Positions 1-64,000 of a stretch of DNA of 64,000 nt are shown piece by piece. Made by a program: the position numbers and the translations under genes. Numbering within the stretch: position 1 is the stretch's first letter; the number at the start of each line of letters is the position of its first letter. The stretch lies in assembly GCF_003789055.1 (NCBI RefSeq), contig NZ_ML119091.1:62001-126000 (forward strand), read 5' to 3'. The stretch comes from Histidinibacterium lentulum (lineage in GTDB: Bacteria; Pseudomonadota; Alphaproteobacteria; Rhodobacterales; Rhodobacteraceae). Under the pieces are notes generated by a model. It made no database searches. It saw nothing but the letters and a program-made list of their open reading frames with translations, and was not told the origin of the DNA.

Positions 1-1010
1 GTGGCATGACCGCCGAGGCCCCGGGTGGCGGCACGCAGGGAGGCCGCGCCCGCGTCGCCCGCGTCGGGGGTGAGCAGCCAGACGCGCCCGCCGCCCCAGT
101 CGTAAAGCGCGGCATGTTCGATCCCGGCCTCCCGGAGCGCCTGCGAGACATGAGGCCCGTCGGTGGGTTTCACCGAGACCTGCCAGACGGCGCCCTGCCG
201 CCCGGCGAAGGGCAGCACGTCGCGCACTTCGCGCCAGAGCGCGGCGCTGGCCTCGCCCTCCGCGGTCTCCCAGCCGGGCAGGGCGCCGCTGCGCAGGGCC
301 CTCAGACGATAGGCGACGGAGCCCTCGAGCCCCTCGATCCGCACGCGCGTCTCGCTGTCGCCCCCCGTCGTCGCGGCGTCGAGATGGGCGGCGCCGGTCA
401 CGTCGAAGGGCGAGGTGAGCGCGCGCGACAGGGCCGCCACGCCCTCCGTCGCCGAAAGCCCGCGGGCGATCAGCGTGGCCTCGGCGGCGGGTTTCGCCAG
501 CACCTTGAGAGAGACCTCGGTGAGGATGCCGAGCGTGCCCCAGGAGCCCGCCATCAGCTTCACCAGATCGTAGCCGGTGACGTTCTTCATCACCCGCCCG
601 CCGTTCGACACCACCGTGCCCGCCCCGTCGACGAAGCGCACGCCGAGAAGGAAATCCCTGGCCGCGCCCACGGCGATGCGGCGGGGGCCGGAGACGCCCG
701 CCGCGATCACGCCGCCGATGGTGGGCGCGCCTGCGGTGCCCAGAAGCGGGCGGTGGTCCATGGGCTCGAAGGCGAGGCGCTGGCCGTCGCCCGCCAGTTG
801 CGCGTCGATCTCCGACAGCGGCGTGCCCGCGCGCGCCACGAGGGTGAGTGCGCCGGGCTCGTGCAGCGTGATGCCCGACAGGCCCCCCGTCTCCACCACC
901 TCGCCGGGAACCGGCCGTCCGATCTCCCGCGTGCCGCCGCCCCGGATGCGCAGCGGCCCCGCGGCCTCTGCCACGAGGCGCGCCAGCTCCTCTTCGCTCT
1001 CGGGTCTCAT
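1..1010 (-). CDS. glcE: Glycolate oxidase FAD-binding subunit GlcE (C-terminus cut by window edge)
   Basis: This is a subunit of the membrane-associated GlcDEF glycolate oxidase, which oxidises glycolate to glyoxylate. The visible 336 residues start MRPESEEELARLV and show the FAD-binding type 4 (PP-loop) fold: GGGTREIGRP near the start, then GTAGAPTIGGVIA and GSWGTLGILTEV. It is shorter than GlcD and lacks GlcD's long cap domain, as expected for GlcE. It lies 88 bp downstream of glcD on the same strand, the normal operon order, and glcF would be expected just outside the window. The ATG at 1010 directly follows a palindromic repeat and has no strong Shine-Dalgarno sequence. The coding sequence is open at base 1, so the stop is not seen. 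Confidence 0.9.
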   Translation of the reverse strand, partial: MRPESEEELARLVAEAAGPLRIRGGGTREIGRPVPGEVVETGGLSGITLHEPGALTLVARAGTPLSEIDAQLAGDGQRLAFEPMDHRPLLGTAGAPTIGGVIAAGVSGPRRIAVGAARDFLLGVRFVDGAGTVVSNGGRVMKNVTGYDLVKLMAGSWGTLGILTEVSLKVLAKPAAEATLIARGLSATEGVAALSRALTSPFDVTGAAHLDAATTGGDSETRVRIEGLEGSVAYRLRALRSGALPGWETAEGEASAALWREVRDVLPFAGRQGAVWQVSVKPTDGPHVSQALREAGIEHAALYDWGGGRVWLLTPDAGDAGAASLRAATRGLGGHA

Positions 1011-1012
1011 GT

Positions 1013-1095
1013 TTTTCTGGCTCCAAATATCCCGGGGGGAGGCCGAAGGCCGGGGGGCGGAGCCCCCCTTGGGTCGCCGCCGCAGGCGGCGAAAT
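1013..1095 (-). repeat. Palindromic intergenic repeat, copy 1 (glcD-glcE gap)
   Basis: This element fills almost the whole glcD-glcE gap. It has a unique end reading TTCTGGCTCCAAATATCCCG on the plus strand. A GGGGGGC/GCCCCCC hairpin with a 3-base loop follows (1052-1068). A second CGCCGCC/GGCGGCG hairpin with loop GCA lies at 1075-1091. The same architecture recurs at 55545-55627, and the first half recurs at 7628-7710 and 20144-20175. In the sense of the downstream gene, the AT-rich end lies just before the start codon. Confidence 0.8.
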
Positions 1096-1098
1096 CCC

Positions 1099-2535
1099 TC
1101 ATTCCGCCGCGATCCTGCGGCTGGCGCTCGCCGCCAGCGGAAAGACCTTGGCGGGGTTCAGCAGCCAGGCCGGATCGAACACGTCCTTCACCCGCATCTG
1201 CGCCTCGAGATCGGCGGGGGTGTATTGCACGCTCATCAGGTCGCGCTTCTCGATGCCGACGCCGTGCTCCCCGGTCAGGCAGCCGCCCACCTCCACGCAG
1301 AGCGTGAGGATGTCCGCACCCAGCGCCTCGGCCTTCCCGAGCTCGCCTTCGTTGGCGTTGAACAGGATCAGCGGGTGCATGTTGCCGTCGCCCGCGTGGA
1401 AGACGTTGGCGACCTCGAGCCCGTAGCCCCGGGACAGCTCGCGGATGCCGCGCAGCACCTCGGGGAGTTTCGACACGGGGATGGTGCCGTCGAGGCAGAT
1501 GTAGTCGTTGATCTGACCCATCGCGCCGAAGGCGGACTTGCGTCCGAGCCAGATGCGCGCGGCCTCGTCGGCGTCGGCGGCCTCGCGCAGCACCTCGGGC
1601 TCGTGGCGGCGGGCGATCTGCAGGATCAGGCCGAGCTGTTCCTCGATCTCCGTCTCCGATCCCTCGACCTCGACGATGAGCAGCGCCTCCACGTCCGGGT
1701 AGCCGGCCTTGGCGAAGGCCTCGCAGGCGCGGATGCAGGGGCGGTCCATGAACTCGATGGCCACAGGCAGGACGCCGGCCTTGATGATGTCCGACACGCA
1801 GGCGCCCGCGATCTCGTTGGAGAAAAAGCCCATCAGCACGGGCCGCGCGCCCTCGGGTTTCGGCAGGATCCGCAGCGTCGCCTCGGTCACCACGCCGAGC
1901 TGGCCCTCCGATCCGCAGACGACGCCCAGGAGGTCGAGCCCGCCGGGGTCGAGATGCGCGCCGCCCAGTTCCAGCACCGTGCCGTCCATCTGCACAAGGG
2001 TCACGCCAAGGAGGTTGTTCGTCGTCACGCCGTATTTCAGGCAATGGGCCCCGCCCGAGTTCATCGCGATGTTGCCCGCGATGGCGCAGGCGAGCTGCGA
2101 CGACGGATCGGGCGCGTAGAAGAAGCCGTCCTCCTCCACCGCGCCGGTGACCGAGAGGTTCGTCCGGCCGGTCTGCACCCGGATGAAGCGGTTGTCGTAA
2201 TCGGTCTCCAGCACCTCGGTCATGCGCGCCACGCCGAGGATCACGCTGTCTTCGGTGGGCAGGGAGCCGCCCGCGAGCGACGTGCCCGCGCCGCGCGGCA
2301 CCACGGGGACCTGTTCCGCGTGGCAGAGGCCGAGGATGGCGGAGACCTCCTCGGTGGTGGAGGGAAGGACGACGGCGAGGGGGGAGCAGGCATAGGCGGT
2401 GAGCGCGTCGCATTCGTAGGCGCGGGTCTCGGCGGGATCGTCGATCACCGCGTCTGCGGGCAGGAGCTTGCGCAGGCGCTCGACGATGCGGTCGCGTTTG
2501 GCGAGGACCGCGGCGCTGGGGGCGGGCATTTCCAT
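1099..2535 (-). CDS. glcD: Glycolate oxidase subunit GlcD
   Basis: This 478-residue protein is the catalytic FAD subunit of glycolate oxidase (FAD-linked oxidase family, related to D-lactate dehydrogenases). The FAD-binding type 4 domain contains VVPRGAGTSLAGGSLP at about residue 100 and NIAMNSGGAHCLKYGVTTNN near 160. The C-terminal FAD-oxidase domain carries NVFHAGDGNMHPLILFN and the GEHGVGIEKRD motif typical of GlcD. Length matches the family (about 480-500). The start at 2535 has a GAGGAGA ribosome site 6 bases upstream. A second ATG lies two codons in. It is first in an operon with glcE and is preceded by a palindrome that looks like a GntR-type operator. Confidence 0.95.
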   Translation of the reverse strand: MEMPAPSAAVLAKRDRIVERLRKLLPADAVIDDPAETRAYECDALTAYACSPLAVVLPSTTEEVSAILGLCHAEQVPVVPRGAGTSLAGGSLPTEDSVILGVARMTEVLETDYDNRFIRVQTGRTNLSVTGAVEEDGFFYAPDPSSQLACAIAGNIAMNSGGAHCLKYGVTTNNLLGVTLVQMDGTVLELGGAHLDPGGLDLLGVVCGSEGQLGVVTEATLRILPKPEGARPVLMGFFSNEIAGACVSDIIKAGVLPVAIEFMDRPCIRACEAFAKAGYPDVEALLIVEVEGSETEIEEQLGLILQIARRHEPEVLREAADADEAARIWLGRKSAFGAMGQINDYICLDGTIPVSKLPEVLRGIRELSRGYGLEVANVFHAGDGNMHPLILFNANEGELGKAEALGADILTLCVEVGGCLTGEHGVGIEKRDLMSVQYTPADLEAQMRVKDVFDPAWLLNPAKVFPLAASASRRIAAE

Positions 2536-2564
2536 CGGGGTCTCCTCGGCCTGTCGGCGCCTGA

Positions 2565-2587
2565 ATTGGTCAAATCATATGACCAAT
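2565..2587. promoter_or_regulatory. GntR/FadR-type palindrome upstream of glcD
   Basis: The sequence is ATTGGTCA, a 7-base spacer AATCATA, then TGACCAAT: perfect 8-bp arms. TGGTC...GACCA half-sites are typical of FadR-subfamily GntR regulators (GlcC, LldR, PdhR). It lies 30-52 bp upstream of the glcD start, where a promoter operator is expected. No GntR regulator is encoded in the window, so the cognate protein is unknown. Confidence 0.65.
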
Positions 2588-2668
2588 AGCCGGACTCCGC
2601 AACGGTCAAGGCGGCGCGGAAGGTCGCAGGCGCTTGTGCCCGTCCCGGCTTCCCGGCACGACAGCGCC

Positions 2669-3082
2669 ATGGACTGGGTCAAGATCATTCATCTGCTGTG
2701 CGTTCTCGGCTGGATGACCGGCATCTTCGCCGTGCCGCGCGGCCTGATCTACTGGAAGCGGGAATACGCGTCGCTGGGGAAGATGGGCCCTGCGGGGGAT
2801 TTCACCTTCCGGCTCTACCGCTTCGCCGCGGGCCTCGGGGTGATCGCGCTGGTCACGGGGCTCTGGCTTGCCTGGGTCTGGTGGAGTTTCGCCGCCTGGA
2901 CGCTGCTGAAGCTGGCGCTCGTCCTGGTGATCGCCGCCCATTACGTCTGGACCGGGCTTCTGGTCAGGGATGCGATGCGGGGGCGGTTCGGGCACGGCGA
3001 GACCTGGTACCGGGTCTTCAACGAGGTTTCGGTCCTCGTGGTGATCGCGGTGCTCTGGGTCGTCGTGGTCAAGCCGTTCTGA
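2669..3082 (+). CDS. HemJ/CopD-like integral membrane protein
   Basis: This 137-residue protein has four predicted membrane segments. It begins MDWVKIIHLLCVLGWMTGIF and ends VVVVKPF. The N-terminal His in KIIHLL (H8), the AVPRGLIYW loop, K81 and the final NEVSVLVV..VVKPF pattern resemble HemJ (UPF0093 protoporphyrinogen oxidase, about 140-150 residues). HemJ usually sits near hemE/rho, so this may be a paralogue with another role. Its stop overlaps the ATG of the next gene by one base (TGATG), so the two are probably translated together. Longer upstream starts exist, but this ATG gives the proper first helix. Confidence 0.65.
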   Translation: MDWVKIIHLLCVLGWMTGIFAVPRGLIYWKREYASLGKMGPAGDFTFRLYRFAAGLGVIALVTGLWLAWVWWSFAAWTLLKLALVLVIAAHYVWTGLLVRDAMRGRFGHGETWYRVFNEVSVLVVIAVLWVVVVKPF

Positions 3083-3771
3083 TGTCCGCGCCGGATCTCC
3101 TCCGGCTGCTCTGGCCCTGGGACCTTCTGGCGCTGGCGCTTCTGGTGATTTCCTTCGCGGGCATCGCGCGGGTGATCGAGCATCCGCCGAAGGGGCGGCC
3201 CTCGGTGACGGTCCTGATGGCGGAGTACCGGCGCGACTGGATGCGGATGATGGCGGCGCGGGAGACGCGCATCTTCGACAGCCAGATCCTGACGAGCCTG
3301 AGGCAGAGCACGTCGTTCTTTGCCTCGACCGTCCTTCTGTCCATCGGCGGGGTGCTGGCACTGGCAGGCAACCCCGCGCCGCTGACGGGGCTGGCCGCCG
3401 GGCTGACGGAGGAGGGCGATCCGGAGGTGCTGTGGCAGGTGAAGCTTCTCGTGGTGGCGGTGCTGCTGGCGCTGGCGTTCCTGCGGTTCGTCTGGGCGAA
3501 CCGGGTGTTCGGCTATTGCGCGGTGGTCATGGCCTCGGTGCCGAACGAGGTGACCGACCCCGATTGCGAGCCGAGGGCGCTGCGAGCGGCGGAGCTGAAC
3601 ATCCGCGCGGCGCTGAATTTCAACCGGGGGCTGCAGGCGGTCTATTACGCCATCGCGGCGGCGGCCTGGCTGGTGGGACCGGCGGCGCTGGTGGCGGCGA
3701 CGGTGGTGACGACCTGGATCGTCTGGAGCCGCGAGTTCGCCTCGGTGCCGCGGCGCGTGATCCTGCGCTGA
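3082..3771 (+). CDS. DUF599 family membrane protein
   Basis: This is a 229-residue membrane protein of the DUF599 type. A first helix spans roughly residues 10-28, followed by a charged cytoplasmic stretch (AEYRRDWMRMMAARETRIFDSQ, split here only for description). Two helices follow in the middle and there is a C-terminal hydrophobic segment ending in a basic tail (SVPRRVILR). The R-DWM/ARE-R/I-D-Q and FNRGLQAVYY motifs are the family hallmarks. Function is unknown. It is translationally coupled to the HemJ-like gene by a TGATG overlap. A hairpin lies 20 bp after its stop. Confidence 0.8.
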   Translation: MSAPDLLRLLWPWDLLALALLVISFAGIARVIEHPPKGRPSVTVLMAEYRRDWMRMMAARETRIFDSQILTSLRQSTSFFASTVLLSIGGVLALAGNPAPLTGLAAGLTEEGDPEVLWQVKLLVVAVLLALAFLRFVWANRVFGYCAVVMASVPNEVTDPDCEPRALRAAELNIRAALNFNRGLQAVYYAIAAAAWLVGPAALVAATVVTTWIVWSREFASVPRRVILR

Positions 3772-3791
3772 GCGGTTGAGGGTTTGTTCAT

Positions 3792-3812
3792 CCCCCGCGT
3801 GGTAGGCGGGGG
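3792..3812 (+). terminator. Stem-loop after the DUF599 gene
   Basis: CCCCCGC and GCGGGGG form a perfect 7-bp stem around a 7-base loop. A further CAT/ATG pair flanks it if one G bulges. There is no T-tract, so it could be a Rho-assisted or stabilising hairpin rather than a classic intrinsic terminator. Confidence 0.45.
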
Positions 3813-3958
3813 GATGGACCTCGCCCTGCCGCTCCTCTGTCTCCTCTGTCTGGTCGCCCTGGCGCTGCCGGCCCGGGCCGCGGCGCCTTCGGCGGCTTGC
3901 GGGACCTTGGGGCGGAAGCTAGACCGGGCCGGACAGGTTCCGAGGGAGGTCGAGGGCG

Positions 3959-5692
3959 ATGCCGAAGAAGACGTGGGACAAGACGACGCTGCCGAGCCGG
4001 CATGTGACCATGGGGCCGGCGCGGGCGCCGCACCGGTCCTATTACTACGCCATGGGCATGACCGAGGAGGACATCGCGCAGCCCTTCGTCGGGGTCGCGA
4101 CCTGCTGGAACGAGGCCGCACCCTGCAACATCGCGCTCAGCCGTCAGGCGCAGGCGGTGAAGCTGGGCGTCAAGGCCGCCCACGGCACGCCGAGGGAGTT
4201 CACCACGATCACCGTCACCGACGGGATCGCGATGGGCCACGAGGGGATGCGGTCCTCTCTCGCCTCGCGCGATGCCATCGCGGACACGGTGGAGCTGACC
4301 ATGCGCGGGCATTGCTACGACGCGCTGGTGGGCCTTGCGGGCTGCGACAAGTCCCTGCCGGGGATGATGATGGCGATGGTGCGGCTGAACGTGCCGTCGG
4401 TCTTCATCTACGGCGGGTCGATCATGCCGGGCAAGTTCCAGGGCCGGGACGTGACCGTGCAGGACGTGTTCGAGGCGGTGGGCCGGCACCAGGCCGGGCA
4501 GAATTCCGACGAGGAGCTGACCGCGCTGGAAAAGGTCGCCTGTCCGAGCGCCGGCGCCTGCGGCGGGCAGTTCACCGCCAACACCATGGCCTGCGTGTCG
4601 GAGGCGATCGGGCTGGCGCTGCCGAACTCGGCGGGCGCGCCCGCGCCCTATGAAAGCCGTGACGCCTATGGGCAGGCCTCGGGCGAGGCGGTGATGGCGC
4701 TGATCGAGAAGAACATCCGCGCGCGGGACATCGTCACGCGGAAGTCGCTGGAGAACGCCGCGCGGATCGTCGCCTGCACGGGCGGGTCCACCAACGCGGG
4801 GTTGCACCTGCCGGCCATCGCCCACGAGGCGGGGATCGACTTCGACCTCTTCGACGTCTGCGACATCTTCCGGGACACCCCCTATTTCGTCGACCTGAAG
4901 CCGGGCGGCAAATATGTCGCCGTGGACATGTACGAGGCGGGGGGCGTGCCCGTGGTGATGAAGGAGCTGCGCAAGGCGGGTCTCATCCACGAGGACTGCC
5001 TGACCGTCACAGGCCGCACCATCGGCGAGGAGATCGACCTGATCGAGCGCGAGGCGGACGGACGGGTGATCTACCCTGCCTCCGCGCCGCTGTCGAAGAC
5101 GGGGGGCGTCGTCGGGCTCAAGGGCAATCTCGCCCCCGAGGGCGCCATCGTGAAGGTGGCGGGGATGAGCCGCGAAGAGCAGGTCTTCACCGGGCCCGCG
5201 CGGATCTTCGAATGCGAGGAGGACGCCTTCGAGGCGGTGAAGTCGCGCCAGTACAAGGAAGGCGAGGTCCTCGTCATCCGCAACGAGGGCCCGGCGGGCG
5301 GGCCGGGCATGCGCGAGATGCTGGCCACCACCGCGGCCCTGTCGGGCCAGGGCATGGGCAAGAAGGTCGCCCTGATCACCGACGGGCGGTTCTCCGGCGC
5401 GACGCGCGGCTTCTGCGTGGGGCATGTCGGCCCGGAGGCGGCCCATGCGGGGCCGATCGGGCTGATCCGGGACGGCGACATGATCACCATCGACGCGATC
5501 AGGGGAGAACTGTCGGTCGATGTCCCGGACGAGGAGATGGCGGAGCGCAAGAAGACCTGGGCCGGGCCGCGGCCCACGGTCTACACCTCGGGCGCGCTGT
5601 GGAAATACGCGCAGATCGTGGGCGGCGCGCGGCTGGGCGCGGTGACGCATCCGGGCGCCCGGGGCGAAAGCCACGTCTACGCGGACCAGTGA
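3959..5692 (+). CDS. ilvD: Dihydroxy-acid dehydratase IlvD
   Basis: IlvD catalyses the penultimate common step of valine, leucine and isoleucine synthesis, dehydrating 2,3-dihydroxy acids to 2-keto acids. It is 577 residues long, of the shorter IlvD/Edd type. Iron-sulphur cysteines occur in GCDKSLPGM (C129) and in [11 protein letters not shown] (C195 and C201), and the metal/substrate region is near VAMTDGRFSG-like [15 protein letters not shown]. The ATG at 3959 follows GAGGTCGAGGGCG. Its TGA overlaps the GTG start of a lipoprotein gene. The 187-bp leader contains a hairpin and a leucine-rich reading frame, discussed as a finding. Confidence 0.97.
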
Positions 5693-6351
5693 CCCGGTCG
5701 GCGGTCGGCCTCGCGCTGGCCGCCGGGCTGGCGCTGTCGGGATGCGGCGCGCCCGTCCCGGCCACGTCTCCGGAGGCGTCCCCGACTTCGGCTCCGGATC
5801 CGGGCGGCGGCCTGCTCGCGTTCCTCGGGATGGCGCCTGCCGGGCGGGAGAGCCTTCAGGTTCTCGGGGATGCCGTGACGGTGCGGGGGCCTGCGGGCTA
5901 TTGCGTCGATCCGGGTGCCAGTGCGCCGGACCGCGGCTTCGCCGTCCTGGCGAGCTGCGCGCGCACGGGGCGCGGCGACCCGGTGCGGCTCGATGCGCTG
6001 ATGACCGTCCAGGTCGGCGCCCCGGGCAGCGCCATGGGCGACACGGGCGCGCGGGAGCTGGCGGCGCTGCTCGAGGGGCCGGAGGGACGCGGACTTCTCG
6101 CGCAGGGCGTGCCGGTGCGGGTCACGGAGGTCCAGACGGCGCCGGGCACGGTCTTCGTCGGTTACAGCGAGGCACGGGAGGCGGCCGGCGGGCCGCCGCC
6201 GCCGCTCTGGCGGGCGTTCCTCGACCTGGGAGACCGGATGGCGACGGTGAGCATCCGTCCGGTGGACGGCGCGGTGCTGAGCTCCGATGCGGAGCGACGG
6301 CTGATCGGTGAGGCGGTGGCGCAGCTCAGGGCGGCGAACCGGCCGGGCTGA
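5689..6351 (+). CDS. Putative lipoprotein, function unknown
   Basis: The product is 220 residues, starting at a GTG that overlaps the ilvD stop (GTGA). The N-terminus [20 protein letters not shown] is a lipoprotein signal peptide with lipobox LSGC, so the mature protein should be anchored from its cysteine. A short Ser/Pro/Thr-rich linker follows. The rest is soluble, with a conserved-looking block around [14 protein letters not shown] and [13 protein letters not shown] do not recognise the family. Coupling to ilvD suggests co-expression but not a shared pathway. Confidence 0.7.
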
Positions 6352-6362
6352 GGCGACACACT

Positions 6363-6379
6363 GTTTCCATTTGCGAAAC
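6363..6379. promoter_or_regulatory. Small inverted repeat in the promoter region of the 6431 gene
   Basis: GTTTC, 7 bases, GAAAC. It sits in a locally AT-richer stretch about 50-70 bp before the 6431 start and is the only promoter-like feature in that gap. The arms are short, so this is weak evidence for an operator. Confidence 0.25.
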
Positions 6380-6430
6380 GGTTTGGCACCAAGATCCGGA
6401 CGGGAACCATGAGGCGGGGGTGAACGGCGG

Positions 6431-7204
6431 ATGGCCGAGGTTCGATCCGGACCGTTGGAGAGATGGCTCAACCGGATGTCGGCCGCGCGCTGGCGCCGGG
6501 CGGCCAGGGGCGCGCGTACCTCGACCTTGCGGGATCTGCGCCGGCGCCAGGCCGAAGCCCGCACCCTGCGGCAGCATCTGGACGCGCTCCTGCATGTGGC
6601 CGACGAGCGGCTGGCGCTGCCGCTCGTGGGCAACACCGCCTTCCCGCGGCCGCACGGGATGGAATGGGCCTGGCGGCCGGAGATGTGGCGCGGCGCCCTG
6701 CCCGAGCGCGGCCACGCCGCGGTGGAGCGCCGGCAGGAGATCGGCGGAGAGGTCACCGTCTTTCACGACTGCACCATTTCCGAGCTGACCGTCCGGCAGG
6801 TACGCAACACCCGGGAGACCGATCTGGCGCCCTACGGGATGCGGCTCGATGTCTTCCGGTTCGACGGATCGTTCCTGTCGGTGGTGCTGGACCTGCCGCC
6901 CGAGGCCTCGCAGGGGCTAAAGAAACGACATCTGATCCGGCTCGACACGATCGTGGAGACGGAATACCCGATCGAGCTCTTCGCCCGGCTCAACGTCCGG
7001 CACGGGCCCAACACCGAGCAGCTGGTGCGGGAGATCCCGCTGGGCGAGCCCGAGGTGATGGTGGAGTTCGACCTCGCCTATTCGAAGCTGAACGAGCGCC
7101 GGGTGGAGAAGATGTGGATCGACCTGATCTTCGAGGGACCGGAGATGAACCAGATCACGATCCGGGACCTGACCTTCTGCCGCTATCCGCGGGCGGATAT
7201 CTGA
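6431..7204 (+). CDS. Conserved rhodobacterial protein (DUF6478-like)
   Basis: This is a 257-residue soluble protein with a basic N-terminal third (many Arg, possible helix LRDLRRRQAEARTLRQHLDA). Its C-terminal domain contains LAPYGMRLDVFRFDGSFLSV and EFDLAYSKLNERRVEKMWID, and it ends FCRYPRADI. It resembles the Rhodobacterales-restricted DUF6478 family by recollection of the pattern, which I cannot verify here. No signal peptide or membrane segment is seen. The next gene starts 9 bases after its stop, so the two form an operon. Function is unknown. Confidence 0.7.
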   Translation: MAEVRSGPLERWLNRMSAARWRRAARGARTSTLRDLRRRQAEARTLRQHLDALLHVADERLALPLVGNTAFPRPHGMEWAWRPEMWRGALPERGHAAVERRQEIGGEVTVFHDCTISELTVRQVRNTRETDLAPYGMRLDVFRFDGSFLSVVLDLPPEASQGLKKRHLIRLDTIVETEYPIELFARLNVRHGPNTEQLVREIPLGEPEVMVEFDLAYSKLNERRVEKMWIDLIFEGPEMNQITIRDLTFCRYPRADI

Positions 7205-7213
7205 GGGAGTGCC

Positions 7214-7576
7214 ATGGCCGAGATGCAGCTGACGAAGACCCGGCTGACGGGCGGTATCTGGGAAGGCGTGCTGACCGGGGCGAGCGACCGGCCCCGGCTG
7301 GTGGCGACCCATCTCGAGCGGTCGCTGCCGGGGCTGGAGCTGACACCCGTGGCGGAGGGGCACCTGGTGCGGCTGCCGATTCCCTCGGAGGTGCTGTCGG
7401 ACGGGGTGCAGACCGTGCTGTTCTCGGATGCGGCCACCGGGGCGCGGCTGGCCAGCGTGGCGATCCTTGCGGGCGATGCCCTGACCGAGGACATCCGGGC
7501 GGAAGTGGCGCTGTTGCGCGCCGAACTCGACATGCTCAAGCGGGCGTTCCGGCGACATTGCACGGAGACCGCGTGA
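7214..7576 (+). CDS. Conserved small protein, function unknown
   Basis: This 120-residue protein has a beta-rich N-terminal two-thirds (RLTGGIWEGVLTG, PRLVATHLERSLPG) and a C-terminal helix of heptad character (EDIRAEVALLRAELDMLKRAF) that could form a coiled coil. GAGGGAGT lies 7 bases before the ATG. It is almost certainly cotranscribed with the 6431 gene. I do not recognise a named family. Confidence 0.65.
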   Translation: MAEMQLTKTRLTGGIWEGVLTGASDRPRLVATHLERSLPGLELTPVAEGHLVRLPIPSEVLSDGVQTVLFSDAATGARLASVAILAGDALTEDIRAEVALLRAELDMLKRAFRRHCTETA

Positions 7577-9787
<2,211 letters not shown>

Positions 9788-9840
9788 CTCTGTTTCGGAG
9801 AGGTCATCTATCGGCAAAAACCCTGAATGTTGTCCCCGCG

Positions 9841-9858
9841 CCGGCAAATTGCTGCCGG
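9841..9858. promoter_or_regulatory. Inverted repeat upstream of the LysR gene at 9910
   Basis: CCGGCA, 6 bases, TGCCGG, with an inner GCAA-A-TTGC. It lies 52-69 bp upstream of the LysR start, a common place for an autoregulatory LysR site. It is downstream of fadH on the same strand, so it could also act as an RNA stem. Confidence 0.4.
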
Positions 9859-9909
9859 AATTGGAGGTCATCACATCGGTCCGAGGGATGTCTGAAAGGC
9901 TGCCAGAAC

Positions 9910-10815
9910 ATGGATCGTCTGACCGAGATGGAAGCCTTCGCGACGGTGGTGGACCAGGGAGGGTTCACCGATGCCGCGAAGAAGTTGGGTATCAGCAAGT
10001 CCGCCGTGTCGAAGCACGTCTCGTCGCTCGAGGCGCGGCTGGGGGCGCGGCTGCTGAACCGCACCACGCGGCGGGTGAGTCCCACCGAGATCGGGCTGGC
10101 CTATTACGACCGGGCGCGGCGGGTGCTGAACGACGCGGGCGAGGCGGATGCGCTGGTCACCTCGATGCAGTCGGCGCCGTCGGGGCTCTTGCGGATCTCG
10201 GTCGCGACGGATTTCGGGGTGAATCACCTCTCGCCGATCTTGGGCGATTTCCTGCAGGAGTTCCCGGACATCACCGTGAACATGGTGCTGAACAACCGCT
10301 ATGTGGAGCTGATCTCGGAGGGGTTCGACATGGCGGTGCGGATCGGCGAGCTGGAGGACAGCACGCTCCGCGCGCGCAAGCTGACGGATACGACCAAGCG
10401 GATGATCGCGAGCCCCAGCTATTTCCAGCAGTACGGGCACCCGCAGCGGATCGACGATCTGAACGAGCACAAGCTCCTGCATTATTCGAACCAGGCGAAC
10501 GGGGCGGTCTGGAAGCTGACCGCGCCCTCGGGCGAGAAGCGGCAGGTGCGGACGGCGGGCTGGCTGACGGTCAATGACGGGCAGTCGCTGCTCAACGCCT
10601 GCGTTTCGGGCCTGGGCATCGCCTATCTGCCCTCCTTTCTTTACGCGGATGCGATGGAGCAGGGGCTGGTGCAGGAGGCGATCCCGGGTCTGCCGGTGGA
10701 GACGCAAGGGATCTACGCGGTCTATCCGCCGGGCCGGTTCACCCAGCCCAAGGTGCGGGCCTTCATAGACTTTCTCGTCCACCAGTTCGCCGACAAGGGG
10801 CCGGACCGCTGGTAG
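9910..10815 (+). CDS. LysR-family transcriptional regulator
   Basis: This is a 301-residue LysR regulator. The winged HTH at residues 1-60 includes GGFTDAAKKLGISKSAVSKH and RTTRRVSPTEIG. The substrate-binding domain contains LRISVATDFGVNHLSP and FDMAVRIGELEDSTL, features of the CrgA/PA-type subgroup. The ATG at 9910 follows GAAAGG. Its target is not evident: fadH lies upstream on the same strand and the OmpA-domain operon converges on it. An inverted repeat sits just upstream. Confidence 0.9.
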   Translation: MDRLTEMEAFATVVDQGGFTDAAKKLGISKSAVSKHVSSLEARLGARLLNRTTRRVSPTEIGLAYYDRARRVLNDAGEADALVTSMQSAPSGLLRISVATDFGVNHLSPILGDFLQEFPDITVNMVLNNRYVELISEGFDMAVRIGELEDSTLRARKLTDTTKRMIASPSYFQQYGHPQRIDDLNEHKLLHYSNQANGAVWKLTAPSGEKRQVRTAGWLTVNDGQSLLNACVSGLGIAYLPSFLYADAMEQGLVQEAIPGLPVETQGIYAVYPPGRFTQPKVRAFIDFLVHQFADKGPDRW

Positions 10816-10824
10816 CCCAGTCTT

Positions 10825-11739
10825 TCAGTCGGGCGAGGTGAGGATCACCTCGACGCGGCGGTTGGCCTCGCGCCCCTCGGGCGTGAGGTTCGTCGTCAGG
10901 GGGGCGAGGTAGCCCATTCCTTCGGCGCGCAGGCGGGCGCGGGCCACGCCGTGGTCCGACACGAGGCGGTCCACGACGGATTGCGCGCGCTGGCGCGACA
11001 GGGCGACGTTGCCCTCGAGCGCGCCGCGCGCGTCGGTATGGCCGACGAGGGCGACGGTGCGGGACGGGCGGGCGGCGAGGTAATCCGCGAGGGCGCGCAG
11101 GCTGGCGAAGTCGCCGGGGCCGAGCTGCGCCGAGCCGGTGGCGAAAACGAGATCGGAGAGAACCACGCGCCCGTCCCGTTCCAGTGCCGCGGCGAAGTCG
11201 CCGGGCGGCGGCGCGACCGGGACGGCGGTGGTGGAGACGGGCGGCGGGGGCGCGCCCTCGGGGCTGACGCGGGTCACCTGGATATGGGCCGCCCCCGCCG
11301 CGCGGCTGACGAGAATGGCGAGCCAGTCGTCGCCGTCGCGGGCGGACAGGTAGCGGTAGTCGCCGAGGCTGACGTGCATCTCGGGGGCGGGCAACACGTC
11401 GAGCGCATGGCGGAAATCGAAGCCGCCGCAGGTGCGGGTCTCGCAGGTGTAGAGGACCTCCCAGCCGGCGGCCTCGATCTGGGCGGCGAGCGGGGAGAGG
11501 ATCTGCAGGGTCGTGAGGGTGGCGCCGCCGATGCGGAAGGCCTCGGTGCGGATCGTGCCGGCGGGCTGGGCGAGCGTCGGGCCGGTGGACGGGGTCCAGG
11601 GACCGGTCGCGATGGGGACGGATTCGGCCGGACGCTCTTCCTGCGCCTGAAGCTGGGCCGTGGCGGGCAGATCGAGCTCGAGGGCGGCAAGCGGCCCCGC
11701 GGCGAGGGCGATGGCAAGGGCGAGAAACGGGCCGCGCAT
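10825..11739 (-). CDS. OmpA-domain outer-membrane/periplasmic protein
   Basis: This 304-residue protein has a signal peptide MRGPFLALAIALAAGPLAALE. An N-terminal domain contains one cysteine pair near YTCETRTCGGF. The OmpA C-terminal peptidoglycan-binding domain covers about residues 195-300 (FATGSAQLGPGDFASL, VGHTDARGALEGNVALS.R, NRRVEVILT). I place the start at 11739 because it opens the signal peptide and overlaps the stop of the upstream GNAT gene by one base. It is last in the three-gene minus-strand operon CinA-like - GNAT - OmpA. Confidence 0.88.
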   Translation of the reverse strand: MRGPFLALAIALAAGPLAALELDLPATAQLQAQEERPAESVPIATGPWTPSTGPTLAQPAGTIRTEAFRIGGATLTTLQILSPLAAQIEAAGWEVLYTCETRTCGGFDFRHALDVLPAPEMHVSLGDYRYLSARDGDDWLAILVSRAAGAAHIQVTRVSPEGAPPPPVSTTAVPVAPPPGDFAAALERDGRVVLSDLVFATGSAQLGPGDFASLRALADYLAARPSRTVALVGHTDARGALEGNVALSRQRAQSVVDRLVSDHGVARARLRAEGMGYLAPLTTNLTPEGREANRRVEVILTSPD

Positions 11740-12452
11740 CAGCCGGGCCGCGCCGCGATGCGGTAGTGGTAGGCCGGGGTCTCGCTGGCGCCGAGACGAC
11801 GGCAGAGCGCGAGCGAGGCGGTATTTCCTGCCTCGACGAGCAGCAGGAGAGTCGCGGCGCCGTGGCGGGCGGCCCATCGGGCGGCGGCGGCGACGAGGGC
11901 CGTGCCGATTCCGCGGCGTCGGACCGAAGGGGCCACTTCCAGCGCGTGGAGCATCGCGGCCCGGCCCGAGAGCGCGGCGAAGGCGGTTCCGGCGGGGCGC
12001 TGACCCGCGCGGGCGAGGAGACTGGTGCGGGGCGGCCGGGCGCGGGCCATGATCGCGAGGCGGTCCGGACCCACGCCGCCCGCGGCCCAGAGGTCCCGCT
12101 GGATCGCGAGCGGCGGCCAGTGCGCGTGGACGATGCCGGGCGGAGGAGGGGCCAGGGGTATGTCGAGTCGGATCAGCCGGGTGGGATGGGCGATCTCGTA
12201 GCCGCGCGCCGCGAGCCGGACGTCGAGAGCGATCTCGCCCTCGCGGACCATGAAGAGCGGCGCGCGGCCTTCGGCGCGCATGGCGGTCTCGGCCTCGTCG
12301 AGACCGGCCTCGGTGACCGCGCCGTCCGCCGTGGCCGCGGAGACCCGCCTGCCGCCGCTTCCGTCGCCCCGCAGGGTGAAGCCCCCGGACCGGCCGACCG
12401 CGGACGCGGGCCAGGTCGCGTCGAGGATCTCGCTCAGGGCCGCGGGCGTCAT
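11739..12452 (-). CDS. GNAT-family N-acetyltransferase
   Basis: This 237-residue protein has an acetyl-CoA-binding GNAT fold in its C-terminal half: ALEVAPSVRRRGIGTALVAA carries the R/Q-x-x-G-x-G/A loop, followed by VEAGNTASLALCRRLGA. The N-terminal half looks like a degenerate second GNAT domain. The substrate is unknown. It overlaps the CinA-like gene by four bases (ATGA) and the OmpA gene by one, so all three should be one transcript. Confidence 0.85.
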   Translation of the reverse strand: MTPAALSEILDATWPASAVGRSGGFTLRGDGSGGRRVSAATADGAVTEAGLDEAETAMRAEGRAPLFMVREGEIALDVRLAARGYEIAHPTRLIRLDIPLAPPPPGIVHAHWPPLAIQRDLWAAGGVGPDRLAIMARARPPRTSLLARAGQRPAGTAFAALSGRAAMLHALEVAPSVRRRGIGTALVAAAARWAARHGAATLLLLVEAGNTASLALCRRLGASETPAYHYRIAARPG

Positions 12453-13174
12453 TGCGGCCCGACGATCTCCGTCAGCCGGGCGAGCGCGTCATCGAGCCGG
12501 GCGGCATCGGGGCCGCGCAGCACGACGTTGGAGCCGAAGACGCCGTTCTGGTTGAACGGGTAGGAGCCGATGGAGAGGTCGGGGTAGGTTTCGGCGAGAG
12601 CGCGCAGGGGGCTGGCGATGTCGCCCTCGCCGCGTTCCACGCGCAGGCTGCGCGACTGAAGCGGCGCGCCGCCCGTCAGCCGGGGCAGGAGGCCCAAGAG
12701 CATGGCCTCGAAGATCTGGGGCACGCCGGCGAGGACATGGACATTGCCGATGGTGAAGCCCGGCGCGGCGCTGACCGGGTTCTCGATCAGGCTGGCGCCC
12801 TCGGGGATGCGGGCCATGCGCAGGCGGGCCTCGTTCAGGACGATGCCGGTCCGGTCGTAATGGGCCTGGAGCAGGGCGCGGGCGTCGTCGCGCACGCCGA
12901 TGCGGACATTGAGGGCAATCGCGACGCAATCGGCGGTGATGTCGTCATGGGTGGGGCCGATGCCGCCCGAGGTGAAGACGTGGTCGTAGGCGCCAGAGAG
13001 CGCGCGGATCGCGGCGACGATGACCTCTTCGACGTCGCCGACCACGCGGGCCTCGCGCAGGTCGATGCCGGCCTCGGAGAGCTTGCCGGCGAGGTGGTGG
13101 GTGTTGGCGTCGCGGGTGCGGCCCGAGAGGATCTCGTCTCCGATCACCAGCATGGCGGCGGTGGGGTTTGGCAT
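12449..13174 (-). CDS. CinA-type MoCF-domain protein (competence/damage-inducible homologue)
   Basis: This 241-residue protein consists of the molybdenum-cofactor-binding (MogA-like) domain of CinA: AAMLVIGDEILSGRTRDANT at residues 6-25, FTSGGIGPTHDDITADCVA near 68, and VHVLAGVPQIFEAML. The C-terminal nicotinamide-nucleotide amidase (PncC) domain of full-length CinA is absent, a common alphaproteobacterial arrangement. Proteins of this kind act on ADP-ribose or FAD-like nucleotides, but the precise role is unclear. It is first in a minus-strand operon and divergent from sfsA, with only 39 bp between the starts. Confidence 0.85.
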   Translation of the reverse strand: MPNPTAAMLVIGDEILSGRTRDANTHHLAGKLSEAGIDLREARVVGDVEEVIVAAIRALSGAYDHVFTSGGIGPTHDDITADCVAIALNVRIGVRDDARALLQAHYDRTGIVLNEARLRMARIPEGASLIENPVSAAPGFTIGNVHVLAGVPQIFEAMLLGLLPRLTGGAPLQSRSLRVERGEGDIASPLRALAETYPDLSIGSYPFNQNGVFGSNVVLRGPDAARLDDALARLTEIVGPQ

Positions 13175-13213
13175 CGCGTTGCTCCGTCGTTTCCCGGTCT
13201 ATATGGCGCGGAC

Positions 13214-14014
13214 ATGCGCTTTGCCACTCCCCTGCGGCCCGGTCGGCTGATCCGCCGGTACATGCGGTTTCTCGCCGATGTCGAGCTGGAGGAGACGGGC
13301 GAGGTGGTCACGGCCCATTGCCCCAACCCCGGCGCCATGCTGGGGCTGAAGGAGCCGGGGCTGAGGGTCTGGCTGGAGCGGAACGACGATCCGAAACGGA
13401 AGCTGCGCTGGGGATGGCGGCTTTGTGATCTGCCGGGCGGGCACCGGGCGGGCATCGATACGGGCGTGCCGAACCGCATCGTTGTCGAGGCGCTGGCGGA
13501 GGGGCGCGTTCCGGCGCTGGCGGGACAAGGCGAGGTGAGGGCGGAGGTCCGCTATGGCGCCCGCAGCCGGGTGGATTTCCTGATCGAGGGGGAGCGGCGG
13601 ACCTGGGTCGAGGTGAAGAACGTGCACCTGCGGCGGGAGGGGGACTGGGCGGAGTTTCCCGATTGCGTGACGGAGCGGGGCGCGAGGCACCTGCGCGAGC
13701 TGGCCGACATGGTGCGCCGGGGGGACCGGGCGGTGATGCTCTACGTCGTGCAGCGGACGGATTGCGCGCGGCTCCGGATGGCGGGCGATCTGGACCCCGC
13801 CTATGCCGCGGCCTTCGATGCGGCGCGCGCCGAGGGCGTGGAGATGCTGTGCCATGGCACGGAGATCGGGCTGGAGGGCGTGCGGCTGGCCGGACCGCTG
13901 CCCGTGGATGCGGGACCGCAGGCGGTGCACGTCACCGCGGTTGGGCAGGGCTCTCCGGTCCGGCGGGGGTGGCGGTCTGGCTCCAAAGGGCCTAGATCGT
14001 CCCGCGAGAGTTGA
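13214..14014 (+). CDS. sfsA: SfsA family protein (sugar fermentation stimulation homologue)
   Basis: This 266-residue protein is of the SfsA family, which combines a DNA-binding OB-like part with a nuclease-like fold. Motifs are LVxxHCPNPGAM-like VVTAHCPNPGAMLGL, GVPNRIVVEAL, SRVDFLIEG, WVEVKNVHLR, FPDCVTERGARHL and MLYVVQRTDC. Members are usually about 235 residues. Here the frame runs some 30 residues past the expected end (after LPVDAGPQ) into the leader of map, see findings. No Shine-Dalgarno sequence is obvious. It is divergent from the CinA-like gene. Confidence 0.9.
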   Translation: MRFATPLRPGRLIRRYMRFLADVELEETGEVVTAHCPNPGAMLGLKEPGLRVWLERNDDPKRKLRWGWRLCDLPGGHRAGIDTGVPNRIVVEALAEGRVPALAGQGEVRAEVRYGARSRVDFLIEGERRTWVEVKNVHLRREGDWAEFPDCVTERGARHLRELADMVRRGDRAVMLYVVQRTDCARLRMAGDLDPAYAAAFDAARAEGVEMLCHGTEIGLEGVRLAGPLPVDAGPQAVHVTAVGQGSPVRRGWRSGSKGPRSSRES

Positions 14015-14025
14015 CGGTGGCGCCC

Positions 14026-14835
14026 ATGGACAACGGTAGCGGCAGACTGACGAGAGACGGCATCCGCATCTACGAGGCCGCGGATTTCGCGGGGATGCGT
14101 GCCGCCGGGCGCCTGGCGGGCGACATTCTCGACCGGATCGCGGATCACGTCTTTCCGGGCCAGACGACGGGCGAGCTCGACCGGCTGATCACGGACTGGG
14201 TCGCGGCCGAGGGGGGCACCAGCGCGACGATCGGCTACAAGGGCTATCGCCACGCGAGCTGCATCAGCGTGAACCATGTCGTCTGTCACGGCATCCCGGG
14301 CCCCAAGGTCCTGAAGGATGGCGATATCCTGAATATCGATGTCACCGTGATCGTGGACGGATGGTACGGCGATTCCAGCCGGATGTATGCGGCGGGCAAG
14401 GTTCCGAAGAAGGCCGAGCGGCTGATCGAGGTCACCCACGATGCGCTGATGGCCGGGATCGAGGCCGTGAGGCCGGGCAACACCTTCGGCGACATCGGCC
14501 ACGCGATCCAGAGTTACGTCGAGCGCCAGCGCATGTCCGTTGTGCGGGACTTCTGCGGGCATGGGCTGGGCCGCGTCTTTCACGCGCCGCCCAATGTCCT
14601 CCATTTCGGCCGTCCCGGCACCGGGCCGAAGCTGGAGGAGGGCATGTTCTTCACCATCGAGCCGATGGTGAACCTCGGCCGGCCCGAGACCAAGGTTCTG
14701 GCCGACGACTGGACCGCCGTGACGCGGGACAAGTCGCTCTCGGCGCAGTTCGAGCATTCGGTCGGCGTGACGGCGGAGGGGGCCGAGATCTTCACCCTCT
14801 CGCCGGCGGGGCGGTTTCATCCCACATGGGCCTGA
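14026..14835 (+). CDS. map: Type I methionine aminopeptidase
   Basis: This 269-residue enzyme removes the initiator methionine. Metal ligands of the pita-bread fold are visible: the two Asp in DVTVIVDGWYGDSS, His in CGHGLGRVFH, Glu in FFTIEPM and Glu in QFEHSVGV. Substrate residues include SVNHVVCHG. I choose the ATG at 14026; a TTG five codons earlier overlaps the sfsA stop. The stop lies 10 bases inside the next gene, so these two are tightly linked. Confidence 0.95.
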   Translation: MDNGSGRLTRDGIRIYEAADFAGMRAAGRLAGDILDRIADHVFPGQTTGELDRLITDWVAAEGGTSATIGYKGYRHASCISVNHVVCHGIPGPKVLKDGDILNIDVTVIVDGWYGDSSRMYAAGKVPKKAERLIEVTHDALMAGIEAVRPGNTFGDIGHAIQSYVERQRMSVVRDFCGHGLGRVFHAPPNVLHFGRPGTGPKLEEGMFFTIEPMVNLGRPETKVLADDWTAVTRDKSLSAQFEHSVGVTAEGAEIFTLSPAGRFHPTWA

Positions 14836-15758
14836 CCGGAAGGGTCCTGACGCTGTGCCTCGCGCTCGCGTGCTGGGCGGGCCTTGCGGCGGCGGATGCG
14901 GACCGGCTGGAGGCCGCGTGGCGCGGCTGGGTGGCGCAGACGGGCATCGGGAGGTCCTCCATCGCCATCGTGCGGAACGGCGAGGTGGTCCGCAGCCTCG
15001 GGATCGGCATGGACCCGGGGGAGCGCGCGCCGCTCGCGTCGCTGTCGAAGAGCATCACCGGGGCCTGCATCATGGCGCTGGAGGCGCAGGGGCGGGTCTG
15101 GCGCGGGCAGACCATGGGGGAGCTTCTGGGCCGAACCCCGCTGGAGATGACGGCGGGTGCGGCGCGGATCACGGTGGCGGAGCTGCTCACCCATTCCTCG
15201 GGCCTCATGCAGGACAGCACCCAGGGCCGCCCCACGCCCTGGGGCGTGCGCGGCGGCGACCGGACGGTTCAGGTCACCCAGACCGCGCTGCGCCGGACGC
15301 CGGGACCGAAGCGGTTCTTCTACAACAACGAGAATTACGCGGTGCTGGGCGCGGTGATCGCGGTGGTCACGCGGCGGGACGTGCATGACGTCTGCCCCGA
15401 ACTCCTGGGGATCGACGCGCGGGTGAATTCGGCCTTCGGCGGAGGCGTGCCCTGGGGCGGGTTCGAGATGTCGGCGCCGGAGTTCGCGCGCTTCGCCGCC
15501 CGGCTGACGCCGCGCAGGGACTGGCCCACGACGCCCATGGGCGGCGGGGTGCGCTACGGGCCCGGCGTGATGCTGTCGGAGGCCGGGCGCGGGGCGATCT
15601 GGCATTTCGGGTCGTGGTGCTTCGTCATCGGGCGCAGCACGGGGGCCTATTTCTTTCAGATCCGGGACGGCTGGGGCGCGACGGTGACCTACAACCGCTG
15701 CCTGACGGACGACCAGACGCGGGCGTTGGACGCAGTTCTGGCCGCGGCGGTGCGGTAG
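14826..15758 (+). CDS. Exported class C beta-lactamase-like serine hydrolase
   Basis: This 310-residue protein has a signal peptide (MGLTGRVLTLCLALACWAGLAAA, of which the first 20 are hydrophobic core). It belongs to the beta-lactamase/penicillin-binding fold: nucleophile S72 in S72-L-S-K75, a Tyr/Asn motif at FFYNNENYAVLG, and a terminal HFG in WHFGSW replacing KTG. HSSGLMQDS is the usual family block. It could act on D-amino-acid peptides or esters; true antibiotic hydrolysis is not implied. It starts 10 bases before the map stop. Confidence 0.85.
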   Translation: MGLTGRVLTLCLALACWAGLAAADADRLEAAWRGWVAQTGIGRSSIAIVRNGEVVRSLGIGMDPGERAPLASLSKSITGACIMALEAQGRVWRGQTMGELLGRTPLEMTAGAARITVAELLTHSSGLMQDSTQGRPTPWGVRGGDRTVQVTQTALRRTPGPKRFFYNNENYAVLGAVIAVVTRRDVHDVCPELLGIDARVNSAFGGGVPWGGFEMSAPEFARFAARLTPRRDWPTTPMGGGVRYGPGVMLSEAGRGAIWHFGSWCFVIGRSTGAYFFQIRDGWGATVTYNRCLTDDQTRALDAVLAAAVR

Positions 15759-15765
15759 GCGCGCG

Positions 15766-15942
15766 TCAGGGTCGGTCGTCCAGGCGTTTCCACAGCAGGC
15801 TGAGCAGGGTTTCCCCGGCCAGGGGCGTGGTCACGTCCCCGATCAGCACGGGGGCGGCGAAGGGCACGGGCGCGGGGAGCGGAACGCTCGCCTCGGGCGC
15901 GCGGGCGATGCGGGGGACGTCGGTCCAGCTGGCGTCGGTCAT
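15766..15942 (-). CDS. Possible small protein of 58 residues
   Basis: This short frame is too small for most gene finders. It begins MTDASWTDVPRIARAPEAS, is proline/alanine-rich in the middle (VPLPAPVPFAAPVLIGDV) and ends with an amphipathic stretch LLSLLWKRLDDRP. It fills the gap downstream of rsmD on the same strand, 13 bp after the rsmD stop. No clear ribosome site is seen, so it may be a chance frame. Confidence 0.4.
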   Translation of the reverse strand: MTDASWTDVPRIARAPEASVPLPAPVPFAAPVLIGDVTTPLAGETLLSLLWKRLDDRP

Positions 15943-15955
15943 GGGGACGAGGCTA

Positions 15956-16531
15956 TCAGCCTTCCCCGGATTCGGCCAAGTCCCCGGGGGTCAGGAAGGT
16001 GAGGTGGCTCTGCCCGTAGCGGCGGCGGTCGGTGACGGTGAAACCGGGGGGCGGCTCGAAGGCCGCGGCCTCCTCCACCACGACCAGGGCATCGGGGGCG
16101 AGCCAGCGGCCGCTGCGGAGCGCCTCGAGCGCCGGGGGGGCCAGGCTGCGGCCATAGGGCGGGTCCATGAGCACCAGATCGAAGGGCGCGCCGTCGCAGG
16201 GGCCGAGGCGGGTCGCGTCGCGGGGCAGGACAAGCGCATCGGTCTCGCGCCGGGCGCGGGCGAGGTTGTCGGCGATCAGCCTGAGCCCGGTGCGGCCGGT
16301 TTCCACGAAGGTGGCATGCTCCGCGCCGCGGGAGAGGGCCTCGAGTCCGAGGGCGCCGGTGCCCGCGAACAGGTCGAGGACGCGCGCGCCGGCAGGCAGG
16401 CCGCGGTTCGAGAGGATGTTGAAGAGGCTCTCGCGCACGCGGTCGGGCGTGGGGCGGAGCGCCGCTGCCATGTCGCCCCTGCCAAGCTCGGCGAGGCGCA
16501 GGCCCCGGTGACGGCCCCCGACGATTCTCAC
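15956..16531 (-). CDS. rsmD: 16S rRNA (guanine966-N2)-methyltransferase RsmD
   Basis: This 191-residue SAM methyltransferase modifies G966 of 16S rRNA. The SAM-binding motif VLDLFAGTGALGLEALSRGA is at residues 51-70 and the catalytic DPPYG at 123-127. RPTPDRVRESLFNIL is an RsmD signature. The start is a GTG (VRIVGGRHRG) that overlaps the stop of the upstream flavoprotein gene as GTGA, the usual coupling in this genome. Confidence 0.93.
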   Translation of the reverse strand: MRIVGGRHRGLRLAELGRGDMAAALRPTPDRVRESLFNILSNRGLPAGARVLDLFAGTGALGLEALSRGAEHATFVETGRTGLRLIADNLARARRETDALVLPRDATRLGPCDGAPFDLVLMDPPYGRSLAPPALEALRSGRWLAPDALVVVEEAAAFEPPPGFTVTDRRRYGQSHLTFLTPGDLAESGEG

Positions 16532-17739
16532 GCCTTGAGGAGCGCCTTGAGGTTCGTCTCCGGGTCCGCGATCACGGCGGGATCGGGCGATTTGCCCATC
16601 TCGATCAGCCGTTTGCCGACCATGTAGGCGCGGCTGTCGTTCATCGCGTCGACGGCGATCAGCTCGCCGCCCGCGTAGTACCAGTGGCTGACGGCCTCGC
16701 CTTCGCCGCGGCGGACGTGGATCGCGTCGAAGCCGCTTCCCAGCCCGGCGATCTGGAGCTTGCAGTCGAATTGGTCGGACCAGAACCAGGGCGCGGCGGT
16801 GTAGGGCGTGTCCTCTCCCATCATGTTGAGGGCGGCGCATTCGGCCATGTCGATGGCGTTGCCCACGCTTTCGAGCCGGATGCGGGCGCCCTTCCAGGGA
16901 AAGCTCGCGCAGTCGCCCGCAGCCCAGATGTGGGGATCGGAGGTGCGGGCCCGGGCGTCGGTGGCGATCCCGTTGTCGATGGTCAGGCCCGCAGCCTCGG
17001 CCAGTCGCGTGTCGGGGGCGATGCCCACGCCGACGATGGCGAAGTCGATCTCGAGCTGCGTGCCGTCCGAGAGGATGGCGCCGGTCACGCGGTCCTCGCC
17101 GGTCAGGCGGGAGAGGCCGGTGCCCTCGCGGATCGTCACGCCATGACCGGCGTGGAGGGTGCGGAAGAAATCCGAGGTCTGGGAGGCGGCGACACGACCG
17201 AGGATGCGGTCGGACATCTCGACGAGGGTGACGCCAAGGCCCTTCTTCGCGGCGACGGCGGCGGCCTCGAGGCCGATGTAGCCGCCGCCCACGATCAGGA
17301 CATGGCGGCCGGGGGCGAATTCGGGGGCCATGGTCTCGGCGTCGCGCAGGTCCCGCATGGTGTAGACGCCGCCGAGATCGCCGCCGATGGACGCGGGCAG
17401 GCGGCGGGGCAGGGAGCCGGTGCAGAGGGCGAGGGCGTCGTAGGAGAGCGTCTCGCCGTCCGTCAGCGTCACGGTGCGGGCGGCGGGGTCGATGGAGGCG
17501 GCCTCTGTCGCGGTGCGCAGTGCTATGGCCTGTTCGGCATACCACGCCTCGGGGCGCAGGTAGAGACGGGCCTCTTCCATCTCGCCGAGCAGATAGGCCT
17601 TCGACAGCGGCGGGCGCTGGTAGGGGGGCACGGGCTCGGCCCCGATGAGCGTGATTTCCCCGGCGAAGCCCGCGGCGCGCAGCTTCGCCACGAGCGAGGC
17701 CCCGGCCTGCCCGGCGCCGATCACCACGAAATGCGCCAT
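16528..17739 (-). CDS. FAD-dependent ferredoxin/rubredoxin-type reductase
   Basis: This is a 403-residue pyridine-nucleotide-disulphide-fold flavoprotein of the putidaredoxin/rhodocoxin reductase type. The FAD Rossmann motif VIGAGQAGASLVAKL is at residue 6, NAD-binding VLIVGGGYIGLEAAAVA near 150, and the second FAD motif DPHIWAAGDCAS near 270. PPLSKAYL and the C-terminal reductase domain (WFWSDQF) match the family. It would pass electrons from NAD(P)H to a small ferredoxin, but no ferredoxin or P450 gene is adjacent. The start at 17739 (MAHFVVIG) removes an implausible 41-residue extension. It is divergent from the peroxiredoxin gene, about 80 bp away. Confidence 0.9.
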   Translation of the reverse strand: MAHFVVIGAGQAGASLVAKLRAAGFAGEITLIGAEPVPPYQRPPLSKAYLLGEMEEARLYLRPEAWYAEQAIALRTATEAASIDPAARTVTLTDGETLSYDALALCTGSLPRRLPASIGGDLGGVYTMRDLRDAETMAPEFAPGRHVLIVGGGYIGLEAAAVAAKKGLGVTLVEMSDRILGRVAASQTSDFFRTLHAGHGVTIREGTGLSRLTGEDRVTGAILSDGTQLEIDFAIVGVGIAPDTRLAEAAGLTIDNGIATDARARTSDPHIWAAGDCASFPWKGARIRLESVGNAIDMAECAALNMMGEDTPYTAAPWFWSDQFDCKLQIAGLGSGFDAIHVRRGEGEAVSHWYYAGGELIAVDAMNDSRAYMVGKRLIEMGKSPDPAVIADPETNLKALLKA

Positions 17740-17819
17740 CTGCCGGACCCCCCTATCGCAGCCTGCCGCCCGGACCCTATATGGCGGGGCACGGAAGACA
17801 ACCCAATGGAGGCGACGGA

Positions 17820-18308
17820 ATGGCGATCGCGGTCGGAGACAAGCTGCCCGAGGGCACGGCACTGAGAATGGGCGCGGACGGCCCCGAGGAGGTGGCGCTG
17901 GCCCCGAAGTTCGCTGGCCGCAAGGTGGCGCTGTTCGGCCTGCCGGGGGCCTATACGGGGACCTGCACCACGTCCCACGTCCCGTCCTTCATCAGCGCCA
18001 TGGACGCGCTGAAGGCGAAGGGCGTGGAGGAGGTGATCTGCGTCGCGGTCAACGATCCATTCGTGATGAAGGCCTGGGGCGACTCGACCGGCGCCGAGGC
18101 GGCGGGCATCACCATGCTCGGCGACGCGAGCGGGGAGTTCGTCAAGGCCCTGGGCCTCGATTTCACGGCGCCGCCCGCCGGGCTCTACGGCAGGTCGCAG
18201 CGCTTCGCGCTCTATGCCGAGGACGGCGTGGTGAAGGTGCTGCATGTGGAGGACAACCCCGGCGTCTGCACAACCTCGGGCGGTCAGGCCCTGGCCGACG
18301 CGATCTGA
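17820..18308 (+). CDS. Peroxiredoxin of the Prx5 (type II) family
   Basis: This 162-residue thiol peroxidase reduces H2O2 and alkyl hydroperoxides. The peroxidatic cysteine is C49 in PGAYTGTCTTSHVPSF; the family consensus has T-P-T-C, so this one carries G in place of the usual P. A second cysteine near the C-terminus (NPGVCTTSGGQ) could be a resolving partner. GGAGG is well placed before the ATG at 17820. A strong stem-loop follows the stop. The divergent ferredoxin reductase might share its promoter region. Confidence 0.92.
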   Translation: MAIAVGDKLPEGTALRMGADGPEEVALAPKFAGRKVALFGLPGAYTGTCTTSHVPSFISAMDALKAKGVEEVICVAVNDPFVMKAWGDSTGAEAAGITMLGDASGEFVKALGLDFTAPPAGLYGRSQRFALYAEDGVVKVLHVEDNPGVCTTSGGQALADAI

Positions 18309-18320
18309 AAGGCGGTCGGG

Positions 18321-18345
18321 GAAGGTGGGTCGAAGTCCCACCTTC
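18321..18345 (+). terminator. Stem-loop after the peroxiredoxin gene
   Basis: GAAGGTGGG and CCCACCTTC form a perfect 9-bp stem with a 7-base loop, 12 bases after the stop. There is no T-run, so it is an intrinsic-like or 3'-end stabilising hairpin. Confidence 0.6.
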
Positions 18346-18464
18346 GGATCGGGGGACCGGTTGCGGTGATCGCTCGCTGTCGGGGTATTCCGGCAGGGTG
18401 ACGCCGGGGAGAGACAAGCCCTTGCGTCACCCCTATCCTGAGGGTGGGACGATGGGAGGCGGGC

Positions 18465-18836
18465 ATGGGCCATTGGTGGTTTCTCGGTGCCGGGGCTCTC
18501 TCGGCGGTCTGGCTGCTGGTGCATGCTTTTGCCGGAGGGCGCGACACGGTGCGGCCCTTGCTCGAAGGTGGCGGCCTTCCGCCCGTCGTGCGCGACACGC
18601 TCTATGTCTGCTGGCATTTCACCAGCGTGGCGCTGGCGATGATGGCGGGGCTGTTCCTGCGCGCGGGTCTCGCCGGAGACGTCACGGCGGCGGTCGCGGC
18701 GACGATCCTGGCGGGGGCGTTCGCGCTGGTCGGTATCGCGCTGGTCCTGAGGCAGGGGGCGAGCCATTTGCAGGTCCCGCAGGGCTGGCTGTTCGTGCCG
18801 GTGGCCGTCCTGGGCGCGGTCGGCCTCATGCAGTGA
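18465..18836 (+). CDS. Small four-helix membrane protein, function unknown
   Basis: This 123-residue protein has about four transmembrane segments: residues 3-20, 45-65, 70-90 and 104-122. It starts MGHWWFLGAGALSAVWLLVH. Conserved-looking residues sit at the ends of helices (HFTSVALAMMAGLF). GGGAGGC precedes the ATG at 18465. I do not recognise the family, and the neighbours (peroxiredoxin upstream, coaBC downstream) do not point to a role. Confidence 0.7.
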   Translation: MGHWWFLGAGALSAVWLLVHAFAGGRDTVRPLLEGGGLPPVVRDTLYVCWHFTSVALAMMAGLFLRAGLAGDVTAAVAATILAGAFALVGIALVLRQGASHLQVPQGWLFVPVAVLGAVGLMQ

Positions 18837-18883
18837 TCGCCGGCGCCCTTGAGGCGGTGGGCGGCAGGGGCTAGCGTCGCGGC

Positions 18884-20080
18884 ATGGTCGCGGGCAGGCA
18901 TGTACTCCTCATCATCGGCGGCGGGATCGCGGCCTACAAGGCGCTGGAGACGATCCGGCGGCTGCGCGAAAGGGGCTGCGCCGTCACGCCGGTGATGACG
19001 CGGGCGGCGGGGGAGTTGGTCACGCCGCTCAGCGTCTCTGCGCTGGCGGGACGCAGGGTGTTCTCCGATCTCTTCGACCTGACCGACGAGGCCGAGATGG
19101 GGCATATCGAGCTCAGCCGCGCGGCGGACCTCGTGGTGGTGGCGCCCTGCACGGCGGACCTCATGGCGAAGATGGCGGGCGGTCACGCCGACGACCTTGC
19201 CTCCACGCTCCTGATGGCGACGGACAAGCGCGTGCTGATCGCGCCGGCGATGAACGTGCGGATGTGGGAGCACGCCGCCACCCGGCGAAACCTGGAGACG
19301 CTGCGGGGGGATGGCGTGCTTGTCGTGGGGCCGAACGATGGCGACATGGCCTGCGGGGAATTCGGGCCGGGGCGGATGGCCGAACCCCTCGAGATCGTCG
19401 AGGCGGTGGCGCGCGCCTTCGGGCAAGGACCGCTTGCCGGGCGGCGGGTCCTGGTCACCTCGGGGCCGACCCACGAGCCCATCGACCCTGTGCGTTACAT
19501 CGCCAACCGCTCCTCTGGCGCGCAGGGGACGGCGCTGGGGCGGGCGCTGGCGGAGCTGGGCGCGGAGGTCGTCTTCGTCACCGGGCCGGCCGACGTGCCG
19601 CCGCCCCCGGGTGTCGAGGTGGTGCGGGTCCGGACCGCGGCGGAGATGCGCGAGGCCGTTCACGCCGCGCTGCCGGTGGAGGCCGCGGTCTTCGCCGCGG
19701 CGGTGGCGGACTGGCGGGTGGCCGAGGCGAGCGCGTCGAAGATCAAGAAGACCGGGGAGCTGCCCGTCCTGAGGATGGCGGAGAACCCGGACATCCTTGC
19801 CGAGATCGCGGGGCTGGGGGCGGACCGGCCGGGCCTTGTCGTGGGCTTTGCCGCCGAGACCGACGAGGTGGAGGCCCATGCCGCGGCCAAGCGCGCACGG
19901 AAGGGGTGCGACTGGATCCTGGCCAACGACGTCTCCGAGGGGACGGGCATCATGGGCGGGACGGAGAACGAGGTTCTCTTCATCACCGAGGGCGGCACCG
20001 AGCGCTGGCCGCGCATGGCGAAGGAGACCGTGGCGCGCCGGCTGGCGGCGCGGATCGCCGAGGCGCTCCAGGAGGGTTGA
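18884..20080 (+). CDS. coaBC: Phosphopantothenoylcysteine decarboxylase / phosphopantothenate-cysteine ligase
   Basis: This bifunctional coenzyme A biosynthesis enzyme has 398 residues. The N-terminal flavoprotein CoaC domain (to about residue 180) shows IIGGGIAAYKALE, the histidine in GHIELSRAADLVVVAPCTAD, PAMNVRMWEH and the substrate-clamp ACGEFGPGRMAE. The C-terminal CoaB ligase domain shows VTSGPTHEPIDPVRYIANRSSG and the K-x-K-K motif KIKK. Together with dut downstream this is a common alphaproteobacterial order. Confidence 0.96.
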   Translation: MVAGRHVLLIIGGGIAAYKALETIRRLRERGCAVTPVMTRAAGELVTPLSVSALAGRRVFSDLFDLTDEAEMGHIELSRAADLVVVAPCTADLMAKMAGGHADDLASTLLMATDKRVLIAPAMNVRMWEHAATRRNLETLRGDGVLVVGPNDGDMACGEFGPGRMAEPLEIVEAVARAFGQGPLAGRRVLVTSGPTHEPIDPVRYIANRSSGAQGTALGRALAELGAEVVFVTGPADVPPPPGVEVVRVRTAAEMREAVHAALPVEAAVFAAAVADWRVAEASASKIKKTGELPVLRMAENPDILAEIAGLGADRPGLVVGFAAETDEVEAHAAAKRARKGCDWILANDVSEGTGIMGGTENEVLFITEGGTERWPRMAKETVARRLAARIAEALQEG

Positions 20081-20143
20081 CCTCGGCCCCGGGTCGGTCA
20101 TGTCCCGGAAGGGACCGGTATCCGGAGCGGTCGCGGGATGGCA

Positions 20144-20175
20144 GGCGGAAAAGATGAGTATTTCAGGCCAGATGA
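20144..20175 (+). repeat. Partial palindromic repeat, copy 4 (before dut)
   Basis: Only the unique AT-rich end is kept here: GAGTATTTCAGGCCAGATGA. Its reverse complement matches the end of copy 3 (TCATCTGGCCGGAAATACTC) with two differences. The element abuts the GAGGAGG ribosome site of dut. Neither hairpin arm is present. Confidence 0.65.
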
Positions 20176-20185
20176 GGAGGGGGGC

Positions 20186-20674
20186 GTGAGCGCGCCCGTC
20201 ATCGGGATCGCCCGGGTCGAGGGGGCCGATCCGCAGGTGCCGCTGCCCTCCTACGAGAGCGCGGGGGCGGCAGGCGCGGATGTGCGCGCGAATTTTCCCG
20301 ATGGCGCGCGAGAGGGCGTGGTGCTGGCGCCCGGGGCGCGGGCGCTGATCCCGGCGGGCTTCCGGATGGAGATTCCCGAGGGCTGGGAGGTGCAGGTGCG
20401 GCCCCGCTCGGGGCTGGCGCTGAAGCACGGGATCACCTTGCCGAACGCGCCGGGCACGATCGACAGCGACTATCGGGGGGAGCTGGGGATCCTTCTGCTG
20501 AACGCGGGGACGGAGCCTTTCGCGGTCGGGCATGGGGCGCGGATCGCGCAGCTCGTGGTGGCGCCTGCGGTCAGGGCGGTGTTCGAGCCGCGCGCCGTGC
20601 TGGGAGAAACCGTGCGCGGCGCGGGCGGTTTCGGCTCCACGGGCAGCGGCCGGAGCGGGGAGGGCGGCGCGTGA
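20186..20674 (+). CDS. dut: dUTP diphosphatase
   Basis: This 162-residue trimeric dUTPase hydrolyses dUTP to dUMP. The five family motifs are present: [41 protein letters not shown] and the C-terminal [10 protein letters not shown] choose the GTG at 20186 ([13 protein letters not shown]) because GAGGAGGGGG is directly upstream. An in-frame ATG at 20138 would translate through the repeat. The stop overlaps the GTG of the next gene. Confidence 0.96.
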
Positions 20675-21738
20675 TCATGGTGCTCGCCATGGCGGGGACG
20701 CTCTGGGGGATCGGGGCGGTCATGGGGGCGCCGCGGCAGGCGCGCTGGACGATGATCGGGCTTCTGCTGGTGGCGGTGATCGCGCTGCAGGTGGTGCTGC
20801 CGGAGGGCCATCCCCTGCGCGAGGCGACGGGTTCCTCGCCCGCGCTCTGGGTGCTGGTCCTGGCCGCTGCCGCGCTGGTGCGGCTCTACGCGACGGGGCT
20901 GGGCCGGGTCAGGGCGCGGGCGCAGGAGGCCGAGGCGGCGCGGGAGCGGCAGGTGCCGGACGGGGGCACCTTCTCGCCGGTGGAACTGAACCGCTACGCC
21001 AGGCACATGGTGCTGCGCGAGATCGGCGGGCCGGGGCAGGCGCGGCTGAAGCGCTCCAGGGTGCTGGTCGTGGGCGCGGGCGGGCTGGGCGCGCCGGCGC
21101 TCCTTTATCTCGGGGCGGCGGGCGTGGGCACGCTGGGGGTGATCGACGGCGACGAGGTGGACGGCTCCAACCTGCAGCGGCAGGTGATCCACCGCGACGC
21201 GCGGATCGGAATGCCGAAGGTGTTTTCCGCGCAGGGCGCGCTGGCCGAGCTCAACCCGTTCGTGACCGTGAGGCCCTATCACCGCAGGCTCACGGAGGAG
21301 ATCGCGGAGGGTCTTTTCGCCGATTACGACCTGGTGCTCGACGGGTCGGACAACAGCGAGACGCGGTATCTGGTGAACCGGGTGGCGGCGCGGCTGGGCC
21401 TGCCGGTGGTCGGGGCGGCGCTGACGCAGTGGGAGGGGCAGATCTCCGTCTGGGATCCGGCGAGGGGCGCGCCCTGCTACGAATGCGTCTTTCCGGTGGC
21501 GGCGGCCCCGGAACTGGCGCCGGCCTGTGCCGAGGCGGGGGTCCTGGGTCCTCTGCCGGGGGTGATGGGGTCGATGATGGCTGTCGAGGCGGTCAAGGTG
21601 CTGACAGATGCGGGCACCCCCCTGCGCGGGCGGGTCCTCCTTTACGATGCGCTCCATGCGGAGACGCGGATCATCGGGGCCGCGCGGCGGGCCGATTGTC
21701 CGGCCTGCGGGCTGGGCGCGGCCGGGCCCGGAGGCTAG
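20671..21738 (+). CDS. MoeB/ThiF/HesA-type adenylyltransferase with N-terminal membrane helices
   Basis: This 355-residue protein has two or three predicted membrane helices in residues 1-75, then a basic linker, then a ThiF-type E1-like domain. That domain has [39 protein letters not shown] (ATP-binding), [23 protein letters not shown] and zinc-ligand CxxC pairs (CYEC and CPAC). It should adenylate the C-terminus of a sulphur-carrier protein (MoaD or ThiS). Ordinary MoeB is about 250 residues and soluble, so the membrane part is unusual. The start is GTG 20671 overlapping the dut stop, or ATG 20677. Confidence 0.88.
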
Positions 21739-21766
21739 GTAGGGGCAGGACAAGGGAGGCCCGAGC

Positions 21767-23794
21767 ATGACGAACCCGCTGACGGAGACCTGGGACACGC
21801 CGTTCGGCCTGCCGCCCTTCGACCGGATCGAGGATGCCCATTTCGGACCCGCGATCGACGCGGCTCTGGAGCAGGCGCGGGCGGAGGTCGGGCGGATCGC
21901 GGAGAGCGCGGAGGCTCCGACGTTCGACAACACGATCCGCGCGCTGACGCAGGCGGGCGAGGAGCTGGACCGGGTGCTGGGCGTCTTCTTCGGGATCGCC
22001 GGGGCGGAGTCCACGGAGGCACGGGAGGCCCTGATGCGGGAGCTGTCGCCGAGGCTGGCGGACCATGCCTCGGACATCCACGGCAATCGCGCGCTTTTCG
22101 GACGGATCGAGGCGCTGTGGCAGGAGCGGGACGCGCTCGGCCTCGGGCCGGAGGAGGCGCGGGTTCTGTACCTCACGCGCAGGTCCTTCGTGCGGGCGGG
22201 GGCGGAGTTGGAGGGACCCTCGGCGGAGCGGCTGAAGGCGGTGAAGGCGCGGCTGGCGGAGCTCGGCACGGCGTTCACCCAGAACCTGCTGGCGGATGAA
22301 CGGGGCTGGCGGATGGAGCTCGACGAGGCGGAGCTGAAGGGCCTGCCGGAGTTCGTCGTCTCGGCGGCGCGCGCGGCGGGAGAGGCGGCCGGCGCGGAGG
22401 GACCGGTGGTGACGCTGTCGCGATCGCTCGTCGTGCCGTTCCTGCAGTTCTGCCCCGACCGGGACCTGCGGCGGCGGGCCTGGGAGGCCTGGGTCTCGCG
22501 CGGGGCCATGGGGGGCGAGACGGACAACCGTGGCATCGCGGCGGAGATCCTCGCCCTGCGGGCGGAGCGGGCGGACCTGCTGGGCTACGACAGTTTCGCC
22601 GAGTTCAAGCTGGAGACCGAGATGGCGGGCCGGCCCGAGGCAGTGCGCGACCTTCTGATGCGGGTCTGGGAGCCGGCGCGGGCAAGGGCGCTCGAGGACG
22701 AGGTGCGGCTGACGGCGATGCTGCATGCCGACGGGCAGACCGGACCGCTTGAGCCGTGGGACTGGCGCTATTATTCGGAGCGGCGGCGGCGGCAGGAGCA
22801 CGATCTCGACGAGGCGGAGCTGAAACCGTACCTGCAGCTCGACCGGATGATCGAGGCGGCGTTCTCCGTCGCGCACCGGCTCTTCGGTCTGGAGTTCGCG
22901 CCGCTGGACGCAGCCCTGCATCATCCGGATGCGCGGGCCTGGGAGGTGACGCGGGACGGGCGGCACATGGGCGTTTTCGTGGGCGACTATTTCGCGCGGG
23001 GATCGAAGAGGTCGGGCGCCTGGTGCACCGTGTTCCGGGGGCAGAGGAAGCTGGGTGGCGAGGTCCGGCCCCATGTGGTGAACGTGTGCAATTTCTCCAA
23101 ACCGGCGGCGGGCACGCCGGCGCTTCTGTCCTGGGACGAGGCGCGGACGCTGTTTCACGAATTCGGCCATGCCCTGCACCAGATGCTGTCGGAGGTGACC
23201 TGGCCGCAGATCGCGGGCACGTCCGTCGCGCGGGATTTCGTCGAGCTGCCGAGCCAGCTCTACGAGCACTGGCTGGAGGTGCCCGAGGTGGTGGCGGAGT
23301 TCGCCACCCATGCCGAAACCGGCGCGCCGATGCCCGAGGATCTGCGAGACAGGCTGCTGGCCGTCGGGACCTACGACACGGGCTTCGAGACGGTGGAGTA
23401 CATCGCCTCGGCGCTGGTGGATATGGAGTTTCACGGCCCCGAGGCCCCGGCGGACCCGATGCAGAGGCAGGCGGAGGTTCTGCAGGAGATCGGGATGCCG
23501 CGCGCCATCGCGATGCGCCATGCGACGCCGCATTTCGCCCATGTCTTCGCCGGCGACGGCTATGCTGCCGGTTACTACAGCTACATGTGGTCCGAGGTGA
23601 TGGATGCGGATGCCTTCGCCGCCTTCGAGGAGGCGGGCGGGCCTTTCGACGCGGAAACGGCGCGGAGGCTCGAGGTGCATGTCCTGTCGGCGGGAGGCTC
23701 GGACGAGGCGGCGGCTCTCTATACCCGGTTCCGCGGGTCGATGCCGGGGGTCGAGGCGCTGCTGAAGGGGCGGGGGCTGCTCGACGCCGCTTGA
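21767..23794 (+). CDS. M3-family metallopeptidase (oligopeptidase A / Dcp type)
   Basis: This 675-residue zinc peptidase degrades oligopeptides in the cytoplasm. The HEFGH zinc motif begins at H464 (TLFHEFGHALHQML) and the third ligand Glu follows about 28 residues later in DFVELPSQLYEHW. No signal peptide is present. Length agrees with E. coli Dcp and PrlC (about 680), and I cannot decide between endo- and dipeptidyl-carboxypeptidase from sequence alone. CAAGGGAGG precedes the ATG. Confidence 0.93.
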   Translation: MTNPLTETWDTPFGLPPFDRIEDAHFGPAIDAALEQARAEVGRIAESAEAPTFDNTIRALTQAGEELDRVLGVFFGIAGAESTEAREALMRELSPRLADHASDIHGNRALFGRIEALWQERDALGLGPEEARVLYLTRRSFVRAGAELEGPSAERLKAVKARLAELGTAFTQNLLADERGWRMELDEAELKGLPEFVVSAARAAGEAAGAEGPVVTLSRSLVVPFLQFCPDRDLRRRAWEAWVSRGAMGGETDNRGIAAEILALRAERADLLGYDSFAEFKLETEMAGRPEAVRDLLMRVWEPARARALEDEVRLTAMLHADGQTGPLEPWDWRYYSERRRRQEHDLDEAELKPYLQLDRMIEAAFSVAHRLFGLEFAPLDAALHHPDARAWEVTRDGRHMGVFVGDYFARGSKRSGAWCTVFRGQRKLGGEVRPHVVNVCNFSKPAAGTPALLSWDEARTLFHEFGHALHQMLSEVTWPQIAGTSVARDFVELPSQLYEHWLEVPEVVAEFATHAETGAPMPEDLRDRLLAVGTYDTGFETVEYIASALVDMEFHGPEAPADPMQRQAEVLQEIGMPRAIAMRHATPHFAHVFAGDGYAAGYYSYMWSEVMDADAFAAFEEAGGPFDAETARRLEVHVLSAGGSDEAAALYTRFRGSMPGVEALLKGRGLLDAA

Positions 23795-23924
23795 CCTGAT
23801 ATCCGTCCGGCGCGGCGACACGGGTACAGGTGTTTCATTTGCCTCAGGAAAGGGTGACTGGACGGACGGGGTCCGGTTCGGTTGACTGAAGGGGAGGGCG
23901 AGGGGTCGCTGAAAGGAGACCCGC

Positions 23925-24473
23925 ATGACATCGCTCAGACTGATGCTCGCAACAGCCGCCACCGGCTGCGCCACGATGGCCATGGCCCAGCAGATGGCCG
24001 GCAGCGAGGCGGATCAGGACTACGCCGCCGCGCTCTGGGAGGCGATGGACGCGCAGAGCCTTGTCGGCACCGATCCGGTGCTGGCGCTGCCCTATCCCGG
24101 GACTGACCCCCACGGCATGATGCTGGAGACCTTCTACGGCGATGCCACCGTCGAGGGGCATAGCGGCGTGCTGGTGGTCAAGCGAAACTACGGACCCGAA
24201 GGCGTGACAGCGGACGAGGTGCTGGAGGACCCGGTGGAGCATCTCTTGTCGGTCACGGTCATGTTCCAGCGCGAGGATGGCTATGATCCCGAGACCAACA
24301 ACTGGTTCTGGGCGAAGTACCTGCCGGACGGGTCGCTGGACCAGAACCCGGAGGGCATGGCCCTTGCGGGTCTCGTCGGCAAGGGCGCCGACGCAGGCTG
24401 CATCGCCTGTCACGAGGGCGCGGGCGGCGGCGACTACCTCTTCACCACGGATGCGCGGCTGACGGAGAACTGA
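23925..24473 (+). CDS. Exported cytochrome P460-family c-type haemoprotein
   Basis: This 182-residue protein has a short signal peptide ending near AMAQ, so it is probably periplasmic. The haem-binding CIACH is at residues 159-163 near the C-terminus. MFQREDGYDPETNNWFWAKY followed by LPDGSLD is the diagnostic block of cytochrome P460. K86 in LVVKRNYG corresponds roughly to the region of the haem-crosslinking lysine in true P460, but I cannot confirm the position. Family enzymes oxidise hydroxylamine or bind NO. AAGGAGA precedes the ATG. Confidence 0.8.
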   Translation: MTSLRLMLATAATGCATMAMAQQMAGSEADQDYAAALWEAMDAQSLVGTDPVLALPYPGTDPHGMMLETFYGDATVEGHSGVLVVKRNYGPEGVTADEVLEDPVEHLLSVTVMFQREDGYDPETNNWFWAKYLPDGSLDQNPEGMALAGLVGKGADAGCIACHEGAGGGDYLFTTDARLTEN

Positions 24474-24479
24474 GCCGGG

Positions 24480-24716
24480 TCAGGCGTCCCGCAGGCGGTC
24501 CCACTCGGCGAGGATCGCCTGCATTTCCTCGGCCAGGGCCGACTCGAGCGCATAGGCAGGATCCGGGTCGGAGCCCGGGTCCTCCTCGTGGGCCGACAGC
24601 TGCGAGCGTTCCTCGAGGAAGGCGCGCAGCTCGGCGTCGCCGAGGTGCGTCAGCAGGCGCGCGAGAATCTTGCGCTGTGCGAGAAGGCGGCCTTCGAAGG
24701 CGTCGGTGCTGGGCAT
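24480..24716 (-). CDS. Small hypothetical protein
   Basis: This 78-residue, very acidic, helix-rich protein (MPSTDAFEGRLLAQRKILAR...) has no cysteines, signal or membrane segment. It is convergent with the P460 gene and lies downstream of the SH3 gene on the same strand. The family is not recognised. Confidence 0.55.
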   Translation of the reverse strand: MPSTDAFEGRLLAQRKILARLLTHLGDAELRAFLEERSQLSAHEEDPGSDPDPAYALESALAEEMQAILAEWDRLRDA

Positions 24717-24771
24717 CGGGGGCGAACTCCGGTCACTGGAACGTCACCCCATCCTGACCCCGGCGGCGCGG

Positions 24772-25278
24772 CTAGTCGAGCACTTCGCCCGGCAGGACGC
24801 CCCAGTAGCCCTGTCGCGGCGCCCACCCGCGATAGCCTCCGGCGCTGAGGCGGCACCAGCCGGGGGTGCAGCGGTCGATCCGCGCCACGACATTGCGCTC
24901 GAGGCGGGCGACCTCGGTGCTGGAGGGATCGGGACGGGAGAAGAGCGTCACGGTTTCGTCCTCGACGAGGACCGTGCGGTTTCCCGACAGAAGCGAGTAA
25001 TGCACCCAGCCGCCGACACCGTCGCGGTCGACGACACGGCGCCAGTGACCGTACTCGGCGGTCACGCGCAGCGGCATGTTGCGGCGTGTCAGCACCCAGT
25101 CGATCCGGTGCGACAGGGACGGCCCGCGCCGGAGATTGCCTTCGGATGCCTTGAGCGACACGAAGCGCGGCAAGGGCAGGTTCGTTTCCGGCCCGAATTC
25201 CTGCGCTGCCCCCGGCGCTGCGGCGGTCAGCATCACGGTCACCATGAGCACGAGCGCCCGCACTCCCGGCCCCATCAT
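24772..25278 (-). CDS. Exported bacterial SH3-domain protein
   Basis: This 168-residue protein begins MMGPGVRALVLMVTVMLTAA, a signal peptide cleaved near GAAQ. Two SH3b-like repeats follow: SLKASEGNLRRGPSLSHRID at about 41-60 and TVTLFSRPDPSSTEVARLE at about 109-127, each with the GWV/GWA turn (VGGWVHYSLL, YRGWAPRQGYWG). Such proteins bind cell-wall peptides. The start at 25278 opens the signal. It is divergent from the hydroxyacid dehydrogenase. Confidence 0.85.
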   Translation of the reverse strand: MMGPGVRALVLMVTVMLTAAAPGAAQEFGPETNLPLPRFVSLKASEGNLRRGPSLSHRIDWVLTRRNMPLRVTAEYGHWRRVVDRDGVGGWVHYSLLSGNRTVLVEDETVTLFSRPDPSSTEVARLERNVVARIDRCTPGWCRLSAGGYRGWAPRQGYWGVLPGEVLD

Positions 25279-25322
25279 CGTGCGATCATCCTGTCTGTCC
25301 TGCTCGACGCCGCAGGATCGCG

Positions 25323-25339
25323 GCGCAATTTTGTTGCGC
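25323..25339. promoter_or_regulatory. Inverted repeat in the divergent SH3 / hydroxyacid dehydrogenase promoter region
   Basis: GCGCAA, TTTTG, TTGCGC: perfect 6-bp arms. It lies 45-61 bp upstream of the SH3 gene and 67-83 bp upstream of the dehydrogenase, so it could serve either promoter. Confidence 0.4.
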
Positions 25340-25405
25340 GGGTGTTGTGGCCCACCCGACTTGGCTGCAATGTGCCATGCAAGGCGACGGGAGAGGAAGT
25401 GCCGC

Positions 25406-26392
25406 ATGTCGAAGAGCCGTCTGACTGTTGTCGTCACGCGACGCCTGCCCGAGGCGGTGGAGGCGCGGATGGGCGAGCTGTTCGACGTCCGGCTGAACCC
25501 GGACGACGCGCCGATGGACCGCGCGGCGCTGGTGGCGGCGATGCAGGGTGCGGATGTGCTGGTGCCCACGATCACCGACCGGATCGATGCGGGCCTGCTG
25601 GGGCAGGCGGGCGACCGGCTGAAGCTGATCGCCAATTACGGCGCGGGGGTGGACCATATCGACGTCGCCACCGCCCGACAGCGCGGCATCCTGGTGTCGA
25701 ACACGCCGGGCGTGCTGACCGAGGACACCGCCGACATGACCATGGCGCTGATCCTTGCCGTCACGCGGCGCATCCCCGAGGGGCTGGCGCTGATGCAGAC
25801 CGGCGACTGGGCGGGGTGGGCCCCGACGGCGATGCTGGGCGGGCGGATCGCGGGGCGCAGGCTTGGCATTCTCGGCATGGGCCGGATCGGGCAGGCGGTG
25901 GCGCGGCGGGCCAATGCCTTCGGGATGCAGGTGCATTACCATAACCGGCGGCGGCTGCGCGGGGAGGTGGAGGAGGAGCTGGGCGCGACCTGGTGGGAGA
26001 GCCTCGACCAGATGGTGGCTCGGATGGACGTGATCTCGGTGAACTGCCCCCATACGCCCGCGACGTTTCACCTGATGAACGCGCGGCGGCTGAAGCTGAT
26101 GAAGGCGTCCGCCGTCCTCGTGAACACCTCCCGCGGAGAGGTGGTGGACGAGAACGCACTGACCCGGATGCTGCGGGCGGGGGAGCTCGCCGGGGCGGGA
26201 CTCGACGTCTACGGCAACGGAACGGATGTGAACCCGAGGCTGCGGGCCCTGCCGAACGTGGTGCTTCTGCCGCACATGGGGTCCGCCACGAGGGAGGGGC
26301 GGCTCGAGATGGGCGAGAAGGTCATCATCAACATCAAGACCTTCGACGACGGGCATCGGCCGCCGGACCTCGTGGTGCCGTCGATGATCTGA
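25406..26392 (+). CDS. D-2-hydroxyacid dehydrogenase (glyoxylate/hydroxypyruvate reductase type)
   Basis: This 328-residue NAD(P)-dependent enzyme has the Rossmann motif LGILGMGRIGQAVARRANAF near residue 155. The catalytic Arg lies in VNTSRGEVVDENAL, with Glu at the DVYGNG region and His in LLPHMGSAT. NYGAGVDHIDVATARQRGI is the usual N-terminal block. It most likely reduces glyoxylate or hydroxypyruvate, which would complement the glycolate oxidase genes far upstream, but substrate is inferred only. GAGAGGAAG precedes the ATG at 25406. Confidence 0.9.
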   Translation: MSKSRLTVVVTRRLPEAVEARMGELFDVRLNPDDAPMDRAALVAAMQGADVLVPTITDRIDAGLLGQAGDRLKLIANYGAGVDHIDVATARQRGILVSNTPGVLTEDTADMTMALILAVTRRIPEGLALMQTGDWAGWAPTAMLGGRIAGRRLGILGMGRIGQAVARRANAFGMQVHYHNRRRLRGEVEEELGATWWESLDQMVARMDVISVNCPHTPATFHLMNARRLKLMKASAVLVNTSRGEVVDENALTRMLRAGELAGAGLDVYGNGTDVNPRLRALPNVVLLPHMGSATREGRLEMGEKVIINIKTFDDGHRPPDLVVPSMI

Positions 26393-26395
26393 GGC

Positions 26396-27115
26396 TCAGT
26401 CGAGGCGGCGGACGAGAAGCTGGTTGCCCTCGCCGCGCTTCGTCTCGAAGACCTTGAGGTCCTTGACGAGGTCCGAGAGCTTCTTGCGGCCGTAGGTGCG
26501 GGTGTCGAAATCGGGATCGGCGGCGGTGATGAACTGGCCGAGGGGGCCGAGGGCATACCATTCGTCTTCCTGGTCGATGGCGTCCATCGCGCGGAGGATG
26601 ATGTCGCGGGCCTCCACCACGGGCCGGGTCTTGTCGCTGGCCGGAATGCGGTTCTCTCCGGAGGGGGCGGATTCGGACGGGACGAGGTTCTCGAGGAAGA
26701 TGAACCGCTTGCAGGCCTTGCGGAAGGCGTCGGGAGTCTTCTTCTGACCGATGCCATAGACGTCGAGCCCCTGTTCGCGGATCCGGCTCGCCAGGCGGGT
26801 GAAGTCGCTGTCGGACGAGATCAGGACGAAGCCGTCGAACCGGCCTGTGTGCATCAGGTCCATCGCGTCGATGACGAGGCTGATGTCGGAGGAGTTCTTG
26901 CCCACGGTGTTGGCCGGGCTGTGGTGCGGCACGATGCCATGTTCGGCCTGGACGCGGTTCCAGCCGGACATCTGCTGACTGGAGAAGTCGCCATAGCAGC
27001 GGCGCACGCTGGCCTCGCCCAGGCTGGCGATTTCCTCGAAGAGAGCGCCCGCGTGTTTCGGCGAGGTGTTGTCGGCGTCGATCAGGACGGCGAGGAGGGG
27101 GCGGTGATCGGCCAT
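26396..27115 (-). CDS. NYN-domain nuclease-like protein with C-terminal OST-HTH/LOTUS domain
   Basis: This is a 239-residue protein. The NYN (PIN-like) domain covers about residues 1-145: LAVLIDADNTSP with the first acidic residues, NSSDISLVIDAMDLMHTG, and FVLISSDSDFTRLASRIREQ with the SSDSDF metal site. The C-terminal 70 residues look like an OST-HTH/LOTUS RNA-binding domain (ALGPLGQFITAADPDFDTRT, YGRKKLSDLVKDL). It is probably an RNA-directed nuclease or RNA-binding factor. It is convergent with the dehydrogenase and divergent from the DUF3137 gene. Confidence 0.85.
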   Translation of the reverse strand: MADHRPLLAVLIDADNTSPKHAGALFEEIASLGEASVRRCYGDFSSQQMSGWNRVQAEHGIVPHHSPANTVGKNSSDISLVIDAMDLMHTGRFDGFVLISSDSDFTRLASRIREQGLDVYGIGQKKTPDAFRKACKRFIFLENLVPSESAPSGENRIPASDKTRPVVEARDIILRAMDAIDQEDEWYALGPLGQFITAADPDFDTRTYGRKKLSDLVKDLKVFETKRGEGNQLLVRRLD

Positions 27116-27229
27116 GGGATCTCCAGATAAGGGTGCGGCGACCCTATCGGATGCAGCGGCGCGACGCGAGGTTGGACAGACGACCCATCACCCGGCATTA
27201 TCGCCTTATCGGTCAGCGGGGATGGGGAC

Positions 27230-28237
27230 ATGCCCTTCGTCGAGCGGAGTGCCATAGAGCGCGGGTTCGCGCCGATCTTCGACGCGCAGATCGCGCCGCG
27301 GATCGATGCGCTTGAGGCCGAACGGCGAGAGGCCGTCCAGACAGGCAATCGCAAGGTCAAGATCGCAACCGCGGTCGGGCTGGTCGCCGGCATCGCCCTG
27401 TCGCTGATCTTCGGGAACTGGGTTCTCCTTCTCGTATTCGGGCTGGCCGGGCTGATCGTGGGATTTGTCCTGCGCGGTCTGGGGGCCGACAGATGGCTCC
27501 GGAAGTTGCACGAGGTTGTCATTCCGCCGGTGGTCTCGTTCGTCTGCCATCTTGAGTACACGCGCGAGCCCTCAACGGGGTTTCCACTTGGCGCGATGGG
27601 GGACCTCGGTCTGTTCGGCTCATACAACCGCAAGAGCCTGACGCATCACCTCAGCGGGACCTGGCGGGACACGTCGTTCGAGATGGTGCAGGCGCATCTG
27701 CGGCGTCGCAGCTCTGGCGGGTCGAACAGTTCGGGCACCACCAGGACCATCTTCATGGGGCTGCTGTTCAGTATCGAGGTGCCGGGCGGCGCGCCGACGC
27801 CGATCCTCATCGCTCGGGATTACGGAAAGGTCGGCAACCAGCTCGCCGGTTTCTTCAGTTTCGGAAAGCGGCGCGGCATGCCCAGGGTCGCCTTCGAGCA
27901 TCATAGGTTCGAAGAGCTGTTCGAGGTTCATGCCGAAGACCCGGAAGCGGCGAGGGCCTTCATGCCCGACGCGTTTCTCGACACGCTGATTTCCATCGGG
28001 GACACCGAGGGCGGCAAGGAGGGCGCGAAGAGCATGACTGCGGGCTTCGAGGGCGAGCGGTTCTTTCTCGCGCTTTCCCGGGAGCTCGGGTTCATGCAGG
28101 TCGGCCATGTCGACCGCAGCATTCTGGATATCGAGGACGCGCTGCATGCGCTCTTCGACGATCTGACGCTGATCCGCCGGATCATCGACCGGCTGCACGG
28201 TGAGCAGCCGGTCGATGCACAGGGTCAGATGATCTGA
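27230..28237 (+). CDS. DUF3137 family membrane protein
   Basis: This 335-residue protein has two adjacent transmembrane helices at about 44-62 and 66-84, then a soluble C-terminal domain typical of DUF3137 ([29 protein letters not shown]). Function is unknown in the family. Base composition is a little less GC-rich than that of its neighbours. The last 13 bases overlap the end of the convergent RTX gene. Confidence 0.8.
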
Positions 28238-30417
28238 ATGTCGTCGGCCAGCTGGCCGAGCGAGGAGATGCCGACGATCGTGATCTCCTGGACGCCGAAA
28301 TCCAGCTTCACCGCGTTGCCGGGCAGGTTCTCACCGAAGCGGGCAAGCACCTGGAGCGGGGTCAGCCGGGCGCCCCAGATCGCATCGTCGAGCACCAGCG
28401 TGTCGATGTTGTTCTGGAACCCCTGGATCACGTCCCGGCCGTCGCCGCGCCGGAAGACGAAGGCGTCCGCGCCGATCCCGCCGTTCAGGATGTCGTTGCC
28501 CTTGCCGCCCTCGAGGCGGTCGTTGCCGGCGTTCCCGTTCAGCCGGTCGTTGCCCAGGCCGCCGAAGAGCCTGTCCCTGCCGCCTTGCCCGGAGAGAACG
28601 TCGTTGCCGGCACCGCCGGAGAGCACGTCGTCGCCGAGGCCGCCGACGATGATGTCCCGGCCTCCGGCGCCGTTCATGTTGTCGTTGCCGTTGTTGCCGA
28701 ACATGCGGTCGTTGCCCGCGCCGCCGTTCATGACGTCCTTGCCGCCGAGGCCGAAGAGGACGTCGTTGCCGCCTCCTCCGTTCATGCGGTCGTTGCCGAT
28801 CCCGCCGTTGAGGTTGTCCCCCCCGCCGCCGCCGTTCATCAGGTCATTGCCGCCGCCCCCGGTCATCCGGTCGCTGCCGAGCCCTCCGAAAAGCTGGTCG
28901 TTGCCGCCATCTCCCGACATCACGTCATTGCCGTCGTCGCCGAACATCCGGTCGATGCCGCGGTCGCCGGTCATGCGGTCGGCGCCCGTGCCCCCGTATA
29001 TCGTGTCGTTGCCGAGCCCGCCGTCGATGGTGTCGTTGCCGGGATTGCCCCAGAGCGCGTCGTTGCCCGCGCCGCCGGAGACCGAGTCGTCGCCGTCGTT
29101 CCCCTCGATCCGGTCGTTTCCGTCCCGGCCGGACAGGCGGTCGTTGCCGTCGAGCCCGAACATGAGGTCGTCGCGGGAGGTCCCGTTCCGGCTGTTGTTG
29201 CCGTTCGTTCCCAGAATCAGGGATTTCGTGCTCTGGGCCACCGATCCGAGGAAGACGCGGCCGTCGGAGAACTGCAGGAACTCCATGCCGAAGAGACGGT
29301 CGATGCCCTGGCCGGGGGCGGTGACGAGGACCGATCCGTCGCCGAGAAAGAAGACGTCGGACCGGGAGCGCGGCCCGGCATAGCCTGCGGTATCGGAGCC
29401 GGGGCCGCCGATCAGGACGTCTATGCCCTCGCCCCCGATGAGCACGTCGTTGCCCGAAAGCCCGAAGAGGCTGTCGTCGCCGTCATTGCCGAGAAGCGTG
29501 TCGTCTGCCGTGTCGCCGATCCGCTCGGGAAAGTCCGTGCCGTAGATGACATCGTCGAAGCGCGAGCCGATCACCCGCTCGATGCCGCCCACGAGAAGGC
29601 CCTGCGCCCAGCCGAAGCTCTGATCGCCGTCCCTGAAGTTGAGGTCGATGCCGACCGGTCCGGGGGCATTCGCATAGGAGAGCGTGTCGATGTCGCTGAG
29701 CGGGCCGTCGTCGGTCACCGAGTCGGGGACGCCGTTCTGCGCGAAGGTGGAGGGGCCGGGAAGGTAGAGGTCGTTGCCCGGGCCTCCATTCAATCCGTCC
29801 GAGCCGGCTCCTCCGTCGAGCACGTCGTTGCCGCCACGGCCGAAGAGGTTGTCGGTTCCGCCGAGGCCCCTGAGCACGTCGTTGCCGTTGAACCCGACAA
29901 GCAGATTGGGACCGTTCGTCCCGTTGTAGACGTGGCTGTCGCTCGAGAGGAAGTTCTGGATCGGCTGAGGACTATCCTGGCGGTAGGATTGCACGATGGC
30001 ATTCGTCAGGGCCGCGGCGGCGAAATTTACCGAGATGGTCGCCGCGGGTTCGAGAAACTGCGCCTGGCGCAGGGGAAACTGCTGTTCGCCCGGCACGCCG
30101 TTGTCGGAGGCGTCCCGCAGGCGATAGTTGAAGAAATACTGGATGCCGGTAATGCGCCCGCCGGTCAGCAGCTGCATCGAGTTGCCGTCTCCGAGACCCA
30201 CGAGGCCGGTCTGCAGACCCTGGCCGGTGAAGATGATGCGGCCCGCGAAATCAGGGGCCGTGTAGATCACCGTGGTGGGCGTCGTGACCACCGTGTGCGG
30301 ATAGCGTCCGCTGTTCTGCGCCGTCAGCGTCGTGAGAAGAAAGAACCCCTCGACCGCCGCGAAGCTGGGATCGAAGAGTTCGGTGGTGTTGTTTCTGAAA
30401 GTGCCGCGCCAAACCAT
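28225..30417 (-). CDS. RTX-repeat calcium-binding exoprotein
   Basis: This 730-residue protein has a unique N-terminal domain (about residues 1-165) containing [17 protein letters not shown], then two long blocks of RTX nonapeptides GGxGxDxLx (for example [20 protein letters not shown]). A non-repeat segment of about 150 residues separates the blocks. The repeats form calcium-binding beta-rolls. There is no Sec signal, as expected for type I secretion with a C-terminal uncleaved signal. No TolC/HlyB/HlyD genes are nearby. I place the start at 30417 because AGGAG lies 7 bases before it; an in-frame ATG at 30462 lies before a hairpin. Confidence 0.9.
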
Positions 30418-30432
30418 GACATGCTCCTGGCA

Positions 30433-30459
30433 GACACCGCCGACCCACCGGGCGGTGTC
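30433..30459 (-). promoter_or_regulatory. Inverted repeat just upstream of the RTX gene
   Basis: GACACCGCC and GGCGGTGTC form perfect 9-bp arms with a 9-base spacer. It ends 16 bases before the chosen start and 5 bases before the ribosome site. As RNA it would be a leader hairpin next to the Shine-Dalgarno sequence; as DNA it could be an operator. Confidence 0.5.
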
Positions 30460-30536
30460 CATCAGGAATGATTATCGGTGGTGCGACAGATCGTCACCAG
30501 TTTTGTCGTTCGGACCGTGCGCGGCGCGACTCTCCG

Positions 30537-31649
30537 TCAGTAAAGCACGACGGAGCGGATCGACTCGCCCGAATGCATCAACTCGAAGCCCGTGTTGATG
30601 TCGGAAAGGGGCATGGTGTGGGTGATCATCGGGTCGATCTCGATCTTGCCCTCCATGTACCAGTCCACGATGCGGGGCACGTCCGTCCGGCCGCGGGCGC
30701 CGCCGAAGGCAGTGCCGCGCCACGACCGGCCGGTCACGAGCTGGAACGGGCGGGTGGAGATCTCGGCGCCGGCAGGGGCCACGCCGATGATGATCGATTC
30801 GCCCCAGCCCTTGTGCGCGCATTCGAGGGCCTGGCGCATGACCTTGACGTTGCCCGTGGCGTCGAAGCTGTAATCCGCGCCGCCCTTCGTCAGGTTGACG
30901 AGATAGGGCACGAGATCGCCCTCGACCTCGGTCGGGTTGACGAAGTCGGTCATGCCGAAGCGCTCGGCCATCTCCTTCTTGCCGGGATTGATGTCCACGC
31001 CGACGATCTGGTCCGCGCCCGCCAGCCGGAGGCCCTGGATCACGTTGAGCCCGATGCCGCCGAGGCCGAAGACCACGCAGCGCGACCCGATCTCGACCTT
31101 GGCGGTGTTGATCACGGCGCCGATGCCGGTGGTGACGCCGCAGCCGATGTAGCAGATCTTGTCGAAGGGGGCGTCCTCGCGCACCTTGGCGAGTGCGATC
31201 TCGGGCAGGACCGTGTGGTTCGAGAAGGTCGAGCAGCCCATGTAGTGCAGGATCTCGTCGCCATCGAGCGTGGAGAAGCGGCTGGTGCCGTCGGGCATCT
31301 TGCCCGCGCCCTGGGTCGTGCGGATCGCCTGGCAGAGGTTGGTCTTGGGATTCAGGCAGTAGTCGCACTCGCGGCATTCGGGCGTGTAGAGCGGGATGAC
31401 GTGGTCGCCGGGCTTGAGCGAGGTGACGCCGGCGCCCACCTCCACCACGACGCCGGCGCCCTCATGGCCGAGAATCGCCGGAAAGAGGCCCTCGGGATCG
31501 GCGCCCGACAAGGTGAAGTCGTCGGTGTGGCAGATGCCGGTCGCCCTCACCTCCACCAGCACCTCTCCGGCGCGCGGGCCCTCGAGGTTGACGTCCATGA
31601 TCTCGAGCGGCTTTCCGGCCTCGACTGCCACTGCGGCGCGGGTTCTCAT
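30537..31649 (-). CDS. frmA: S-(hydroxymethyl)glutathione dehydrogenase / class III alcohol dehydrogenase
   Basis: This 370-residue zinc enzyme oxidises S-hydroxymethylglutathione with NAD+ in formaldehyde detoxification, and can reduce S-nitrosoglutathione. Catalytic zinc ligands are the Cys in ATGICHTDD and the His in GHEGAG. Structural zinc uses the four Cys of PECRECDYCLNPKTNLC. The NAD motif is VFGLGGIGLNVIQG. I choose 31649 (MRTRAAVAVEAG) with GGAGAAGA upstream. The formate produced downstream of this route could feed the fds formate dehydrogenase at 52-57 kb. Confidence 0.95.
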   Translation of the reverse strand: MRTRAAVAVEAGKPLEIMDVNLEGPRAGEVLVEVRATGICHTDDFTLSGADPEGLFPAILGHEGAGVVVEVGAGVTSLKPGDHVIPLYTPECRECDYCLNPKTNLCQAIRTTQGAGKMPDGTSRFSTLDGDEILHYMGCSTFSNHTVLPEIALAKVREDAPFDKICYIGCGVTTGIGAVINTAKVEIGSRCVVFGLGGIGLNVIQGLRLAGADQIVGVDINPGKKEMAERFGMTDFVNPTEVEGDLVPYLVNLTKGGADYSFDATGNVKVMRQALECAHKGWGESIIIGVAPAGAEISTRPFQLVTGRSWRGTAFGGARGRTDVPRIVDWYMEGKIEIDPMITHTMPLSDINTGFELMHSGESIRSVVLY

Positions 31650-31757
31650 CAGGTCTTCTCCGTGGCCCATGTCTTTGGCGCAACGCTGTGTCAGGAAAGG
31701 TGAAAGATCAACCTTCGCCCTGCTTGAAGCCTGCAAAAGAACCGATCTTATGGCCTC

Positions 31758-32090
31758 ATGAAGTTCCGCGCTCTGCTCATCTGTCTTGCCATCGCCGGTT
31801 GCACCGAGGTCGCCATCGCGCCCCCGGGTGCCGCCGTGGACGAGATACAGGCCCCGCCTCCACCCCCGTTCTCGCCGCGCCGGCCCGAGTCATCGGATCC
31901 GCTCGATCCGTGCTTCGCGGGATCCTATCTCGATCTCATCGGACGGGACGCCTCCACCATCGGCATCGCCGAGACGCCCACATTCCGGCTGATCCGGCCC
32001 GACAGCCTCGTGACGGAGGAGTTCGCGCCGACCCGCGTGAATGCGCTTGTCGACCCGTCCGGCATGATCACTTCCGTCTATTGCGGATGA
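31758..32090 (+). CDS. I78-type peptidase-inhibitor-like lipoprotein, copy 1
   Basis: This 110-residue protein has lipoprotein signal MKFRALLICLAIAGCTE (lipobox AIAGC). A proline-rich linker precedes the domain. The domain pattern is CFAGSYLDLIGRDASTI, then FRLIRPDSLVTEEFAPTRVN, ending in VYCG. This matches the Inhibitor I78 family of small proteinase inhibitors (C...IG.....R...PG....D....R.N...D..G.I....CG). The two cysteines probably form a disulphide. The final ATGA overlaps the start of a second copy. Confidence 0.8.
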   Translation: MKFRALLICLAIAGCTEVAIAPPGAAVDEIQAPPPPPFSPRRPESSDPLDPCFAGSYLDLIGRDASTIGIAETPTFRLIRPDSLVTEEFAPTRVNALVDPSGMITSVYCG

Positions 32091-32383
32091 CGCGGGCGGG
32101 GGCCGCGGTCCTTGCCCTTTGCGCGGTGTTCGCGGGCTGCGCCCCACGTCCGCCGGAGATGCCGCCTCTGCCCGCGCTTCCCGAGCCGGGCGCCGATCTC
32201 TGCGACGCGGGCAGCCATGTCCGGCTGATCGGCCAGGATGCCACGGCGCTGGAGCGGGTTCTGCTGCTGGGCCAGGTTCGGGTTATCCGTCCGGGCGATG
32301 CAGTCACCATGGACCTGAGGCCGGAACGCATCAATTTCGAGATCGGCGAAGACGGCCGGATCGCACGGATCTTCTGCGGCTGA
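32087..32383 (+). CDS. I78-type peptidase-inhibitor-like lipoprotein, copy 2
   Basis: This 98-residue paralogue of the preceding gene overlaps it by four bases. The lipobox is in AVCALCAVFAGC-like LCAVFAGCAP. The domain has CDAGSHVRLIGQDATALERV, VRVIRPGDAVTMDLRPERIN and RIFCG, closer to the I78 consensus than copy 1. Both products should face the periplasm from the membrane. A tandem coupled pair suggests duplication followed by divergence. Confidence 0.82.
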   Translation: MTRAGAAVLALCAVFAGCAPRPPEMPPLPALPEPGADLCDAGSHVRLIGQDATALERVLLLGQVRVIRPGDAVTMDLRPERINFEIGEDGRIARIFCG

Positions 32384-32400
32384 AGAGACCGAAGGCGGAC

Positions 32401-32443
32401 CCGGGGCGCCTTACTGGGTGGGGGCAATGGTTCGGCGCCCCGG
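32401..32443 (+). terminator. Long-looped inverted repeat after the I78 pair
   Basis: CCGGGGCGCC and GGCGCCCCGG, perfect 10-bp arms, 23-base loop. It starts 18 bp after the stop of the second I78 gene. There is no T-tract. The rest of the 180-bp gap before 32565 shows nothing else. Confidence 0.45.
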
Positions 32444-32564
32444 ATCCTTCTTCGCATGGCCTGTCTGACCTTTGGTCACGTCGAAATCAGGGCGCGATCG
32501 GGGCGGTTCGGCGGCATTTCTCCCGGCTCTTGATTTGGCGTGGCAAAGGCGCAAGTCTGACCGG

Positions 32565-32906
32565 ATGACGTTTCAGCCGCCCGTTCCGTTCCCGCGCCCG
32601 ACCGAGGAGCGGATTTCCTTTCACCGGACCGAGTTGACGCCGATCCTTTCGCTCTACGGGCGCATGGTGGCGGCGGGAGAATGGCGGGACTACGGGATTT
32701 CGAGCCTGCGCGACGTCGCGGTCTTTTCCGTGTTTCGCCGCACCGCGGAGAACCCGCTCTACCGGATCGAGAAGCGCCCGCGGCTGCGGTTGCGGCAGGG
32801 GCAATATGCCGTGATCGGGATGGAGGGGCAGGTTCTGAAGCGCGGCGACGACCTGAAGACCGTCTTGCGGGTGCTGGAGCGCAAGCTGATCCGGCCTGTG
32901 GACTGA
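32565..32906 (+). CDS. DUF2794 family protein
   Basis: This 113-residue cytoplasmic protein matches the alphaproteobacterial DUF2794 pattern: FHRTELTPILSLYGRMVAAG, EWRDYGI, AVFSVFRRTAENPLYRIEKR and VLKRGDDLKTVLRVLERKL. Function is unknown. The ATG at 32565 matches the family start; a longer in-frame GTG start adds 31 unrelated residues. Its stop abuts the end of the convergent NlpC/P60 gene. Confidence 0.85.
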   Translation: MTFQPPVPFPRPTEERISFHRTELTPILSLYGRMVAAGEWRDYGISSLRDVAVFSVFRRTAENPLYRIEKRPRLRLRQGQYAVIGMEGQVLKRGDDLKTVLRVLERKLIRPVD

Positions 32907-33773
32907 TCAGCCGGGTGCAAGGCGCTTCAGCGCCGTGACCGGGCCGCCGCCCTGCCCCTTGATCCGCGCGACCGCTGCGGCCCGATCTTCGAAAGCGACG
33001 GCCATGTGATGGGCGTTCGCGTGCAGGATGCGGCTGCCGTCCGCGACCCAGGCGACATGGCCCTTCCAGAACATCAGGTCGCCGCGGCGCAGGTCGTTCG
33101 GGTTCGGGTCGGCGAGGAGTTCGCCCAGCTCCGCCTCCTGCTGGTGGCTGTCGCCCGGGCAGGGGATGCCGCAGGCGAGGCAGGCGATCTGCACGAGACC
33201 GGAACAGTCGATCCCGAAGGCGGAATTGCCGCCCCAGAGATAGGGCGTGCCGAGGAGGAGCTCGGCGACGGCGACAGGGTCGGCCATGGGCACGAGTTCG
33301 CCCATGTGGATGCGGGGGACGTAGGCGTGACGCTCGCCATCGACGCCGCCCGGGTGAGGCCGGCCGAGGTCGATTTCCACCCATCGCCGGCTCGCAGCGC
33401 CGATGCAGCGCACCCGGGCGCCGAAAGAGAGCGGCAGCATCTCGACGGCTGCGTGCAGCGGATCGAGCAGCGGCTCGGGGGAAAGCAGGGCATAGCTGCG
33501 CGCGACCGTGATACGGTCGGTCGGGGCGATCGCTCGGTCCGACAGGGCGGTCGCATCGACGAAGCCCGGGTAGCCGTCCCGGTCGGCGCGACCGAAGACC
33601 AAGCCGTCCGCGTCTCCCTCGACGCGGAATGCCTCGCCGAACAAGAGCTCGCGATCCCGGGCGCTGCGCTGCCTGTCCCGCCAGATCGTGGTCACTGGCG
33701 CAATCACGGTGCGCATGTCGGAGGGCCGACCTGAGGCGTGTGCCCCATGTAACCCGGACCCCGCGTCGGTCAT
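32907..33773 (-). CDS. NlpC/P60-family peptidoglycan peptidase
   Basis: This 288-residue protein has an N-terminal bacterial SH3-like region (about 30-165) and a C-terminal NlpC/P60 domain. The catalytic Cys is C190 in FGIDCSGLVQ, the His is H239 in KGHVAW, and the third polar residue lies around HANAHHM (251-257). Such enzymes cleave gamma-D-glutamyl-diaminopimelate bonds in wall peptides. No signal peptide is seen, so it may act on recycled cytoplasmic muropeptides. It overlaps the aminopeptidase gene by four bases (ATGA), which fits joint peptide breakdown. Confidence 0.9.
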   Translation of the reverse strand: MTDAGSGLHGAHASGRPSDMRTVIAPVTTIWRDRQRSARDRELLFGEAFRVEGDADGLVFGRADRDGYPGFVDATALSDRAIAPTDRITVARSYALLSPEPLLDPLHAAVEMLPLSFGARVRCIGAASRRWVEIDLGRPHPGGVDGERHAYVPRIHMGELVPMADPVAVAELLLGTPYLWGGNSAFGIDCSGLVQIACLACGIPCPGDSHQQEAELGELLADPNPNDLRRGDLMFWKGHVAWVADGSRILHANAHHMAVAFEDRAAAVARIKGQGGGPVTALKRLAPG

Positions 33774-35149
33774 GGGCGCAGCAGCGCCGGCAGCGCCTCG
33801 AACAGTGCCCGCGCGCCCTGTCCGGCGCCGCCCTTGGGCCGCCCGGGTGCGGGCTGCGGGTTCCAGCCGTAGATGTCGAAATGCAGGTAGCGCGGCGCCG
33901 TTGCGAAGCGCCTCAGAAAGAGCGCCGCTGTGATCGAGCCGGCCATGCCTCCCGAGGGTGCGTTGTCGAGATCGGCGATGCCGGGCTCGATCATGGGCTC
34001 GTAGGGGATGTGGAACGGCATCCGCCAGACCGGATCGGAGGCCCGGGGGGCGGCCTCGGCGAGCGCCGCGAAATCGGCGTCGGTCGTGGCGTAGACCGGC
34101 GCGAGGTCCGGCCCGAGGGCGACGCGCGCGGCGCCGGTCAGGGTGGCCATGGAGACGAGAAGGTCCGGCGTCTCCTCGCAGGCGAGGGCCAGCGCATCGG
34201 CCAGAACCAGCCGGCCCTCGGCATCGGTGTTGTTGATCTCCACCGTCAGGCCGTTTCGGGCGCGCAGGATGTCGCCGGGGCGGAAGGCCTGACCGGAGAC
34301 GGAATTCTCCACCGCGGGGGTCAGGACCCGGAGGCGGAGGGGCGCACCGGTGGCCATCAGCATATGGGCGAGGCCCAGAACCGTGGCCGCGCCGCCCATG
34401 TCCTTCTTCATCAGGCCCATGGAGGCGCCGGGCTTGAGGTTGAGCCCGCCGGTGTCGAAACAGACGCCCTTGCCGACAAGCGTCAGGGTCGGGCCCGTGT
34501 CGCCCCACCTGAGGTCGATCAGGCGGGGCGCGCGCGGGCTCGCGCGTCCGACGGCGTGGATCAGGGGGAAATTCCGCTCGAGGAGGTCTGCGCCCTCGAT
34601 GGTCTCGACTCGGGCGCCGAAGGTCGCGGCGAGGGTCTTGGCCGCGCCCTCGAGCTCGGCCGGGCCCATGTCCGAGGCCGGGGTGTTGATGAGGTCGCGG
34701 GTGAGCCATTCGCCCGTCGCCATGGCCTCGATCCGGGCGGGGTCGATCCCCTCTGGCGCGGCAAGGCGGGCCGGGGCGGGCGTCTGCGCGCGGTAGATGT
34801 CGAAGCGGTAGGTCTCGAGCAGCCAGCCGAGGGCGGCGTTGGCGCGGAGGCCTTCGGGCAGGGACTGGTAGCGCCATGTGCCCTCCGGCAGGAGAGAGGC
34901 TGCGCCGGCGAGCGGAAAGCGCAGGCGGGCCCGGGCCTCCGGGGTTCCGAGACCGGCGAGCGCCCCGGCGACGGCGCCGTCCGGTCCGGGAAGCGGCAGG
35001 ATCTCGCCCGGAGCGGCGGAGAAGGCACGGGCGCGGGCCCAGCCGCGGGCGAGCTCCGGCAGGGCCTCGAGGGTGGCCTCGAGCGTGTCGGGTGTGACCG
35101 CAGTGATCGGGCGCGCGTCGGCGTCCGCGGGGGCGAGGCGGGGCGGCAT
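33770..35149 (-). CDS. M17-family leucyl aminopeptidase
   Basis: This 459-residue cytosolic aminopeptidase has the M17 signature NTDAEGRL at residues 307-314. Metal and catalytic residues are in VGKGVCFDTGGLNLKP (K227, D232) and MKKDMGGAA. It has about the length of PepB-like members rather than the 500-residue PepA. GGAGAG precedes the ATG at 35149. It is cotranscribed with the NlpC/P60 gene. Confidence 0.92.
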   Translation of the reverse strand: MPPRLAPADADARPITAVTPDTLEATLEALPELARGWARARAFSAAPGEILPLPGPDGAVAGALAGLGTPEARARLRFPLAGAASLLPEGTWRYQSLPEGLRANAALGWLLETYRFDIYRAQTPAPARLAAPEGIDPARIEAMATGEWLTRDLINTPASDMGPAELEGAAKTLAATFGARVETIEGADLLERNFPLIHAVGRASPRAPRLIDLRWGDTGPTLTLVGKGVCFDTGGLNLKPGASMGLMKKDMGGAATVLGLAHMLMATGAPLRLRVLTPAVENSVSGQAFRPGDILRARNGLTVEINNTDAEGRLVLADALALACEETPDLLVSMATLTGAARVALGPDLAPVYATTDADFAALAEAAPRASDPVWRMPFHIPYEPMIEPGIADLDNAPSGGMAGSITAALFLRRFATAPRYLHFDIYGWNPQPAPGRPKGGAGQGARALFEALPALLRP

Positions 35150-35240
35150 GGTCTCTCCTGTCAGTGTTGGGGCGAGACTAGAAGCCTGTCGGGGCAGGGG
35201 CAAGCGAGGTCCGGACCGACGGGCCGGGCTGGCCGGCGGG

Positions 35241-35265
35241 CCCGCGGCCATGGCCGGGCCGCGGG
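35241..35265 (-). terminator. GC-rich stem-loop after the 35277 gene
   Basis: CCCGCGGCC and GGCCGCGGG form a perfect 9-bp stem with a 7-base loop, 12 bases past the stop of the minus-strand hypothetical gene. There is no T-run. Confidence 0.5.
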
Positions 35266-35276
35266 TCGAAGGTCGC

Positions 35277-35696
35277 TCAGGGAGCGTGGATGTCCCAGAT
35301 CTCGGAAATGGACCGGTCGGCCACGCGGCCGAGCCGCGCCAGCGTCGCCCCGAGGGCCGCCCCGTCCCCGGCTTCCGCGCAGCGGGCGACGGCGCGGGCG
35401 ACGGTGGCAAGGGTGGACAGGCCGATCCCGTCGCCGAGGCCAGCGATTTCGGTGGCCAGCCGCGGGATCGCCGCTATCTCGCGCAGGGAGAGATCGCGGT
35501 CGAGCCGGAGAAGGCGGTGGCTGATGGCCTCGAGCACCGCGCAGACCGCATCCTCGGCCTCCGCCTCCCCCCGCGTGCCGTAGAGCCGCAGCAGTGGCGC
35601 GGGGTCGAACCGCACCGTTTCCCGCGGAACGAGGGGCGTCGGCGGCGGGCCGGCCGGGGCCGAGGGCGAGATATGCGGGTGCAGGGTCATGGGCAT
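35277..35696 (-). CDS. Conserved hypothetical protein
   Basis: This protein is about 139 residues, with start codons at 35696 and 35690 equally possible (MPMTLHPHIS). A proline-rich N-terminus is followed by a helical domain (FDPAPLLRLYGTRGEAEAED, AVARAVARCAEAGDG) that ends SISEIWDIHAP. No signal, membrane segment or known motif is seen. It is divergent from the carbonic anhydrase. Confidence 0.6.
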   Translation of the reverse strand: MPMTLHPHISPSAPAGPPPTPLVPRETVRFDPAPLLRLYGTRGEAEAEDAVCAVLEAISHRLLRLDRDLSLREIAAIPRLATEIAGLGDGIGLSTLATVARAVARCAEAGDGAALGATLARLGRVADRSISEIWDIHAP

Positions 35697-35811
35697 CCCA
35701 TGGCCCGGTCGCGGTTGCCGCCCAGTGAACACGGGGCCGAATAATCCCTCGAACTTCCCGCAAATCCGGCCTATTGCGCTCGAGGCCTGAGTGACGGATC
35801 GGAGGTCAGCG

Positions 35812-36477
35812 ATGGGTGCGGTCAGACCCCTGCCGGATTACCTTGTGCGGCGCTATCAGGGCTGGAAGGCGACGACCTATGCCGACAACCGCGCCTGGTA
35901 CCGCCGGCTGGCGGAGGACGGGCAGCATCCGCGGGCGATGATCATCTCCTGCTGCGACAGCCGGGTCCATGTCACCTCGATCTTCGGGGCCGACCAGGGC
36001 GAGTTCTTCATTCACCGCAACATCGCCAACCTCGTGCCGCCCTACGAGTCGGGCGGCGGGCAGCACGGCACCTCGGCGGCGATCGAATACGCGGTGACGT
36101 CGCTGAAGGTGGCCCATGTGATCGTGCTCGGGCACTCGATCTGCGGTGGGGTGCAGGGGTGCTACGACATGTGCGAGGGGCGCGCGCCGGAGCTGGAGGC
36201 GAGCACGAGCTTCGTGGGGCGCTGGATGGACATCCTGCGTCCCGGGTATCAGCGGCTGCCGGCGGGCGACGATGCGGCGCGGGTGCGGGCGCTGGAGAAG
36301 GCGGCGGTGCTGGTGTCGCTGGAGAACCTGCAGACCTTTCCTTTCGTCGAGACGGCCACGGCGGCGGGCGATCTGACGCTGCACGGGCTGTGGACGGATA
36401 TCGCGGAGGGCGGGCTCGAGACCTGGGACCCGGCAGCGGGGGACTTCGTCCCGGTGGGTCGGTCGTCGCCGCCCTGA
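35812..36477 (+). CDS. Beta-class carbonic anhydrase
   Basis: This 221-residue enzyme interconverts CO2 and bicarbonate. Zinc ligands are C48 (IISCCDSRV, with the D/R dyad D49-R51), H108 and C111 (VLGHSICGGVQG). I choose the ATG at 35812, which has CGGAGG upstream; a GTG at 35791 would add seven residues. Bicarbonate supply for carboxylations is the general role. Confidence 0.95.
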   Translation: MGAVRPLPDYLVRRYQGWKATTYADNRAWYRRLAEDGQHPRAMIISCCDSRVHVTSIFGADQGEFFIHRNIANLVPPYESGGGQHGTSAAIEYAVTSLKVAHVIVLGHSICGGVQGCYDMCEGRAPELEASTSFVGRWMDILRPGYQRLPAGDDAARVRALEKAAVLVSLENLQTFPFVETATAAGDLTLHGLWTDIAEGGLETWDPAAGDFVPVGRSSPP

Positions 36478-36520
36478 GGGCGGCAACCAGCGGTTAATAC
36501 TCGTCGGCCATGGTCGGGCC

Positions 36521-37081
36521 ATGAGCGACGACTCTGTCACCATAAGGCTGGGACGGACGCTGCATGCAGCGGCGCGGGACCTTGCCCGGATGCAGGACAT
36601 CAGTCTTGGCCAGTTGCTGCGCGATGCGCTGGCGCGCGAGATCGGGCGTGCCGAACGCGGGGCGAGGCCGCCTGTAAGGGCGGACGAGCGGCTCGTCGCG
36701 CCCTTGCGGGCGCGTCTCGCCCCGATCCTCGCAGAGGCGCCGACCTGGACCGTCCTGCTCCACAGGCTGCAGCGGGAAGAGGGGGTGACACTCGTCGAGG
36801 CGGGCGGCGGCCTTGCCGTCCTGTCCTTTCCAGACCGTCAGCGACTCTGCAAGGCCAGCGAACTCGGGTTCAGCTATGCCCGGCTGATGCGCCGGATCGG
36901 GGCGCCCTTTCCCGGCCACAGCCACACCTGGCTCTTCGAAAAGGCTGGGCAGGGTGAGCAGCCAAAACCATTGACCCGCCGCGTCCCCCGGAAGGAAAAG
37001 GAGCCGGGCTGGAGCGCGGCGGTCACGGGCGAACCGCTCGATCCGGAGGCGGAGGACGTGATCCTCATCGAGCCGGACTGA
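36521..37081 (+). CDS. Protein with ribbon-helix-helix-like N-terminus, function unknown
   Basis: This 186-residue protein has an N-terminal 40 residues (SVTIRLGRTLHAAARDLARM then ISLGQLLRDALAREI) resembling a ribbon-helix-helix DNA-binding unit. A middle domain contains GGGLAVLSFPDRQRL and GFSYARLMRRIGAPFPGHSH. The tail is rich in Lys, Pro and acidic residues. It is convergent with asd. No partner gene suggests a target. Confidence 0.6.
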   Translation: MSDDSVTIRLGRTLHAAARDLARMQDISLGQLLRDALAREIGRAERGARPPVRADERLVAPLRARLAPILAEAPTWTVLLHRLQREEGVTLVEAGGGLAVLSFPDRQRLCKASELGFSYARLMRRIGAPFPGHSHTWLFEKAGQGEQPKPLTRRVPRKEKEPGWSAAVTGEPLDPEAEDVILIEPD

Positions 37082-37091
37082 CCGGATGATG

Positions 37092-38114
37092 TCAGGCTTT
37101 CTTGAGCACCCGGTTGCCCAGCACCTCGGCGATCTGCACGGCGTTGAGCGCCGCGCCCTTGCGCAGGTTGTCGGAGACGACCCAGATGTTCAGCCCGTTG
37201 TCGATGGTGCTGTCCTGCCGGATCCGGCTGATGAAGGTGGCGAAATCGCCCACGCATTCGACGGGGGTGACGTAGCCGCCGTTCTCGCGCTTGTCGATCA
37301 CCATGCAGCCCGGGGCCTCGCGCAGGATGTCGCGGGCCTCGTCCTCGTCGAGGAAGTCCTCGAACTCGATGTTGATCGCCTCGGAATGGCCGACGAAGAC
37401 GGGCACGCGGACGCAGGTCGCGGTGACCTTGATCGCGGGGTCCACGATCTTCTTGGTCTCGGCGACCATCTTCCACTCTTCCTTGGTGGAGCCGTCTTCC
37501 ATGAAGACGTCGATATGGGGAATGACGTTGAAGGCGATCTGCTTGGTGAACTTCTCGGGCGCGACCTCCTGGCCGGGGACGTAGACCCCCTTGGTCTGGT
37601 CCCAGAGCTCGTCGATGCCTTCCTTGCCGGCGCCGGAGACGGACTGGTAGGTCGATACCACCACGCGCTTGATGCGGGCGCGGTCGTGGAGGGGCTTGAG
37701 GGCCACCACCATCTGCGCGGTGGAGCAGTTGGGGTTGGCGATGATGTTCTTCTTCGAATAGCCGCTGATGGCGTCGGCGTTCACCTCGGGCACGATCAGC
37801 GGAACGTCGGGGTCGTAGCGGTAGAGCGAGGAGTTGTCGATCACGACGCAGCCCGCCGCGGCGGCCTTGGGGGCGTAGGTCTTCGTCGCGTCGGAGCCGA
37901 TCGCGAAGAGGGCGATCTCCCAGCCGGTGAAGTCGAAGGTGTCGAGGTCCTGGGTCTTCAGCGTGCGGTCGCCGAAGCTGACCTCGGTGCCGAGGGAACG
38001 GCGCGAGGCGAGGGCGGCGATCTCGTCCACGGGGAACGCGCGCTCGGCGAGGATGTTCAGCATTTCGCGGCCCACGTTGCCCGTGGCGCCGGCGACGGCG
38101 ATCTTGTAGCCCAT
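37092..38114 (-). CDS. asd: Aspartate-semialdehyde dehydrogenase
   Basis: This 340-residue enzyme makes aspartate semialdehyde for lysine/DAP, threonine and methionine synthesis. The NADP motif is VAGATGNVGREML at residue 7, the active-site Cys is C130 in ANPNCSTAQM, and the phosphate-binding VSGAGKEGIDEL follows. The final part (VVSDNLRKGAALNAVQIAE) is typical of the family. The 197-bp upstream gap holds two inverted repeats. Confidence 0.97.
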   Translation of the reverse strand: MGYKIAVAGATGNVGREMLNILAERAFPVDEIAALASRRSLGTEVSFGDRTLKTQDLDTFDFTGWEIALFAIGSDATKTYAPKAAAAGCVVIDNSSLYRYDPDVPLIVPEVNADAISGYSKKNIIANPNCSTAQMVVALKPLHDRARIKRVVVSTYQSVSGAGKEGIDELWDQTKGVYVPGQEVAPEKFTKQIAFNVIPHIDVFMEDGSTKEEWKMVAETKKIVDPAIKVTATCVRVPVFVGHSEAINIEFEDFLDEDEARDILREAPGCMVIDKRENGGYVTPVECVGDFATFISRIRQDSTIDNGLNIWVVSDNLRKGAALNAVQIAEVLGNRVLKKA

Positions 38115-38196
38115 GGGGCCCCTCCAGTGTCTGACGGCGCGGGCTTAGGGCATCCGAGCGGGATTGGAAAGGGCATCCCGGTCGGGCCTGCGGGAG

Positions 38197-38212
38197 TGTC
38201 CACACGTGGACA
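38197..38212. promoter_or_regulatory. Palindrome upstream of asd
   Basis: TGTCCAC, AC, GTGGACA: perfect 7-bp arms. It lies 83-98 bp before the asd start. It resembles a dimeric repressor site; the regulator is unknown. Confidence 0.45.
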
Positions 38213-38231
38213 CATTCGCAAGTCCTTGTTT

Positions 38232-38248
38232 CGGAAGAGATACTTCCG
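38232..38248. promoter_or_regulatory. Second inverted repeat between hemN and asd
   Basis: CGGAAG, AGATA, CTTCCG: perfect 6-bp arms. It is 64 bp after the hemN stop and 118 bp before asd. It could be the hemN transcript end or part of the asd promoter region. Confidence 0.35.
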
Positions 38249-38311
38249 TGGACGCCGTCCCGCGTTAACCTTTCGCGGACGTCCCGTGAGCCGGGCCGGG
38301 CCGGCGTGCCG

Positions 38312-39664
38312 TCAGAGCGCGCGGCTGTGGCGGCCTTCGGGCATGACGTAAGCGTCGAGGGCGTTGGCCATCAGCCGCGCCAGGAGCGCCTGGTGGCGGA
38401 CGATCTCGAGGCGGCCGTTCTCGACCCGGAGCACGTCGGCGAACCTTTCGCGCAGGGGGGCGGCCATCTCCTCGAGACGCCGCAGGGGCACGCCGAACCG
38501 GGCCGACAGGGCAGGAAGGTCGAGGGCGAAGCGGCACATGATCTCGTCGATCATCGCCCCGCGCAGCCGGTCCTCGGCGGAAAAGACATGGCCGCGCGCG
38601 ATGGGCAGGCCGCCTTCGGCCACGGCGGCGCTGTAGCGCGAGGAGGTGCTCTCGTTCTGGGCGTAGCCCTGGCGATAGCGGGAGATGGCGGAGGCGCCGA
38701 CGCCGACCAGGGTCTCGCACTGGTCGTCGGTGTAACCCTGGAAGTTGCGCCGGAGCGTGCCGCGCCGATCGGCTTCGGCGAGGCTGTCGCCGTCGCGGGC
38801 GAAATGGTCGATCCCGATGGCGCGGTACCCGTCCCAGGCGAGAAGCCTGCGCGCCGTCTCGAAGAGGTCGAGCCGGGCTTCGGCGTCGGGCAGGGCCTCT
38901 GTCGGGATGAGCTGCTGGCGCTTGGCCATCCAGGGCACATGGGCATAGCCGAAGAGCGCGATGCGGTCGGGCTCCAGCGACATGACGCGCTGCACCGAGG
39001 CGGTCAGGCGCGCGCGGGTCTGGTGCGGCAGGCCGTAGAGCACGTCCATGTTGAGCGACCGGATGCCGGCGGCGCGCAGCCAGCCGGTCACCTCGCGGGT
39101 GAGGTCGTAGGGCTGGCGGCGGCCGATCGCCTCCTGCACCACCGGGTCGAAATCCTGCACGCCGATGGATGCCCGGGTCATGCCCTGCCGGGCGAGCACG
39201 GCGATCCGCGCCTCGTCGATCTCGGTCGGGTCGATCTCGACGGAGAATTCCGCCTCCGGAGCCCAGGGGCGGAGACCCCGAATCGATTCGCAGAGCTGGT
39301 CGAGAAGGTCGGGCGGAAGGATCGTCGGCGTGCCGCCGCCGAGGTGGATGTGACGCAGTGTCACCGTGTCCGGCAGGCGCTCTCCGACCATCCGCAGCTC
39401 CTGCGTCAGGGTCTCGAGATAGGGAACGAGGGGCCTGTCGGTCGCCGTGCCCTGGGTCCGGCAGGCGCAGAACCAGCAGAGGTTCCGACAATAAGGCACA
39501 TGAACATAAAGAGATATCTCAGACTCAGGTTCTATGGCCCCCATCCAGTCGGACACGGTCCCGGCGCCGACCCCGGTGAAGTGATTGGCCGGGGGATAGC
39601 TGGTGTAGCGGGGCACGCGGGCGTCGAGTAGACCGAGGTTCTTGAGCGAGCTTGAGGGCTTCAT
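38312..39664 (-). CDS. hemN: Oxygen-independent coproporphyrinogen III oxidase HemN
   Basis: This 450-residue radical-SAM enzyme converts coproporphyrinogen III to protoporphyrinogen IX without oxygen. The [4Fe-4S] cysteines are C59, C63 and C66 in YCRNLCWFCAC. RVPRYTSYPPANHF at the N-terminus and the GGGTPT loop are true HemN rather than HemW features. It supplies haem for the cbb3 oxidase at low oxygen and is divergent from fnrL. I found no TTGAT-type FnrL box in the shared gap, only a 22-bp palindrome. Confidence 0.96.
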   Translation of the reverse strand: MKPSSSLKNLGLLDARVPRYTSYPPANHFTGVGAGTVSDWMGAIEPESEISLYVHVPYCRNLCWFCACRTQGTATDRPLVPYLETLTQELRMVGERLPDTVTLRHIHLGGGTPTILPPDLLDQLCESIRGLRPWAPEAEFSVEIDPTEIDEARIAVLARQGMTRASIGVQDFDPVVQEAIGRRQPYDLTREVTGWLRAAGIRSLNMDVLYGLPHQTRARLTASVQRVMSLEPDRIALFGYAHVPWMAKRQQLIPTEALPDAEARLDLFETARRLLAWDGYRAIGIDHFARDGDSLAEADRRGTLRRNFQGYTDDQCETLVGVGASAISRYRQGYAQNESTSSRYSAAVAEGGLPIARGHVFSAEDRLRGAMIDEIMCRFALDLPALSARFGVPLRRLEEMAAPLRERFADVLRVENGRLEIVRHQALLARLMANALDAYVMPEGRHSRAL

Positions 39665-39684
39665 GGAACGGCTTTCGATATGCT

Positions 39685-39706
39685 AGTGTCTAGTTGGCTA
39701 GACACT
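39685..39706. promoter_or_regulatory. 22-bp perfect palindrome between hemN and fnrL
   Basis: AGTGTCTAG, TTGG, CTAGACACT: perfect 9-bp arms. It lies 21-42 bp upstream of hemN and 24-45 bp upstream of fnrL. It is the only strong symmetric element in the 65-bp divergent gap. The arms do not match the FNR consensus (TTGAT/ATCAA). Confidence 0.7.
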
Positions 39707-39729
39707 TTATGACTCCTGGAGGCAGTGGG

Positions 39730-40467
39730 ATGAGCGAGGCGGCCCTCGAGCAGAGCTGTGACAGTTGCCCGATCCGGCATCGCGCTGTCTGCGCGAATTG
39801 CGATGCCGACGAACTGCGGCTGCTGGAAGAGATCAAGTACTATCGCACCTACGAATCCGGGCATCCGATCATCTGGGCCGGCGACGAGATGAGCTTCGTC
39901 GCCTCCGTCGTGCGGGGCGCCGCGACGCTGAGCCAGACCATGGAAGACGGCCGGACGCAGATGGTCGGACTGCTTCTTGCGTCCGATTTCATCGGCCGGC
40001 CGGGCCGCGAGACCTCCGCCTATGACGTGACGGCCGTGAGCGAAGTGACCCTGTGCTGTTTCCGGCGCCGTCCGTTCGAGAAGCTCATGCACTCGACGCC
40101 GCACATCGCGCAGCGGCTTCTGGACATGACGCTCGACGAGCTGGACGCGGCGCGGGAGTGGATGCTGATTCTCGGCCGCAAGACCGCGCGGGAGAAGATC
40201 GCGAGCCTTCTGGCCATCGTGGCGCGGCGGGAACTGTCGATCGGCCTGACCAAGCCGGTCGGCCCGGTGATGGTCGATCTGCCGCTGACGCGGGAGGCGA
40301 TGGCGGACTACCTCGGGCTGACGCTGGAGACGGTGAGCCGCCAGGTCTCCGCGCTTAAGCGCGAGGGAATCATCGTGCTGCATGGCAAGCGGCGCATAGA
40401 GGTGCCCGACATGGCCCGCCTGATCGAGGAGACCGGCGACGACGTCGACGGAGGCGTGGTCGCCTGA
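39730..40467 (+). CDS. fnrL: Oxygen-sensing Crp/Fnr-family regulator FnrL
   Basis: This 245-residue regulator has an N-terminal Fe-S cysteine cluster C10, C13, C21, C24 (CDSCPIRHRAVCANC) plus C109/C110, consistent with a [4Fe-4S] oxygen sensor. The HTH contains EAMADYLGLTLETVSRQVSAL, and the ETVSR recognition helix predicts binding to TTGAT-N4-ATCAA. Such boxes precede ccoN and ccoG in this window. I choose the ATG at 39730 with GGAGG upstream; a more distal in-frame TTG would lie inside the palindrome. A bidirectional terminator follows. Confidence 0.96.
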   Translation: MSEAALEQSCDSCPIRHRAVCANCDADELRLLEEIKYYRTYESGHPIIWAGDEMSFVASVVRGAATLSQTMEDGRTQMVGLLLASDFIGRPGRETSAYDVTAVSEVTLCCFRRRPFEKLMHSTPHIAQRLLDMTLDELDAAREWMLILGRKTAREKIASLLAIVARRELSIGLTKPVGPVMVDLPLTREAMADYLGLTLETVSRQVSALKREGIIVLHGKRRIEVPDMARLIEETGDDVDGGVVA

Positions 40468-40476
40468 GCGACGGGC

Positions 40477-40498
40477 GCCGCGCCGCATGGGGCGCGGC
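40477..40498. terminator. Stem-loop between convergent fnrL and uspA-like gene
   Basis: GCCGCGCC and GGCGCGGC form an 8-bp stem with a 6-base loop. It occupies the 62-bp convergent gap, so it may serve both genes. There is no T-tract on either strand. Confidence 0.5.
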
Positions 40499-40529
40499 AC
40501 TGGAGGGGCTGGCCGGGACACCGGCCGCC

Positions 40530-41369
40530 TCAGTGGGCCATCAGGATCGGGATTTCCGCATCCTGAAGCATGTTCCGGGTCGGTCCGCCGAGAAGCGCCT
40601 CGCGCAGGCGGCTGTGTCCGTAGGCGCCCATGACGACGAGGTTGAGCCCCTGTTCGCGGGCGTGGCGCAAGAGGCAGTCGGAGACCCGGGCCTGGGTCTG
40701 GGACACGATCGAGACCTCGGTATGGACGCCGTGACGCGCCAGTTTCTGAGCGATGCCGCCGCCCGGATCGGACCGGTCGGGCGCCGTGCGGGGCGGATCC
40801 ACCATCACCACGTTGACGAGTTCCGCCGCGGTCAGGAACGGCATCGCCTGCCGGATCGCGGCCATCGCGCCGTCGCTGTTGTCCCATGCGATCATGATCT
40901 TGCGGGGCGCGGGCAGGCTGTCCATCTGCGGCGGCACCACGAGGACCGGCACGCCGCGCTGGAACAGGGCCGCCTCGAGCACCTGCACGAGGAGCGGGGA
41001 GCCGCCCTTGCCGTAGGGACGGCGGCAGATCATCAGGTCGGAATAGCGCAGCATCCGTCCGAGCCCGCTTTCGAGGCCGAGCTGCGGCAGCACCACGGGT
41101 TCGACCCCGATCTTGTAGGTGCCCGAGGGCAGGTGATCCTCGACCCAGGTCGCGATCTCCCTCGCGCGGTCGCGGGTCTCGGCGCTCGACGCCTCCAGGA
41201 GCATGGTGGAGGTGCCTGCGGGCAGCGGTTCGAAGTGGGTCGGGTCGATCGCCAGGCAGTAGATGTCGAGATGCGCGCCGAGATCCTCGGAAAGGGTGAG
41301 GGCGGCGCGGATCAGGCCCCGTTCGTGCCGTGAATCGGTGACGACCATCGAAATCGTCTTGAAGGCCAT
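40530..41369 (-). CDS. Tandem UspA-domain universal stress protein
   Basis: This 279-residue protein consists of two UspA-like domains. The second keeps the ATP-binding pattern G-2x-G-9x-G in MGAYGHSRLREALLGG. The first is degenerate. I choose the ATG at 41369 (MAFKTISMVVTD). It is divergent from ccoN, and the perfect FnrL box in the gap lies 117-130 bp upstream of its start. A UspA gene next to cbb3 genes is common in this bacterial group. Confidence 0.88.
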   Translation of the reverse strand: MAFKTISMVVTDSRHERGLIRAALTLSEDLGAHLDIYCLAIDPTHFEPLPAGTSTMLLEASSAETRDRAREIATWVEDHLPSGTYKIGVEPVVLPQLGLESGLGRMLRYSDLMICRRPYGKGGSPLLVQVLEAALFQRGVPVLVVPPQMDSLPAPRKIMIAWDNSDGAMAAIRQAMPFLTAAELVNVVMVDPPRTAPDRSDPGGGIAQKLARHGVHTEVSIVSQTQARVSDCLLRHAREQGLNLVVMGAYGHSRLREALLGGPTRNMLQDAEIPILMAH

Positions 41370-41485
41370 GGTCCAGGTCCTTTCGTCGAGGGGGCGCCTG
41401 CGGATGGTGGCGGGCCAGTGCGACAACATGCCCGCGCAGTCCGCGCCCCGCAGACAAAATCTCGCCGATGCCATCCGCGGATGCC

Positions 41486-41499
41486 TTGATGTGGATCAA
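41486..41499. promoter_or_regulatory. Perfect FnrL box upstream of ccoN
   Basis: TTGAT-GTGG-ATCAA, embedded in a longer symmetric CCTTGAT...ATCAAGG. It is 84-97 bp upstream of ccoN, consistent with activation from about -41. It may also control the divergent UspA gene. Confidence 0.92.
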
Positions 41500-41582
41500 G
41501 GCGGCGATCCCCCCCGCGCGCCGATACCGGCCCCACGAGATGCCCGCATTCCGCTGTGGGCCAACAAAGGGGAACGCTCGAC

Positions 41583-43187
41583 ATGTGGGATTGGATCAAG
41601 ATTGCGATCCTGGGCATCGTCGCTCTGGTCGCGGCGCTTGCCGCGAACTGGGGACGGGATCTGGCCTACCAGATCCATGCTCTGATCGTCTTCGCGGTCG
41701 CCGCCGGCCTGTTCATCTGGTACGTGCGGCAGATCGGCGAGGACAAGCCGGCGGTGGATCAGACCGCCTATAGCGACGGTGTCATCCGCGCCGGCGTCAT
41801 CGCCACAGCCCTCTGGGGCGTGGTCGGATTCCTGGTCGGCGTGTTCATCGCGTTCCAGCTGGCGTTTCCGCAGCTCAACTTCGACTGGGCGCAGGGCTAT
41901 CTGAACTTCGGGCGGCTCAGGCCGCTGCACACCTCGGCGGTGATCTTCGCCTTCGGGGGCAACGCGCTCTTGTGCACCTCGTTCTACGTCGTGCAGCGGA
42001 CGAGCGCGGCGCGGCTGTGGGGCGGCAATCTCGCGTGGTTCGTGTTCTGGGGCTACCAGCTCTTCATCGTGCTGGCGGCGACGGGTTACGTTCTGGGGGT
42101 CACCCAATCGAAGGAATACGCGGAGCCCGAGTGGTACGTGGACCTGTGGCTGACGATCGTCTGGGTGGCCTATCTGGCGGTGTTCCTCGGCACGATCATC
42201 AAGCGCAAGGAGCCGCACATCTACGTGGCGAACTGGTTCTTCCTGTCGTTCATCGTGACGGTGGCGATGCTCCATGTCGTCAACAACCTGGCGATCCCGG
42301 TGTCGATCTGGGGGTCCAAGTCGGTGATCATCTATTCCGGCGTGCAGGATGCCATGGTGCAGTGGTGGTACGGGCACAACGCCGTGGGCTTCTTCCTGAC
42401 GGCGGGCTTTCTCGGCATGATGTACTATTTCGTGCCGAAGCAGGCCGAGCGGCCGGTGTTCAGCTACAAGCTCAGCATCATCCACTTCTGGGCGCTGATC
42501 TTCCTCTACATCTGGGCGGGACCGCACCACCTGCACTACACGGCGCTGCCCGACTGGGCGTCGACGCTGGGGATGGTGTTCTCGATCGTGCTGTGGATGC
42601 CGTCGTGGGGCGGCATGATCAACGGCCTGATGACGCTGCAGGGCGCCTGGGACAAGATCCGCACCGACCCGATCATCCGGATGATGGTCATTTCCATCGG
42701 CTTTTACGGCATGTCGACCTTCGAGGGCCCGATGATGTCGATCCGGGCGGTCAACAGCCTCTCGCACTACACCGACTGGACCATCGGCCATGTCCATTCC
42801 GGCGCGCTGGGCTGGAACGGGATGATCACCTTCGCGGCGCTCTACTTCCTGACGCCGAGGCTGTGGAACCGCGAGCGGCTCTATTCCTATGCGCTGGTGA
42901 ACTGGCACTTCTGGCTCGCGACCATCGGCATCGTGCTCTACGCCGCGTCGATGTGGGTCACGGGCATCATGGAAGGCCTGATGTGGCGTGAGGTCGATGC
43001 GCAGGGCTTCCTCGTGAACTCCTTCGCCGACACGGTCAGCGCCAAGTTCCCGATGTACGTGGTGCGCGGGCTCGGCGGGGTCCTCTACCTCACCGGGGCG
43101 GTCATCATGTGCTACAACCTCTGGATGACGGTCCGGGGCCAGCAGGCTGCGAAGCCTGTCGCCTCCGCCGCCACTCCGGCCGAATAA
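41583..43187 (+). CDS. ccoN: cbb3-type cytochrome c oxidase subunit I CcoN
   Basis: This catalytic subunit of the high-affinity cbb3 oxidase has 534 residues and about 12-14 membrane helices. Haem b and b3/CuB ligand histidines are visible in [51 protein letters not shown] and [12 protein letters not shown]. The active-site tyrosine typical of the cbb3 class is in the region of WYGHNAVGF and following helix. The ATG at 41583 ([11 protein letters not shown]) follows AAAGGGGAA. First gene of ccoNOQP. Confidence 0.97.
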
Positions 43188-43199
43188 GGAGGGGGACCG

Positions 43200-43928
43200 A
43201 TGGGCATTCTCGAAAAGCACAAGGTTCTCGAAAAGAACGCCACGCTGCTGCTCGCCGCCTCCTTCGCGGTGGTTACGGTGGGCGGCATCGTGGAGATCGC
43301 GCCGCTCTTCTACCTCGAGAACACGATCGAGGACGTGGAGGGCATGCGCCCCTACTCCCCGCTCGAGCTGACGGGGCGGGAGATCTACATCCGCGAGGGC
43401 TGCTATGTCTGCCATAGCCAGATGATCCGCCCGATGCGGGACGAGGTGGAACGCTACGGGCACTACAGCCTTGCCGCCGAGTCGATGTACGACCATCCGT
43501 TCCAGTGGGGCTCGAAGCGGACGGGGCCCGACCTCGCCCGCGTCGGAGGGCGCTATTCGGACGAGTGGCACGTCCTGCACTTCAACGATCCGCAGGCGGT
43601 CGTGCCCGAGTCGGTGATGCCGAACTATGGCTATCTCGACGACCGGCTGATCGACGCGACCTATATCGAGGATCTGCTGCGCGCCAACCGCATGGTGGGC
43701 GTGCCCTATACCGACGAGATGATCGAGAACGCCCGCGCCGATTTCGAGGCGCAGGTGGACCCGTTCTCCGACAATTACGACGCGCTGCTGGCCCGGTATC
43801 CGGGCGCGCAGGTTCGGAATTTCGACGGTCGTCCAGGCATTTCCGAGATGGATGCGATGATTGCCTACCTGCAGATGCTGGGCACGCTCGTCGATTTCTC
43901 GACCTTCACGCCCGACGCGAGCCGGTGA
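43200..43928 (+). CDS. ccoO: cbb3 oxidase monohaem cytochrome c subunit CcoO
   Basis: This 242-residue protein has an N-terminal membrane anchor at about 17-37 and a periplasmic domain. The haem-c motif CYVCH is at residues 68-72 ([17 protein letters not shown]). The axial Met is probably in [14 protein letters not shown]. It passes electrons from CcoP to CcoN. AAGGAGGGG lies directly upstream, 12 bp after ccoN. Confidence 0.97.
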
Positions 43929-43938
43929 GGAGGATGTG

Positions 43939-44133
43939 ATGGAAGAACGGACCTTCGTTGAAAGTCTGATCGCGAGCTGGCCGGTGATCGCCCTTTTCTC
44001 CGGCTACGTCTTTGCGGTGCTGTTCGTGTTCCGACCCGGATCGCGGGCCATCCATGACGATGCGGCCAGCACGCCGTTCCGCAACGATGACAGGCCGGCG
44101 CTCGAGCCTGCCGACAAGGAGGCGCGGTCATGA
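43939..44133 (+). CDS. ccoQ: cbb3 oxidase small subunit CcoQ
   Basis: This 64-residue membrane protein has a single helix in SLIASWPVIALFSGYVFAVL followed by RPGSR and a hydrophilic tail. CcoQ (FixQ) stabilises the complex. The stop overlaps the ccoP start by four bases (ATGA). Confidence 0.93.
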   Translation: MEERTFVESLIASWPVIALFSGYVFAVLFVFRPGSRAIHDDAASTPFRNDDRPALEPADKEARS

Positions 44134-45086
44134 GCGACCAGCACAAGGATCCGAACAAGGATCCCAACATCCCCGACACCACCGGCCACAGCTGGGACGG
44201 GATCGAGGAGTACGACAACCCGCTTCCGCGCTGGTGGCTGTGGATCTTCTACGCCACGATCGTCTGGGGGGTGATCTACACCATCGCCTACCCGGCCTGG
44301 CCGCTGGTGAACCGAGCCACCGCCGGCGTGCTCGGGTTCTCGACCCGGGCGCAGGTCGCCGACCAGATCGCCGAGGCGGAGATGGCGAACGCCGAGCTCA
44401 ACGCGCAGCTGGCCTCGGCCGACCTGCGGACGCTCACGGAGGACGAAACGCTGCACAGCTATGCCGTGAACATGGGCGCGGCGGTCTATCGCGCGCAGTG
44501 TTCGCAGTGTCACGGGTCGGGTGCGGCCGGCGCGGTCGGCTTTCCCAACCTGATCGACGATGCGTGGATCTGGGGCGGGCGGATCGACGAGATCGCCTGG
44601 ACCGTCGCCCACGGCATCCGCAACGAGGACAGCCCCGATGCGCGCTGGTCGCAGATGCCGGCCTTCGGCGCCGACGACCTGCTGTCGCGGGACGAGATCA
44701 ACCAGGTCGTGCAGCATGTGCTGGCGATCTCGGGGCAGGATCACGACGCGGATCTCGCGGCGGCGGGCGAGGAGGTCTTCCTCGACAACTGCGCCTCCTG
44801 CCACGGCAACGAGGGGATGGGGAGCCTGATGGCCACCCGCGAGTTCCAGGCCGAGGACCCCGACGGGGAATACTTCCCCGACGACGAACGGACGGGCGCG
44901 CCGAACCTGACGGATGCGATCTGGGTCTTCGGCGGCGACGAGGCGGCGATCTACCAATCGGTCTATTATTCGCGCTTCGGGGTGATGCCGGCCTGGCTCG
45001 ACGAGTTCCGCCAGCCGGGCCTGACCCAGGCCGAGGTGAACGCGGTCGCGGCCTATGTCCACCAGCTGGGCGGCGGCGAGGAGTGA
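44130..45086 (+). CDS. ccoP: cbb3 oxidase dihaem cytochrome c subunit CcoP
   Basis: This 318-residue protein has GHSWDGIEEYDNPLPRWWLW before the first helix (about 34-56), the CcoP hallmark. Haem-c motifs are CSQCH (124-128) and CASCH (221-225), with Met ligands likely in QMPAFG and VMPAWL. CcoP receives electrons from soluble or membrane cytochromes c. It is last in the operon and followed by a canonical terminator. Confidence 0.97.
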   Translation: MSDQHKDPNKDPNIPDTTGHSWDGIEEYDNPLPRWWLWIFYATIVWGVIYTIAYPAWPLVNRATAGVLGFSTRAQVADQIAEAEMANAELNAQLASADLRTLTEDETLHSYAVNMGAAVYRAQCSQCHGSGAAGAVGFPNLIDDAWIWGGRIDEIAWTVAHGIRNEDSPDARWSQMPAFGADDLLSRDEINQVVQHVLAISGQDHDADLAAAGEEVFLDNCASCHGNEGMGSLMATREFQAEDPDGEYFPDDERTGAPNLTDAIWVFGGDEAAIYQSVYYSRFGVMPAWLDEFRQPGLTQAEVNAVAAYVHQLGGGEE

Positions 45087-45117
45087 GCCGGGGCGCAGCC
45101 CTGCCGCAAGACCGGGA

Positions 45118-45142
45118 GGCGGCGCTTCGGCGCCGCCTTTTT
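45118..45142 (+). terminator. Intrinsic terminator after ccoP
   Basis: GGCGGCGC, TTCG tetraloop, GCGCCGCC, then TTTTT. The stem is 8 bp and perfect, the clearest intrinsic terminator in the window. Confidence 0.95.
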
Positions 45143-45148
45143 CACGGG

Positions 45149-45688
45149 TCAGGTCCCGTTCAGGACCACGATCATCGCCAGGACGTAGATCAGGATGCCG
45201 CCGCCGATCAGGACGTAGTGGAAGTTCGAGGCGATCTGCGCCTTGGCCACGGTCTTCATCTGCTGCATCAGGTCGGGCCAAGTGTAGCTGACGAAATCGC
45301 CCTGGGTGAAGATCGCCTTGATCCGTCCCTGTTCGTCGACCACCGGCAGGCGGCGAAAGCGTTCGTTGGACATGATCCGCAGCCAGTCGAGCATCTGGTC
45401 GGTTTCCTTCGCAAGGCGGGGATCCCGGGTCATGATGTCGGAGAGCCTGGTGGTGTTCGGGTCGAGGCCCTTGCCGACCAGCTTGTTCATCACGTCGCGC
45501 TCGGTGACGATCCCGGTGACCCGATCGTCACCATCGACGACCACGACGCAGCCGTAGTTGCGGTCCGACATGGCGGCGACCGCCTCGGCCACGGTGGCGT
45601 CGGGGCCGCGCGTCAGCGGCCTCGGTTTCGCCGCGTATTCCGCGCGGTCCATGAGCCGCGATCCCGGTCGCTCGGTGGATTGGGCCAT
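45149..45688 (-). CDS. Membrane-anchored CBS-pair protein
   Basis: This 179-residue protein has two CBS motifs: TVAEAVAAMSDRNYGCVVVV with VTGIVTERDVMNKL, and LSDIMTRDPRLAKE with RFRRLPVVDEQGRIKAIFTQ. A C-terminal transmembrane helix lies in YVLIGGGILIYVLAMIVVL. CBS pairs bind adenine nucleotides. The start is 45688 with GGGAGA upstream. It sits between ccoP and ccoG and is divergent from ccoG, with an FnrL box in the shared promoter region, so it may be a low-oxygen gene. Confidence 0.88.
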   Translation of the reverse strand: MAQSTERPGSRLMDRAEYAAKPRPLTRGPDATVAEAVAAMSDRNYGCVVVVDGDDRVTGIVTERDVMNKLVGKGLDPNTTRLSDIMTRDPRLAKETDQMLDWLRIMSNERFRRLPVVDEQGRIKAIFTQGDFVSYTWPDLMQQMKTVAKAQIASNFHYVLIGGGILIYVLAMIVVLNGT

Positions 45689-45793
45689 GGCGGTGTCTCC
45701 CGATGTCTGACCTGTGACTGCCCTGTGACCTAGACCCCGAGGCGGCTGCGTCAAAACGCGCGGGGCCGCGGCGGCGGGCGCGGGGACGGGCGA

Positions 45794-45807
45794 TTGACCT
45801 GAATCAA
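45794..45807. promoter_or_regulatory. FnrL box upstream of ccoG
   Basis: TTGAC-CTGA-ATCAA, one mismatch from the FNR consensus. It is 69-82 bp upstream of ccoG and 106-119 bp upstream of the divergent CBS gene. Confidence 0.85.
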
Positions 45808-45875
45808 GGTTCCCGGGGAGGGGGCGATTAAAAGGATCATCGTAGCCACAGGTTTGCGAACGGCAGGACGTCCAT

Positions 45876-47303
45876 ATGAGCCAATCCGAGACCCCGAGTC
45901 TCTATGCCAGCCGTGTTCCCGTCTTTCCGCGCCGGGTCGACGGGTTCTTCCGCCGCATGAAGTGGTGGATCATGATCGTGACACTGGGCATCTACTACCT
46001 GACGCCGTGGATCCGCTGGGACCGGGGGCCGGACCTGCCGAACCAGGCGGTGCTGCTCGACCTTGCGAACCGGCGGTTCTACTTCTTCTGGATCGAGATC
46101 TGGCCGCACGAATTCTATTTCGTGGCCGGACTGCTGGTCATGGCGGGGCTCGGGCTGTTCCTCTTCACCTCGGCGCTGGGTCGGGTCTGGTGCGGCTACA
46201 CCTGCCCGCAGACCGTCTGGACCGACCTCTTCATCCTGACGGAGCGCTGGATCGACGGCGACCGCAACGCCCGGGTGCGGCTGTGGAAGGCGCCCTGGTC
46301 GCTGAAGAAGGCGCGGCTGAGGCTGACGAAATACGTCGTCTGGGCGCTGATCGGGCTGGCCACCGGGGGCGCGTGGGTCTTCTACTTCGCCGATGCGCCG
46401 ACGCTGCTGGTGGACCTGGTCACCGGGCAGGCCCATCCGGTGGCCTACACGACCATGGCGATCCTGACCTTCACGACAGTCTTCATGGGCGGGATCGCGC
46501 GGGAGCAGGTCTGCATCTACGCCTGCCCCTGGCCGCGCATCCAGGCGGCGATGATGGACGAGGACACCATCACCATCGGCTATCGCGACTGGCGCGGAGA
46601 GCCGCGCGGCAAGCACCGCAAGGCGGAGGGATCGGACAACCTCGGCGACTGCATCGACTGCAACGCCTGCGTGAACGTCTGCCCCATGGGCATCGACATC
46701 CGGGACGGGCAGCAGCTGGAGTGCATCACCTGCGGGCTGTGCATCGACGCCTGCGACGATGTCATGGCGAAGATCGGCAAGCCGCGGGGGCTCATCGACT
46801 ATTTCGCGCTGCAGGACGAGGCGGCGGAGCGGGCGGGGGCCCCGCCGACGCAGATCTGGCGGCATATCTTCCGACCGAGGACCATCGTCTACACCTCGCT
46901 CTGGTCGCTGGTGGGCGTGGCGCTGGTGGTGGCGCTCTTCGTCCGGCCCGAGCTGGAGCTGACCGTCGCGGCGGTGCGGAACCCGACCTACGTCACCCTG
47001 TCGGACGGCACGGTGCGCAACGCCTACGAGGTGCGGCTGCGCAACAAGCACGGCGACGAGCGGCCGTTCCGCATCACCCTGACGGGCGATCCCGCGCTGC
47101 GCGTGACGCTGGAGGGCACGCCCTACGAGGCCGTGTCGGTGCCCGCGCAGGAGATGGTGCTGCAGCGCGTCTATGTCACCGCACCCCCGGGTTCGGACCC
47201 GGCGGAGGGCGCACGCACGGAATTCCGGTTCTGGGTCACGGACATGACCAACGGCGAGCGCGCGCACCAGGACACCCATTTCGTCGGACGAGGAGAGGAC
47301 TAG
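45876..47303 (+). CDS. ccoG: cbb3 oxidase maturation ferredoxin CcoG
   Basis: This 475-residue membrane protein (FixG/RdxA) has about five helices. Membrane-side cysteines occur in VWCGYTCPQTVW and CIYACPWPRIQ. A two-[4Fe-4S] ferredoxin domain has CIDCNACVNVCP and CITCGLCIDAC. The C-terminal IgG-like periplasmic domain is also present. CcoG reduces Cu2+ to Cu+ for delivery to CcoN. First gene of ccoGHIS. Confidence 0.97.
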   Translation: MSQSETPSLYASRVPVFPRRVDGFFRRMKWWIMIVTLGIYYLTPWIRWDRGPDLPNQAVLLDLANRRFYFFWIEIWPHEFYFVAGLLVMAGLGLFLFTSALGRVWCGYTCPQTVWTDLFILTERWIDGDRNARVRLWKAPWSLKKARLRLTKYVVWALIGLATGGAWVFYFADAPTLLVDLVTGQAHPVAYTTMAILTFTTVFMGGIAREQVCIYACPWPRIQAAMMDEDTITIGYRDWRGEPRGKHRKAEGSDNLGDCIDCNACVNVCPMGIDIRDGQQLECITCGLCIDACDDVMAKIGKPRGLIDYFALQDEAAERAGAPPTQIWRHIFRPRTIVYTSLWSLVGVALVVALFVRPELELTVAAVRNPTYVTLSDGTVRNAYEVRLRNKHGDERPFRITLTGDPALRVTLEGTPYEAVSVPAQEMVLQRVYVTAPPGSDPAEGARTEFRFWVTDMTNGERAHQDTHFVGRGED

Positions 47304-47306
47304 GCC

Positions 47307-47753
47307 ATGGAGATCAGGGGTATCCACGTGCTGGGGGCGTTCGTCGGCGCCTTCAGCATCATCATCGGGGTCAACCTGGTGCTGGCGACCCAGGCGGTCC
47401 GGACCTTTTCCGGCGTCGAGGTGAAGAATTCCTACGTCGCGAGCCAGGAATTCGACATCCGCCGCGCCGCGCAGGAGGCGCTGGGCTGGGACGTCGCCGT
47501 GACGCTGGAGGGCGACGAGCTGATCCTCGCGATCACCGACGAGGCCGGCGCGCCGGTCACGCCGGAGCGGATCAGCGCGATCTTCGGCAAGGCAACCTCG
47601 GTGGCCTGGGACCAGTCGCCGGACTTCGCCTTTGACGGGCAGGTCCATCGCGCCGTCGTCGACGGCGGGCCGGGCAACTGGAACCTCAGGATGACGGCAC
47701 TGGCCGACAACGGTACGGAATTCCGTCAGCGCGTGATCGTGGACGTGCGCTGA
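47307..47753 (+). CDS. ccoH: cbb3 oxidase assembly protein CcoH
   Basis: This 148-residue FixH family protein has one N-terminal membrane helix (VLGAFVGAFSIIIGVNLVL) and a periplasmic domain with YVASQEFDIRRAAQEALGW. It is needed for assembly of the oxidase. Its stop overlaps the ccoI start by one base (TGATG). Confidence 0.95.
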   Translation: MEIRGIHVLGAFVGAFSIIIGVNLVLATQAVRTFSGVEVKNSYVASQEFDIRRAAQEALGWDVAVTLEGDELILAITDEAGAPVTPERISAIFGKATSVAWDQSPDFAFDGQVHRAVVDGGPGNWNLRMTALADNGTEFRQRVIVDVR

Positions 47754-49936
47754 TGGCCTATGCCGAGGACGCGGGCGGCGGCGGCGCCTGTCCCGGATGC
47801 GTCGCGCTGCCGGAGATCGCCCGGCGGGCGGAAGAGGCGCGGCGGGCGGAGGGCCAGCAGGTGCAGCTGTCGCTGCCGACGATCCATTGCGCCGCCTGCA
47901 TCTCGGGCGTCGAGCGGGGTCTCATGCAGATGCCGGGCGTCAACGACGTGCGAGTGAACCTGACGAGAAAGCGCGCGACGGTGCATGTGGCGGACGGGAT
48001 CGACCCGGACGCGCTGGTGCGGCACCTGGGGCGGCTCGGCTTCGAGGCGATGCCGCTCGACGGCGCCACGCTGTCCGCCGGGGAAAACGACCGGGCGGCG
48101 CGGGACCTGCTGATGCGGCTCGGCGTCTCGGGCTTTGCCATGATGAACGTGATGCTTCTGTCGGTGGCGGTCTGGTCCGGCGCGACGGATGCGACGCGCG
48201 ACCTGTTTCACTGGCTGAGCGCCGCCATCGCGATCCCCACGGTGCTGTTCGCGGGCCAGCCGTTCTTTCGCTCGGCCGCGGCGGCGCTGGGCGCGCGGCG
48301 GCTCAACATGGACGTGCCCATTTCGCTGGCGATCCTGCTGGCGACGGGCGTGTCGCTGTCGGAGACGATCCTGAGCGGCAAGCACGCCTATTTCGACGCG
48401 GCGATCTCTCTGACCTTCTTCCTGCTGGCGGGGCGGTTCCTCGACCAGAAGATGCGGGGCACGGCGCGGTCTGCCGCCGCCGAGCTCGCCGCGCTCGAGG
48501 CGCCGCTGGCGCTGCGGATCGGGGGGGAGGGGACCGAGACGGTGCGCCTCGAGGAGGTCGCCGTGGGCGATCTCCTGCTGGTGCGGCCCGGGGCGAAGGT
48601 GCCGGTGGACGGCGTGGTCACGCAAGGGACGAGCGAGCTCGACCGGGCCTTCCTCACAGGCGAGACCGATCCGGTCGCCGTGGGCGAGGGCGAGACGCTG
48701 CGCGCGGGCGAGGTGAACCTGACCGGCCCGCTGACGATGCGGGCCACGGCGGTGGGGGAGGACACGCTGCTGCACGGCCTCGCCGACCTCGTGGCCGTCG
48801 CGGAGGAGGCGAAGAGCCGCTACAATTCCATCGCCAACCGGGCGAGCAGGATCTATTCGCCGCTCGTGCACATCATGGCGCTGGCAGGGTTCGTGACCTG
48901 GATGAGCGCCACGGGCGATTTCCGCACCTCGATGATGATCGCGGTGTCGCTGCTGATCATCACATGCCCCTGCGCCCTGGGCCTGGCGGTACCGGCGGTG
49001 TCGACCGTGGCCTCGGGCAAGCTGTTCCGGCTGGGGATGCTGGTCAAGCACGGCACGGCGCTGGAGAGGCTGTCGGAGGTGTCCCACGTCGTGTTCGACA
49101 AGACCGGGACGCTGACGCTGGGCCGGCCGGCGCTCGTCGGCCCTGACGGGCTGCCTCGCGAGACGCTGGCGCTGGCGGCGGCGTTGGCCGCGGGGTCGGA
49201 CCATCCGCGCTCGCGCGCCATCGCGGCGGCGGCGGAGTTGCGGGACCTGCCGAAGGTGCGCGTGACGGACATCCGCGAGACGCCGGGCTATGGCGTCGAG
49301 GGGCTTTGGCAGGGGCGCCGGGTGCGGCTGGGACGGGCGGCCTGGGTCGGTGCGGAGGGATCGGGGACGGTTCTGTCGGTCGAGGGTGAGGCGCCGGTGG
49401 CGCTGGAGTTCGAGGACGTGCTGCGCCCCGGCGCGGCGAAGCTGGTGGCCGCTCTGAAAGCGAAGGGCGTGCCGGTCACGCTGCTGTCGGGCGACGCGGA
49501 GGCGCCGGTGCGCGCGCTGGCGGACGAGCTGGGGATAGAGGACTGGCAGGCGGCGATGCTGCCGGGCGAGAAGGCGGAGGCCATCGACGGTCTGACGGCG
49601 GGCGGCGCCAGGGTACTGATGGTGGGCGACGGGCTGAACGATGTGGGCGCGCTGGCGGCGGCGCATGTGTCGATCGCCCCGGCCTCGGCGCTGGAGGCCA
49701 CGCGGGTGGCCGCCGACATGGTGCTGGTGGCGGGGGATCTCGGCAATGTCGCAGAGGCGATGCGGATCGCCCGGGTCGCGCAGCGGCGGATCAAGGAGAA
49801 TTTCGCGGCGGCGGCGCTGTACAACGTGGTCTGCGTGCCGATCGCCTTCATGGGGTTCGCCAGCCCCTTGGCGGCGGCGATCGCGATGTCTACCTCCTCC
49901 ATCGTGGTGTCGGTGAACGCGTTGAGGACCCGCTGA
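47753..49936 (+). CDS. ccoI: Copper-transporting P1B-type ATPase CcoI
   Basis: This 727-residue pump of the FixI type exports copper for insertion into the cbb3 oxidase. N-terminal metal sites are GACPGCVAL (residues 11-19) and the HMA motif CAAC (46-49). The intramembrane CPC is at 405-407, the phosphorylated Asp is D449 in DKTGT, and the hinge is VGDGLNDVGAL at about 624. HP is in SDHPRSRA. The order ccoG-H-I-S is canonical. Confidence 0.97.
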   Translation: MAYAEDAGGGGACPGCVALPEIARRAEEARRAEGQQVQLSLPTIHCAACISGVERGLMQMPGVNDVRVNLTRKRATVHVADGIDPDALVRHLGRLGFEAMPLDGATLSAGENDRAARDLLMRLGVSGFAMMNVMLLSVAVWSGATDATRDLFHWLSAAIAIPTVLFAGQPFFRSAAAALGARRLNMDVPISLAILLATGVSLSETILSGKHAYFDAAISLTFFLLAGRFLDQKMRGTARSAAAELAALEAPLALRIGGEGTETVRLEEVAVGDLLLVRPGAKVPVDGVVTQGTSELDRAFLTGETDPVAVGEGETLRAGEVNLTGPLTMRATAVGEDTLLHGLADLVAVAEEAKSRYNSIANRASRIYSPLVHIMALAGFVTWMSATGDFRTSMMIAVSLLIITCPCALGLAVPAVSTVASGKLFRLGMLVKHGTALERLSEVSHVVFDKTGTLTLGRPALVGPDGLPRETLALAAALAAGSDHPRSRAIAAAAELRDLPKVRVTDIRETPGYGVEGLWQGRRVRLGRAAWVGAEGSGTVLSVEGEAPVALEFEDVLRPGAAKLVAALKAKGVPVTLLSGDAEAPVRALADELGIEDWQAAMLPGEKAEAIDGLTAGGARVLMVGDGLNDVGALAAAHVSIAPASALEATRVAADMVLVAGDLGNVAEAMRIARVAQRRIKENFAAAALYNVVCVPIAFMGFASPLAAAIAMSTSSIVVSVNALRTR

Positions 49937-50094
49937 TGGATGTGCTGGCCATTCTGATCCCGGTGTCGCTGGGTCTGGGGCTTCTGGGCCTCGGTGCCTT
50001 CTGGTGGACGCTGAGGTCGAAGCAGTACGACGATCCGGACGGGGACCGGCACAGGATCCTGTCGGACGATTACGACGACCAGCCGAAGAGGTGA
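49936..50094 (+). CDS. ccoS: cbb3 oxidase maturation protein CcoS
   Basis: This 52-residue protein begins MDVLAILIPVSLGLGLLGLG, a single membrane helix, then FWWTLRSKQYDDPDGDRHRI with the conserved Q-Y/F-D-D-P-x-G-D, ending DDQPKR. It overlaps the ccoI stop by one base. CcoS is required for cofactor insertion. It was found by reading through the short gap before the repeats. Confidence 0.95.
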   Translation: MDVLAILIPVSLGLGLLGLGAFWWTLRSKQYDDPDGDRHRILSDDYDDQPKR

Positions 50095-50099
50095 GGGCA

Positions 50100-50181
50100 G
50101 GGGTGCCGGGCCGAGGCCCGGCCTACGGCCTTGCGGAACGGTCGGGTTCTTGCGGGGGTGCCGGGCCGAGGCCCGGCCTAC
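50100..50181. repeat. Two tandem copies of a 27-bp palindromic repeat after ccoS
   Basis: The identical 27-bp sequence, with core GCCGGGCCGAGGCCCGGC, occurs at 50100-50126 and 50155-50181, a 55-bp period. Each copy folds into a GCCGGGC/GCCCGGC hairpin with loop CGAG. This looks like a REP/BIME-type pair at an operon end. A third CCGGG-type hairpin follows at 50211. Confidence 0.85.
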
Positions 50182-50210
50182 ATCTTCGCGACCCTGTTGG
50201 GCTTTGGCGT

Positions 50211-50232
50211 AAGCCGGGTTTCAGCCCGGCTT
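50211..50232 (-). terminator. Stem-loop at the end of aroQ
   Basis: AAGCCGGG and CCCGGCTT, 8-bp stem, 6-base loop that includes the aroQ stop codon. It may end transcripts from both directions, although no T-run follows. Confidence 0.5.
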
Positions 50233-50670
50233 GGCCCCCGGAACGAGGCTGGCCATGCGGCGCAGGGCGAGTGTGTAGCCCTCGGTGCCGAAACCCGCGA
50301 TGACTCCGTCCGCGCGCAGCGAGACGTAGGAGTGGCGGCGGAAGTCCTCGCGCCTGTGCACGTTCGAGACATGGACCTCGATTACCGGCCCGTCGAAGGC
50401 GTTGAGCGCGTCGAGGATGGCAATGGAGGTGTGGGTATAGGCGCCCGGGTTGATGACGATGCCCGCCGCCGTGCCGCGTGCCTCCTGGATCCAGTCGACG
50501 AGCTGGCCCTCGTGGTTCGACTGGCGCAGGTCGGTGTCGAGGCCGAGGGACGTGCCGAGCGAGGCGCAGGCGGCGGCGACGTCGTCCAGGGTCTCGCGGC
50601 CGTAGATCTCGGGCTGGCGGGCGCCGAGGAGGTTCAGGTTGGGGCCGTTGAGGATCAGGATCTTGGGCAT
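50221..50670 (-). CDS. aroQ: Type II 3-dehydroquinate dehydratase
   Basis: This 149-residue dodecameric enzyme of the shikimate pathway has [20 protein letters not shown] (active-site loop with Tyr), [25 protein letters not shown] and [14 protein letters not shown] with the catalytic His. It follows the kinase gene by 7 bp on the same strand. The end of the frame merges with a hairpin. Confidence 0.97.
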
Positions 50671-50677
50671 GTCGGGA

Positions 50678-51577
50678 CTATTGCCCGGCGGCGTCCTGCC
50701 GTCCAGCGGGGACGAGCGCGCCCTTGCCCTGCACCACGCGGGAGGCGAGGGCGTGGGCCCGTCGGACGGCGTCCCGCGGGTCTGCGCCGCAGAGGCGGGC
50801 GGCGAGGTAGCCTGCGTTGAAGCTGTCGCCCGCGCCGGTGGTGTCGACGGGATCGACCTTCGGCAGTTCCGTCACCGTCTCGCCGGTGCCCAGCGCGACG
50901 GGGCCGCCGCCGGTCTTGACCACGGTCTCGGGGCCGATGGCGGCGTAGCGGGCGGCGGTCGCGTCGGGGGTGTCGTCGCCGAAGAGGGCGGCCTCGTCGT
51001 CGGCGGAGGGCAGGACATAGGCGGCGGCGCGGGCGGCGTCCTCGCCCCAGGCGCGGGCGGTGTCCGCGTCCTCCCAGAGGCGGGGGCGGTAGTTCGAATC
51101 GTAGGCCAGCGGCACACCCGCGGCGGCGATGCGCTGCAGCAGCGCGGCGCGGCGGTCCTCGGCGAGGATCGCGAGGGTGATGCCGGAGAGGTAGGCGAGC
51201 GCCGCGCCGTCCAGGGCTGCATCGAGCGCGTCCTCGTCGTCGGCGAGGTGGCGCGCGGCGGAGGTGGCGCGCCAGTAGGTGAAGCTGCGCTCTCCCTTGT
51301 CGAGGGAAATGGCGTAGAGCCCGGGGCCGTGGGCCGGATCGCGCGTGATATGGCCCGTGCCGATGCCCGAGGAGGCGATGAAGCGGGCGATGCGGTCCGA
51401 GAAGGGATCGGTGCCGAGGCGGGTGAGGTAGTCGACCTGCCAGTCCGCGGCGAGCAGCTCGCGCAGGTACCAGGCGGTGTTCAGCGTGTCTCCGGCCACG
51501 CCCATGCGCCAGAGATCGGGCTCGGGCGCCTCGGACAGCTCGAGCATGGCTTCGCCGATGCAGACGATGCGGGGCAT
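50678..51577 (-). CDS. kdgK: PfkB-family sugar kinase, probably 2-keto-3-deoxygluconate kinase
   Basis: This 299-residue ribokinase-fold enzyme starts [18 protein letters not shown]. The PfkB signatures are [10 protein letters not shown] near residue 30 and [18 protein letters not shown] near 245, with the catalytic Asp in [18 protein letters not shown] is typical of KDG kinases. The start at 51577 has GGGAGGAC upstream. It would feed the Entner-Doudoroff route, but no other gene of that route is adjacent. Confidence 0.85.
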
Positions 51578-51629
51578 TTCGGTCCTCCCGGCGCGCACCC
51601 TACCCGGCAGGCGGGCAGGGGCAAGGCGG

Positions 51630-51845
51630 TCAGGCGGGTTCGCGGATCTGTGCGGCGGCCTCGATGACCAGCGGGTTCAGGCCCGCGCCGCCCGCCGCGA
51701 TGTGGTCGAGGAGCTGGCGGCGCATGCGCGGCTCCCAGAAGTCGTTGACATGGGCGGCGACGCGGGCGGCGCGGTCCGCCTCGGGCTGGCTCGCGAAGAA
51801 GGTGGCGATCTGGTTCGCCATGGTCACCATCTTCTCAGGCGACAT
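51630..51845 (-). CDS. fdsD: NAD-dependent formate dehydrogenase delta subunit FdsD
   Basis: This 71-residue protein matches FdsD: MVTMANQIATFFASQP, HVNDFWEPRMRRQLLDHIA, GLNPLVIEAAAQI. It is the last gene of fdsGBA-fdhD-fdsD and overlaps fdhD by 11 bases. FdsD associates with the soluble Fds complex and its role is not fully defined. Confidence 0.92.
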   Translation of the reverse strand: MSPEKMVTMANQIATFFASQPEADRAARVAAHVNDFWEPRMRRQLLDHIAAGGAGLNPLVIEAAAQIREPA

Positions 51846-52650
51846 CGGCGGCCTCCGTCAGGATGCGGTGGGGATGGGCGTAGAGATCGACGCCGCCGGC
51901 CCGCGCGAAGGCGGCGAGCGTCAGGCCGCAGCCCTCGGCCAGCCTGAGGGCATGGGCGGTGGGGGCGGAGACGGCCACGAGCACCGGGCAGCCGGCCATG
52001 GCGGTCTTCTGCACCATTTCGGTGGAGACGCGGCTGGTCAGCACGATGGCGCCTTGCCCCGCGTCGATCCCGGCGCGGGCCAGCGCGCCGATCAGCTTGT
52101 CGAGCGCGTTGTGCCGGCCGACATCCTCGCGCGCCAGGACGATGCCCTCGCCGGGCAGCAGGAAGCCTGCGGCATGGACGGCGCGGGTCAGGTCGTGGAG
52201 CGGCTGGTGGCCGCGCAGGTCGTCCGCGGCGTTCGTGATCTCGGCGGCGGTGAAGCGCGCGCCCTCCGGCACGGCGGGCAGGGCGCGGGTCGCCTCATCG
52301 AGGCTGTCGATGCCGCAGAGGCCGCAGCCCACGGGGCCGGCCATGGCGCGGCGCCTGCGGGCGAGGGCCGCGCGGCGGTGCTCGGGCAGCCAGAGGCGGG
52401 CCTCGATGCCGCGCGGATGCAGCAAGACCTCCACCTCGCCGATCTCGCCGGCCTCGGCGAAGCCCTCGGTCAGGGTGAAGCCCACCGCGAAATCCGCGAT
52501 GTCGGCGGGGGTCGCCATCATCACGGCCTGGGTCGAGCCGTCGTAGACCAGCGCCACCGGCGTCTCCTCGGGCAGGGTCCGCGTCACATCGCGCGCGCCC
52601 TCGGGCCGGATCGCGCGGCCCCGGGCGGTCTCTGCCCGCCGCCAGGTCAT
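51835..52650 (-). CDS. fdhD: Formate dehydrogenase sulphurtransferase FdhD
   Basis: This 271-residue protein transfers sulphur from a cysteine desulphurase to the molybdenum cofactor of formate dehydrogenase. The loop cysteines are in GPVGCGLCGIDSL. VLAREDVGRHNALDKLIG is the family signature, and SRVSTEMVQKTAMAGCPV follows. It overlaps fdsA by four bases (ATGA). Confidence 0.95.
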   Translation of the reverse strand: MTWRRAETARGRAIRPEGARDVTRTLPEETPVALVYDGSTQAVMMATPADIADFAVGFTLTEGFAEAGEIGEVEVLLHPRGIEARLWLPEHRRAALARRRRAMAGPVGCGLCGIDSLDEATRALPAVPEGARFTAAEITNAADDLRGHQPLHDLTRAVHAAGFLLPGEGIVLAREDVGRHNALDKLIGALARAGIDAGQGAIVLTSRVSTEMVQKTAMAGCPVLVAVSAPTAHALRLAEGCGLTLAAFARAGGVDLYAHPHRILTEAADVA

Positions 52651-55526
52651 TCCGCCGCCGGAAGCACGCGGCGCGAGCGGGTCGAGAAGGCGTCGTAGCT
52701 CTCCTGCCAGTCGGTCGGCCCGTTGGAGGCGGAGACCTGCACCGCCGTCACCTTGTATTCCGGGCAGTTCGTCGCCCAGTCGGAATAGTCGGTGGTGATG
52801 ACGTTGGCCTGTGTGCCGGGATGGTGGAAGGTCGTGTAGACGACGCCGGGCGCCACGCGGTCGGTGAGGGTCGCGCGGAGCGACGTCTCGCCCGAGCGGG
52901 AGGCGAGCTTGACCCAGTCGCCCTCCTTGATGCCGCGCAGTTCGGCGTCGTGGGGGTGGATCTCCAGCAGGTCCTCCGAGTGCCAGACGCTGTTGGCCGT
53001 GCGCCGGGTCTGGGCGCCGACGTTGTATTGCGACAGGATCCGCCCCGTCGTCAGCAGGAGCGGAAAGCGCGGGCCGGTCCTTTCGTCCGTTGGCACGTAT
53101 TCGGTGACGATGAACCGTCCCTTGCCGCGCACGAAGCCGTCCACATGCATGAGCGGCGTGCCTTCGGGATGGGCCGCGTTGCAGGGCCACTGGACGCTGC
53201 CCTTCTCCTCCAGCAGTTCGTAGCTGACGCCGGCGAAGCTGGGCGTGGTGGCGGCGATCTCGTCCATGATCTGGGAGGGATGTGTGTAGGTCCAGCCCGC
53301 GCCGAGAGCGTTCGCCAGAAGCTGCGTCACCTCCCAGTCGGCGTAGCCGTTCCGGGGCTTCATCACCTCGCGGACCCGGTTGATGCGCCGCTCGGCATTG
53401 GTGAAGGTCCCGTCCTTCTCGAGGAAGGTGCTGCCCGGCAGGAAGACATGGGCGTAATTCGCGGTCTCGTTCAGGAACAGATCGTGGACGATGACGCAGT
53501 CCATGGCGGCGAGGCCCGCCGAGACGTGCTTCGTGTCGGGGTCCGACTGCAGGATGTCCTCGCCCTGGACATAGAGCGCCTTGAAGGTCCCCTCCACGGC
53601 GGCGTCGAGCATGTTGGGGATGCGGAGGCCCGGTTCGGGGTCGATCTCCACGCCCCAGAGCGCCTCGTAGATGGCGCGCACCTCCGGGCTCTTCACATGC
53701 CGGTAGCCCGGCAATTCGTGCGGGAAGCTGCCCATGTCGCAGGAGCCTTGCACGTTGTTCTGGCCCCGGAGCGGGTTCACCCCGGTGCCCGCGCGGCCCA
53801 CGTTGCCGGTCAGCATGGCGAGGTTGGCGATGCCCATGACGGTGGTGGAGCCCTGGCTGTGCTCGGTCACGCCGAGGCCGTAGTAGATCGCCCCGTTGCC
53901 GCCCGTGGCATAGAGCCGGGCCGCGGCGCGCAGCTCGGCCGCGGGCACGCCGGTGAGCATCTCGGTGGCCTCGGGCGCATGGCGCGGATCGGAGATGAAG
54001 GCGGCGTAGTCCTGGAACTCGTCCCAGTCGCAGCGGGCGCGGATGAAGGCCTCGTCCATGAGCCCCTCGGTGACGATGACATGGGCCATGGCCGAGACGA
54101 CCGCCACGTTGGTGCCGGGTCTGAGCGGCAGGTGGTGGGCGGCTTCGATGTGCGGCTGGCGCACGAGGTCGATGCGGCGCGGGTCGATGACGATGAGCTT
54201 CGCGCCCTGCCGCAGGCGCTTCTTCAGGCGGGAGGCGAAGACGGGATGCCCGTCGGTGGGGTTGGCGCCGATGACGACCACGACATCGGCCTGCGCCACG
54301 CTGTCGAAATCCTGCGTGCCGGCGGAAGTGCCGAAGGTCTGGCCGAGGCCATAGCCCGTGGGCGAATGGCAGACCCGCGCGCAGGTGTCGGTGTTGTTGT
54401 TGCGGAATACCGCGCGGGCGAGCTTCTGGACGAGATAGGTTTCCTCGTTGGTGCAGCGGCTCGAGGTGATGACGCCCAGGGCCTTCTGGCCGCGGGTCTC
54501 GGCGATGGCGGTCAGGCGCCGGGCGGTGAAGGCCATGGCCTCCTCCCAGCTCACCTCGCGCCAGGGGTCATGGATGCTGTCGCGGATCATCGGGCTGAGG
54601 ATGCGGTCGCCGTGGCTGGCATAGCCATAGGCGAAGCGGCCCTTGACGCAGCTGTGGCCCCGGTTGGCCTTGCCGTGCTTCCAGGGGGTCATGCGCACCA
54701 GCCGGTCCCCGTTGAGCTCCGCCTTGAACGAACAGCCGACGCCGCAATAGGCGCAGGTGGTGATCACGCTGCGCGTGGGCGTACCGAGCTCGATGACGGA
54801 TTTCTCCTGCAGCGTGGCGGTGGGGCAGGCCTGAACGCAGGCGCCGCAGGAGACGCAGTCCGAGGACATGAAGTCGTCGCCGGCCATGCCCGCCGAGACG
54901 CGGCTGTCGAAGCCCCGGCCCTCTATCGTCAGGGCGAAGGTCCCCTGCACCTCCTCGCAGGCCCGGACGCAGCGCGAGCAGACGATGCATTTCGCGGGAT
55001 CGTAGGTGAAATAGGGGTTGCTGTCGTCCTCGGCGATGTAGAGCGGGTTCTCGTGGCCGCCCTGACGGGTCTCGAAATGGTTGTCCCCCGCCTCGTAGCG
55101 CACGTCGCGCAGGCCCACGGCGCCGGCCATGTCCTGCAGCTCGCAATCGCCGTTGGCCGCGCAGGTCAGGCAGTCGAGCGGGTGGTCGGAGATGTAGAGC
55201 TCCATCACCCCCTTGCGGAGCTTCATGAGCCGGTCGGACTGGGTGCGCACGACCATGCCCTCGGCCACGGGCGTGGTGCAGGAGGCGGGCGTGCCGCGCC
55301 GCCCCTCGATCTCCACCACGCAGAGCCGGCAGGAGCCGAAGGCCTCCACGCTGTCGGTGGCGCAGAGCTTGGGGATCTGCAGCCCCGCCTCCGCCGCCGC
55401 CCGCATCACGCTCGTGCCCTCGGGCACGGTCACTGCAAAGCCGTCCACGGTCAGCGTCACCGGCGCGCCGGTCTTCGCGGGCGTGCCCATGTCCCGGTCG
55501 TCCCAGGGAATGACGAAATCCTTCAT
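52647..55526 (-). CDS. fdsA: NAD-dependent formate dehydrogenase alpha subunit FdsA
   Basis: This 959-residue molybdenum subunit oxidises formate to CO2. It opens with a [2Fe-2S] domain (C55, C66, C69, C83) and a NuoG-like region (DHPLDCLTC). Two [4Fe-4S] clusters follow: CIVCSRCVRAC (180-190) and CVSCGACVQACP (224-235). The bis-MGD domain has CAYCGVGC (258-265) with C293. The Mo ligand is cysteine C382 in NNTDTCARVCHSPT, so this is a Cys rather than a selenocysteine enzyme. It lies 114 bp after fdsB, with a repeat in the gap. Confidence 0.97.
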   Translation of the reverse strand: MKDFVIPWDDRDMGTPAKTGAPVTLTVDGFAVTVPEGTSVMRAAAEAGLQIPKLCATDSVEAFGSCRLCVVEIEGRRGTPASCTTPVAEGMVVRTQSDRLMKLRKGVMELYISDHPLDCLTCAANGDCELQDMAGAVGLRDVRYEAGDNHFETRQGGHENPLYIAEDDSNPYFTYDPAKCIVCSRCVRACEEVQGTFALTIEGRGFDSRVSAGMAGDDFMSSDCVSCGACVQACPTATLQEKSVIELGTPTRSVITTCAYCGVGCSFKAELNGDRLVRMTPWKHGKANRGHSCVKGRFAYGYASHGDRILSPMIRDSIHDPWREVSWEEAMAFTARRLTAIAETRGQKALGVITSSRCTNEETYLVQKLARAVFRNNNTDTCARVCHSPTGYGLGQTFGTSAGTQDFDSVAQADVVVVIGANPTDGHPVFASRLKKRLRQGAKLIVIDPRRIDLVRQPHIEAAHHLPLRPGTNVAVVSAMAHVIVTEGLMDEAFIRARCDWDEFQDYAAFISDPRHAPEATEMLTGVPAAELRAAARLYATGGNGAIYYGLGVTEHSQGSTTVMGIANLAMLTGNVGRAGTGVNPLRGQNNVQGSCDMGSFPHELPGYRHVKSPEVRAIYEALWGVEIDPEPGLRIPNMLDAAVEGTFKALYVQGEDILQSDPDTKHVSAGLAAMDCVIVHDLFLNETANYAHVFLPGSTFLEKDGTFTNAERRINRVREVMKPRNGYADWEVTQLLANALGAGWTYTHPSQIMDEIAATTPSFAGVSYELLEEKGSVQWPCNAAHPEGTPLMHVDGFVRGKGRFIVTEYVPTDERTGPRFPLLLTTGRILSQYNVGAQTRRTANSVWHSEDLLEIHPHDAELRGIKEGDWVKLASRSGETSLRATLTDRVAPGVVYTTFHHPGTQANVITTDYSDWATNCPEYKVTAVQVSASNGPTDWQESYDAFSTRSRRVLPAAE

Positions 55527-55544
55527 CTCACGACTCCGTGGTCT

Positions 55545-55627
55545 TCATCTGGCCGGAAATACTCCCGGAGGGGGTCCGGGGGAGGCGGAGCCTCCCCCGG
55601 CGTGTCGCCGCCGCAGGCGGCGAAACC
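55545..55627 (-). repeat. Palindromic intergenic repeat, copy 3 (fdsB-fdsA gap)
   Basis: TCATCTGGCCGGAAATACTC is followed by a perfect 11-bp hairpin CCGGGGGAGGC/GCCTCCCCCGG with a 3-base loop (55576-55600), then CGCCGCC-GCA-GGCGGCG (55606-55622). A 22-base stretch spanning the second hairpin is identical to copy 1 (1073-1094). The element is operon-internal and its AT-rich end points to fdsA. Confidence 0.85.
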
Positions 55628-55640
55628 CGCATGACCGCGC

Positions 55641-57158
55641 TCATTCCGCCGCCTCCCGCACCGGACCGAAATCCTCGGGAAACTTGCGTAGCGCCGACAT
55701 CACCGGGTAGGGCGTGAACCCCCCGAGCGCGCAGAGCGAGCCGTCCTTCATCGTCTCGCAGAGATCCGTCAGCAGCGGGATCGCCGAGGCGTCTCCCCGG
55801 CGGATGCGGTCCACGGTCTCGACGCCGCGCACGGCGCCGATGCGGCAGGGGGTGCACTTGCCGCAGCTTTCCACGGCGCAGAATTCCATGGCGAAGCGGG
55901 CCATGGCGCCCATGTCCGCCGTGTCGTCGAAGACCACGATCCCGGCATGGCCGATCAGCCCGCCGGCGCCGTCGAACTCCTCGTAGCCGAAGGGCGTGCC
56001 GAACTCGCCCGCGCTCATGTAGGCCCCGAGGGGGCCGCCGACCTGCACCGCCTTCACGGGCCGGCCTGTCGCCGTGCCGCCGGCGATGTCGTGGATCAGC
56101 GCGCCGAGGGTCGTGCCGAAGGCGGTCTCGAAGAGGCCGCCGCGGGCGACGTTGCCGGCGATCTGGATCGGGATCGTGCCGCGGGAGCGGCCGAGGCCGA
56201 AGGCGGCGTATTGCGCGGCGCCCTTTTCCAGGATCACAGGGACGGTGGCGAGGGAGATGACGTTGTTGACCACGGTGGGCCGGCCGAAGAGGCCCTCGAG
56301 AGCGGGCAGGGGGGGCTTGGCGCGCACGACGGCGCGCTTGCCTTCCAGGGAGTTCAGCAGGGAGGTTTCCTCGCCGCAGACATAGGCGCCCGCGCCGACG
56401 CGGACCTCCATGTCGAAGGCGCGGGCGCTCCCGAGGATGGACGGGCCGAGGAGGCCCGCCGAGCGGGCGAGGCGTATCGCCTCCTCCATCACCGCGATGG
56501 CGTCGGGATATTCGGAGCGGAGGTAGATGTAGCCTTGGGTGGCGCCCACCGCGAGGGCGGCGATGGCCATGCCCTCGATGAGGCAGAACGGATCGCCCTC
56601 CATGATCATGCGGTCGGCGAAGGTTCCGCTGTCGCCCTCGTCGGCGTTGCAGACGATGTACTTGCGGTCTCCGGGAGCGTCGTGGACGGTCTGCCACTTG
56701 ATGCCCGTGGGAAAGCCCGCGCCGCCGCGGCCGCGCAGGCCCGAGGTCTTTACCTCGTTCACGATCTCCTGCCCGTTCATGGCCACGGCGCGGCGCAGGC
56801 CGGCAAGGCCGCCGTGGGCTTCGTAATCGGCGAGGTCGAGGGGGTCGATCACGCCGCAACGGGCGAAGGTCAGCCGCGTCTGGCGGCGCATCCAGTCGAG
56901 GTCTTCGGTGGGTCCGAGGCTGTCGGCGGCGCCGTCCAGGATCGCCGCGGCCTGATCGGGCGTCGCGGTCCCGTAAGCCATGCGGCCCGCGCCGCGGTCC
57001 ACTTCCACCAGCGGCTCCAGCCAGACCATGCCGCGGCTGCCGGTGCGGATCACCCGGGCGTCGAGCCCGCGCGCGGCGATCTCCGCCTCGAGCGCCGCGG
57101 CCACGGCATCGGCGCCCACGGCCCTCGCGGCGCTGTCGCGGGAGACGTAGATCCTCAT
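55641..57158 (-). CDS. fdsB: NAD-dependent formate dehydrogenase beta subunit FdsB
   Basis: This 505-residue NuoF-like subunit binds FMN and NAD. The N-terminal thioredoxin-like domain covers about residues 1-100, the FMN/NAD region has GLRGRGGAGFPTGIKW and CNADEGDSGTFADR, and the C-terminal [4Fe-4S] cysteines are in ESCGKCTPCRIGA. It transfers electrons from FdsA to NAD+. Its start overlaps fdsG by four bases. Confidence 0.97.
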   Translation of the reverse strand: MRIYVSRDSAARAVGADAVAAALEAEIAARGLDARVIRTGSRGMVWLEPLVEVDRGAGRMAYGTATPDQAAAILDGAADSLGPTEDLDWMRRQTRLTFARCGVIDPLDLADYEAHGGLAGLRRAVAMNGQEIVNEVKTSGLRGRGGAGFPTGIKWQTVHDAPGDRKYIVCNADEGDSGTFADRMIMEGDPFCLIEGMAIAALAVGATQGYIYLRSEYPDAIAVMEEAIRLARSAGLLGPSILGSARAFDMEVRVGAGAYVCGEETSLLNSLEGKRAVVRAKPPLPALEGLFGRPTVVNNVISLATVPVILEKGAAQYAAFGLGRSRGTIPIQIAGNVARGGLFETAFGTTLGALIHDIAGGTATGRPVKAVQVGGPLGAYMSAGEFGTPFGYEEFDGAGGLIGHAGIVVFDDTADMGAMARFAMEFCAVESCGKCTPCRIGAVRGVETVDRIRRGDASAIPLLTDLCETMKDGSLCALGGFTPYPVMSALRKFPEDFGPVREAAE

Positions 57159-57622
57159 GCCCGCGCCTCCGCCAGCAGGGCGTCGAGGCGGGCGGCGTCG
57201 ACCCGGCCATGGACGCGGCCGTCGAGCATCACGGCGGGCGCGCAGGCGCAGAGGCCGAGGCAGTAGACCGGCTCCACCGTCAGCGCGCCGTCGGGCGTGG
57301 TGCCGCCCCAGGCGAGGCCGAGTTTCTCCAGCACCGCCTCGGACAAGGCTGCGCCGCCCATCGCCTGGCAGGCTTCGGCGCGGCAGATCTTCAGCATGTG
57401 CCTTCCGGCGGGGGAGTCGCGGAAGTCGTGGTAGAAGCTGACCACGCCGTGCACCTCGGCCCGGGTCAGGTTCAGCGCCTCGGCGATGACCGGCACCGCG
57501 GCCTGCGGGACATGGCCATGGGCCTCCTGCACCGCGTGAAGGATCGGCAGCATCGGTCCCTCGCGGCCGAGATGCGGGGCGATCAGGGCGCGGAGGTCCG
57601 CGGTATCAGGGGCGTGTGTCAT
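57155..57622 (-). CDS. fdsG: NAD-dependent formate dehydrogenase gamma subunit FdsG
   Basis: This 155-residue NuoE-like [2Fe-2S] subunit has cysteines at about 80, 85, 121 and 125 (KICRAEACQAMGG and YCLGLCACAP). VSFYHDFRDSPAG is the family block. The start may be at 57622 (MTHAPDTADL) or seven codons upstream at 57643. First gene of the operon; an ATAG-N7-CTAT site lies about 75-91 bp upstream. Confidence 0.95.
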   Translation of the reverse strand: MTHAPDTADLRALIAPHLGREGPMLPILHAVQEAHGHVPQAAVPVIAEALNLTRAEVHGVVSFYHDFRDSPAGRHMLKICRAEACQAMGGAALSEAVLEKLGLAWGGTTPDGALTVEPVYCLGLCACAPAVMLDGRVHGRVDAARLDALLAEARA

Positions 57623-57696
57623 CTGGAGTCCGGACCGGGTCATGGGCCGTTGTGCCCGCAGATGCATTTCGTTTCAATATCGGAGTGCCGTCGCTC

Positions 57697-57713
57697 GATA
57701 GGGTCTCTCTATC
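57697..57713. promoter_or_regulatory. LysR-type site upstream of fdsG
   Basis: GATAG, GGTCTCT, CTATC: the ATAG-N7-CTAT pattern seen in OxyR-like and other LysR-type operators. It overlaps the end of the LysR gene and precedes fdsG by about 75 bp, so that LysR protein is the obvious candidate binder. Confidence 0.6.
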
Positions 57714-58605
57714 AAGCGTCGTCCCGTTCCGAAAGCGACCGTGCCTCCGCGAGAAGCGACTGGAGCACCGGGGTATGGGGCTTTTGATGGGCTGCGACGA
57801 GGCCCACGGCATGGCCCGGATCGGCGGGGCCGATGGGGATATGGCTCAGCCCGTGGCCCTCGGCGAGATAGGCGGCGAGGCCCGTCGGCAGAATCGTCGC
57901 CCATCCGCCGGCGGCGACGAGGCTGGCGAGGACGACGGTGGAATTCGACGTTGTGCCGATCCGGGGCGAGAGACCCGCCTCCATGAGGTGGCGGTTCACG
58001 ATCCGGCGGTTCTGCATGTCGGGCGTCAGAAGGCAGAGCTGGGTGGTGCCGATCTCGGCCCAGTCGAGGGCGGCGCGTCCGGCGAGCGGGTGGTCCGGCT
58101 GGCAGAGAAGGGCGTAGCGCTCGCGGTAGAGTTCCTGGGTGGAGACGCGGCCCAGCGGCTCGTTGTCGAGGTAGGAGATGCCGGCGTCGATCTCGAGATC
58201 CTCGAGCAGGGTCAGGATCTCGTTCGAGGGGCGGGAGAGGATGGTGAAATCGACATTGGGGTGGCGGCGCTGGAAGCGGTGGGCGAGGCGGGCGGCCCAG
58301 GTGAGCGCGGTGGGGATCACGGCGAGGCGAAGGTTGCCCGACAGGCCCTCGCGGCGCGCGCGCATCTCGTCCCTGAGCCGCCGCGCGTCGCCGACGATCT
58401 GGCGCGCCCAGACCAGCGCGCGCTGGCCCTCGGGCGTCAGCCCGCCGAAGCGGGAGCCGCGCTGCACCAGCTTCACTCCGAGCTGTTCCTCGAGCTGACG
58501 GATGCCGGTGGAGAGGGTGGGCTGGGTGATGCCGAGGCTTTCGGCGGCGCGGCCGAAGTGGCGCTCGTGGGCGAGGGCGATGAACATCTCGAGCTTGCCG
58601 ATCAT
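57712..58605 (-). CDS. LysR-family regulator upstream of the fds operon
   Basis: This 297-residue regulator has an HTH in ERHFGRAAESLGITQPTLST and an effector domain with LRLAVIPTALTWAARLAHRF, and NSTVVLASLVAAGGWATILP. It lies on the same strand as fdsGBA, 90 bp upstream of fdsG. A LysR gene in this position is the usual arrangement for fds operons, where it regulates them, sometimes in response to formate. That assignment is inferred from context. Confidence 0.9.
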   Translation of the reverse strand: MIGKLEMFIALAHERHFGRAAESLGITQPTLSTGIRQLEEQLGVKLVQRGSRFGGLTPEGQRALVWARQIVGDARRLRDEMRARREGLSGNLRLAVIPTALTWAARLAHRFQRRHPNVDFTILSRPSNEILTLLEDLEIDAGISYLDNEPLGRVSTQELYRERYALLCQPDHPLAGRAALDWAEIGTTQLCLLTPDMQNRRIVNRHLMEAGLSPRIGTTSNSTVVLASLVAAGGWATILPTGLAAYLAEGHGLSHIPIGPADPGHAVGLVAAHQKPHTPVLQSLLAEARSLSERDDA

Positions 58606-58646
58606 GGAACCGGCTTAGCGCGGGGAGGGGGCCGGGCCTAGCCGTG

Positions 58647-59309
58647 TCAGTGGCCGGTGCGCCGGACGACCGCGCCGACCGTGCGCAACAGGATGCGCAG
58701 GTCGAGGGCGAGGGACTGGGCGCGGATGTAGGCGGTGTCGAGGGCGACGCGGTCGGCGTAGGAGGTGGCGTTGCGGCCCGTCACCTGCCAGAGCCCGGAG
58801 ATGCCGGGGCGGACGGAGGTGTAGTCCGCCGCGGCCGTGCCGTAGCGGGGCAGTTCGCCCGGCACGACGGGACGCGGGCCCACGAGGCTCATGTCACCGC
58901 GCAGGACGTTCCAGAGCTGCGGCAGCTCGTCGAGGCTGGAGCGGCGCAGGAGCGCGCCGAGACGGGTCACGCGGGGATCCTCGGTCAGCTTCTGCGTGGC
59001 GGCCCATTGGGCGGCAAGGCGGGCGTCGGCGGCGAGAACACCCGCGAGCCGCGCCTCGGCATCGGGTCGCATCGTGCGGATCTTGTGGCAGCGGAACGCC
59101 TGTCCATGGCGACCGATCCGGGGCTGGGAATAGATCGGCCGGCCGCCATCGAGCCACGTCAGGGCGATGAGCAGTCCCGCGAGCGGCAGCGCCAGGGGCA
59201 GGAGGAGCGCGACCACGAGAAGATCAAGGGCGCGTTTTCCCCGGGCGCGGTAGAGACCCGGCCGGTGTGCCCGGGGGAAGAGGTCCGGCATCGCCGACTG
59301 CATCGTCAT
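58647..59309 (-). CDS. Exopolysaccharide undecaprenyl-phosphate sugar transferase (ExoY-like)
   Basis: This 220-residue bacterial sugar transferase starts exopolysaccharide units by moving a sugar phosphate to undecaprenyl phosphate. One N-terminal helix (about 28-50) is followed by RPIYSQPRIGRHGQAFRCHK, IRTM, LRRSSLDELPQLWNVLRGDM with SLVGPRP, and PGISGLWQVTGRN. GGAGG lies 10 bases before the ATG at 59309. No other EPS gene is adjacent. The upstream region is AT-rich. Confidence 0.92.
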   Translation of the reverse strand: MTMQSAMPDLFPRAHRPGLYRARGKRALDLLVVALLLPLALPLAGLLIALTWLDGGRPIYSQPRIGRHGQAFRCHKIRTMRPDAEARLAGVLAADARLAAQWAATQKLTEDPRVTRLGALLRRSSLDELPQLWNVLRGDMSLVGPRPVVPGELPRYGTAAADYTSVRPGISGLWQVTGRNATSYADRVALDTAYIRAQSLALDLRILLRTVGAVVRRTGH

Positions 59310-59382
59310 CTTCGGTGCGCCTCCAGCGCGGGGGCACCGAGCCGGTCGGGCTGGCGCCTCGAAGATGATTAGGCACAGGTTA

Positions 59383-59402
59383 AGTAAATGAAGAGTAAAT
59401 GA
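59383..59402. promoter_or_regulatory. Direct repeat of 9 bp in the AT-rich promoter of the sugar transferase
   Basis: AGTAAATGA occurs twice with two bases between, an 11-bp period (one helical turn). It lies 74-93 bp upstream of the start in an island far less GC-rich than its surroundings. Confidence 0.5.
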
Positions 59403-59480
59403 AATTTCGCAACCGGCGCCGATTGAAGGCGGCGCCGGAGAGGGCGGAAACGGGATAGGTTTCGGCGCCCCAGACGGACC

Positions 59481-59500
59481 GCCGTCCGCTGTCGGACGGC
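59481..59500 (-). terminator. Stem-loop downstream of sulP
   Basis: GCCGTCCG, CTGT, CGGACGGC: 8-bp perfect stem with a 4-base loop, 49 bp after the SulP stop. On the plus strand it is followed by GTTGTT. Confidence 0.55.
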
Positions 59501-59548
59501 GTTGTTAACCGGGCCGGAGACCGCGTGTTTCTCGCGAATCGGGCCGGG

Positions 59549-61285
59549 CTACTCGGCCGCGCGGGGGGTGTCGCGGGGCTCCGTCAGCGCACACCAGGCG
59601 TCGTATTGCGAGAGGAACACCTTGCCGTTCAGGTCCTCGAGGAAGTGGGTCGCCTTGAGCCGGTCCATCACGGGGCCCTTCACCTCGCTCAGGTGCAGGC
59701 CGATGTCCGCGTCCTTCAGCCGCTCGTTCAGGGCCTCGAGGCTTTCGAGGGCGGAGAAGTCGATCTCGTTGATCGCGGCGCACATGAGCACGACGTGGCG
59801 GATTTCCTTGTTGCGGGCCACGCGGTCGAGGATGAGGTTCTCGAGGAAGCGGGCGTTGACGAAGTAGAGCCGCTCGTCGGGGCGGAGGGTCACGATGGCG
59901 GGGTCGGTGGTGACCTCGTGGCGGTGGATGTTCCGGAAGTGGTGGGTTCCGGGGACGAGGCCGACCTCGGCGACATGGGGTTTCGAGGTCTTCATCAGGT
60001 GCAGCACGAGGCTGAGGACGACGCCTGCGGACACGCCGGCCTCTACCCCGAGGGCGAGGGTCAGGAGGATCGTGGCGGCGACGGCGGCGAAATCGGCGCG
60101 GGAATAGCGCCAGGTTTTGCGCAGGATGCTGAAATCGACGAGCGACAGGACCGCCACGATGATCGTGGCGGCGAGCGTGGCCTTGGGCAGGAAGAACACC
60201 AGCGGCGTCAGGGCCACGGCGGCGATGGCGAGGCCAGCGGCGGTGAAGGCGCCCGCGGCGGGGGTCTCGGCGCCCGCGTCGAAGTTCACGACCGACCGGG
60301 CAAAACCGCCGGTGACGGGATAGCCCCCGGTGAAGGCCGCGCCCACGTTGGCGGCGCCGAGGCCGATCAGCTCCTGGTCCGGGTCTATGCGCTGGCGCTT
60401 CTTGGCGGCGAGCGTCTGGGCGACGGAGATCGATTCCACGAACCCGATGATCGAGATCATCAGGGCGGGAAGGAACAGGGCACCCAGAAGATCGGGGGAG
60501 AAGGCGGGGAGGGTCAGGGGCGGCAGGCTTTGCGGCACCGCGCCGACGATGGCCACGCCCCGGTCCCCGAGGGAGAGACCCCAGACCGCCAGCGTCGTGA
60601 CGACGACGGCGAGGACGGGACCCGCCTTGGTGGCGATGTCGGCGGCGCGGGCCGGCAGGCCGAGGGAGCGCAGGAGCGGTTTCAGCCCCTTGCGGACCCA
60701 GAAGAGGAAGGCGGTGGCGGTGACGCCGATGATCAGGGTGGGCAGGTTCGTCTCGGGCAGGTTGGAGACGAGGGAGGCCACGATCTCGATGAGGGTATGG
60801 CCGTCCGATTCGATGCCGAGGATGTGGCGGAGCTGGCTTGCCGCGATCAGGATGCCGGCGGCGGTGATGAAGCCCGCGATGACGGGATGGCTGAGGAAGC
60901 TGGCGAGGAAGCCGAGGCGGAAGACGCCCATCAGGAGCAGCATCGCGCCCGACAGGAGCGCGAGGGTCAGGGCCGCGGCGGCATAGCCCATGGTGCCCTG
61001 TTCGGCCACCTGCCCGATGGCGGCGGCGGTCATCAGGGAGACGACGGCGACCGGACCCACCGCGAGCGCGCGGGAGGTTCCGAAGACGGAATAGAGCAGG
61101 ATCGGCACGATCGAGGCATAGATGCCGGCCTCGGGCGGCAGGCCCGCGAGGAGCGCGTAGGCCAGCGACTGGGGGATCAGCATGATCGTCACGATCACGG
61201 CGGCGATCAGGTCGTTGGAGAGCGCGCCGCGGTCGTAGCGGCGGCCCCAGTCGAGGATGGGCAGGTAGCGGGAGAGGCGGGACAT
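59549..61285 (-). CDS. SulP-family anion permease with STAS domain
   Basis: This 578-residue transporter has about 12 helices and a C-terminal STAS domain (about residues 440-560: VVLMCAAINEIDFSALESLE). It contains MLIPQSLAYALLAGLPPEAG, the SulP signature, and AANVGAAFTGGYPVTGGFAR. Substrates in the family include sulphate and bicarbonate. Proximity to the persulfide dioxygenase gene, 251 bp away on the same strand, hints at sulphur-oxyanion transport, but this is inference. Confidence 0.92.
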   Translation of the reverse strand: MSRLSRYLPILDWGRRYDRGALSNDLIAAVIVTIMLIPQSLAYALLAGLPPEAGIYASIVPILLYSVFGTSRALAVGPVAVVSLMTAAAIGQVAEQGTMGYAAAALTLALLSGAMLLLMGVFRLGFLASFLSHPVIAGFITAAGILIAASQLRHILGIESDGHTLIEIVASLVSNLPETNLPTLIIGVTATAFLFWVRKGLKPLLRSLGLPARAADIATKAGPVLAVVVTTLAVWGLSLGDRGVAIVGAVPQSLPPLTLPAFSPDLLGALFLPALMISIIGFVESISVAQTLAAKKRQRIDPDQELIGLGAANVGAAFTGGYPVTGGFARSVVNFDAGAETPAAGAFTAAGLAIAAVALTPLVFFLPKATLAATIIVAVLSLVDFSILRKTWRYSRADFAAVAATILLTLALGVEAGVSAGVVLSLVLHLMKTSKPHVAEVGLVPGTHHFRNIHRHEVTTDPAIVTLRPDERLYFVNARFLENLILDRVARNKEIRHVVLMCAAINEIDFSALESLEALNERLKDADIGLHLSEVKGPVMDRLKATHFLEDLNGKVFLSQYDAWCALTEPRDTPRAAE

Positions 61286-61536
61286 CGTGCCGGGGGTCCG
61301 ATCTGGGACGCGGGAGGCGCCGGGGGCGAGGATGCCCCCCGCCCGCGCCGCTCGCGAGGATTATCGTGTCACCGGGCCGCCGAATCGGCGGGCCTGTGGG
61401 TGTTGCTCGGGGCGCCCGCGGTCGCGACCGTGTGACCGGTCGGGGGGCGGAAACCGGCGGCGCCTCGGGGAGGGCCGCCGGTCAGGCCCGTGCACCGGGT
61501 GTGCACAGGCCATGCACCGGGAGAGGTCTCCGGCGA

Positions 61537-62424
61537 TCACAGCTTGTTGACGGGCACCTTGAGGAAGACGTTCCCCTTGTCGTCCTCGGGCGGCAGGTTG
61601 CCGGCGCGCATGTTCACCTGGAGCGAGGGCACGATCAGCCGCGGCATGGCCAGCGTCGCGTCTCGGGCGTCGCGCATTTCTACGAACTCGTCCTTGGTCC
61701 TGCCTTCGCCCACATGGATGTTGCGGGCCTTCTGCTCGGCCACGGTCGTCTCCCAGAAGTAGCTGTCGCGGTCCGGGGGCAGGTAGTCGTGGCCGACGAA
61801 GATGCGGGTCTCGTCCGGCAGGGCGAGGATCTTCTGGATCGACTCGTAGAGCGCCTCGGAGGAGCCGCCGGGGAAATCGCAGCGGGCCGTCCCGAAGTCG
61901 GGCATGAAGAGCGTGTCCCCGACGAAGGCCGCGTCGCCCATGACATGGGTCATGCAGGCGGGCGTATGGCCCGGCGTGTGCAGGGCGGTGCAGGTCATGC
62001 CGCCGACCTCGTAGGTGTCGCCGTCCTCGAACAGCGCGTCGAACTGGCTGCCGTCGCGCTGGAACTCGGTGCCTTCGTTGAAGATCTTGCCGAAGGTTTC
62101 CTGCACGATGGTGATGTTGCGCCCGATCCCGAGCTTGCCGCCCAGCTCGCGCTGGAGATAGGGCGCGCCGGAGAGGTGGTCGGCATGGACATGGGTCTCG
62201 ATCAGCCACTCGACCCTGAGGTCGTTCCGGCGGATGAAGTCGATGATCCGGTCGGCGTGGTCGTAGGTGATCCGCCCGGCGGCATAGTCGATGTCCATGA
62301 CGGAATCGACGATGGCGCAGGCGTTGGAGCCCGGGTCCTTGACGACGTAGGTCACGGTATTGGTGGCGTCGTCGAAGAAGCCGGTGACCTCGGGCCTGAG
62401 GGTGGTGTCTGCGGTGTCCTTCAT
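61537..62424 (-). CDS. ETHE1-like MBL-fold persulfide dioxygenase
   Basis: This 295-residue metallo-beta-lactamase-fold protein has THVHADHLSGAPYL (residues 77-90) with the HxHxDH iron/zinc motif, HTPGHTPACMTHVMGD and FVGHDYLPPDR. This is the pattern of bacterial persulfide dioxygenases (PDO type II/BLH), which oxidise glutathione persulfide to sulphite. GGAGG lies 8 bases before the ATG at 62424. Alternative ATGs at 62436 and 62448 exist; the latter overlaps the stop of the DUF2892 gene (ATGA). Confidence 0.85.
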   Translation of the reverse strand: MKDTADTTLRPEVTGFFDDATNTVTYVVKDPGSNACAIVDSVMDIDYAAGRITYDHADRIIDFIRRNDLRVEWLIETHVHADHLSGAPYLQRELGGKLGIGRNITIVQETFGKIFNEGTEFQRDGSQFDALFEDGDTYEVGGMTCTALHTPGHTPACMTHVMGDAAFVGDTLFMPDFGTARCDFPGGSSEALYESIQKILALPDETRIFVGHDYLPPDRDSYFWETTVAEQKARNIHVGEGRTKDEFVEMRDARDATLAMPRLIVPSLQVNMRAGNLPPEDDKGNVFLKVPVNKL

Positions 62425-62444
62425 GAGGTCCTCCATTGGGTCGG

Positions 62445-62654
62445 TCATTTGCGCGGGCAGGTGTTCAGCCCGACGATGGAATAGGCGGGGCAGTTGCCCG
62501 CCAGCGAGGTGACGGCGAAGACGCCCGCCACGATCACCGCGATCCAGTGCAGCAGCGGCGAGGCTGCCCAGGGCGTGGCGAAGGCCCAGATCAGCAGCAG
62601 CGCGGCGAGGGCGAGGCGCAGGCCCCGGTCGATCTTGCCCATGTTCGTGGTCAT
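62445..62654 (-). CDS. DUF2892 (YgaP-like) inner membrane protein
   Basis: This 69-residue protein has two membrane helices (RLALAALLLIWAFATPW and LLHWIAVIVAGVFAVTSLAG) and ends NCPAYSIVGLNTCPRK. The NCP-Y--LG--TC motif is the DUF2892 hallmark, often fused or linked to rhodanese or persulfide-metabolising enzymes. GGAGG precedes the ATG at 62654. It forms an operon with the dioxygenase. Confidence 0.9.
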   Translation of the reverse strand: MTTNMGKIDRGLRLALAALLLIWAFATPWAASPLLHWIAVIVAGVFAVTSLAGNCPAYSIVGLNTCPRK

Positions 62655-62739
62655 GTCGGTGTCCTCCGTGAGACTCGTTGTGCTGCCTTGATGGCACGGC
62701 GGGGCGGGGACCGACGGTGACTTGGTCACCGACGGCCGT

Positions 62740-63411
62740 TCAGCGATCGTTCGAGGTGCGGGCGAGGCGGTTCAGACCCTCGCGCCCGGTGAGAAGGACA
62801 GTGCCGCGGCCCTGCTGGATCCAGCCGCGGCGCTGGAATTCCGCCAGCGTGCGGGACACCACCTCGCGCGCGGTCCCAAGCTCTGTGGCGAGGGAGGCGT
62901 GGGTGGCGTTCACCGTGTCGCCGTCCTGCGCCAGTTGCAGGAGTCGGGCGGCGAGGCGCACGTCCATGCGCTGGAACACGATGTCGTCGATCAGGGTGAA
63001 GAGATCGGTGATGCGGCGCGAATAGGCGCGGAAGATGAATTCGCGGAACGCCGGCGAGCGCCCCGTCAGATCGTCGAAGGCGGCGCGGGGGATGGCGACG
63101 GCGGTCACGTCGGTCTCGGCGATGCCGTCGGCGGAATAGTCCTCGTGGGCGAGCATGCAGGCGGTGGTCATCACGCAGCTTTCGCCGGCGTTGACGCGGT
63201 AGAGGATCACCTCGCGCCCGGTGTCGGATTTCTGCTGCACGCGGACGGTGCCGTCGAGGAGCAGGAGGAAATTTCCGGGACGGCTGCCCGGCTCGAAGAT
63301 CGGGGTGCCGGCGGGCACGGTCACGATGGCGCTGCCTGTCTCGAGGACCGAACGGATGTCGGGAGGGAGCCGGGAGAGGCCCTCGAAGCGGTCGATCCAG
63401 CTGTCGGGCAT
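62740..63411 (-). CDS. Crp/Fnr-family regulator with two central cysteines
   Basis: This 223-residue protein has an N-terminal cNMP-binding-like domain and a C-terminal HTH (ATHASLATELGTAREVVSRT). C79 and C85 in GESCVMTTACML are the only cysteines, and it lacks the N-terminal Fe-S cluster of FnrL. Linkage to DUF2892 and persulfide dioxygenase suggests a redox or persulfide sensor. The start is 63411 (MPDSWIDRFEG); an upstream ATG at 63456 would begin inside a palindrome. Confidence 0.9.
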   Translation of the reverse strand: MPDSWIDRFEGLSRLPPDIRSVLETGSAIVTVPAGTPIFEPGSRPGNFLLLLDGTVRVQQKSDTGREVILYRVNAGESCVMTTACMLAHEDYSADGIAETDVTAVAIPRAAFDDLTGRSPAFREFIFRAYSRRITDLFTLIDDIVFQRMDVRLAARLLQLAQDGDTVNATHASLATELGTAREVVSRTLAEFQRRGWIQQGRGTVLLTGREGLNRLARTSNDR

Positions 63412-63438
63412 GGTGCGCGGTTCCCTGTGGTCGGATTC

Positions 63439-63458
63439 ATATGTGGCAATACACATAT
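63439..63458. promoter_or_regulatory. 20-bp palindrome upstream of the Crp/Fnr gene
   Basis: ATATGTG, GCAATA, CACATAT: perfect 7-bp arms in AT-rich DNA. It lies 28-47 bp upstream of the chosen start, overlapping the probable promoter, as expected for autoregulation or silencing. It differs from the FnrL consensus. Confidence 0.75.
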
Positions 63459-63506
63459 ATCATCACCGGGCGGGATGCGAGAGCCGTGGAGGCCTGAGGC
63501 CCTGCG

Positions 63507-63677
63507 TCACTCCCGCCGCTCGAGATACCAGGTCGCCAGGGCCGCGACGGCGATGACCGCGATGGGCGCGATATGGGCGACGGCATGGCCGCTGTCGGGG
63601 ACCGGGGGGTGGGCGCCGTGGGCAAGGGCCGCCGCAGGACAGACGAGAGCGCAGACGGCGGTGACGATAAGGCGCAT
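63507..63677 (-). CDS. Small exported or membrane protein of 56 residues
   Basis: It begins MRLIVTAVCALVCPAAALAH, a signal-like segment, then GAHPPVPDSGH and a C-terminal helix AHIAPIAVIAVAALATWYLE ending RRE. Histidines (AHGAH, SGHAVAH) cluster between the two hydrophobic parts. AAGGAG precedes the ATG. A degenerate FnrL box lies about 80-93 bp upstream. Family not recognised. Confidence 0.75.
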   Translation of the reverse strand: MRLIVTAVCALVCPAAALAHGAHPPVPDSGHAVAHIAPIAVIAVAALATWYLERRE

Positions 63678-63756
63678 TCGGTACTCCTTCCCCTCCGGAC
63701 CCGCGGGTCCGACCCTGTGTCGTCCCTCAGCATCCCCTCGGGCCAGGGAAGAGGAT

Positions 63757-63770
63757 TTGCGCTGGATCAA
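63757..63770. promoter_or_regulatory. Degenerate FnrL box upstream of the 56-residue protein
   Basis: TTGCG-CTGG-ATCAA. The right half is perfect and the left half has the TTGCG variant known in Rhodobacter FnrL targets. It is 80-93 bp upstream of the start at 63677. Confidence 0.6.
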
Positions 63771-63853
63771 ACGGGGGTGCGACAAAAGGTCGGTGGCCGG
63801 CCCATGGGCCGCGCCGGCGCCGGCCGCCGCCTGTCCCGGGGGCCGTCCGCGGC

Positions 63854-64000
63854 TCAGGCGGGGGAGGCGGGCGTCTCGGGGTCCGTCGGTTCGGCGAGGA
63901 CGGCCGTTTCGGGCGTGGTTCCCCGGGCGAGGGGGGCGGCGCGGAAGGCGGTCTTGTCCTCGGCGGGCACGGCGGCGCGGGCGCGCAGGCGCAGGAGCGC
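63854..64000 (-). CDS. C-terminal end of an unidentified minus-strand gene
   Basis: The last 48 codons before the stop at 63854-63856 are open to the window edge: ALLRLRARAAVPAEDKTAFR, then a Pro/Thr/Glu-rich tail ending DPETPASPA. The tail is low in complexity and gives no family. It may be the hydrophilic C-terminus of a membrane or regulatory protein. Confidence 0.5.
   Translation of the reverse strand, partial: ALLRLRARAAVPAEDKTAFRAAPLARGTTPETAVLAEPTDPETPASPA

Follow-up and report, generated by a model that had tools for sequence, protein, structure and literature searches.

A candidate reactive-sulfur-responsive activator of the Crp/Fnr family and its predicted operator beside a persulfide dioxygenase gene in Histidinibacterium lentulum

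Sensing of reactive sulfur is known from regulators of the ArsR (SqrR, BigR), CsoR (CstR) and Fis-type (FisR) families and from some general redox regulators. The sensing section of a 2022 review names CstR, SqrR/BigR, PigS, FisR, OxyR, LasR and OhrR as regulators, and "Crp" occurs in that review in reference titles on other subjects only (PMC9774590). A literature search, in which the spelling "Crp/Fnr" with a slash could be missed, returned no paper that presents a Crp/Fnr protein as a sensor dedicated to persulfide; the Crp of Acinetobacter, found persulfidated, was rejected as a precedent as it is a true Crp homologue, not a local sensor. Here a Crp/Fnr-family regulator of Histidinibacterium lentulum is considered which, judged by comparative sequence evidence (operator, spacing, regulon and cysteine conservation), fairly probably activates genes of sulfide and persulfide detoxification through the site GTGAC-N3-GTCAC and is triggered by reactive sulfur at C79, usually together with C85; gene context points to persulfide or sulfane sulfur as the signal.

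The window, a stretch of 64,000 nucleotides from this genome, carries on its minus strand the genes for the regulator, a DUF2892 protein, a persulfide dioxygenase (PDO) and a SulP transporter, in that order and where the initial annotation had placed them (Table 1). DUF2892 is the first gene past the predicted operator, and SulP is kept in regulator neighbourhoods by synteny among orthologous loci. The PDO has the metallo-beta-lactamase fold and the model matches (Lactamase_B, NF040641) of an ETHE1/Blh dioxygenase, corresponding to the dioxygenase half of the Blh model NF040641 (E 3e-113) with a score that falls short of the cut-off set for the two-domain protein, and it lacks the sulfur-transferase domain of Blh. 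A longer regulator reading frame starting at 63456 would add a third cysteine and begin inside the palindrome ATATGTG-N6-CACATAT; matches to orthologues start within residues 1-5 of the shorter form, which is used here. The statement that no SQR gene is present is accurate for the window, but elsewhere the genome has an SQR gene with DUF5368 (G000:C4:170441-171757), and the surrounding locus examined contains no exact GTGAC-N3-GTCAC. Upstream of the regulator, a small open reading frame (63507-63680, minus strand) is signal-peptide-like and histidine-rich, with a C-terminal hydrophobic stretch and no Pfam match.

Table 1. Features of the regulator locus, in positions of the window.
Feature	Position	Strand	Remarks
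SulP family transporter + STAS domain, 578 aa	59549..61285	-	Sulfate_transp 2e-108, STAS 2e-13
ETHE1/Blh-type persulfide (sulfur) dioxygenase (PDO), 295 aa	61537..62424	-	Pfam Lactamase_B 4e-23
DUF2892 / YgaP-like transmembrane protein, 69 aa	62445..62654	-	Pfam PF11127 YgaP-like_TM, E 5e-20
Predicted extended -10 region TGCCATCAA	62688..62696	-	Fixed spacing from operator
Predicted operator GTGACCAAGTCAC (context CGGTGAC-CAA-GTCACCG)	62717..62729	-	Between regulator and DUF2892 genes
Crp/Fnr-family regulator, 223 aa	62740..63411	-	Start ATG 63411
Palindrome ATATGTG-N6-CACATAT	63439..63458	.	Exact; single copy in genome

The regulator combines a beta-roll with a Crp-type helix-turn-helix, seen as the Pfam domains cNMP_binding (PF00027, 7e-14) and HTH_Crp_2 (PF13545, 2e-15), both above curated cut-offs, and its structure model (pLDDT 92) matches CRP structures with Z about 21, placing it in the Crp/Fnr superfamily and outside the ArsR fold of SqrR and BigR. 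Its recognition helix reads R182-E183-x-x-S186-R187 and aligns with R180, E181 and R185 of CRP, whose contacts read GTGA. The arginine R82 with which E. coli CRP responds to cAMP aligns with Y92, a tyrosine in 80 of 81 close orthologues; cAMP binding was ruled out since this phosphate-binding arginine is absent, and the old nucleotide pocket may therefore serve another signal. An FNR-type 4Fe-4S cluster was likewise ruled out, the four ligand cysteines being absent and the only two cysteines both lying in the beta-roll region. On the best reading of the sequences the regulator belongs to an unnamed cross-phylum Crp/Fnr subfamily with members in Pseudomonadota, Bacteroidota and Bacillota.

These two sole cysteines, C79 and C85, lie six residues apart in the former cyclic-nucleotide pocket, as had been claimed and as holds for the shorter form. 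Their conservation in orthologues had been set as a test of the proposed sensory role, and it was passed: among homologues from Alpha- and Gammaproteobacteria, Bacteroidota and Bacillota, C79 is present in all 153 and C85 in 126, a conservation that by these counts exceeds chance and is of the kind expected of a persulfide-responsive regulator. C85 is missing from the other 27; on a quick tree of the homologues its state changes 11 times, at least 5 of these changes being forced by well-supported branches, and the residue was lost on several occasions, in some members without loss of the operon (for example L060, L064, L068, L073, L125, L131 and L134, all members with a PDO operon). As C79 is invariant and C85 is lost in such members, C79 would be the indispensable residue and C85 its common yet dispensable partner, and the tri- or tetrasulphide suggested between them cannot, as a strict two-cysteine bridge, hold for every member. 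In the structure model C79 directly precedes the short helix 80-88 and C85 lies within it; by an ideal-helix estimate their C-alphas are ~10 Å and their sulfurs ~12 Å apart, a distance at which a direct disulfide could form only with unwinding, while several sulfur atoms in a bridge would reduce the movement needed. A sister clade (L135-L153), from several Rhodobacterales genomes, keeps C79 and the same operator but carries G in place of C85 and adjoins DUF2892 alone; its signal may differ or require just one cysteine.

Neighbourhood content, obtained by clustering the open reading frames around orthologues, gives a core order of regulator, DUF2892, YeeE/YedE (PF04143) with DUF6691, PDO, a 559-aa fusion protein and SulP. 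The fusion protein (L026:6941-8614 and its equivalents in many orthologous operons) joins a BLH_phosphatase domain (PF04273) to an SQR-like flavoprotein and leaves the dioxygenase separate, whereas in Blh this domain is joined to the dioxygenase, so that the domain has in effect been swapped between partners in the same pathway. Also found near the regulator genes are a 1-Cys peroxiredoxin gene together with a LysR gene, a TDT/SLAC1 channel, DUF5368, a second SQR and cydCAB, the cyd genes having been recognised by eye from sequence. In the gammaproteobacterial genome L224 an independent copy of the operator precedes a gene for a secreted protein, read as rhodanese-like, followed by DUF2892 and SQR, and in Spirosoma (Bacteroidota) the homologue is followed by genes for DUF81, for a beta-lactamase-domain (MBL) protein and for two YeeE/YedE proteins. 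Around the homologues of Bacillota L156 and Bacteroidota L157 no obvious sulfide-oxidation genes were seen among the neighbours. The proposal that a Crp/Fnr protein with a cysteine pair is tied to persulfide genes is thus borne out by tight linkage and by cysteines conserved across orthologues, and the conserved site together with synteny (PDO, SQR, YeeE/YedE) argues for control of sulfide and persulfide detoxification genes. One record titled Oceanobacillus (Bacillota; L019, WNWL01000007.1) holds a complete Rhodobacterales-type operon with a regulator 75% identical, and this assembly is probably mislabelled or contaminated.

The predicted operator is the only exact GTGAC-N3-GTCAC in its own genome, and 69 of the 81 close loci have one or more exact copies, 81 sites in all. 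Counted from -60 to +300 of the regulator stop codon over 119 close and distant loci, the dyad is found near the 3' end of the regulator gene in 82, against 0-1 for 13 permuted half-sites, and among spacings from 0 to 8 it is N3 in those 82, N4 in one, and none of the others occurs. It is retained even where the neighbouring regulator is only about 40% identical; Gammaproteobacterial members have GTGACAATATCAC and a Thiothrix plasmid member GTGACTTTGTTAC at the equivalent place. The half-sites of classical CRP and FNR sites stand one base farther apart. In L028, L036, L043, L056 and others the regulator stop codon and the operator overlap, so that the binding site shares bases with the end of the coding sequence. 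Genomes with the regulator have a weak excess of sites (4.5 vs 2.9 per genome; Mann-Whitney p 0.014; 62 genomes, the first part of 149 searched), the association being weak because exact 10-base dyads also arise by chance, and the argument rests on adjacency and spacing, not on site counts. A longer pattern, TGGTGACNNNGTCACCA with one mismatch, gave mostly chance matches and was dropped.

When the loci are aligned on the operator, T+33, G+34 and A+37 are conserved (0.80, 0.58 and 1.44 bits) at variable distances from the start codon, a pattern taken here as an extended -10 element whose -11 base is A37. The predicted transcription start is then near +48, which puts the operator centre near -41/-42; in the window this start falls near 62681, 27 nt upstream of the ATG of DUF2892. 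The operator lies upstream of the -10 element at a fixed 22-23 bp, and in gamma members the -10 (TATAAT, TACTAT) starts one base nearer to it. Fifteen further exact sites lie away from the regulator-DUF2892 junction, 14 of which were examined (L065:6339 was left out); all 14 have A at +37, and they include sites before SQR (L027, L040, L061), TDT (L047), YeeE (L060, L062) and cydA (L011, L012, L019, L025). Before cydA the operator has the same -10 spacing, which suggests that in these genomes cytochrome bd and sulfide detoxification are under joint control. No -35 consensus was seen at the aligned operator promoters, where the operator itself occupies the -35 position. An operator centred at this fixed position, with no -35 element to be recognised, is characteristic of class II activation by Crp/Fnr proteins.

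This geometry points to a class II activator, not a repressor, and the analogy with SqrR and BigR drawn in the initial annotation is not supported as regards the sense of action. A regulator that binds the same site, governs the same regulon and represses until released by persulfides would act like SqrR/BigR, the persulfide sensors best known from this group of bacteria (PMC9774590), and some Crp/Fnr proteins do repress; such a repressor is distinctly unlikely here, however, as it has no need for the fixed spacing from the -10 element. It is also highly unlikely that the palindrome ATATGTG-N6-CACATAT is an operator, whether for autoregulation or for another factor. It does exist exactly as first reported, a perfect AT-rich dyad in 70% GC DNA, unique in the genome and 27 bp before the regulator start codon. 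Upstream of the regulator in 80 orthologous loci it was not found, however, nor in one relative of the same genus in which regulator, DUF2892 and PDO stand in this order, and the best match upstream of the regulator, with a mean of 7.80 of 14 over 81 loci, does no better than shuffled (7.74) or downstream (7.60) sequence, the window's own copy scoring 14 of 14. The window holds 16 perfect 7-N6-7 palindromes, and the half-site is unlike the conserved GTGAC. The palindrome was therefore rejected as probably not the operator of the regulator, and GTGAC-N3-GTCAC takes its place as the better candidate.

With activation from GTGAC-N3-GTCAC granted, the signal acting on C79 could still be another one, such as general oxidants through thiol oxidation, NO, or a haem-bound gas as in CooA. 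An invariant C79 with a dispensable C85 would suit such a signal, as would the peroxiredoxin and cydAB genes among the neighbours. In an alignment with a provisional CooA sequence, the cysteine that serves CooA as a haem ligand lies in the equivalent segment. The regulator has no counterpart of the CooA histidine ligand, however, there being no conserved histidine two residues on from the cysteine, and its target genes are overwhelmingly those of sulfide and persulfide handling, so that this alternative is unlikely.

In the reading that is preferred, reactive-sulfur-triggered activation, the regulator, presumably a dimer as in its superfamily, would bind GTGAC-N3-GTCAC just downstream of its own gene and, from -41/-42, recruit RNA polymerase to transcribe DUF2892 and PDO; in relatives it would also activate genes for YeeE/YedE sulfur importers, SQR, SulP, TDT and cytochrome bd. 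Persulfide or sulfane sulfur would modify C79, just before the short helix, with C79 bridged in most members to C85 through extra sulfur atoms, and remodelling of the modified pocket beside the dimer helix would then switch on DNA binding or activation. The wider proposal has about even chances: that the whole unnamed subfamily, including the crystal structure 3DV8, consists of dedicated reactive-sulfur sensors and class II activators, with an invariant C79 usually sulfur-bridged to C85 in the old cyclic-nucleotide pocket, turning on PDO, SQR, sulfur importers and cytochrome bd from GTGAC-N3-GTCAC. If true, one of the largest bacterial regulator superfamilies would join reactive-sulfur sensing, the controller of persulfide dioxygenase operons in many Roseobacter-group bacteria would be named with its exact operator and promoter geometry, a role would be suggested for 3DV8, and sulfide detoxification would be tied to control of cytochrome bd in some species.

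Among the known systems, SqrR and BigR resemble the regulator in having two cysteines and in controlling sulfide and persulfide oxidation genes, including the Blh dioxygenase (PMC9774590, PMC5823870), but they are repressors of the ArsR fold with distant cysteines (C41/C107 in SqrR), whereas the regulator has a Crp/Fnr fold, activator geometry and cysteines six residues apart of which C85 is dispensable. FisR of Cupriavidus is likewise a reactive-sulfur-responsive activator of sulfide-oxidation genes (PMC9774590), but belongs to another protein family, has three cysteines and is sigma-54 dependent, whereas the -10 element predicted here looks sigma-70-like. RedB of Rhodobacter capsulatus (rcc01561) represents another newly described Crp/Fnr subgroup from the same bacterial order; compared by description only, it differs in its reported motif, which is 12-bp and non-palindromic, and the paper describing it nowhere uses the word "cysteine" (PMC9603854). 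E. coli CRP and FNR share with the regulator the fold, the predicted class II promoter position and, in CRP, the GTGA contacts matched by R-E-x-x-S-R, but the regulator is without the cAMP-contact arginine and the four Fe-S cysteines of FNR, and its half-sites are one base closer. The closest solved structure is 3DV8, the Crp/Fnr regulator EUBREC_1222 of Eubacterium rectale from structural genomics; although it comes from a Bacillota anaerobe, is 25% identical and has an entry title that gives no function, it is both the best profile match of the regulator (E 1.8e-40) and the best structural match of its model (Z 24.3, rmsd 2.3 over 214 residues), and it carries both cysteines at aligned positions.
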